Shown here in pieces: positions 1 to 35,078 of a DNA stretch of 35,078 bases (position 1 is the first letter of the stretch; the number at the start of each line of letters is the position of its first letter). The position numbers and the translations under genes were made by a program. The DNA comes from Gemmatimonadota bacterium (GTDB taxonomy: Bacteria > Gemmatimonadota > Gemmatimonadetes > Gemmatimonadales > GWC2-71-9), in contig SHZU01000003.1 of NCBI GenBank assembly GCA_009692115.1, positions 1-35,078 of the forward strand. The letters are read 5' to 3'. Below the pieces are notes generated by a model, which was not told the origin of the DNA, ran no database searches, and worked only from the letters and a program-made list of their open reading frames with translations.

Positions 1-191
1 TGGCGACGGTCACCACCGTCGGGTACGGTGATCGCTTCCCGGTGACTAGCGAAGGCCGATTGGTCGGCGGGCTGCTCATGTTCAGTGGCGTTGGGTTGTT
101 CAGCACGCTGGCCGGCCTCGTCGCGAGCTGGTTGGTGACCCCACCCCAGCCACCCGGAGACGGTACCCCAGAGAACCGGGCGTCGACGTGA
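1..191 (+). CDS. Potassium channel pore domain, C-terminal part (5' end outside window)
   Basis: The frame opening at position 3 reads 62 codons to TGA at 189-191. It begins ATVTTVGYGDRFPVT, which contains the TVGYGD potassium selectivity filter. A hydrophobic stretch follows (about residues 21-46, LVGGLLMFSGVGLFSTLAGL) as the inner, second pore-lining helix, then a short polar tail (PPQPPGDGTPENRAST). This is the Ion_trans_2 pore-loop/TM2 arrangement of bacterial two-TM or six-TM K+ channels. The missing N-terminus would decide which type, and whether voltage-sensor helices are present. The protein would sit in the cytoplasmic membrane and conduct K+. There is no cytoplasmic RCK domain after TM2, so it is not a regulated KtrAB- or MthK-type channel. 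It lies on the left side of the tRNA-Leu scar, so it may belong to the integrated element; that is inference. Confidence 0.85.
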   Translation, partial: ATVTTVGYGDRFPVTSEGRLVGGLLMFSGVGLFSTLAGLVASWLVTPPQPPGDGTPENRAST

Positions 192-438
192 CAGTCGGAG
201 TTTGTGGGTGATCAGAGGTGGTCGCCGCGTGACTGACGCCAGGATGGCGCCACGACCTGAAAAAACGTTAGGCGGTTACTGTGCCCGTACTGTGCCCGTC
301 CGTGCTTGATTTGGGCACCGCCGGGGCTTGTGGAAAACCTCCCACTACCAGCCATCATGAGCGCGTAACCCCTTACTGGTGTTAGCGTAAGCTCGACACC
401 CAGGCAGTCGGTGTTTGTCGGTGTTCGACGGGTGAATC
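192..438. other. Non-coding stretch left of the tRNA-Leu fragment
   Basis: No convincing gene is visible between the channel gene and the tRNA fragment. The stretch holds one CGTTAGGC octamer (266-273) and two tandem copies of the 11-mer ACTGTGCCCGT (278-288, 289-299). A third copy lies beyond the tRNA fragment. I looked for the 5' half of a tRNA-Leu (acceptor GCTCGGG plus a D arm) immediately upstream of 439 and did not find it. Confidence 0.5.
274..292 (+). repeat. 19-bp direct repeat, copy 1 (left of tRNA fragment)
   Basis: The sequence GGTTACTGTGCCCGTACTG occurs here and again at 528-546, 254 bp apart, on either side of the tRNA-Leu 3' fragment. Copy 1 continues with a second ACTGTGCCCGT unit. 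Short direct repeats flanking a tRNA-derived core are what arm-type integrase binding sites look like. No integrase gene is in the window, so the role is inferred. Confidence 0.6.
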
Positions 439-493
439 GGACTTAAAATCCCTCGGGGGCAACCCCATCCGGGTTCGAGTCCCGGCCCGAGCA
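439..493 (+). tRNA. tRNA-Leu(UAA), 3' fragment only (probable attachment-site scar)
   Basis: The segment folds as the 3' half of a class II tRNA. It has an anticodon loop CTTAAAA at 442-448 with anticodon TAA (444-446), and a long variable arm with a GGGG/CCCC stem (456-459 / 463-466). A perfect T arm follows: CCGGG, TTCGAGT, CCCGG at 469-485. The acceptor 3' strand CCCGAGC (486-492) and discriminator A493 close it; no CCA is encoded. The 5' half is missing: no GCTCGGG acceptor strand or D arm lies at the expected distance. The anticodon stem also breaks down after three pairs (GGA/TCC), so the identity starts at about 439. A 3' half without its 5' half is the usual product of tyrosine-integrase insertion into a tRNA gene. 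It is not a functional tRNA. Confidence 0.75.
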
Positions 494-838
494 TTCGAGT
501 TACGCGTTTTGTCCACATGGGATTTTGGGTTACTGTGCCCGTACTGGTGGGTCGGCCGAACGGTCGGTGCGGTCTCATGGTTCGGCGTCAACATTGGGGA
601 GCCGTTCAAGGCGCTGGTGTACGGGGCGCTCCGTTAGGCGGTCTCGGGGACGATCGATGAGTGACACCTGACCAGCAGCCGGAGCGAGACCATGCCCTTC
701 ACCCCATGGGGAGCGGGAGGCAGCGACCCTCGTCGCCTGGCACCAGCGGACTGGACGTCAGGGCTCAGGAGAACCCCCGGGAAAGCCGGCGCCGGAAGTG
801 TCATCGCAGGATTCGCGCTGCTCACGGTAGTTGGTCAC
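494..838. other. Unassigned stretch between tRNA fragment and IS remnant
   Basis: I recognise no gene in these 345 bases. The stretch contains the second copy of the 19-bp repeat (528-546) and a second non-coding CGTTAGGC octamer (632-639). Open frames exist on both strands, but their sequences look like random high-GC translation. A frame open from 692 runs into the transposase remnant, yet residues before about 839 show no transposase similarity, so the left boundary of the IS fragment is near there. Confidence 0.5.
528..546 (+). repeat. 19-bp direct repeat, copy 2 (right of tRNA fragment)
   Basis: Exact second copy of the repeat at 274-292, 35 bases downstream of the tRNA 3' end. It carries the third ACTGTGCCCGT 11-mer of the region (532-542). 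Confidence 0.6.
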
Positions 839-1041
839 GGGCCCGGTCGGTGGCGTGGGCTGGAGGACGTCGCGTTTGCGACCCTCGAGTGGGTCAGTTG
901 GTTCAACACGGCCCGCCTGCTGGAGCCGCTGGGGTATCTTCCGCCCGCGGAGTTTGAAGCGCAGTTTCACCGCACCCGCGAGGCGAACGCCCTGGCGGGG
1001 GCACTCACATACGAGCTCTCCGGGAAACCCGGGGCGATTCA
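839..1041 (+). pseudogene. IS3-family transposase OrfB, C-terminal remnant with right IS end
   Basis: The frame reads RGLEDVAFATLEWVSWFN and continues with RLLEPLGYLPPAEFEAQF and an ALTYEL-like tail. This is the end of the DDE (rve) integrase core of IS3-family OrfB, including the conserved final region around the catalytic Glu (FATLEWV...N.RR). Everything upstream of about 839, including both catalytic aspartates, is missing, so it is inactive. The segment ends in a 24-bp terminal inverted repeat (1018-1041). That repeat matches the reverse complement of the left end at 1811-1834 at 22 of 24 positions. The reading frame runs past the IS end to a stop at 1225 without similarity. This is the tail of a different copy from, or a rearranged part of, the element whose head starts at 1811. 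Confidence 0.85.
1018..1041 (+). repeat. Right terminal inverted repeat (IRR) of IS3-type element
   Basis: 24 bp ending ...GGGGCGATTCA. It pairs with the left end at 1811-1834 with two mismatches. The 3 bases outside it (CTC, 1042-1044) do not match the 3 bases outside the left end (1808-1810), so no target duplication joins the two ends. Confidence 0.8.
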
Positions 1042-1323
1042 CTCGAGCCAGGCACGGGGTTCCGCTGCCCGTTGCCGGGCTGGGACACGCGCGAAACCCA
1101 TGTCGTGGTTCGCTCCGGCAGACATGATCTCGGCCGGTGGCTCCGCGAAGACTGCAACATCCGGGTTCATTGTGCGCAATACGTCGGTGGCAGGCCGCCT
1201 GTCAGGATCGCCCATGTCTGGCTGATCGCCAACACGATTTTCCACCAGGGTGCCGGCGATGCCCGCCTCGGCGAGATCATTCTCGGCGCCCGCGGCAAGG
1301 GCAGGCGGACGCGGGTCCTCTAG
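1042..1323 (+). pseudogene. Gene remnant cut at its 5' end by the IS right end; product unknown
   Basis: A frame is open from the base after the IS end to TAG at 1321-1323. It gives about 93 residues containing GWDTRETHVVVRSGRHDLGR and ending GEIILGARGKGRRTRVL. The third codon position is clearly richer in G/C in this frame than in the opposing - strand frame, so + is the likelier coding strand. There is no convincing start codon with a ribosome-binding site, which fits a C-terminal piece of a gene whose beginning was lost when the IS inserted. I do not recognise the family and assign no function. It converges on the small membrane-protein gene, whose stop lies 40 bases further on. Confidence 0.35.
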
Positions 1324-1362
1324 GAACCGCCGCGCGTCCGCTGCTCTCAGTCGCTCAGTCGC

Positions 1363-1683
1363 TCAGGCCTTGGCTGGCGGCATGAGACGAGCCACGATGA
1401 GCTTGCTGATCACCATGATCGCGGCACCCGCCGTGACCGCGCCCATGTTGTTGTAGACTGCGGCGAGCGAGGTTCCCGCCGCCGGAATCGCCTCAAGATT
1501 CTTCGCAAACATGTTGAGGGCGATCGCTCCGGCGTAAATCCGCACGGAATCCTCCCGCGCCGCATCCCACCCGACGACGAGTCCGACTACCAACAGAATG
1601 GCGGCCAACTGCGGGATCGTCACGAAGGCTCCGGCTACACTCGCCAGTACACCGACCCAAACAGCAATCTTTCCTGGGGTCAT
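1363..1683 (-). CDS. Small three-helix membrane protein, unknown function
   Basis: Protein of 106 aa, starting at ATG 1683 (- strand) with GGAGAAGAG just upstream and ending TGA at 1363. It has three hydrophobic segments at about residues 6-39, 50-63 and 76-100 (KIAVWVGVLASVAGAFV..., YAGAIALNMFAKNL, GAVTAGAAIMVISKLIVARL). The short polar link WDAAREDSVR falls between the first two, and the tail is positively charged (PPAKA). Small-residue-rich helices (A, G) suggest tight packing or oligomerisation. It has a clean sigma-70-like promoter (see 1737-1765), so it is probably expressed. It is the only intact gene in the 769-bp segment between the two IS ends, and it runs against the direction of the rest of the window. 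I do not recognise the family. Confidence 0.65.
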   Translation of the reverse strand: MTPGKIAVWVGVLASVAGAFVTIPQLAAILLVVGLVVGWDAAREDSVRIYAGAIALNMFAKNLEAIPAAGTSLAAVYNNMGAVTAGAAIMVISKLIVARLMPPAKA

Positions 1684-1736
1684 CTCTTCTCCGACGTTGG
1701 GGTTTGCGTGAGCGCTTGTCGCGCTGTAGTGTGTAA

Positions 1737-1765
1737 AATGTACGGCGTGAACCGGGGCTTGTCAA
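1737..1765 (-). promoter_or_regulatory. Sigma-70-type promoter for the small membrane-protein gene
   Basis: On the - strand a perfect -35 TTGACA (+ strand 1760-1765) is followed by a 17-bp spacer and a -10 TACATT (1737-1742, 4 of 6 matches). Transcription would start near 1730 and give a leader of about 45 nt before ATG 1683. Confidence 0.7.
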
Positions 1766-1810
1766 ACGGGGACGGGTGCGACGGCCTCAAAGGCTGCCGC
1801 GCTGAGTGTT

Positions 1811-1834
1811 TGAATCGCCCCGGGATTGCCGGAG
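1811..1834 (+). repeat. Left terminal inverted repeat (IRL) of IS3-type element
   Basis: 24 bp beginning TGAATCGCCCCGGG, about 25 bases upstream of the OrfA start. It is the inverted partner (22 of 24) of the IRR at 1018-1041. The 5'-TG start is the usual IS3-family end. Confidence 0.8.
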
Positions 1835-1860
1835 ACTCCATTCCATGAGAGGTGGGAGTC

Positions 1861-2181
1861 ATGCCACGATCCTCACGGTATCCGCCGGAGGTGCAGGAGC
1901 GGGCGGTGCGGTTGGTGCGAGAACAAGCCGGTGCCCATGGGTCGCAGTGGGCGGCGATCAGCTCGATCGCGGGGAAGTTGGGATGTACCGCGGAAACATT
2001 GCGTCGGTGGGTTCGGCAGGCTGAGCGTGATGCCGGCCAGCGCTCGGGCCTGACGACCGACGAGCGCACTCGCGTGACGGCGTTGGAGCGCGAAAACCGC
2101 GAACTGCGCCGGACGAATGAGATCCTCCGCAAGGCGTCGGCCTATTTTGCCCAGGCGGAGCTCGACCGCCGCGGGACGTGA
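1861..2181 (+). CDS. IS3-family transposase OrfA (HTH protein)
   Basis: 106 aa from ATG 1861. MPRSSRYPPEVQERAVRLVRE opens an IS3/IS911-type HTH_Tnp_1 domain. The helix-turn-helix region AISSIAGKLGCTAETLRRWV follows (about residues 32-51), then a leucine-zipper-like coiled coil (ALERENRELRRTNEILRKAS, about 76-95). OrfA binds the IS ends and, when fused to OrfB by programmed frameshifting, directs the transposase to them. GGGAG (1854-1858) lies only 2 nt before this ATG. GTG 1852 is also in frame, but MPRSSRYPPEVQ is the family start. The stop at 2179-2181 overlaps a GTG (2178) that opens OrfB. OrfA itself looks intact, but the element is dead because OrfB is cut off after about 20 codons. Confidence 0.85.
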   Translation: MPRSSRYPPEVQERAVRLVREQAGAHGSQWAAISSIAGKLGCTAETLRRWVRQAERDAGQRSGLTTDERTRVTALERENRELRRTNEILRKASAYFAQAELDRRGT

Positions 2182-2240
2182 AGGTGGCGTTCATCGACGC
2201 CCACCGCACGACGTACGGAGTCGAGCCGATCTGTGCGGAC
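2178..2240 (+). pseudogene. IS3-family OrfB, N-terminal stub
   Basis: GTG 2178 overlaps the OrfA stop (GTGA) and reads KVAFIDAHRTTYGVEPICA, the standard beginning of this IS3 subgroup's OrfB. Similarity stops at about 2240. From there the + strand is the antisense of the PilB/GspE-like fragment, and the frame runs on without meaning to 2372. No catalytic domain remains. The break fuses two truncated genes, so it marks a deletion or recombination junction rather than a simple IS insertion. Confidence 0.8.
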
Positions 2241-2524
2241 GGCGACCGATATTTTCGGGCCAGCGACTCCGGAAGGAGCGTCGCCACCAGGGCATCGAGG
2301 CCGCTCAGGTCGGCCACCGGGACCTTGAACCGGATCGAAATCGTTTCGAGGATCTGGCGGTTGACGGCGTAGCCCCGGGGCACAACGCCGAGCCCAATGC
2401 ACTCGCGCTCAACCGACCTTAGTTCGGTAGCCTGGGCCGGGGTGAGCACGCCGGCCGACACCAGCGGCTCGATCAGCCAGAGATCCTGGGGACCCTGGCC
2501 GGCCGAGGGAGGCGGGGCCGGCAT
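2241..2524 (-). pseudogene. Type IV pilus/type II secretion ATPase (PilB/GspE-like), N-terminal fragment
   Basis: On the - strand from ATG 2524 the frame encodes about 95 residues. They include LVSAGVLTPAQATELRSVER, a stretch ending ETISIRFKVPVADLSGLDAL and then LLPESLARKYRS. This is the pattern of the MshEN/T2SSE_N domain: a two-helix 'learn to read' segment, then hydrophobic 'PxxDLSxLDP...LLPExLARRYR'. That domain precedes the AAA+ motor in PilB, GspE and MshE, where it binds c-di-GMP or couples to the platform. The frame breaks at about 2240, where IS3 OrfB sequence begins; the RecA-like motor domain is absent from the window. Stand-alone proteins with this domain exist, but the abrupt end at the IS junction favours a truncated gene. 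Confidence 0.7.
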
Positions 2525-2648
2525 TTCAGCGGTGATGGATCCGGTCCCCGGGTGGCTCACGAGGTCTTGGCTCGCATAGTTGGTTATTCTTAAGTACTTG
2601 ATGCAGAACGGTCTAGCTAGCGGCAGCCGAAGCCGACCCCGGAGCCTG

Positions 2649-3911
2649 ATGACCCGCTCGACCTTGATTATCGTCCCGGGAGACAAAAGCATTACCCACC
2701 GCGCCCTCCTGCTGGCCGCCATGGCCCGGGGCCCGAGCGTGATCGAGGGGGCGCTGGCCTCGCAGGATGCCCGCTCGACCGCGCGGGTCCTTCGCCAACT
2801 GGGGGCCGGCGTCGGCTCGATGGTGGCCGGCCGCCCGCTCACGGTCGTCGGTCGCGGTCGTCTCCGAACTGCCGCCGGCCCGCTCCACTGTGGCAACTCC
2901 GGGACTACCGCGCGGCTCTTACTTGGACTGCTCTCGGCTCACCGGTTTTCGACCGCGCTGACCGGCGACCGCTCGCTCCGCCGTCGCCCGATGCGACGGG
3001 TCACCGAGCCGCTGTCGCTGATGGGGGCCCGGTTCACGCCGCCTAACGCTGACCGGCTGCCCCTCGAGGTTCGCGGCGGTACCCTCGGCCCCCTCGACTG
3101 GGAGTTGCCGGTGTCGAGCGCCCAGCTGAAGAGCGCCTTGCTCTTCGCCGGCGTCGCCGGCAACGTCCGGGTGGCGGTCCGAGAACCGGCCGGGCTCTCC
3201 CGGGACCATACCGAACGAATGCTCGAGGGCCTCGGCTTTCCGATCGGAACCGAAGGAGGCTGGATCGTGCTGCGCGGCGGTGGTCCGGTGCCTCCCTTCG
3301 AAATGACGGTCCCCGGCGATCCGAGCTCGGCGGCCTTCCTGATCGGCGCCGGCCTGATTGGCAAGCGGGCGGTGACGGTGGGTCGCGTCGGCCTCAACCC
3401 GACCCGGCTGGGGTACCTCGAGGTGCTCCGTCGGATGGGCGCCCGGGTCACCGTGTCGGTCGAAGGCCAAACCCTCGGCGAGCCGTTCGGCACCATTCAC
3501 GCCGAGCCCGGCGAGCTCCGCGGAACGGTGGTCGGGGCCGAGGAGATTCCCCGGTTGATCGATGAAGTGCCGTTGCTGGCGGCCCTGGCCGCCCGGGCGG
3601 AAGGGGCGACCCGATTCGACCAAGTCGGCGAACTCCGGGTCAAGGAGAGTGACCGTTTGGCGCAGATTGCCGGCAATCTCACGACCCTCGGGTACCGTGC
3701 CACCGGGGTAGGGAACACCCTGACCGTTCACGGCAGCGACCACCCACCCCGCGGGCGGGTCACCACCGACGGCGACCACCGGATCGCGATGGCCTTCGCG
3801 GTGCTCGGCACGGTGCCGGGTGCCCGGGTCGTCCTCGACGACCGCGACTGCGTCGCGGTGAGCTTCCCCGGCTTTTTCACCACGTTGGACCGGGCCAGAG
3901 GACGCCGATGA
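2649..3911 (+). CDS. aroA: 3-phosphoshikimate 1-carboxyvinyltransferase (EPSP synthase)
   Basis: 420 aa. Adds enolpyruvyl from PEP to shikimate-3-phosphate, the sixth step of the shikimate pathway to aromatic amino acids and folate precursors, in the cytosol. PGDKSITHRALLLAAMARG is at the N-terminus, with the substrate-binding Lys at about residue 13. GNSGTTARLLLG follows, then SSAQLKSALLFAG, the catalytic-loop LRVKESDRLAQIA and the DGDHRIAMAFAVLG motif near the end. These cover both inverted alpha/beta domains at normal length. ATG 2649 was chosen because GGAG (2641-2644) lies 4 nt upstream and the family motif starts within ten residues. Longer in-frame starts at 2580 and 2601 add unrelated sequence. 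GNSGTTAR instead of GNAGTTxR suggests a class II-like enzyme, an inference. The stop overlaps the cmk start (ATGA). Confidence 0.95.
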   Translation: MTRSTLIIVPGDKSITHRALLLAAMARGPSVIEGALASQDARSTARVLRQLGAGVGSMVAGRPLTVVGRGRLRTAAGPLHCGNSGTTARLLLGLLSAHRFSTALTGDRSLRRRPMRRVTEPLSLMGARFTPPNADRLPLEVRGGTLGPLDWELPVSSAQLKSALLFAGVAGNVRVAVREPAGLSRDHTERMLEGLGFPIGTEGGWIVLRGGGPVPPFEMTVPGDPSSAAFLIGAGLIGKRAVTVGRVGLNPTRLGYLEVLRRMGARVTVSVEGQTLGEPFGTIHAEPGELRGTVVGAEEIPRLIDEVPLLAALAARAEGATRFDQVGELRVKESDRLAQIAGNLTTLGYRATGVGNTLTVHGSDHPPRGRVTTDGDHRIAMAFAVLGTVPGARVVLDDRDCVAVSFPGFFTTLDRARGRR

Positions 3912-4573
3912 GCCGCGTCATCGCGATCGACGGGCCGGCCGCCTCCGGAAAGTCCTCGACGGCGGCCGCGGTGGCCAAGGCCCTAGGCGCGCTCCACCTC
4001 GACTCCGGCGCCCTCTATCGGGGGCTGACTCGGGTGGCGCTCGATGAGGGAACGACTGATCCGGACGGCGTGCTCGAAGCGGCCGCCCGGCGCCAGTTGG
4101 TGCTCCGCCTCGACGGCGCCGAAATCGCCCCCTACCTCGACGGGGCGCCTGCGGAGCCGCTGATTCGCTCGCCTGAGGTAACGGCCGGAGTGTCCGAGAT
4201 CGCGGCCATTGGCCCCTGCCGCGACTGGGTCAACGCCAGGCTTCGGGCCGCCGGGGGCGGTGACCGAGTCTTGGTCCTCGATGGCCGGGACATCGGCACT
4301 GCGGTCTTCCCGGACGCCCGGCTCAAGGTGTTCCTGACCGCTTCTCCCGAATCCCGGGCCCGACGCCGGCTGGCCCAACGGGGTGAACTGTTCGACGCCC
4401 AGAGCGTAGCTCGCGAAACGGCCTCTTTGGCTGCCCGGGACGCCACCGATTCGAGTCGCCCGATCGCTCCGCTCCGCCAGGCCGACGATGCCGTCGAAGT
4501 CGACACCACCCACCTGACCTTTCGTGCCCAGGTCGACCTGATCGTCGGCCTTGCCGCTAAGGTCTTGTCCTAG
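3908..4573 (+). CDS. cmk: Cytidylate kinase
   Basis: 221 aa. Phosphorylates CMP and dCMP to the diphosphates using ATP, recycling cytidine nucleotides from RNA turnover and lipid synthesis. The P-loop is IDGPAASGKSS at residues 5-15. The NMP-binding region begins LHLDSGALYRG with the Ser/Tyr contacts expected for Cmk. VLDGRDIGTAVFPDARLKVF holds the conserved Arg-Asp, and the LID region SRARRRLAQRG follows. ATG 3908 overlaps the aroA stop by 4 bp, so the two are translationally coupled. aroA-cmk-rpsA is a widespread bacterial order. The rpsA promoter lies at the very end of this gene, so S1 is not solely dependent on read-through. Confidence 0.95.
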   Translation: MSRVIAIDGPAASGKSSTAAAVAKALGALHLDSGALYRGLTRVALDEGTTDPDGVLEAAARRQLVLRLDGAEIAPYLDGAPAEPLIRSPEVTAGVSEIAAIGPCRDWVNARLRAAGGGDRVLVLDGRDIGTAVFPDARLKVFLTASPESRARRRLAQRGELFDAQSVARETASLAARDATDSSRPIAPLRQADDAVEVDTTHLTFRAQVDLIVGLAAKVLS

Positions 4574-4593
4574 ATCGACTTCCGCTCTATAAT
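4565..4593 (+). promoter_or_regulatory. Promoter for rpsA
   Basis: -35 TTGTCC (4565-4570), a 17-bp spacer and a perfect -10 TATAAT (4588-4593). It overlaps the last codons of cmk. Transcription would start near 4600 and give a leader of about 90 nt before the rpsA ATG, long enough for leader-based control, although I see no clear regulatory fold in it. Confidence 0.8.
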
Positions 4594-4692
4594 ACCCGGC
4601 TATTCCCGACGCGCTCCGAGTGGCGTTCGGGGCAACCACCACCCTTATCCGGGCCCAGGCGTTTGTCTGGCGGGCCCCGCGAGTCTCCTCCT

Positions 4693-6399
4693 ATGTCCAA
4701 GCGCACCAAAGGCGCGTCGCAGTTTGCCACCGCCACCGGGCTTCGGGTCCGGACCGACCTGTACGACGAGACCTATTCCGACTCCGACTACGAAACCATG
4801 CTCTCGATGTACGAGGGCACGATGGCGCAGATCGTCGAGGGCGAGATCGTCAAGTCGAAGGTTCTCCGGATCACCGACAACGCGGTCATCCTCGACGTCG
4901 GCTTCAAGTCCGAGGGGTCGGTACCCCTCGATGAATTCAAAGAACCGCCGCAAGTCGGCGAAGAAGTCGAGGTCTTCCTCGAGCATCTCGAGGACCAAGA
5001 AGGCGCCGTCGTGTTGTCGAAGAAGAAGGCCGACTTCATGCGGGTCTGGGAAAAGATCCGAGTGGCCCACGAGAGCGACCAGCCGGTGCAGGGAACCTTG
5101 ATGAAGAAGATCAAGGGCGGCGTGGTGGTCAACGTGATGGGTGTCGACGCCTTCTTGCCGGGATCGCAGATCGCCCTTCGCCGGGTGCCGAACATTGACG
5201 AACTCCTCGGCCAGGACTTCGAGTTCAAGATCATCAAGCTCAACAAGCGGCGGCGGAACATCGTCGTGTCGCGCCGGGTCATCCTCGAGAACGAGCGGGC
5301 CAGCAAGCGCGAGCACCTGATGAAGGAGCTCCAGCCCCAGCAGGTCCGGAAAGGCATCGTCAAGAACATCACCGACTTCGGCGCGTTCATCGATCTCGGC
5401 GGAGTCGACGGCCTTCTCCACATCACCGATATGTCCTACGGGCGGGTGTCGCATCCAACCGAGTTGGTCCACATCGGCGCCGAAATCGACGTCAAGATTC
5501 TCGACATTGATTGGCAGCGCGAGCGGATTTCGCTCGGTATGAAGCAGCTCCAGCCGTATCCGTGGAAGGACATTGCCGAGAAATATCCGGTCGGCACCCG
5601 GGTCCAGGGCAAGGTCGTGTCGATCACCAATTATGGTGCGTTCATCGAACTCGAGGCGGGCATCGAGGGCTTGGTCCACATCTCGGAAATGAGCTGGACC
5701 CGGAACGTCCGCCACCCGTCAAAGATCGTGTCGATCGGCGAGACGATCGAGGCCGTGGTGCTCAAGGTCGACGAGACCGAGGAGAAGATCTCGCTCGGGA
5801 TGAAGCAGACCGAACAGGATCCGTGGATGATTCTGCCGCAGCGGTATCCGGTCGGCACCCGGCTCGCCGGCAAGGTTCGCAACTTGACCAGCTTCGGGGC
5901 CTTTGTCGAAATCGAAGTCGGGATCGACGGCCTGATCCACATCTCCGATATGTCCTGGACCAAACGGGTCCAGCACCCGTCGGAAGTGGTCAAGAAGGGC
6001 GATGCCGTCGACGTCGTGGTGCTCAATATCGATGCCGAGAACAAGCGGATTTCTCTTGGACTCAAGCAGGCCGAGGAAGATCCGTGGCTCAAGATCAGTG
6101 AGAACCTGCCGGTCGGCACCATGATTCGGGGCCGGATCGTCCGGATGATGGACAAGGGCGTGGTCGTCGATTTGGGGAACGACCTCGAGGGCTTCGCCCC
6201 GATGTCGCAGCTCCTGTTCCCCGACGTCCAGAACCCGGCCGATGTGGTCAAGGAAAATCAGGTCGCCGACGTCGAGGTTCTCGAAGTCGACCCGATCCAT
6301 CATCGGATCGTCGTGGCCGTCAAGGAGTACACCGACGACGAAACCGGCGCGCCGCCGAAGCAGGCGCCGTTGCCGCCCATCACCGATTCTGAGATGTAG
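4693..6399 (+). CDS. rpsA: 30S ribosomal protein S1
   Basis: 568 aa with six S1 (OB-fold) repeats. The first two are diverged and bind the ribosome: GEIVKSKVLRITDNAVILDV and GTLMKKIKGGVVVNVMGVDA. Four RNA-binding repeats follow, beginning GIVKNITDFGAFIDLGGVDG, KVVSITNYGAFIELEAGIEG, KVRNLTSFGAFVEIEVGIDG and GRIVRMMDKGVVVDLGNDLE. Repeats 3-5 carry the HITDMSY/HISEMSW signature. S1 recruits and unfolds mRNA on the 30S subunit, which matters here because many starts lack strong Shine-Dalgarno sequences. ATG 4693 (MSKRTKG) is preferred over the upstream TTG 4663. No SD precedes it (TCTCCTCCT), as is often seen for rpsA, which is commonly autoregulated. Length is normal. Confidence 0.95.
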   Translation: MSKRTKGASQFATATGLRVRTDLYDETYSDSDYETMLSMYEGTMAQIVEGEIVKSKVLRITDNAVILDVGFKSEGSVPLDEFKEPPQVGEEVEVFLEHLEDQEGAVVLSKKKADFMRVWEKIRVAHESDQPVQGTLMKKIKGGVVVNVMGVDAFLPGSQIALRRVPNIDELLGQDFEFKIIKLNKRRRNIVVSRRVILENERASKREHLMKELQPQQVRKGIVKNITDFGAFIDLGGVDGLLHITDMSYGRVSHPTELVHIGAEIDVKILDIDWQRERISLGMKQLQPYPWKDIAEKYPVGTRVQGKVVSITNYGAFIELEAGIEGLVHISEMSWTRNVRHPSKIVSIGETIEAVVLKVDETEEKISLGMKQTEQDPWMILPQRYPVGTRLAGKVRNLTSFGAFVEIEVGIDGLIHISDMSWTKRVQHPSEVVKKGDAVDVVVLNIDAENKRISLGLKQAEEDPWLKISENLPVGTMIRGRIVRMMDKGVVVDLGNDLEGFAPMSQLLFPDVQNPADVVKENQVADVEVLEVDPIHHRIVVAVKEYTDDETGAPPKQAPLPPITDSEM

Positions 6400-6403
6400 G
6401 GCC

Positions 6404-6431
6404 CGGCACTCGGCACTTGGCACTCGGCGGG
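6404..6431 (+). repeat. GAGTGCCGAG-family repeat, copy A (after rpsA)
   Basis: Three near-tandem units of CGGCACTCGG (one as GGCACTTGG) begin 4 bases after the rpsA stop. On the - strand they read as GAGTGCCGAG units. The same unit occurs at 10725-10760, 12285-12345 and 22183-22210. Confidence 0.75.
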
Positions 6432-6454
6432 CGGCGTGCAGGTGGGCGCCGCCC
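6429..6454 (+). terminator. GC-rich hairpin downstream of rpsA
   Basis: GGGCGGCG (6429-6436) pairs with CGCCGCCC (6447-6454) around a 10-nt loop. No T-tract follows, so it may only be a weak terminator or an mRNA 3'-end stabiliser. It is the only hairpin I see between rpsA and the carboxylase operon. Confidence 0.35.
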
Positions 6455-6513
6455 GTTGGGCGTTCGGGGGCCTTTCCTTTCCACGATGCGTTGGGGCGCT
6501 TTACTTTCTTGCT

Positions 6514-8067
6514 ATGACTAAGTCTCGGCAGTTGCTCGAGGATCTGCACCGCCGCCAGTCGGCCGCGGAAATGGGCGGCGGAGCTGCCCGGATTGCCCAG
6601 CAGCACAAGAAGGGCAAGCTCACCGCGCGGGAGCGGCTCGATCTTTTGCTCGACGAGGGGAGTTTCGTCGAGCTCGACCGCTTCGTTACCCACCGGGCCA
6701 CCGACTTCGGCTTGGCCGATCAGGTGGTCCCCGGCGACGGGGTGGTCACCGGGCACGGCCGGATCGACGGCCGGCTCGTCTATGTGTTTTCCCAAGACTT
6801 CACGGTGTTCGGCGGCTCGCTGTCCGAGACCCACGCCGAGAAGATCTGCAAAGTCATGGATCTCGCGGTTCGAAACGGCGCGCCGGTCATCGGCCTCAAC
6901 GATTCCGGGGGAGCCCGGATTCAGGAGGGCGTCGCGTCGTTGGGCGGGTACGCCGACATCTTCCTGCGGAACACCCTGGCGTCGGGCGTGGTGCCGCAAA
7001 TTTCCGCCATTCTCGGGCCCTGTGCCGGTGGGGCGGTCTACAGCCCCGCCATCACCGACTTCATCTTCATGGTGCGGGGCGTGAGTTACATGTTCGTCAC
7101 CGGCCCGAACGTGGTGAAGACGGTTACCCACGAGGAAGTGACGTTCGAAGACTTGGGTGGCGCCGACATCCACGGTGAAGTGTCGGGCATTGCCCACCGG
7201 GTGGCGTTGTCGGAACCGGAGTGCTTGGCCTCGATTCGCGAACTGGTCGGTTTCCTGCCATCCAACAACCTCGACGACCCGCCCAACCGGCCCACCGACG
7301 ATCCCGACGACCGGCGAGAGCAATCGTTGCTCGACGTCATTCCGGAATCGCCGGCCAGTCCCTACGACATGCATGAGGTCATCCGGGCTATCGTCGACCA
7401 CGGGCAGTTCTTTGAGATCGCTGGGGGATTTGCCGGCAATATTCTGGTGGGCTTTGCCCGGCTGGGTGGTCGGTCGGTTGGGATCATCGCGAACCAACCG
7501 GCAGTGCTGGCCGGTGTCCTCGATATCAACAGCTCCACCAAAGCGGCTCGCTTCGTCCGGTTCTGTGATGCCTTCAATATCCCGATTATCACGTTGGTCG
7601 ATGTACCCGGGTTTCTGCCGGGCGTGGCGCAGGAACACGGCGGGATCATCCGGCACGGGGCTAAGCTCCTCTACGCCTATTGCGAGGCCACGGTGCCGAA
7701 GTTGACGGTCATTACCCGGAAGGCCTATGGGGGCGCCTACGACGTGATGAACTCGAAACACATCCGGGCCGACCTCAACTTGGCGTGGCCCACCGCGGAA
7801 ATCGCCGTGATGGGCCCGAAGGGGGCGGTTGAAATTCTGTTCAAGGACGAGATCGCCAAGGCCGCCGATCCGGCCGCCGAAACCCAGAAAAAGATCGCCG
7901 AATACACCGCGACCTTCGCGAATCCGTACAAAGCCGCGGCCCGGGGGTTCGTCGACGACGTGATCGACCCCCGCGATACCAGGCCCCGCTTGATCGATGC
8001 GCTGCGGGTCCTCGCGACCAAACGCGACCGCAATCCCCCGAAAAAGCATGGCAACATTCCCCTGTGA
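6514..8067 (+). CDS. pccB: Acyl-CoA carboxylase beta subunit (propionyl-CoA carboxylase type)
   Basis: 517 aa. Carboxyltransferase subunit that moves CO2 from carboxybiotin to an acyl-CoA, most likely propionyl-CoA to methylmalonyl-CoA. There are two crotonase-like halves. The N-half has [20 protein letters not shown] (acyl-CoA oxyanion hole) and [20 protein letters not shown]. The C-half has [37 protein letters not shown] and [17 protein letters not shown] (biotin-side GG). It ends with the usual GNIPL-type tail. The Asp at the end of SPAITDF is the position that favours propionyl- over acetyl-CoA in PccB/AccD5, supporting the call. ATG 6514 ([11 protein letters not shown]) is the family start; I see no SD, so it may be leaderless. 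Its stop overlaps the biotin carboxylase start (GTGA). A methylmalonyl-CoA decarboxylase alpha subunit is a less likely alternative. Confidence 0.9.
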
Positions 8068-9578
8068 CCGGCCAACCGATGCAGATCACCAGGGTGTTGG
8101 TTGCCAACCGGGGCGAGATCGCGCTCCGGATCATTCGCGCCTGTCACGAAGAAGGTCTCGAGGCCGTGGCCGTGTACTCCGATGCCGACCGGTCCACGCC
8201 GTACGTCCGAGCCGCCGACGCCGCCGTCCCGATCGGACCGGCGCCAGCGGCGCAGAGCTACCTGCTGATCGATCGGATCATTGAGGCGGCCAAGGCCTCC
8301 GGGGCCCAAGCGATTCACCCGGGGTTTGGCTTCTTGTCGGAGCGGGCGGCCTTTGCCCAGGCGGTGGCGGATGCCGGCCTGGTGTTCATTGGTCCGCCGG
8401 CCAGCGCCATCCGGGCCATGGGCGACAAGACCGAAGCCCGCCGCCGGATGGAGGCCGCCGGGGTCCCGGTCGTGCCCGGCGCCATGGCGGCTCTCGAAGA
8501 CTCGGTCGTCGCCGCGGAGCTCGCCAAGGTGTTAGGCTATCCTGTCTTGGTCAAAGCGGCTGCGGGCGGCGGCGGCAAGGGGATGCGGGTGGTCCGCGCC
8601 GAGTCCGAACTGGCCGGGGCGCTCACCTCGGCCGCCTCCGAGGCCCTGAAGGCATTCGGCGATGCGGCGGTGTACCTCGAAAAGTTCATCGAACGCCCCC
8701 GCCACGTTGAAATCCAGGTCCTGGCCGACCACGAGCGGACTATCCATCTGGGCGAACGCGAGTGCTCGGTCCAACGCCGGCACCAGAAACTGTTGGAGGA
8801 GGCCCCGAGCGTGGCGGTCGATCCCGCCCTGCGGGAGCGGATGGGAACCGCGGCGGTGGCGGCGGCCAAAGCGGTCGGCTACCGAAGTGCCGGCACTTGC
8901 GAGTTTCTGCTGGCCGCGGACGGGTCGTTCTATTTCCTCGAGATGAACACCCGAATTCAAGTCGAACACCCCGTCACCGAATTGGTGTATGGCGTTGATC
9001 TGGTGCGCCAGCAACTCCGGATTGCCCGGGGTCTCCCGATGACCGTGGCGGCCGGCCCCCTGATGCCGCGGGGCTGGTCCATGGAATGCCGGATTACCAG
9101 CGAGGATCCCTCCAATGGATTCCTGCCGTCGACCGGGAGGATTTCTTACCTCCGGGCCCCGGCCGGTCCCGGAATCCGGTGGGACAGCGGGGTCGAGACC
9201 GGTGACGAGGTCACGCTCTATTACGACTCGATGCTGGCCAAGCTGATCGTCCACGGCGCCGATCGCGAGGACGCCATCGTCCGGATGGAACGCGCCCTCC
9301 GGGAGTTGGTCGTCGTCGGGGTCGCCACCAACCAGTCGTTCCACCTCCGGCTGTTGGCCGACCCGGAGTTTCGGGCCGGCCGGATCGACATTCAGTTCCT
9401 CGAACGGCGCCCGGATTTGGCGCTCTCGGCACCAACCGACGACACCATCGGCCGTCTGGCGGTGGCGGCCGCGCTCGCGGAGCATGACCGACGGCAACAG
9501 CAGAAGCCCGCGGTGTCGGTCGATGGCCAGGGCCGGAGCCTGTGGTCGGCCGCCGGTCGTCGCGAGGGGCTGCGGTAG
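8064..9578 (+). CDS. accC: Biotin carboxylase subunit of the acyl-CoA carboxylase
   Basis: 504 aa. ATP-dependent carboxylation of the biotin carried by the partner carrier protein. The N-domain starts [20 protein letters not shown]. The ATP-grasp glycine loop is [14 protein letters not shown] (about residues 165-178), then [21 protein letters not shown] and the catalytic [14 protein letters not shown] (about 293-306). A biotin carboxylase C-domain follows ([20 protein letters not shown]). Stand-alone AccC is about 450 aa and fused PccA about 660. Here the polypeptide stops after a short tail (to [12 protein letters not shown]) with no carrier domain, which is supplied by the separate gene at 10817. 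GTG 8064 overlaps the pccB stop; ATG 8079 is an alternative start five codons in. pccA would be the name by context. Confidence 0.9.
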
Positions 9579-9581
9579 GTC

Positions 9582-10820
9582 GTGGAAGAGGTCGTCCGAA
9601 TCGAACGGATCGCCGCGGGCGGCGACGGGGTCGGGCATCTGGCCGACGGCCGGGCCGTCTTCGTGCCGCGGGCGGCCGCGGGCGATCTGGCCCTGATCTC
9701 CATTACCAGGCAGGCCACCCGATTCGCCCGGGCAAGAATCCGGGAGTTGGTCGAGCCGGGGCCGGACCGGATCGAGCCGCTCTGCAGCCACTATCGGGAT
9801 GATGACTGCGGCGGCTGCCAACTCCAGCATTTGAACGCCGCGAGCCAGCGGGAGGCCCGGCGGCGGATTGCCGGGGACGCGCTCCGCCGGATCGGCAAAC
9901 AAACGGTCGAGGATCCGGTCCTCACCCCCGCCGCCGCGGATTGGGGCTATCGGACCAAGATCACCCTGACGCGCGGAACCAGCGGCCGGCTGGGGTTCCA
10001 CCGGGTCGACCGCCCCGACAGCGTTTTCCCGCTCGATCGCTGCCCGGTGGCCGCCCCGGGAGTCAACGACCTCTGGGTTCGGTTTCGCCAATCGCGGGGC
10101 TTGTGGCCCGCCTCCCTGGCCCGGGTCGTTCTCCGGTTGGACCGAACCGGCGGCGAGCACGTGATCATCGAAACCGGTGAGGGCCCGATCTGGACCGGCG
10201 GCAAGACGCTCCAGGCGGCCGTCCGCCGGGCCGCATCGCTCACCGTGTGGTGGCGCCCGTTTGAGGGCGCCGTCCGGGCGGTCGGCGGATCCGACACGGC
10301 CTACCCGGCCGCCGCGTTTGAACAGATCAACCCGGCCATGGGCGACCAGGTCCGGGCCGCCGCCATCGCGGCGTTAGGCAACGTGACCGGCCAACGAATC
10401 TGGGATCTCTATGCCGGTATCGGCGAAACCTCGGCGCTGCTGGCGGAACGCGGCGCCCGGGTCCAAAGCGTCGAGTGGGACCGCCGGGCCGTCGAAGAAG
10501 CCGAACGCCGGCACCGCGAAGCCGGCCTGACCGTCGACCGGGTCGTCGGGAGCGTCGAAGCCGCCGTGGCCTCGCTCGGCCACCCCGACCAAGTCATCAC
10601 CAACCCCCCCCGGACCGGCATGGACCCCCGCGTGATCGAAGCCCTCAAAACCCGCGCCCCCGCCCGAATCGTCTACATCTCCTGCGACCCCGCCACCCTC
10701 GCCCGCGACATCGCCCGTCTCGCCTCGAGTGCCGAGTTCCGAGTGCTGAGTGCCGAGTGTTACGACCTCTTTCCCCAAACCGCCCACGTCGAATCCGTGG
10801 CCGTGCTGGAGCGAGTATGA
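9582..10820 (+). CDS. rlmD: Class I SAM-dependent RNA (uracil-C5) methyltransferase, RlmD/RumA type
   Basis: 412 aa. Methylates C5 of a uridine, most likely U1939 of 23S rRNA; exact target unproven. The order is an N-terminal TRAM-like beta barrel (VVRIERIAAGGDGVGHLADG), a 4Fe-4S site (Cys68, Cys76 and Cys79 in CGGC, Cys153), the SAM fold (QRIWDLYAGIGETSALLAER), motif IV TNPPRTGMD and the catalytic Cys368 in VYISCDPATLARD. The ending FPQTAHVESVAVLERV is standard. GTG 9582 starts 3 bases after the accC stop, and the gene's own stop overlaps the carrier-protein ATG, so it is embedded in the carboxylase operon. Residues 382-393 (SSAEFRVLSAEC) are encoded by a GAGTGCCGAG repeat that replaces the usual variable linker before DLFPQT. 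Confidence 0.85.
   Translation: MEEVVRIERIAAGGDGVGHLADGRAVFVPRAAAGDLALISITRQATRFARARIRELVEPGPDRIEPLCSHYRDDDCGGCQLQHLNAASQREARRRIAGDALRRIGKQTVEDPVLTPAAADWGYRTKITLTRGTSGRLGFHRVDRPDSVFPLDRCPVAAPGVNDLWVRFRQSRGLWPASLARVVLRLDRTGGEHVIIETGEGPIWTGGKTLQAAVRRAASLTVWWRPFEGAVRAVGGSDTAYPAAAFEQINPAMGDQVRAAAIAALGNVTGQRIWDLYAGIGETSALLAERGARVQSVEWDRRAVEEAERRHREAGLTVDRVVGSVEAAVASLGHPDQVITNPPRTGMDPRVIEALKTRAPARIVYISCDPATLARDIARLASSAEFRVLSAECYDLFPQTAHVESVAVLERV
10725..10760 (+). repeat. GAGTGCCGAG-family repeat, copy B, inside the rlmD coding sequence
   Basis: Three to four imperfect units (CGAGTGCCGAG, TCCGAGTGCTGAG, TGCCGAGTG) lie in frame, twelve codons long (SSAEFRVLSAEC). They sit between the conserved catalytic motif and the conserved C-terminal FPQTAHVE. 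The other copies lie between genes. Confidence 0.7.
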
Positions 10821-11329
10821 AATACGTGGTGACCATCGCCGGGCACCAGGTTGACGTCGACATCGACGGGGAGCAGGTCCTCGTGAACGGTACGCCCCAC
10901 CATGCCGAGCTTCGCCCCGTGTTCGGCACCCCGGTCATGAATCTCCTGCTCGACGGCCAATCGTGGATCATCCCGATGGAAGCCACCGGCCGCGGCACCT
11001 GGGCCATTCAACGGCGCGGTGATCGGTTCGATGTCGAGGTCGTCGACGAGCGGACTCGGTACATCCGGTCCCTGGTGGGAGAGGGCCGCGCCAACCTCGG
11101 GCCCGCCGCCCAAAACGCCCCGATGCCAGGCCTCGTTGTCAAGGTTCAAGTTGAGGTTGGGCAAGAGGTTACCGCCGGACAGCCGGTCCTGGTGCTCGAG
11201 GCGATGAAGATGGAGAACGAGCTCAAAGCGGCCGGCCCTGGTGTCGTCGACCAGATTCTCGTCAAGCCCGGGCAAGCGGTCGAGAAGGGGGCCGTCCTGG
11301 TCACCTTCCGGCCCCTCCAGACCGCCTGA
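10817..11329 (+). CDS. Biotin carboxyl carrier protein with BT-like N-terminal domain
   Basis: 170 aa. The C-terminal 75 residues are a biotinyl domain (MPGLVVKVQVEVGQEVTAGQ, then VLEAMKMENELKA). The biotin-accepting Lys is at about residue 131 in the AMKME motif. The first about 90 residues (KYVVTIAGHQVDVDIDGEQV, LLLDGQSWIIPMEATGRG, FDVEVVDERTRYIRSL) resemble the beta-barrel BT segment. That segment links biotin carboxylase to the carrier in fused PccA-type alpha subunits and contacts the beta subunit. So this looks like the C-terminal half of a split alpha subunit, working with the genes at 8064 and 6514. ATG 10817 overlaps the rlmD stop. It lacks the Pro/Ala-rich linker of a typical AccB, so I leave the symbol empty. 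Confidence 0.85.
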   Translation: MKYVVTIAGHQVDVDIDGEQVLVNGTPHHAELRPVFGTPVMNLLLDGQSWIIPMEATGRGTWAIQRRGDRFDVEVVDERTRYIRSLVGEGRANLGPAAQNAPMPGLVVKVQVEVGQEVTAGQPVLVLEAMKMENELKAAGPGVVDQILVKPGQAVEKGAVLVTFRPLQTA

Positions 11330-11350
11330 CCGATCCGGTCTTCGGATCGG
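11330..11350 (+). terminator. Hairpin after the carboxylase operon
   Basis: CCGATCCG (11330-11337) and CGGATCGG (11343-11350) form an 8-bp stem with a 5-nt loop immediately after the carrier-protein stop. Only a mixed GAACTCTTG follows, not a T-run, so termination may be partial. The next promoter begins 7 bases later. Confidence 0.5.
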
Positions 11351-11356
11351 GAACTC

Positions 11357-11386
11357 TTGACCTAAGTCCGTATCAGGCGCTATTAT
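11357..11386 (+). promoter_or_regulatory. Promoter for rplM-rpsI
   Basis: -35 TTGACC (11357-11362, 5 of 6), an 18-bp spacer and -10 TATTAT (11381-11386, 5 of 6). The leader to the rplM ATG is about 45 nt. Confidence 0.75.
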
Positions 11387-11439
11387 CCGCAGCTCCGCCA
11401 CACGGCGGATTTCACGCTATTTCGGGAAGTCTCAGGGCC

Positions 11440-11883
11440 ATGAAGACCTTTTCGGCCAGGACCCAGGATGCCAGCCACGATTGGCACGTCGTCGACGCGA
11501 GCGGAGTTCCGCTTGGTCGGTTGGCGAGCATGGTCGCTCAGCTCATTCGCGGGAAGCATAAGCCCACCTTTACGCCGCATATCGACGGGGGCGACTTCGT
11601 CGTCGTCGTCAACGCCGACAAGGTGAAGTTCACGGGCAACAAGCTCGAGAACCGGCAGATCTTTCGCCACACCGGCTACATGGGCCACGAGCGGTTTACT
11701 CCGCTCAAGGTCATGATGGCCAAGCATCCGGACCGGGTCATTGAAAAGGCCGTGTTCGGCATGCTGCCCAAGAATTCGCTCTCCAAGCAGCGGCTTCGCA
11801 CCAAGCTCAAAGTCTACGCCGGCGAAACCCATCCGCACGCCGCGCAGGCTCCGAAGGCCTTTCTGATCAAGGTGACTGCATGA
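11440..11883 (+). CDS. rplM: 50S ribosomal protein L13
   Basis: 147 aa, the normal length. It is an early-assembly 23S rRNA-binding protein. Hallmarks are WHVVDASGVPLGRLASMVAQ at the N-terminus, GDFVVVVNADKVKFTGNK, YMGHERFTPLKVMMAKHPDR and GMLPKNSLSKQRLRTKLKVY. Its last four bases overlap the rpsI start (ATGA); L13-S9 is a near-universal bacterial pair expressed from one promoter (11357-11386 here). Confidence 0.97.
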   Translation: MKTFSARTQDASHDWHVVDASGVPLGRLASMVAQLIRGKHKPTFTPHIDGGDFVVVVNADKVKFTGNKLENRQIFRHTGYMGHERFTPLKVMMAKHPDRVIEKAVFGMLPKNSLSKQRLRTKLKVYAGETHPHAAQAPKAFLIKVTA

Positions 11884-12281
11884 CTCCGACTCCCGAACTT
11901 CGCTGGCACGGCGTCGGTCGCCGCAAGACCAGTGTCGCCCGCGTGTATTTGAAGCCCGGCACCGGGAAGTGGGAGGTCAACGGCCGGACGTTAGGCGATT
12001 ACTTCCCGCGTCCGTCGCTGGTCCAGCACATCCAGCAGCCGTTCTCGGCCACCGACACCCTCGGCGCGTTCGACGTCATGGCCCACTGTGACGGCGGCGG
12101 CGTCACTGGCCAGGCCGGCGCCATGCGGCTCGGGATTGCCCGCGCCCTGCTCGCCGTCGACGGCGTCCATCGCACGAAACTCCGGGCCGGCGGGCTGCTG
12201 ACCCGGGACGCCCGGGCCGTTGAACGCAAGAAGCCCGGCCGCCCCGGCGCCCGGAAGCGGTTCCAGTTCAGTAAGCGATAA
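11880..12281 (+). CDS. rpsI: 30S ribosomal protein S9
   Basis: 133 aa. WHGVGRRKTSVARVYLKPG opens the protein, followed by VNGRTLGDYF, GQAGAMRLGIARALL and the conserved basic C-terminus ARKRFQFSKR. That tail reaches the ribosomal P site and contacts tRNA. ATG 11880 overlaps the rplM stop. The codons for LGD include TTA-GGC at 11991, one of the CGTTAGGC octamers. A perfect 27-bp palindrome starts 3 bases after the stop and probably ends the unit. Confidence 0.97.
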   Translation: MTPTPELRWHGVGRRKTSVARVYLKPGTGKWEVNGRTLGDYFPRPSLVQHIQQPFSATDTLGAFDVMAHCDGGGVTGQAGAMRLGIARALLAVDGVHRTKLRAGGLLTRDARAVERKKPGRPGARKRFQFSKR

Positions 12282-12284
12282 CAG

Positions 12285-12345
12285 CTCGGCACTCGGGGCT
12301 CGGCACTCGGCTCATTCCGCCGAGTGCCGAGCCCCGAGTGCCGAG
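12285..12345 (+). terminator. Perfect 27-bp inverted repeat built of GAGTGCCGAG units (copy C), after rpsI
   Basis: The arms 12285-12311 and 12319-12345 are exact reverse complements, 27 of 27, with a 7-nt loop (TCATTCC). Each arm holds two ten-base GAGTGCCGAG-type units joined by CCCC/GGGG. Its position directly after rpsI and before rpsB suggests a terminator or RNA 3'-end stabiliser. The stem is far longer than a normal terminator and has no T-tract, so it is more likely a mobile or expanding repeat used as one. In RNA it would be a very stable hairpin and possible RNase III substrate. Confidence 0.7.
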
Positions 12346-12454
12346 AACCCCACACATCGCCGGATCGGTTGCGGGGTGCCCCTCAGGGGTTCGCGGCCGA
12401 AACGATGGCGGTGGCGGATCAACCCAACCATTTGGAAGGAATTCGGTACTTCGC

Positions 12455-13375
12455 ATGGCATTGCCGCAACTGCAGGAACTGCTCGAAGCGGGCGTTCATT
12501 TCGGTCACCAGACCCGGCGCTGGAACCCCAAGATGCGCCGGTTCATCTTCGCCGAACGATCGGGCATCTACCTCATTGACCTTCAGAAGACCCAGGCCCA
12601 GATCGCCAAGGCCCAGGAGCTTTTGCGCGGGGTCGTCATGAAGGGCGACAGCGTGCTGTTCGTGTGCACCAAGAAGCAGCTCAAGGCGCTGGTCCAGACC
12701 GACGCCGTGGCCTGCGGTGCGCTCTACGTGACCGAACGGTGGTTGGGCGGCACCTTGACCAACTTCCAGACCATCAAGAAGCAGATTCGTCGCCTCCGCG
12801 AGCTCGAGCAGGGCGCGTCGGACGGTGACTTCGACAACTATACCAAGAAGGAAAAGCTCCTGTTCGAACGGGAGCGGGTCAAGTTGTCGCGGTATCTCGA
12901 AGGCGTGAAGAACATGAGCCGCCTTCCAGGTGCCCTCTTCGTCGTCGACGCCAAGAAGGAGCGGATCGCCATCCTCGAAGCCAACAAGCTTGGGATCCCG
13001 GTCGTGGCAATTGTCGACACCAATGCCGACCCCGACGTCATCACCATCCCGATTCCCGGCAACGACGACGCCATTCGGTCGGTCGGATTGATCACCCAGG
13101 CCCTCGCGGACATTCTCCGCGAAGCCCGGGTGGCTGCCCCGGCCCGAGAGGGAGGCGAGGACGGTGACGCCCAGACCTACAGCACCGGCGAAGGAACCGA
13201 GGGCGATGCCGACGACCGGCGCCGCCGCCGATCGGCCGGGACGGCCGCTCCGGCTGCCGCGGCTCCCGGTGGCGCCCCGGGTGGGGCGGCCGCCGCGGCC
13301 CGCAAGCGCCGGCCGAAGCCGGAAGCCATCGCGGCCCGCCTCAAGACCGAGGCTGACCCGCCGGTCGAAGGGTAA
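12455..13375 (+). CDS. rpsB: 30S ribosomal protein S2 with extended C-terminus
   Basis: 306 aa. It begins MALPQLQELLEAGVHFGHQT and contains RRWNPKMRRFIFAERSGIYL, WLGGTLTNFQTIKKQI, LPGALFVVDAKKERIAILEA and PVVAIVDTNADPDVITIPIP, all S2 signatures. S2 joins the 30S late and is needed for S1 binding. S2 is usually 230-260 aa. Here about 60 extra residues follow residue 240: an acidic/polar stretch, then Ala/Pro/Gly-rich low-complexity sequence ending with a basic segment (RKRRPKPEAIAARLKTEADP). ATG 12455 is the family start; GGAAGGA lies unusually far upstream (12434-12440). The in-frame extension to 12338 overlaps the repeat region and is rejected. Confidence 0.95.
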   Translation: MALPQLQELLEAGVHFGHQTRRWNPKMRRFIFAERSGIYLIDLQKTQAQIAKAQELLRGVVMKGDSVLFVCTKKQLKALVQTDAVACGALYVTERWLGGTLTNFQTIKKQIRRLRELEQGASDGDFDNYTKKEKLLFERERVKLSRYLEGVKNMSRLPGALFVVDAKKERIAILEANKLGIPVVAIVDTNADPDVITIPIPGNDDAIRSVGLITQALADILREARVAAPAREGGEDGDAQTYSTGEGTEGDADDRRRRRSAGTAAPAAAAPGGAPGGAAAAARKRRPKPEAIAARLKTEADPPVEG

Positions 13376-13524
13376 GGGACATCGCTCGGTTTGTCGGGTT
13401 CGGAAGAGGCACCCCGCCGCGCAATGACCCTTGGGTTGTTCGCGGCGGCATCGTAATCAGGACGTGACCCGGCACGATGCCGGATCCGGTCGAAGACAAA
13501 CATCTCAACGAATGCTTGGCGGTC

Positions 13525-14394
13525 ATGAGCTATAAGGCGAATTCCAAAGACATCAGTGAACTCCGGGCCCGCACCGGCGCCGGGATCGGCGATTGCAAGG
13601 CGGCGCTCGAAGAGTCAGAGGGCAATATGGAGAAGGCCGGCGAGTCGCTCCGCAAGAGAGGCATCGCCAAAGCGGAGAAGCGGGCCGGCCGGACGGCTAC
13701 CCAGGGACTCGTGGTCATCGAGTTGGCGGCCAATGGAGCCTCCGGCGGGATGGTTGAGCTCAACTGCGAGACCGATTTCGTGGCCAAGACCGATGACTTC
13801 CTGGGGCTTGCCAAGGACCTCGGCACCCACGTGGCGGAGCATGCCCCGGACGGCATTGGCGTCGCCGGTTCGATCGACGCCCAGCCGTTCCGGGATAGTA
13901 CGGTCTCGGTCGCCGTCAAGACGGTTTCCGGGAAGACCGGCGAGGCGATGACGTTGGCTCGGTTTGCCCGGTTCTCGGAGGCGCACGGCGTCGTGGTGTC
14001 CTATCTCCACCACAATGGCCAGGTGGGCGTGTTGCTCGACGTCGAAGGCTCCGCCGGCGAGGCGCTGACCACCCTGGCCAAGGATGTGGCGCTGCACATC
14101 GCCTCCGCCGATCCGATGGGCATCTCGGACGCCGATATCCCGGCGGAGGTGCTGGGACGCGAGCGCCGGATCTTCGAGGAGCAGGTGGCGGCTGAGGGCA
14201 AGCCGGAGGCCATTCGAGGCAAGATCGTCGATGGCAAGCTCCGGAAGTTCGTCGCCGAGCGGACCCTGACGGGACAGCCGTTCGTGAAGGACGAGAGCCA
14301 GACGGTCGGCGAAATGATTCAGGCCGTCGCCAAGCAGCTCGGCGGGACGATCGTCGTCAAGCGGTTTGCCCGGTTCAAGGTGGGAGAAGGCTGA
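13525..14394 (+). CDS. tsf: Elongation factor Ts
   Basis: 289 aa. It is the guanine-nucleotide exchange factor for EF-Tu. The N-terminal UBA-like domain with [20 protein letters not shown] is followed by the core motif [20 protein letters not shown], which inserts near the EF-Tu Mg2+ site. Two further core subdomains follow, with [16 protein letters not shown] and a C-terminal [19 protein letters not shown] 13525 ([13 protein letters not shown]) is the family-like start; an in-frame ATG at 13477 would add 16 residues not expected for EF-Ts. A 149-base gap after rpsB leaves room for an internal promoter or attenuator, but I see no strong one. Its stop overlaps pyrH (TGATG). Confidence 0.95.
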
Positions 14395-15104
14395 TGGCGT
14401 TGGCCTACCGCCGGGCTCTCCTCAAGATCTCGGGAGAAGCTCTGGCAGGCGATCGCGGCCAGGGCCTCGACTATGGCGTCGTCGAGGGCTTGGCCGGCCA
14501 GATCAAGGGCGTCCACGCTCAGGGTATTCACGTCGGGCTCGTGGTCGGCGGCGGCAACATCGTTCGGGGCACCCACGCCAGCAAAGAGGGGCTCGATCGG
14601 GTCAACGCCGACTATATGGGCATGTTGGCCACCGTGATCAACGCCTTGGCGCTTCAGGATATCTTGGAGAAAATGGGCGTCCAGACTCGGGTCATGACGG
14701 CAATCCGGATGGAATCGCTGGCCGAGCCGTATATTCGCCGGCGGGCCGTTCGGCATCTCGAAAAGGGCCGGTTGGTCATCTTCGCCGGCGGAACCGGGAA
14801 TCCGTTCTTCTCGACCGACACGGCGGCCGTGCTCCGCGCCCTCGAAATCGAAGCCGAGGTTATTCTCAAAGCCACCGGCGTTGACGGGATCTACACCGGC
14901 GACCCGAAAAAAGATCCCAACGCGACCTTCATCCCAGAGCTGTCGTTTCAAGAGGCGATCGTGAACGGCTACGCGGTCATGGATGCGAACGCATTCGGTC
15001 TCTGTAAGGACAACAAGTTGCCGATCGTGGTGTTCAACATCAACAAACCCGGTGCCATCGCTCGGGTCCTCTCGGGCGAGCGGGTTGGGACAATCGTGCG
15101 ATGA
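14394..15104 (+). CDS. pyrH: Uridylate kinase (UMP kinase)
   Basis: 236 aa of the amino-acid-kinase fold, unlike the P-loop cmk nearby. It makes UDP from UMP and is usually controlled by GTP (activator) and UTP (inhibitor). Motifs are [20 protein letters not shown] (ATP phosphate Lys), [57 protein letters not shown] (UMP site) and [23 protein letters not shown] 14394 shares one base with the tsf stop; its own stop overlaps frr. rpsB-tsf-pyrH-frr is a deeply conserved cluster. Confidence 0.97.
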
Positions 15105-15655
15105 GTACCATCCCGGATTTCGTGAAGCATGCCAAGGAAGGCATGCAAAAGGCCGTCGAGAACGCCAAGAAGGAGTTCACCGGCATTCGGAGCGGCAGGG
15201 CCAGCACCCATTTGCTCGATGGGGTTCGAGTCGAGGCTTACGGCGGGCATGTCCCGATGAACCAGGTCGGACTGGTGTCGGCGCCGGAGCCCCGGATGCT
15301 GACCGTCCAGCCGTTCGACAAGTCGCTGATCATCGCGATCGAAAAGGCGATCCGGGAGTCGCAGCTCGGGCTCAACCCATCGACCCAGGGCAACCTGATC
15401 CGGATTCCGATTCCCGCGCTGTCGGAAGAACGGCGGAAGGACCTGGTCAAGGTCATTCATAAGTTGGCCGAAGAGGCTCGGGTGGCGATTCGCCACGCCC
15501 GGACCGAGGCGCTTCAGAAGGTCAAGAAGATCGAGCGCGTCTCCGAGGACGAGAAGTCCCGAGCTGAAAAAGACGTCCAAAAAATTACGGACGAGCATAC
15601 CAAACTGATCGATCAGCTGATTCATACCAAAGAAGCGGAGATCATGGAGGTTTGA
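15101..15655 (+). CDS. frr: Ribosome recycling factor
   Basis: 184 aa, normal length. With EF-G it splits post-termination ribosomes. A three-helix bundle carries the hallmark [31 protein letters not shown], a segment ending [31 protein letters not shown] and [20 protein letters not shown]. The C-terminal helices contain [18 protein letters not shown] 15101 overlaps the pyrH stop by 4 bp. The stop TGA (15653-15655) overlaps the TTG start proposed for uppS. Confidence 0.97.
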
Positions 15656-16404
15656 CCGCCTCTGCGGACGAGCTGCTCGCACGCCTCAAGGTCCAGGGCG
15701 CCATACCCGGGCATGTGGCCGTCATTATGGACGGAAACGGCCGCTGGGCCAAACGACGGGAACTTCCGAGAACCACCGGGCACCAGGCCGGCATGGCCTC
15801 GGTGCGCCGGATCGTCGAATCCGCCATCGAGGCCGGGGTCGAAACCCTCACGTTGTTCGCGTTCAGCCAAGAAAACTGGCAGCGGCCCCCCGAAGAAATT
15901 GATGCCCTGATGGCCCTGCTGGAGGAATATGTGTCGACCCAGTCGACCGAGCTTCGCGGCCAGGGCGTCCGGGTCCGGATGCTGGGCGATCTGTCCCGCC
16001 TGTCGGAGACGGCCCGTCGGGCGGTCGACTTCGTTGAGGGCGTCACGGCGGCCGGCGAAACCCTCGCCCTCAATATTTGTATTTCCTACGGGTCCCGGGC
16101 CGAGTTGGCGCACGCGGCCAGGCTCATTGCCGACGCAGTCGCGGCCGGCCGGTTACGGCCCGACGACGTGACCGAGGCGACCATAGCCGAGCGCCTGTAC
16201 ACGGCCCCATGGGGCGATCCGGATCTGCTGATCCGGACCTCGGGCGAGTTCCGGATTTCGAATTTTCTGCTCTGGCAACTGGCCTACGCCGAGCTGTACG
16301 TGACGCCGACCCTCTGGCCGGACTTTGGGCGGGAGGACTTCTTCCTGGCCCTGCTCGACTACCAGCGGCGCGACCGCCGTTTCGGGCGCGTCGCCACCTC
16401 ATAA
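15652..16404 (+). CDS. uppS: Undecaprenyl (isoprenyl) diphosphate synthase
   Basis: 250 aa. cis-prenyltransferase that extends FPP with IPP to C55-PP, the lipid carrier for peptidoglycan and other surface polymers. Motifs are HVAVIMDGNGRWAKRRELPR (catalytic Asp, diphosphate loop), GHQAGMASVRRIVE, ETLTLFAFSQENWQRP, LNICISYGSRAELAHAARLI and LIRTSGEFRISNFLLWQLAY. It starts at TTG 15652, overlapping the frr stop. The GGAGG at 15646-15650 is only 1 nt from that TTG, which is unusually close, yet no ATG or GTG follows before the essential motifs and the resulting length is right. Translational coupling to frr probably drives initiation. Confidence 0.93.
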   Translation: MTASADELLARLKVQGAIPGHVAVIMDGNGRWAKRRELPRTTGHQAGMASVRRIVESAIEAGVETLTLFAFSQENWQRPPEEIDALMALLEEYVSTQSTELRGQGVRVRMLGDLSRLSETARRAVDFVEGVTAAGETLALNICISYGSRAELAHAARLIADAVAAGRLRPDDVTEATIAERLYTAPWGDPDLLIRTSGEFRISNFLLWQLAYAELYVTPTLWPDFGREDFFLALLDYQRRDRRFGRVATS

Positions 16405-16420
16405 CCTGACGGGCGGACCC

Positions 16421-17302
16421 ATGTCGAATCACCTCCAGCGGGTCCTGTTCGCCGTGGTGGCCATCCCGATTGCGATCGGGATCGTCTACTGGGGCGGGTT
16501 ACCGCTTGCGGTCCTGGTGGCGATGATCGCCGCGCTCGGAGCTCACGAACTCGTGTCCATCGCCAGGCGCCAACAAATCGAGCCGTTGTGGCGCCACGCG
16601 TTGATCTTCAGTGCCCTGATTCCGCTCGGGGTCTGGGTCAGCTACGGCGGAGCCTTGCTGGCATGGGGAGGAGGGGACTGGGCCGCGGCCCTGCCGTCGA
16701 CCTCGTTTGCCTTGGCTGGCACGGTCATCTGGGTCATGACCGCCACGCTGATCCGTCGCGGGCCCTCCGACCGACCGTTAGGCGCCGCCAGCGTCACATT
16801 GCTGGCGCCGTTGTATTGTGCCGTCTTGCCAAGTTTCCTGCTGGGCATTCGGTATGCCACCGGACCGGGCCGGAGCTGGCCGGCCACCTGGGCGGTGTTC
16901 TTCCCACTGGTGGTCACCTGGATCTGCGACAGCGCCGCGATGTATGCCGGCCGGTCCATCGGCGGTCCAAAGCTCGCTCCGACGGTCAGCCCCGGAAAAA
17001 CCCGAAGCGGGTCGGCAGCCGGTCTGGTTGGGGGCGTGCTGGCGGCGGTCATCTTTAATCGGCTGGCGATGGGGCCGTCGGGCTTCGCGATCTCCGATTT
17101 CCAGGCGGTCGTCTTCGGGGCAGTGCTGTCGGTGGCGGCGCAAGTCGGCGATTTGGCCGAGTCGCTCTTCAAGCGAGAGGCCGGCGTCAAGGACTCGAGC
17201 CATTTGATTCCCGGGCATGGTGGGGTCCTCGACCGGTTCGACGCCTTGTATTTCGTGGTCCCCGTGGCCGCGATGCTGTATCGCCTGTTCGGCGTCCTGT
17301 AG
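16421..17302 (+). CDS. cdsA: Phosphatidate cytidylyltransferase (CDP-diglyceride synthase)
   Basis: 293 aa polytopic membrane protein. It makes CDP-diacylglycerol from phosphatidate and CTP for all phospholipids. There are about seven to eight hydrophobic segments from VLFAVVAIPIAIGIVYWGG onward. The C-terminal signature is intact (SLFKREAGVKDSSHLIPGHG, then GVLDRFDALYF), matching S-x3-KR-x4-KD...PGHGG-x-DR-x-D. KLAPTVSPGKTRSGSAAGLV is the cytoplasmic loop before it. ATG 16421 (MSNHLQRVLF) sits 17 bases after uppS. The codons for PLGA include TTA-GGC at 16778. The stop shares a base with dxr. Confidence 0.93.
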   Translation: MSNHLQRVLFAVVAIPIAIGIVYWGGLPLAVLVAMIAALGAHELVSIARRQQIEPLWRHALIFSALIPLGVWVSYGGALLAWGGGDWAAALPSTSFALAGTVIWVMTATLIRRGPSDRPLGAASVTLLAPLYCAVLPSFLLGIRYATGPGRSWPATWAVFFPLVVTWICDSAAMYAGRSIGGPKLAPTVSPGKTRSGSAAGLVGGVLAAVIFNRLAMGPSGFAISDFQAVVFGAVLSVAAQVGDLAESLFKREAGVKDSSHLIPGHGGVLDRFDALYFVVPVAAMLYRLFGVL

Positions 17303-18393
17303 TGCGGGGCGTCGCGGTCCTCGGCTCGACCGGCTCGATCGGGCGCGCCACCCTGGAAGTCCTCCGCCGTCATCCTGACCGGTTTCGGCTGGTGGCGCTC
17401 ACGGCCGGTAGGGACCAGGCGGCGCTCGACGCCCAAGTGGCCGAGTGGCGTCCCACTTATGCCGGTCTTGCCAACGGAACGCCGGCCGCGCTGATCGAGG
17501 CCGCCACCCGGCCCGATGCCGACATCGTCGTCAACGCCGTGGTCGGGTTTGCCGGACTCGAGGCGACCCTGGCGGCGCTCAGGGCGGGGAAACGGGTCGC
17601 CCTCGCCAACAAGGAATCCCTGGTCGTGGCCGGCGAGTTGGTCGAACGGGCCCGGATCGAAGGGGGCGGCGAACTGGTCCCGATCGACTCCGAGCACAGC
17701 GCGGTGTGGCAGTGCTTGGCCGGCGCCAGAAGCCAGGCTTGCCGGCTCATCCTGACCGCCTCAGGCGGCCCGTTTCGGAACTGGCCTGCCGACCGGGTGG
17801 CAGCGGCATCGGTCGCTGAGGCACTCAATCACCCAACCTGGCGGATGGGCAGCAAGATCACCGTCGACAGTGCCACGCTCGTGAACAAGGCCATGGAGGT
17901 GATCGAAGGCCACTTCCTGTTCCAACTGCCGTATGACGCGATCGAGGCGGTGGTCCATCCCCAGAGCATCGTGCATGCCTTCGTGGAGTTTGCCGACGGG
18001 AGTGTCCTCGCGCAGATGGGGTTTCCCTCGATGGAGCTCCCGATCCTGTACGCCCTCACCTATCCCGAGCGGGTGGCGGATGCGGGCGTCCGCCGATTCG
18101 ATCCAGTGGCAGCGGGGTCGTTGACATTCGAGCCCCTTCGGGTTGACGTCTTCCGGGCCTTTGCGGCGGGGATCGCCGCGGGGCGGGCGGGGGGAACGGC
18201 GCCGGCGGTCTTCAACGCGACCAACGAGGTGGCAGTGGCGCGGTTCCTCGAGGGCCGGTTAGCCTTCGGGCGGATCGCCGAAGTGATCGAGGCCGTACTG
18301 GCCCGGCATTCGGTGGGTCGGGTCAATCAGTTGACGGACGCGCAGGCAGCCGATCGCTGGGCTCGGGTCGAGGCTGCCAAGGAAATCGGATAA
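17302..18393 (+). CDS. dxr: 1-deoxy-D-xylulose 5-phosphate reductoisomerase
   Basis: 363 aa. Converts DXP to MEP with NADPH and Mn/Mg, the first committed step of the MEP route to the isoprenoid units that uppS consumes. The Rossmann start is VAVLGSTGSIGRATLEVLRR. NKESLV follows, then the metal-binding PIDSEHSAVWQC (Asp and Glu ligands), the flexible-lid region LTASGGPFRNWP, and HPTWRMGSKITVDSATLVNK / GLEVIEGHFLF-like EVIEGHFLFQ. The C-terminal domain has TFEPLRVDVF and APAVFNATNEVAVARFLEG. Length is slightly below the usual 380-400. GTG 17302 overlaps the cdsA stop by one base. Confidence 0.95.
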   Translation: MRGVAVLGSTGSIGRATLEVLRRHPDRFRLVALTAGRDQAALDAQVAEWRPTYAGLANGTPAALIEAATRPDADIVVNAVVGFAGLEATLAALRAGKRVALANKESLVVAGELVERARIEGGGELVPIDSEHSAVWQCLAGARSQACRLILTASGGPFRNWPADRVAAASVAEALNHPTWRMGSKITVDSATLVNKAMEVIEGHFLFQLPYDAIEAVVHPQSIVHAFVEFADGSVLAQMGFPSMELPILYALTYPERVADAGVRRFDPVAAGSLTFEPLRVDVFRAFAAGIAAGRAGGTAPAVFNATNEVAVARFLEGRLAFGRIAEVIEAVLARHSVGRVNQLTDAQAADRWARVEAAKEIG

Positions 18394-18399
18394 ATCGGG

Positions 18400-19767
18400 A
18401 TGGGGTTAACGGTCATTTCGACCCTCGTGGTCATCGGGGTCTTGGTCTTTGTGCACGAGGCGGGTCACTTTCTCGCGGCGAAGTGGGCCGGGATATATGT
18501 CCACCGATTGTCGCTCGGACTCGGCGCCCCGATCAAGTGGTTGTCGTTCCGCCGCGGCGAAACCGAGTACTCGGTGTCGTGGCTCCCGCTCGGCGGCTAC
18601 GTGAAGATGGCGAGCGCGTTGGAGGAGGGGGCCGGCGGCTCGCTCGAGGGCGGGAAGGAGGCCGGTGTCGAGGTCCCTCCGGACCGGATGTTCGAGTCGA
18701 AACCGGTGTGGGTCCGGATGGTGGTGATCTTGGCGGGGGTCGTCATGAATGCCGCCTTTGCCTGGCTGATCCTGGCCGGGGTCCTCTACGTCAATGGAGT
18801 CCAGGTCACCCCGGTCACGGCCATCGGCTCGGTCGATACGGCCGGACTCCCGCCGGGTTCGAGGGCCCTTGCGAGCCTCACGTTAGGCGATACGATCGTG
18901 ACCGTCGACGGGACGCCGGTCCGGTCGTGGGAAGCCTACCTCCGCCGGGTCGTGGAACCGGTCGGCGACTCGGTCCGGGTCGGCCTCGCGAGCGGCCGGA
19001 CGGTTGCCATCGCGGCCGGGTCGATGGATGATCGCCGAGCCACCGCGCGAGCGATCCGGCCCTTCCTCCCTCCGGTCATCAGTGACGTCGTCGCCGGCCG
19101 GCCGGGTGCCGAGGCGGGTCTGGTGGTTGGCGATACCATCCTCGCGTTCGACGGCGCCCCGGTCACCCAGTGGTTGGACATGGTGGGCCAAATCGAGTCG
19201 CGGGCCGACCGGGAGACCGAGATCTTGGTGGGCCGCTCCACCGGCCGGGTGACGATCCGCGCCACTCCGGGATTGGAGCAGGTCAAGGACTCGGTGACGG
19301 GAGCCACCCGCGCCGTTGGCCGGCTGGGCATTGCCGGGCCGGCGCAGCCGGAAGCCCGGGAGCCGGTGGCGCTCGGGGCCGCCCTTCTTCAGGGGGGCAA
19401 GCAAACCTGGTTCGTAGCGACCCGGATCGTCGGCACGGTCCAGGGCCTGTTCGCGGGCCGAATTTCGACTCGGGAAGTCGGCGGACCGATTGCGATCGGG
19501 ATTGCCGCCGGCGAAAGCGTAAGGCGGGGCGGGGAGGACTTCCTGTTCTTCATGGCGCTGATTTCCGTCAACCTGGCCGTGATCAACTTGCTGCCGATTC
19601 CGATTCTCGATGGGGGCCAGTTCCTTTTCCTGCTCGCCGAAGCGGTAATGCGGCGGCCGGTCACCGGTCGGGTTCGGGAATGGCTGACCATGGCCGGATT
19701 CGTGGCGATCGCGATGCTCATGGTACTGGCCTTCTCGAATGACATCCGCCGTTTGCTTGGCTTCTAA
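18400..19767 (+). CDS. rseP: RseP-type site-2 zinc metalloprotease
   Basis: 455 aa. Intramembrane protease that cleaves anti-sigma factors or remnant signal peptides in the cytoplasmic membrane. TM1 contains the zinc site HEAGH (about residues 20-24). The GxxGP-like LGLGAPIKWLSFRRGETEYS and WLPLGGYVKM follow. Two PDZ domains occupy about residues 120-300 (GLPPGSRALASLTLGDTIVT and GAEAGLVVGDTILAFDGAPV). The final TM region carries the third metal ligand in NLLPIPILDGGQFLFLL. It lies 6 bases after dxr; uppS-cdsA-dxr-rseP is a classic envelope operon order. TTA-GGC at 18883 encodes LG of the first PDZ. Confidence 0.93.
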   Translation: MGLTVISTLVVIGVLVFVHEAGHFLAAKWAGIYVHRLSLGLGAPIKWLSFRRGETEYSVSWLPLGGYVKMASALEEGAGGSLEGGKEAGVEVPPDRMFESKPVWVRMVVILAGVVMNAAFAWLILAGVLYVNGVQVTPVTAIGSVDTAGLPPGSRALASLTLGDTIVTVDGTPVRSWEAYLRRVVEPVGDSVRVGLASGRTVAIAAGSMDDRRATARAIRPFLPPVISDVVAGRPGAEAGLVVGDTILAFDGAPVTQWLDMVGQIESRADRETEILVGRSTGRVTIRATPGLEQVKDSVTGATRAVGRLGIAGPAQPEAREPVALGAALLQGGKQTWFVATRIVGTVQGLFAGRISTREVGGPIAIGIAAGESVRRGGEDFLFFMALISVNLAVINLLPIPILDGGQFLFLLAEAVMRRPVTGRVREWLTMAGFVAIAMLMVLAFSNDIRRLLGF

Positions 19768-19791
19768 CTAAAGTTCTCCGGAGGAATTCCC

Positions 19792-21030
19792 ATGATGGCG
19801 CGATGGACGGTGGTGCTGGTCGGGCTCTTGGTCGGGGGCGTCGTGCCCGGTGCGGCGCAAACCGACGCCGCGCTGGCGCGCGCACGGCGCATCCTCAGGG
19901 CCTCGCCGCTCGTCGACGGCCACAATGACCTCCCGCTCGTGATCCGGGAGGACGCCAATGCCCCCGGCGATGTCGCCGCCTATGACCTTCGGCGCCGAAC
20001 CACCGGCGACACCGATCTCGAGCGGCTCCGCCTCGGACAAGTCGGGGCCCAATTCTGGTCCGTGTACATCCCCGGCGAGATCAAAGACTCCGGGTATGCC
20101 AAGGTCCAGCTCGAGCAGATCGACATCGCCCGTCGAATCATCGAGCGGTACCCGGAGGCGTTGACGCTCGCCACGAGCGCCGGCGACGTGAGGGCGGCGT
20201 TTGCTCGGGGCAAGATCGGCTCGCTCCTCGGGATGGAGGGCGGCCATGCGATCGAGAACTCGCTCGGCGCGCTCCGGGCCTACTATCGGCTCGGCGTGCG
20301 CTACATGACGCTGACCCATAACGTCACCCTCGACTGGGCCGACGCCGCGATGGACGCGCCCCGTCACAACGGGCTGACGCCGTTCGGTAAGGAAGTGGTT
20401 CGGGAGATGAACCGGCTTGGCATGATCGTCGATATTTCCCACGTCACGCCGAAGGTGATGCACGACGTCCTCGACATCGCCGAATCGCCGGTGATGTATT
20501 CGCATTCTTCGGCCAAGGCGTTGACCGACCATCCCCGGAACGTGCCGGACGACGTGCTTCGGCGTTTGGCCAAGAACGGCGGGGTCGTCATGGTCACCTT
20601 CATCCCGGCGTTTGTATCCCAAGCGGTGGCGGATTGGGATCTCCAGGTCCGCGAGGTGACCAAGGGCAATCCCTCGCTGTCCGACGTCGAGCGGATCAAG
20701 ACCGAGTACGCCAAGACCCACCCGAGGCCGGTAGCCACCCTCAAGAATGTGGCCGATCACATCGACCACGTCCGGAAAACCGCGGGGGTCGATCAAGTTG
20801 GCATCGGAAGCGACTTCTACGGCAGCCCCGACATGCCGCAAGGCCTCGAGGATGTCTCCAAGTTTCCGGACCTGTTCGCGGAGTTGATCACCCGGGGCTG
20901 GACCGATCGGGACCTGGTCAAATTGGCCGGCGGGAACATCCTTCGGGTCCTCCGGCAGGTTGAAGTGAATGCGGCCCGCATCCAGGCCCAGCGACCGCCC
21001 TCGACCGCCACGTTCGAACGGATGCGCTAG
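19792..21030 (+). CDS. Exported membrane dipeptidase (peptidase M19)
   Basis: 412 aa with a signal peptide (RWTVVLVGLLVGGVVPGAAQ, cleavage likely after GAAQ at about 23). Zinc-dependent renal-dipeptidase family; hydrolyses dipeptides, including some with a D-residue at the C-terminus, in the periplasm. Binuclear zinc ligands are visible: HxD in LVDGHNDLPLV, Glu in GMEGGHAIENS, His in IVDISHVTP and MYSHSSAKAL, and the Asp in IGSDFYGS. The end GGNILRVLRQVE is also typical. GGAGGAA at 19780-19786 is one of the best SD sequences in the window, 5 nt from ATG 19792 (8 nt from ATG 19795). It follows rseP by 24 bases and could share its transcript. Confidence 0.9.
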   Translation: MMARWTVVLVGLLVGGVVPGAAQTDAALARARRILRASPLVDGHNDLPLVIREDANAPGDVAAYDLRRRTTGDTDLERLRLGQVGAQFWSVYIPGEIKDSGYAKVQLEQIDIARRIIERYPEALTLATSAGDVRAAFARGKIGSLLGMEGGHAIENSLGALRAYYRLGVRYMTLTHNVTLDWADAAMDAPRHNGLTPFGKEVVREMNRLGMIVDISHVTPKVMHDVLDIAESPVMYSHSSAKALTDHPRNVPDDVLRRLAKNGGVVMVTFIPAFVSQAVADWDLQVREVTKGNPSLSDVERIKTEYAKTHPRPVATLKNVADHIDHVRKTAGVDQVGIGSDFYGSPDMPQGLEDVSKFPDLFAELITRGWTDRDLVKLAGGNILRVLRQVEVNAARIQAQRPPSTATFERMR

Positions 21031-21081
21031 CCCCCACCCGGCTGTGTTGACGGCTGCGACGTTTCGAACCAAGTTACCCCG

Positions 21082-22176
21082 ATGACCCACACTCGTCGCG
21101 ACTTCGTTCGGATCGCCGCCGGCGCCGGGATCCTCGGTGCCGGCATCCTGATCCCGCGCTTCCGCCGGGCCCCGCTCAAGATTCTCATTTTGGGTGGGAC
21201 CGGATTCATCGGCCCCTATCAAGTTCAGTACGCCCTCGATCGTGGTCACACGGTCACGCTGTTCAACCGGGGCCGCACCAACCCCGGGCTCTTCCCGACG
21301 GTGGAAAAGCTGATCGGTGACCGGGCCACCGATCTCAAGTCACTCGAAGGGCGGCAGTGGGACCTCGTGATCGACAACTCCGCCACGGACCCGCTCTGGG
21401 TCGAGCGGTCGGTGGCGCTGTTGCAGAACTCAGTCAAACGGTACTGCTTCGTGTCGACCCGGTCGGTGTACTTCGACACCAGCCGGGTGCCGATGACCAT
21501 CGACGCGCCCGTCTGCACGCCCGAGAACACCCCGGTGGAGGCGGGCAAGCCGCTCCCCTACTGTCTGGCCAAAGCCCTCTCGGAAAACCTCGTCCGGAAG
21601 TACTTCGGCGACCGGACGCTGATCGTCCGGCCGTCTCTGGTCGTTGGCCCGGGCGACCTGACCGACCGGTTTACCTATTGGCCGGTCCGGATCGAGCGGG
21701 GCGGGGAAATCCTCGCGCCCGGCGACGGGAACGACTACGTCCAGATCATCGATGCCCGGGATTTGGCGGAGTGGATGATTCGGCTGGGGGAAATGGGCAC
21801 CACCGGGACCTATAACGCATTGGGCCCGAAGACGCCCCGGCTCTTTTCCGAGGTCCTTCACGGCATCAAGGCGGTGACTACCTCCGACGCGACCTTCACT
21901 TGGGTTGACGCCGACTTCCTCGAGAAGCACCAGGTGCGCCCCTACCAGGAAATGCCGGTCTGGATGCCGTCGAAAGGCGCCCGGGCCGGGTTCGGGCGGT
22001 TCGACATCAGCCGTGAGGTGGCCCTCGGTCTGACCTTCCGCTCCCTGGCGGCCACCACCCGGGACACCCTCGACTACTACCACGCCCAGCCCGCCGACCG
22101 CCAAGAGAAGCTCAAAGCCGGCATCACCCCGGCCCGGGAAGCCGAAGTCCTCCAAGCCTGGAAAACCCGGCCCTAA
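21082..22176 (+). CDS. Tat-exported NAD(P)-binding SDR-fold epimerase/dehydratase-like protein
   Basis: 364 aa. Residues 1-30 are a twin-arginine signal: [10 protein letters not shown] then [13 protein letters not shown], matching (S/T)RRxFxx plus a hydrophobic core. An extended-SDR Rossmann fold follows immediately ([20 protein letters not shown], GxxGxxG), with [17 protein letters not shown], a Tyr-x3-Lys active site in YCLAKAL and [20 protein letters not shown]. This is the NAD-dependent epimerase/dehydratase family; the substrate is unknown. Folded export by Tat would fit a protein that binds NAD(P) before leaving the cytosol. It sits 51 bases downstream of the M19 dipeptidase gene and probably shares its transcript. 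I see no clear SD. A GAGTGCCGAG repeat begins 7 bases after the stop. Confidence 0.8.
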
Positions 22177-22182
22177 CCCTCC

Positions 22183-22210
22183 GCCGAGCGCCGAGTGCCG
22201 AGTGCCGAGC
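22183..22210 (+). repeat. GAGTGCCGAG-family repeat, copy D (after the SDR gene)
   Basis: Three tandem units (GCCGAGC, GCCGAGT, GCCGAGTGCCGAGC) lie between the SDR stop and the rpsO promoter, in the orientation opposite to copy A. Confidence 0.75.
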
Positions 22211-22218
22211 CCGTCCCC

Positions 22219-22247
22219 TTGCCTCCCGGCCCCTCGTGCCCTATACT
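22219..22247 (+). promoter_or_regulatory. Promoter for rpsO-pnp
   Basis: -35 TTGCCT (22219-22224, 4 of 6), a 17-bp spacer and -10 TATACT (22242-22247, 5 of 6). The leader is about 55 nt to the rpsO ATG, which has GAGGAA 6 nt upstream. Confidence 0.75.
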
Positions 22248-22306
22248 TAGGGGCTACAAGCACTTACGCAATTACACCAAGCCAGAGAGCAGCCGAGGAA
22301 AGCAGA

Positions 22307-22567
22307 ATGGGGTACGACAAGCAGGGCATCATGACGAAGCACCGCCAACACGAAACCGACACTGGGTCGGCCAAGGTCCAGGTGGCCCTTCTCACCGAGC
22401 GCATCAACTCTCTCACGGATCACTTCCGGGCCCACGCCAAAGACCATCACGGTCGGCGGGGTCTGCTCAAGATGGTCGGTCAGCGGCGGCGTCTCTTGAC
22501 GTACCTTCGCAACACCGACTTGGTGACCTACCGAGCGCTCATTCAAGATCTCGGGCTCCGACACTAA
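22307..22567 (+). CDS. rpsO: 30S ribosomal protein S15
   Basis: 86 aa. Four-helix protein binding helices 20-22 of 16S rRNA as a primary assembly protein. It contains [40 protein letters not shown] and [12 protein letters not shown], the S15 signature. ATG 22307 ([14 protein letters not shown]) has GAGGAA at 22295-22300 with ideal 6-nt spacing; the in-frame open region upstream runs over the promoter and is rejected. rpsO-pnp linkage is a conserved bacterial arrangement. Confidence 0.97.
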
Positions 22568-22585
22568 GCATCCATCACGACACGG

Positions 22586-22612
22586 GGGCGTCCACGACGA
22601 TTCGGGACGCCC
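22586..22612 (+). terminator. Hairpin between rpsO and pnp
   Basis: GGGCGTCC (22586-22593) pairs with GGACGCCC (22605-22612) around an 11-nt loop, followed by TTGGTGTATTGG. It could be a leaky terminator for rpsO, or an RNA processing/stability element in an rpsO-pnp transcript. Confidence 0.5.
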
Positions 22613-22634
22613 TTGGTGTATTGGTGGGTGCTCA

Positions 22635-22654
22635 GGGTGGACGTCCGTCCATCC
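22635..22654 (+). promoter_or_regulatory. Leader hairpin just upstream of pnp
   Basis: GGGTGGAC (22635-22642) pairs with GTCCATCC (22647-22654), with one G-U pair, around the 4-nt loop GTCC. It ends 11 bases before the SD GAGGA (22666-22670) of pnp. In enterobacteria pnp is autoregulated through an RNase III-cut leader stem; a similar role here is only an inference. Confidence 0.4.
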
Positions 22655-22678
22655 TGATCACTGACGAGGAATATCGCT

Positions 22679-24760
<2,082 letters not shown>

Positions 24761-24762
24761 CC

Positions 24763-26016
24763 GTGGTCCGGGAGCAACTCGACGAGCGGCTCTTCCGAAC
24801 CACGGCGCCGAACGGGCTCAACGTCCTCACCGAACACCTGCCCGGGCTTCGTTCAGCCGCGGTGGGGATCTGGGTTCGCTGGGCCAGCGGCCATGAAGGA
24901 CCCGAGCAGATGGGCGTCGCCCATCTGCTCGAACACATGGTATTCAAGGGCACCGAGCGCCGAACGGCCAAGGAACTGGCTCAGGCGCTCGAGGTCCGGG
25001 GTGGCTCGCTCGACGCGTATACCAGCCGAGATCACACCAGCTACCAAGCCCATGTGCTCGACCAAGACCTCTCCCTCGCCGCTGACATCCTCACTGATCT
25101 GGTCCGCGCCCCGCTGATCCGGCCCGAGGATCTCGAGCTCGAACGCAATGTCGTGCTGGAGGAAATCAAAGGGGTCGAGGATACCCCCGACGACCTGGTG
25201 TTCGACCTCTTTGCCGCCCACCTCTGGCCCGAGCATCCCTACGGGTATTCGATTCTCGGCACCCCGGAGACGGTGGCACGGCTGACGGCCGCCGACGTCC
25301 GGAGCTATCACGCCGCCGGATACTACCCAGGCAACGTGGTCATCGCCGCGGCTGGGAATGTCGACCATGACGATTTGATCGAGGATCTGATCCGGTTGGG
25401 CTGGTTCGAGGGTAGCGGTTTTGTGGCGGCCAAACCGCCCGTGGCGCCGGCGCCCGCCGTCCGGTCCCGGCACCACCAAGTGGCCAGGGACTCGGCCCAG
25501 ACCCACATCGTCTTCGGGACCGATACCTTCGAAAGCCGGGATCCGCGGCGCTACGGCATGGCGGTCTTGACGAACGTATTTGGCGGGGGCATGTCAAGTC
25601 GTTTGTTTCAGCGGATCCGCGAGGATCTCGGCCTGGCCTACGCGATTTCCGCCTTTCACCAGCCGTATCGGTCGGTCGGCCTCGTGGGGATCTACGTCGC
25701 GACCCAGCCGGGAACGGCGGCGGCCGCCAAGGAAGCGATTCAGGTGGAGTGTGCCCGCCTGGCCCGCGAAGGTCTGACGCCCGAAGAGCTCGCCGGCGGT
25801 CGCCAGCAGCTCAAGGGTCAGCTGATGCTGGCGCTCGAGAACCCCGGGAGTCGGGTCCACCGACTGGCGGGATTTGTCTTGAACGATGATCGTTATCGCA
25901 AGCCGGACGAGATCCTGGCGGCCATCGACCGGATTGAAGGCGACGAGGTCAACCAACTGGCCCGGGAGTTCTTTGATCCGGCCCGGTTGGCGGTGGTTGA
26001 ATTGGGTGGGGAATGA
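24763..26016 (+). CDS. M16-family zinc peptidase (processing-peptidase-like)
   Basis: 417 aa. It has the inverted zinc motif HLLEH (in [14 protein letters not shown], about residues 50-54) with the downstream Glu in [20 protein letters not shown]. An M16 C-terminal domain follows ([20 protein letters not shown], a stretch ending [16 protein letters not shown], and [12 protein letters not shown]). It resembles the pnp-linked PqqL/YmxG-type peptidase and mitochondrial processing peptidase beta. No signal peptide is visible, so it is probably cytoplasmic. GTG 24757 overlaps the pnp stop, but AAGGAG at 24752-24757 gives correct 5-nt spacing to GTG 24763, which I prefer; the difference is two residues. 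pnp followed by an M16 gene recurs in many phyla. Natural substrate unknown. Confidence 0.9.
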
Positions 26017-26047
26017 GCCGAGAAATACTTTCCAGTCGGGGGATACC

Positions 26048-27160
<1,113 letters not shown>

Positions 27161-27163
27161 GCC

Positions 27164-27601
27164 ATGGTCTCCGTTCAGATTCAGCGCCTCCCGCACGGGG
27201 AGGGGCTCCCGGTGCCGACGCCCCAGACCGAGGGCTCGGCCGGGGCGGACATCGCCGCGGCGGAGGCCGGGCTCCTGGCCCCCATGGAGCGGCGGCTTTT
27301 TTCGACCGGGTTCGCGGTGGCGATCCCGGTCGGCTACGAGATCCAGATCCGGCCTCGGTCGGGTCTGGCGGTCAAACACGGCGTGACCCTCCCGAACACC
27401 CCGGCTACCATCGATAGCGACTACCGGGGCGAACTGAAGGTGGGGCTGATCAACCTGGGCTCGGAGCCATTCCAGGTGGAGCGGGGGATGAGAATCGCCC
27501 AGCTGGTGGTTGCCCGGGTCGAATCCGTGCGATTTGAGGCCGTCGAGACGTTACCAGCCACAGCCCGCGGCGACGGCGGGTTCGGGAGCACCGGTCGGTA
27601 G
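27164..27601 (+). CDS. dut: Deoxyuridine 5'-triphosphate nucleotidohydrolase (dUTPase)
   Basis: 145 aa trimeric dUTPase. Hydrolyses dUTP to dUMP, keeping uracil out of DNA and feeding dTMP synthesis. All five family motifs are present: SAGADIAA (I), [13 protein letters not shown] (II), [20 protein letters not shown] (III, catalytic Asp), [11 protein letters not shown] (IV) and [12 protein letters not shown] (V, C-terminal P-loop-like arm with Phe stacking on the base). ATG 27164 is 3 bases after ald. The next gene starts 63 bases after its stop. Confidence 0.96.
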
Positions 27602-27664
27602 CGGCTTGTCGAAGTGCTTGTTAAACATTAACTTACCCTCCGGTCTGGGGGCGCCCGCAATCCA

Positions 27665-28699
27665 ATGAAGTTTCCGTTTAAATTCGATTTCTTCAGTTCC
27701 GCGAATCAAATCGCGGTCGATCTCGGGACAGCCAACACCTTGGTCTACGTCAAGGGTGAGGGCATCGTGCTCAATGAACCGTCGGTGGTGGCGATCGACC
27801 GGGCCACCGGCGAGCCGAAAGCCTACGGTCTCGACGCGAAGCGGATGTTAGGCAGAACGCCCGAGGGCATCATCGCGGTCCGGCCGCTCAAGGACGGCGT
27901 CATCGCCGACTTCGAGCGGACCGAAAAGATGCTGCGCCATTTTCTCGGCACCATCATCAACAAGCATTTCTTTCGGGTCAAGCCGATGGTGATCGTCGCG
28001 GTTCCGTCGGGCATCACCGAGGTCGAGCGGCGGGCGGTCCGCGATTCCGCCGAAACCGCCGGGGCCAAGGAAGTCTACATGGTGGCCGAACCGATGGCCG
28101 CCGCGATCGGTGTGGGCCTGCCGGTGGAAACACCGACCGGTAACATGGTCATCGACATCGGCGGCGGGACCACGGAAATCGCGGTCATCGCGCTGTCCGG
28201 GATCGTCTGCGACACCTCGATTCGAACTGGTGGTGACGAACTCGACCAGGCCATCGTGCAGTTCATGCGCAAGAACTACAATCTGCTGGTGGGCGAACCG
28301 ACGGCCGAAGCGATCAAGATCAAGATCGGGTCGGCGTATCCGACCGGCGACGAGCGGGAGATGGAGGTCAAGGGTCGCGACCTCGTATCGGGTATTCCGA
28401 AGACCGTTCGGGTGCATTCCACCGAAATCCGCGAAGCGGTGCAGGAGCCGATCCAGCAGATCGTCGATGCCGTTCGCCGCGCCCTCGAAATCACCCCGCC
28501 GGAATTGGCGAGCGATATCGTCGATCGCGGGATCGTCATGACCGGCGGCGGGGCGCTGATTCGGGGACTCGACCTGCTGCTCTCGCAGGAGACCGGGTTG
28601 CCGATTCACGTCGATGAAGATCCGTTGACGTGTGTGGTCCGAGGTACTGGGCGCATCCTCGACGAGTACGAAAAGTATCGTAGTGTACTGACGAGGTGA
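27665..28699 (+). CDS. mreB: Rod shape-determining actin-like protein MreB
   Basis: 344 aa. ATP-dependent filaments under the inner membrane position the elongation machinery. [20 protein letters not shown] is phosphate loop 1, preceded by the amphipathic-like membrane-targeting start [72 protein letters not shown] (phosphate loop 2) and [20 protein letters not shown] follow. A possible weak promoter lies upstream (TTGTCG 27606-27611, TAACTT 27629-27634, 17-bp spacer); only half of the -10 matches, so I do not list it separately. The first gene of the mreBCD-mrdA-rodA operon. TTA-GGC at 27848 encodes LG. Confidence 0.97.
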
Positions 28700-28700
28700 C

Positions 28701-29519
28701 ATGAACCGCGGACCGGGCCGGTCGCTCTCCCGAAGTGATACCGTTCTCCTGGTTGGCTGTCTCGTGCTGTCGGTCGTCGCCATGCTACTGCCCACGCCAT
28801 GGGCTTTGGTCTTCGCGAGCGGGGTCCGGGCCACGGCGCTGGCCCCGGTGGTGTGGCTCCAGAACAACGGCGAGCAATGGCGAACCAGCCGGCTCGAGCT
28901 CCAGGTCATCTCGTCCGCGCGGGACTCGGCCTCACTCGCCGCGCAAACGCTCACGAGTCTTCGGGCTGAAAATGCCGGACTCCGGGGCCTGCTCGCGCTC
29001 AAATCCAAGATTTCCTACCGTACGGTTCCCGCCGAGGTCCTCCATCAAGCGACGGCCACTGAAGGCCGGACGCTCCTCCTCGGGACCGGGTCGAGCGATG
29101 GCGTGCACATCGGCAATCCCGTGGTATCGCCCGATGGGCTGCTGGGTCTGATTGTCAGCGCCGAGTCGAACTCGTCGGTGGCGATGACATGGGCCCATCC
29201 TGATTTTGCCGTCTCGGTGACCACGGCCGACGGCAGCGTGATGGGCATCGTCGCTCCGACTCCTGGATTCGCGGCGAGTGAATCATTCCTCGAACTTCGA
29301 GGGGTTCCGTATCGGGACACGGTACCCACGGGCACCCAGGTGCTGACGTCGGGGCTGACGGGCGTTTACCCGAACGGCATTCCCGTGGGGCGGGTGGTGG
29401 GGACCCGGCGGGAGGAGATGGGCTGGGAGCGGGTCTACCGGTTGACCCCGTCGGCCAATCCGGGACACGTGCGTCACGTCTTGATCTACCTGATTCGCGA
29501 AACGCGACTTGACCGATGA
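28701..29519 (+). CDS. mreC: Rod shape-determining protein MreC
   Basis: 272 aa bitopic inner-membrane protein with a periplasmic body. It binds PBP2 and activates the elongasome. There is a short cytoplasmic start and one TM helix (about residues 12-32, TVLLVGCLVLSVVAMLLPTP). A periplasmic coiled coil (about 60-95, SARDSASLAAQTLTSLRAEN) precedes two beta-barrel subdomains, with VLHQATATEGRTLLLGTGSS, SDGVHIGNPVVSPDGLLGLI, TSGLTGVYPNGIPVGRVVGT and VYRLTPSANPGHVRHVLIYL. It starts 1 base after mreB and overlaps mreD by 4 bp. Length is normal. Confidence 0.93.
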   Translation: MNRGPGRSLSRSDTVLLVGCLVLSVVAMLLPTPWALVFASGVRATALAPVVWLQNNGEQWRTSRLELQVISSARDSASLAAQTLTSLRAENAGLRGLLALKSKISYRTVPAEVLHQATATEGRTLLLGTGSSDGVHIGNPVVSPDGLLGLIVSAESNSSVAMTWAHPDFAVSVTTADGSVMGIVAPTPGFAASESFLELRGVPYRDTVPTGTQVLTSGLTGVYPNGIPVGRVVGTRREEMGWERVYRLTPSANPGHVRHVLIYLIRETRLDR

Positions 29520-30013
29520 GCTTCGACAAGCGGGCCCGTCGCCGCCGGCTGGTTCTGGTCATCGCCATCCTGATCGCGGCGCACTTCTACATCCGGCCGT
29601 GGGTCGCGAGCCGGTTTGCGCCCGACCTGTTGATGCTGGCGATGATGCTGGTGGCCATTCGAAGCCGGCCGGGTGTGGCGGCGGTGGCGGGATTCTTGGT
29701 CGGTCTGACCGCCGATGTGCTGTCGCCAGCCCGGTTCGGGGCTGGAGCCCTTTCGCATACCATAGTAGGCTATCTCGCGGCCTACGGCCGGGCGGTGTTC
29801 TTTCCCGACAACCTGCTGGTGAATGCGGGCTTGTTCGCTGTCGGCGTCTGGCTCCGGTCGTTGATCGTGCTGCTGGCGAGCGGCGCCGGGCCGAGTGAAC
29901 TCGCCAGCACGCTGCTGATCTGGGGGCCGATTCAAGCCCTGGTTACCGCGCTGGTGGGCGTGGTGGTCGTGGTGTTCTTCCGCGACTGGCTGGCGATTCG
30001 GTTGGACGAATGA
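29516..30013 (+). CDS. mreD: Rod shape-determining protein MreD
   Basis: 165 aa polytopic membrane protein, a partner of MreC. It has a basic N-terminus (FDKRARRRRL), then about five hydrophobic helices beginning VLVIAILIAAHFYIRPWVA. The MreD-like FAPDLLMLAMMLVAIRSRPG and AVAGFLVGLTADVLSPARFG follow (GFxxGLxxDxLSxxxFG motif), then GYLAAYGRAVFFPDNLLVNA. It overlaps mreC upstream and mrdA downstream by ATGA. Sequence conservation is always weak in MreD; position between mreC and the PBP2 gene makes the call firm. Confidence 0.9.
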   Translation: MSFDKRARRRRLVLVIAILIAAHFYIRPWVASRFAPDLLMLAMMLVAIRSRPGVAAVAGFLVGLTADVLSPARFGAGALSHTIVGYLAAYGRAVFFPDNLLVNAGLFAVGVWLRSLIVLLASGAGPSELASTLLIWGPIQALVTALVGVVVVVFFRDWLAIRLDE

Positions 30014-31860
30014 GTATCGCCTTTACGCCGTTTCGGGTTCGCGAGCGAGCCGGAAGCGCCATTGTTGTCATTGGCGCTCTATTTCTGTTTCTCCTTGCCG
30101 CTTTCTTTCGAGCCCAGGTCATCGGTACCGCTGATTTCCGGCGTCAGAGCGACAACAACCGGCTTCGTCGCTTGATCTTGGCATCCCCCCGGGGCTTCAT
30201 CCTGGATCGGAACGGGAAGCAGATCGCCGAGAACGCTCCGGGCTTCACTGTCAAACTCGTGGCCAGTTCGCGGGACTCGCTGAAAGCGGTCCTCAAGCGG
30301 ATCGCGACCCTGGTGCCCGGGGCCGAGGAAATCGAGGGGCCGGTGGTTCGCCGCTATGACCTCGCCTCCTATCAGCCAGCGCTCGTATTCGCCAACGCCA
30401 GTATCGAGACGGTCGCTATCCTCGAGGAGCATCGCTACCAACTTCCGGGGCTCGTGATCCGGACCGAGCCCCGCCGGCTCTATGGCGCGGGGCAGGCCGT
30501 GGCGCATCTGGTAGGGTACGCCGGCGAGGTCTCCGACGACGAACTTACCCGAGGCCGCTTTCCCGGCGCCCGCCCCGGCACTATCGTCGGCAAGGACGGA
30601 CTCGAGGCAAAGTTCGACTCCGTGGTTCGGGGTCTCGAGGGCGAGAGTTTCATCGAGGTGGACGCCCGGGGGCGAATGGTCCGTGACGAGAGCGAGTCGC
30701 AGGCCCTCAAGCCCGTGACCGGCGAGATGATCCGGACCACTATCGACCTCGAATTGCAGACCTACATCGACAGCTTGTGGTCGGCCGACCGGGTCGGGGT
30801 CCGAGGTGCCATGGTCGTGATGACCCCGGACGGCCAGGTGCTGGCGCTCTATTCGGCGCCGACCTTCGACCCGAACGAGTTGATCACCGGAGTCTCCTCC
30901 CGGCGGTGGGCCCAGCTCAACGGCGAAGCCAAGCCGCTGCAGAACCGTGCCATTCGCGGGAGCTTTCCGCCCGGCTCGCCCTTCAAACTCGTCACGGCCG
31001 CGGTGGCCTTGAAGCGTGGGGTCGTCGACTTTTCGAGCCGGATGCCGCAACCCTGCACCGGCGGGTACCGGTTCGGGAACCGGGTCTTCCATTGCTGGAA
31101 GAAATCCGGGCATGGGTCACTCGACTTGACGGGCGCCATCGCGAGCAGCTGTAACATTTATTTCTACCAACTCGGACTCCGCATCGGGCTGCCGAACCTC
31201 CTCGCGGAGGCGACCACCATGGGGCTCAGCTCGCCGACGGGGATTGATTTGGCCTCGGAGCGGAGCTCGTCATTTCCGCCGTCGACCGCCTACTACGACC
31301 GGCTGTACGGGGCCCGGGGGTGGAGCAATGCGGTGACGCTCAACTTGTCGATCGGGCAGGGTGAGAATGCCCAGACCCTGATGGGTTTGACCCGGTTCTA
31401 TGCGGCGTTGGCCAGCGACGGGACGGTGCCGATCCCCTACGTCGTCGAGAAGCCGACCGGTTCCCGGCGATCGTTAGGGCTGACCCCGGAGCAATTGGCC
31501 GGCCTTCGGACCGCCCTCGTGGCCGTCGTTGACCGGGGGACGGCGGCCGCGAGCGGAGGGCGCGACCTTCGGGTCGCGGGCAAGACCGGAACCGCCCAAA
31601 ATCCCCAGGGGCCCGATCACGGTTGGTTTATCGCTTTTGCGCCGGCCGAGAAGCCTACCGTGGTGGTCGGGAGTCTCATGGAGTTTGCTCTCCACGGCAC
31701 CGCCGTGGCGCCCTATGTGGTCAAGGTCATTCGCCGATACCTCGAAAAGACCGATCCCACGCTGGCGAAGGCCAGGACCAAGATGGTGATCCAGGAGGAT
31801 TCGGCCACCGCCGTGTCCGAATTGATCGCGGATTCCGCCGCCCCGCCTCCGCCCCGCTGA
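30010..31860 (+). CDS. mrdA: Penicillin-binding protein 2 (elongasome transpeptidase)
   Basis: 616 aa class B PBP. Crosslinks new peptidoglycan during side-wall growth with RodA. One N-terminal TM (about residues 15-35, GSAIVVIGALFLFLLAAFFR). The pedestal/dimerisation domain opens with LASPRGFILDRNGKQIAENA. The transpeptidase motifs are SxxK in GSFPPGSPFKLVTAA (Ser-Pro-Phe-Lys), SxN in AIASSCNIYFYQLG and KTG in RVAGKTGTAQNPQGPDHGWF. GYAGEVSDDEL and RGLEGESFIEVDARGRMVRD are typical PBP2 segments. ATG 30010 overlaps the mreD stop, and its own stop shares one base with rodA. Confidence 0.95.
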   Translation: MSIAFTPFRVRERAGSAIVVIGALFLFLLAAFFRAQVIGTADFRRQSDNNRLRRLILASPRGFILDRNGKQIAENAPGFTVKLVASSRDSLKAVLKRIATLVPGAEEIEGPVVRRYDLASYQPALVFANASIETVAILEEHRYQLPGLVIRTEPRRLYGAGQAVAHLVGYAGEVSDDELTRGRFPGARPGTIVGKDGLEAKFDSVVRGLEGESFIEVDARGRMVRDESESQALKPVTGEMIRTTIDLELQTYIDSLWSADRVGVRGAMVVMTPDGQVLALYSAPTFDPNELITGVSSRRWAQLNGEAKPLQNRAIRGSFPPGSPFKLVTAAVALKRGVVDFSSRMPQPCTGGYRFGNRVFHCWKKSGHGSLDLTGAIASSCNIYFYQLGLRIGLPNLLAEATTMGLSSPTGIDLASERSSSFPPSTAYYDRLYGARGWSNAVTLNLSIGQGENAQTLMGLTRFYAALASDGTVPIPYVVEKPTGSRRSLGLTPEQLAGLRTALVAVVDRGTAAASGGRDLRVAGKTGTAQNPQGPDHGWFIAFAPAEKPTVVVGSLMEFALHGTAVAPYVVKVIRRYLEKTDPTLAKARTKMVIQEDSATAVSELIADSAAPPPPR

Positions 31861-33095
31861 TGCGCACCACCCTTGACCGTCCGCTCGTCCTGACGCTGTT
31901 GGCCCTGGCCGCCTATGGCTTGGCCATGGTGTATTCCGCCGGCCAAACCGACCTCCCGACCGCCGCCGAACGCGCCTGGGTTCGGCAGCTGGTCTGGATG
32001 GTGCTCGCGATCGGGATGGGTGCCGTGGCGTTTCGGCTCTCCTTCCGAATCCTCGAGTGGGTGGCGCCGGTGCTCTATGGGCTCGGGCTGGCCCTGCTGG
32101 TTGTGACGCTCGTGGTCGGCACCGGGGCAGGCACCGCCGCCGGAACAAAGAGCTGGTTGGCCATTGGTGGAGTCCGGATCGGTCAGCCCGTGGAGCTCGC
32201 CAAGATTGGCGCGATTCTCCTGTTGGCCCGCCACCTCTCGGGGCTTCGGCAACCACCGCAGACGCTCGTTGATTTGGTCCGGCCCGGGCTGATTGCGCTC
32301 GGTCCGTTCCTCTTGGTCATGCTCCAGCCTGACCTTGGCAGCGCCATCGTCTTCATCATGATCCTGTTTGCCATGCTGTTTTGGACCGGCGTCAAGCCGT
32401 CTCTGCTCCTGTTGCTGGCCTCGCCGATCATCAGCCTGCTCCTGGCGGTCGACACCCGATGGTGGGGGGCCTGGATCTTCCTGCTGACCGTGCTGCTCCT
32501 GCTGTGGCGCACCTACGTGGCCGAGGGGGTCCTGATCTGGCTGGTCAACTCCGCGATGGGTGTGGTGGCGATCATCCTCTGGAACGGACTGAAACCGTAC
32601 CAGCAGAAGCGCTTGATGTCGTTCGTCAATCCGGAGGCCGATCCGGCCGGATCGGCCTATCAGGCGATCCAGTCCAAGGTGGCGATTGGGTCCGGCGGGT
32701 GGTTCGGCAATGGGTACCTTCACGGGCCCCAGAAGCGGCTCGCGTTCCTGCCGGAGCAACCCACCGATTTCATTTTTTCCGTGGTGGGTGAGGAGCTTGG
32801 TTTCGTTGGGGTGGTGGTGGCCTTGGCCCTCTTCCTCGCCCTTTTTCTCCGACTGGTGCGGATCGCCCGGCGCGCCACCAACCCCTTCAGCAGCCTGGTG
32901 GTGTTTGGGATTCTCGGGTTGCTCTTCGCGCACGTGTTCGAAAATGTCGGCATGACGATCAGTGTGATGCCGATCACTGGCATCCCGCTGCCATTCTTTT
33001 CGTACGGAGGTTCGTTCGTCCTGGCCTGCGGCATCAGCATGGGGCTGGTGTTGCGGGTTGCCTACGATTCGCGGTCCAGCGGTTATCTCGAATGA
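31860..33095 (+). CDS. rodA: Peptidoglycan glycosyltransferase RodA (SEDS family)
   Basis: 411 aa with about ten TM helices. SEDS glycosyltransferase that polymerises lipid II for rod elongation, the partner of the preceding PBP2. Signatures are YGLAMVYSAGQTD in TM1, GTKSWLAIGGVRIGQPVELA and KIGAILLLARHL, LVMLQPDLGSAIVFIMILFA (the conserved QPDLG with catalytic-region Asp), QKRLMSFVNPEADPAGSAYQ, AIQSKVAIGSGGWFGNGYL, LPEQPTDFIFSVVGEELGFV and the C-terminal MPITGIPLPFFSYGGSF. ATG 31860 (MRTTLDRP) overlaps the mrdA stop by one base; the longer open region starting inside mrdA is rejected. Confidence 0.96.
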   Translation: MRTTLDRPLVLTLLALAAYGLAMVYSAGQTDLPTAAERAWVRQLVWMVLAIGMGAVAFRLSFRILEWVAPVLYGLGLALLVVTLVVGTGAGTAAGTKSWLAIGGVRIGQPVELAKIGAILLLARHLSGLRQPPQTLVDLVRPGLIALGPFLLVMLQPDLGSAIVFIMILFAMLFWTGVKPSLLLLLASPIISLLLAVDTRWWGAWIFLLTVLLLLWRTYVAEGVLIWLVNSAMGVVAIILWNGLKPYQQKRLMSFVNPEADPAGSAYQAIQSKVAIGSGGWFGNGYLHGPQKRLAFLPEQPTDFIFSVVGEELGFVGVVVALALFLALFLRLVRIARRATNPFSSLVVFGILGLLFAHVFENVGMTISVMPITGIPLPFFSYGGSFVLACGISMGLVLRVAYDSRSSGYLE

Positions 33096-33201
33096 TGACA
33101 AGGACTTGCAAGTTAGGGTCTAGCGCGTTTGTCCTGGGCAGTCCAAATTGATGGTCCCTTCTCCATAGCGTGTGTGGATCCGTGTCATTCTTGGCGAGTC
33201 A

Positions 33202-34077
33202 ATGGCTGTGAGCGCGTGGTTTAAAAAGGAACGGAAGCCCCGGCTGTCCCAACGCGCTCGGCTCGAGATTCCCAAAGATGCCTGGGACAAGTGCGAGTCC
33301 TGCGGCCACGTCGACATTCGGGGGCGGTTCGAGCGGGAGCTCAATGTCTGCCCGAACTGTGGCCACCATCGGCGTTTCCTGGCTGAGGAGTACGTGGAGC
33401 TCTTGAGCGATGCCGGTACCTGGCGCGAGCTCAACGCCAACCTCGGACCGCTGGACCCCCTCTCCTTCGAACACTATGCCGATCGGTCGAAGTCGTCGCA
33501 GGCCAAGACTGGGCAGTTGGATGCCATTTATACCGGGTTGTGCCGGCTCGAGAAGATTCCGCTTCACGTCGGTGTGATGAACTTCGCCTTCATGGGTGGT
33601 TCGATGGGGTCGGTGGTGGGGGAGAAGATCGCCCGGCTGGCCCGCCGTTCATCCGATAAGGGTGTCCCGCTGGTGCTGGTGTGTGCCTCGGGCGGGGCCC
33701 GGATGCAAGAAGGGGTGCTCTCCCTCATGCAGATGGCCAAGACGTCGACGGCGATCGCCGAGCTGAAGCGTGAAGGGGTGCCATATCTGACGGTCCTGAC
33801 CAATCCGACGACCGGTGGCGTCTCGGCCAGCTATGCGATGCAAGGTGACGCGATTCTAGCGGAGCCGGGCGCGGTGATCGGGTTCGCGGGCCAGCGGGTC
33901 ATCAAGCAGACCATCGGGCAGGATCTGCCGGAGGGATTTCAGACCGCCGAGTTCTTGCTCGAGCGGGGCCAAGTGGATGAGGTCGTTCCGCGCGGCGCCC
34001 TCCGGGAAACGGTGGCGAGGCTCCTCAGGCACATGCTGGGCCACAAGTCCGAGGTGGAGGCGAGGAGCGAGGCGTGA
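33202..34077 (+). CDS. accD: Acetyl-CoA carboxylase carboxyltransferase subunit beta
   Basis: 291 aa. Half of the bacterial acetyl-CoA carboxylase carboxyltransferase that makes malonyl-CoA for fatty acids; the alpha partner AccA is not in the window. An N-terminal four-Cys zinc finger (CESCGHVD ... LNVCPNCGHH, about residues 32-57) is diagnostic of AccD and absent from the PccB-type protein at 6514. The crotonase core has HVGVMNFAFMGGSMGSVVGE, PLVLVCASGGARMQEGVLSL, NPTTGGVSASYAMQGD and AVIGFAGQRVIKQTIGQDLP. ATG 33202 (MAVSAWFKKERK) is preferred; GTG 33208 is possible and no strong SD is seen. 106 bases separate it from rodA with no clear promoter or terminator. accD-folC order is common. Confidence 0.96.
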   Translation: MAVSAWFKKERKPRLSQRARLEIPKDAWDKCESCGHVDIRGRFERELNVCPNCGHHRRFLAEEYVELLSDAGTWRELNANLGPLDPLSFEHYADRSKSSQAKTGQLDAIYTGLCRLEKIPLHVGVMNFAFMGGSMGSVVGEKIARLARRSSDKGVPLVLVCASGGARMQEGVLSLMQMAKTSTAIAELKREGVPYLTVLTNPTTGGVSASYAMQGDAILAEPGAVIGFAGQRVIKQTIGQDLPEGFQTAEFLLERGQVDEVVPRGALRETVARLLRHMLGHKSEVEARSEA

Positions 34078-35078
34078 GCCTTCGGCGTCACGACCGATAT
34101 CAGCGGACCCTCGATTTTCTCTATCCACGAACCACCACGATTAAGTTCGGGCTCGATCGCACGGAACTCCTCCTGGCGGCGTTAGGCAACCCACATCACA
34201 TCATTCCGGCAATTCATGTCGGCGGCACCAACGGCAAGGGGAGCGTGACGGCCTTGGTTGCCGCCGCGTTGGAAGCGTCCGGCCACCGGGTCGGGGTGTA
34301 TACGTCGCCTCATTTGGTGGATTTCCGGGAGCGGATCACGGTTGGGGGCGTGCCGATCTCGGCCGCGGCGACAGCAATGTGGACCGATCAGCTCCGCCCG
34401 CTGATCGAGGAATCCGGCGCTACCTTCTTCGAAGCGACCACGGCCCTTGCCTTTGCCGATTTGGCCAGCCGGGGCGCGGATGTGGCCGTCATCGAGGTGG
34501 GGCTCGGCGGCCGCCTCGACAGCACCAACGTCGTCCGGCCGATGGTGAGTGGGGTTACCAAGATCGCGCTCGACCATCAGAAGTACCTTGGGCACACGCT
34601 GGAAGCCATTGCCCGAGAGAAGGCCTGGATCGCCAAGCCCGGCGCCCCGTTCATCATCGGCGAGTGCGATCCGGCTCTCGTCGCGGTGTTGAAGGATGAG
34701 GCCCGCCGCTCGGTCGAGGCGATCGAGCCCGGTGGGAGGGCTGATCTTCGGGTCCTGCCACCGGAATACCTCTGGGAAGGACCGCTCGGGTTGGCCGGTC
34801 CGCACCAGCGCCGGAATGCGGCGGTGGCCCACGGGATCGTGATGGCGCTGCCGGAGCGGTTCAGGCCGGCCCACTCGGCGATCGAACGGGGGTTTGCCTC
34901 GGCGTTCGTGCCCGGCCGGCTCGATCGACGGGGCCGCTGGCTCTTTGACGTGGCCCATAATCCGGATGGGGTCCGGGCCCTCGTGGCGGCGATTGCCGGA
35001 CAAGATCCGCCTCGACCGCTCCATGCCCTGGTCTCGATTTTGGGCGACAAGGAGTGGCCCGAGATGCTGGTGCTGCTC
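34074..35078 (+). CDS. folC: Folylpolyglutamate synthase/dihydrofolate synthase (3' end outside window)
   Basis: The frame is open from GTG 34074 to the window end (335 codons). FolC adds glutamate to dihydropteroate and/or folates. Motifs are DFLYPRTTTIKFGLDR, the P-loop IHVGGTNGKGSVTALVAAAL, VGVYTSPHLVDFRERITVGG, FFEATTALAFADLA, VIEVGLGGRLDSTNVV, the carbamylated-Lys region LGHTLEAIAREKAWIAKPGA (usually EKAGI; Trp here is unusual), GPHQRRNAAVA and the C-terminal domain start WLFDVAHNPDGVRALVAAI. Only the last about 80-100 residues are missing. AGGAG at 34063-34067 lies 6 nt before the GTG, which overlaps the accD stop (GTGA). TTA-GGC at 34182 encodes LG. Confidence 0.95.
   Translation, partial: MSLRRHDRYQRTLDFLYPRTTTIKFGLDRTELLLAALGNPHHIIPAIHVGGTNGKGSVTALVAAALEASGHRVGVYTSPHLVDFRERITVGGVPISAAATAMWTDQLRPLIEESGATFFEATTALAFADLASRGADVAVIEVGLGGRLDSTNVVRPMVSGVTKIALDHQKYLGHTLEAIAREKAWIAKPGAPFIIGECDPALVAVLKDEARRSVEAIEPGGRADLRVLPPEYLWEGPLGLAGPHQRRNAAVAHGIVMALPERFRPAHSAIERGFASAFVPGRLDRRGRWLFDVAHNPDGVRALVAAIAGQDPPRPLHALVSILGDKEWPEMLVLL

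Follow-up and report, generated by a model that had tools for sequence, protein, structure and literature searches.

A displaced 3' half of tRNA-Leu(UAA) in a Gemmatimonadota genome as the likely attR of a phage-type integrative element

Islander elements are recognized by three features that occur together: a tRNA gene, an integrase gene and a fragment displaced from that tRNA gene (PMC4383910). The fragment has the same orientation as the gene and lies on its 3' side, 2-200 kb away and on one replicon (PMC4383910). At the anticodon-centred site of that survey, site 'A', 3' fragments are the rule (PMC4383910), and a review explains what makes the anticodon loop and stem suitable for tRNA-targeting integrases of this type (PMC8371274). 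The locus described here resembles the 3'-fragment type at site 'A' (PMC4383910) in having an intact tRNA gene, an adjoining tyrosine integrase gene and a displaced 3' fragment, probably in the same orientation, that starts from the anticodon loop, but it differs in that its repeat includes 53 bp outside the tRNA, among them an element motif, and in that the middle of the element is unassembled. On the strength of these sequence comparisons, we consider it highly likely that a phage-type integrative element was inserted in tRNA-Leu(UAA) by tyrosine-integrase recombination and that the fragment is its attR. The arrangement is ordinary and very well known, and this fresh example leaves the general understanding unchanged; what it adds is the position of one end of a mobile element that was divided between two contigs in the assembly, and a separation of element from chromosome within the DNA analysed.

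The genome under study (G000) comprises 23 contigs and 3.12 Mb, and the window, the whole stretch of 35,078 nucleotides that was analysed, is C3:1-35078. The displaced fragment occupies positions 439-493 of the plus strand and consists of the 3' 55 nt of tRNA-Leu(UAA): a T arm, the 3' acceptor strand, a class II variable arm and the TAA anticodon loop are present, and the 5' half is absent. The anticodon stem reads TCGGA-CTTAAAA-TCCCT and pairs at three positions only, compared with AGGGA-CTTAAAA-TCCCT in the intact gene on contig C12. We rejected the possibility of a complete tRNA at 439-493 because ARAGORN called no tRNA in the window, an Rfam search of the window returned no tRNA reaching the gathering score, and a permissive Rfam scan of 330-620 gave tRNA-Sec as its sole result, scoring 18.2 bits where the threshold is 47. 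The first-pass annotation, which had described an orphan 3' half of tRNA-Leu(UAA) at these positions, was therefore accurate, down to an anticodon stem that fails after three pairs, and the full tRNA-Leu that it had named as the covariance-model result that would speak against it is absent at the Rfam gathering score.

The intact partner is a tRNA-Leu(UAA) gene at C12:2474-2557(-), the last 55 nt of which are 100% identical to window positions 439-493. A partner of this kind, matching over the 3' 55 bases and lying next to an integrase gene, had been anticipated, and both the matching gene and the adjoining integrase gene were found on C12. The identity of the 55 bases stood, but the shared block is longer than expected: window positions 439-546(+) match C12:2421-2528(-) over 108 bp with zero mismatches (E = 5e-51), which is far beyond chance. 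This direct repeat is a candidate att core plus 53 bp past the end of the tRNA. The single other match to the fragment in the genome, at C3:94933 (81%), was rejected as a partner because it is tRNA-Leu(CAA). The genome thus contains the whole tRNA gene as well as a fragment displaced from it, as in the Islander signature; the two lie on different contigs, and their relative orientation is as expected provided that C12 and C3 connect in the way seen in congeners.

The integrase gene (C12:1058-2437(+)) adjoins the tRNA gene on the element side, the position that the Islander definition gives it. It encodes a tyrosine integrase of 459 aa (PF00589, 7e-16; phrog_1, 1.3e-44), and the catalytic positions R, K, HxxR, H and Y look intact, as judged by eye beside three relatives. 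The gene is convergent with tRNA-Leu(UAA), and its last 14 nt and stop codon lie within the 108-bp repeat. Relatives of this integrase in other genomes are found mostly beside tRNA genes, of several kinds, and one viral contig (9.8 kb) carries a related integrase. Past the integrase, C12 encodes a 100-aa helix-turn-helix protein that is excisionase-like (phrog_66, 1.6e-8) and a 185-aa small-terminase-like protein (phrog_57, 3.7e-13), after which the contig ends. A search of the bin for a large terminase yielded nothing convincing, with one weak match at C3:66962 (E = 4e-5), suggesting that the middle of the element is missing from the bin; the element may be a prophage, a satellite or an integrative element of another kind. 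Comparison of the starts of C12 and C3 with other contig ends (the starts of C13-C23 and the far ends of C19-C23) revealed no overlap.

In the mechanism that we propose, a tyrosine integrase, which we infer to be the one encoded on C12, would have recombined the element into tRNA-Leu(UAA), with the anticodon loop as the most likely point. The element would have brought a copy of the tRNA 3' half, making the tRNA whole again at attL, on C12 beside the integrase gene, and the original 3' half would have been displaced to the other end as attR, at window positions 439-493. A 19-nt motif, GGTTACTGTGCCCGTACTG, appears to connect the two ends. At up to two mismatches it occurs in three places in the genome and nowhere else: at the 3' end of the integrase gene, at window positions 274-292 and at window positions 528-546. 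Allowing three mismatches adds one match, which is uninformative because the reversed control pattern likewise gave one. The copy at 274-292 is part of a candidate integrase arm-type site, GGTTACTGTGCCCGTACTGTGCCC (274-297(+); ACTGTGCCC twice), whose 24 nt recur exactly at the 3' end of the integrase gene on C12. Two copies of GGTTACTGTGCCCGTACTG would thus lie in the two arms of the element, as arm-type integrase sites would. The third copy (528-546(+)) lies on the side expected to be chromosome. We take the C12 and C3 ends to belong to one element, judging from the repeat, the common motif and synteny rather than from a physical join.

Two congeners, G005 and G002, illustrate how the locus may have looked without the element. 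In G005, DNA similar to the C12 sequence upstream of the tRNA is also found upstream of an intact tRNA-Leu(UAA), and between this tRNA gene and aroA there are about 6 kb of other genes, whose translations, read by eye, appear to be zinc-finger, DinB-like, LOG-like, PPK2-like, pilin-like and gspE-like. In G002, tRNA-Leu lies between these flanks too. No related integrase was found in G005 or G002 at E <= 1e-40, and the element is absent from this locus in both, which are other species. Because the C12 flank and aroA bracket tRNA-Leu in these genomes, it is very probable that C12 and C3 adjoined each other until the insertion occurred. The search for an empty site in close relatives that had been suggested therefore succeeded, albeit in other species, and together with the intact tRNA and the integrase gene these flanks support the earlier proposal of an integrase-mediated insertion that rebuilt the tRNA at one end and left 439-493 as the distal att site. 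In G002, tRNA-Leu(UAA) itself (L067:9976-10064) is on the opposite strand relative to the conserved flanks, as if locally inverted.

The sequence to the right of the fragment had been assigned to the original chromosome downstream of the tRNA, and this assignment holds for only part of it. Nothing between 547 and about 2203 is syntenic with G005; the interval contains a weak rve-like stretch, a DUF3047 fragment and an IS3-type OrfA (HTH_Tnp_1; 1852-2181(+); PF01527, 2.3e-12) with an ALIL pseudoknot (2139-2271; RF01497, 69 bits). It consists of debris from IS elements and pseudogenes; the syntenic chromosome begins at about 2204. The first congener-syntenic sequence is an N-terminal remnant of a gspE-like gene (2204-2515(-); residues 13-117 of the 742-aa G005 protein, 41%), followed by the chromosomal flank gene aroA, encoding EPSP synthase (2580-3911(+); PF00275, 8.9e-93), which comes after tRNA-Leu in both G005 and G002. 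The aroA flank is thus syntenic as proposed, but 494-546 contains the element motif and 547-2203 is debris. This rearranged right flank, and the fact that C12 and C3 are unjoined in the assembly, would also fit a relic fragment left by an element that has since been lost or rearranged, with the C12 integrase belonging to a different, later element. We regard such a history as very improbable, given that the two copies of the 108 bp show no mismatch and that the 19-nt motif is present at the integrase end as well as a short way inside the opposite end, at 274-292.

An element of the same design as the one that we propose was found on one contig in G164, a genome of the same order (L121:2003-19641). 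Here, tRNA-Leu(UAA) is accompanied by a convergent integrase gene, the product of which is 44-49% identical to the G000 integrase, and a 3' fragment (52 bp, 94%) lies 17.7 kb further on, in the same orientation as the tRNA; orientation, 3'-side position and distance on one replicon are those of the Islander definition. Within these 17.7 kb are genes for a DnaB-type helicase, a tail protein and a small-terminase-like protein. The two elements share the tRNA gene, a related integrase, a fragment that starts at the anticodon loop and a small-terminase-like gene, whereas the G164 element is contained on a single contig and its repeat stops at the end of the tRNA. For two of the C12 proteins, the 185-aa one and the helix-turn-helix one, BLAST gave no match in the G164 element.

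The different extent of the repeat in G164 bears on the origin of window positions 494-546. The simplest reading is that the site was occupied more than once, so that 494-546 would be an arm remaining from an earlier or tandem element, the body of which has been lost, and the present element would abut this scar. The repeat in G000 running 53 bp past the tRNA and ending in the motif common to both element ends, the debris at 547-2203 and the early stop of the G164 repeat all point in this direction, as does a third genome, G040 (L072:2947-18137), where two 3' fragments in succession come after tRNA-Leu(UAA). In G040, 140 bp (83%) are common to the second and third att-like sites, and the locus looks like a tandem array; no integrase related to that of G000 was found there. 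A 108-bp repeat would also be expected if the natural att core were long and attP had captured it from the chromosome, and we give repeated occupation an even chance against this alternative.

Whichever way 494-546 arose, three genomes of a single order have insertions at tRNA-Leu(UAA), and the displaced fragments in G000, G164 and G040 all start at the CTTAAAA loop or within three bases of it. Crossover therefore probably takes place at the anticodon loop, with positions 442-448(+) of the window as the putative 7-bp crossover region.

To the left of the fragment, the first-pass annotation had placed a K+ channel gene within the element. What is present is only a 192-bp copy of the 3' end of such a gene, at the contig end (9-200(+)), 99% identical (two differences) to contig C2 at about 225278-225469(-), where the K+ channel gene is intact. 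Because window bases 1-8 do not match C2, positions 9-200 may be either a gene fragment in the end of the element or a faulty contig end. The C2 locus was considered as a second copy of the element and rejected, as nothing there matches the C12 end and an integrase-type repeat is absent. The near-duplication of C2 sequence, and the position of the tRNA fragment 439 bases from the contig start, raise the question of whether the fragment is an assembly artefact, in which a copy of the true tRNA locus was joined to the wrong sequence. This explanation strikes us as improbable in the extreme: the sequence to the right leads to aroA, to which a chance mis-join would not lead, and G164 shows the same arrangement on one contig.

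Other tRNA genes show related features. On contig C1 of G000 (L129:3673-3737 and 8458-8522; the locus starts at C1:95000), tRNA-Ile(GAT) occurs both intact and, 4.8 kb away, as a 3' fragment; this fragment begins at the anticodon loop, and a short integrase frame (138 aa read, PF00589) is located beside the tRNA. In G023 (L123:9113-9152 and 12007-12081), a related integrase gene is found beside tRNA-Lys, and the 5' half of the tRNA is duplicated (40 bp, 100%). The duplicate ends at the anticodon loop and represents the rarer 5'-fragment mode within the same integrase family.
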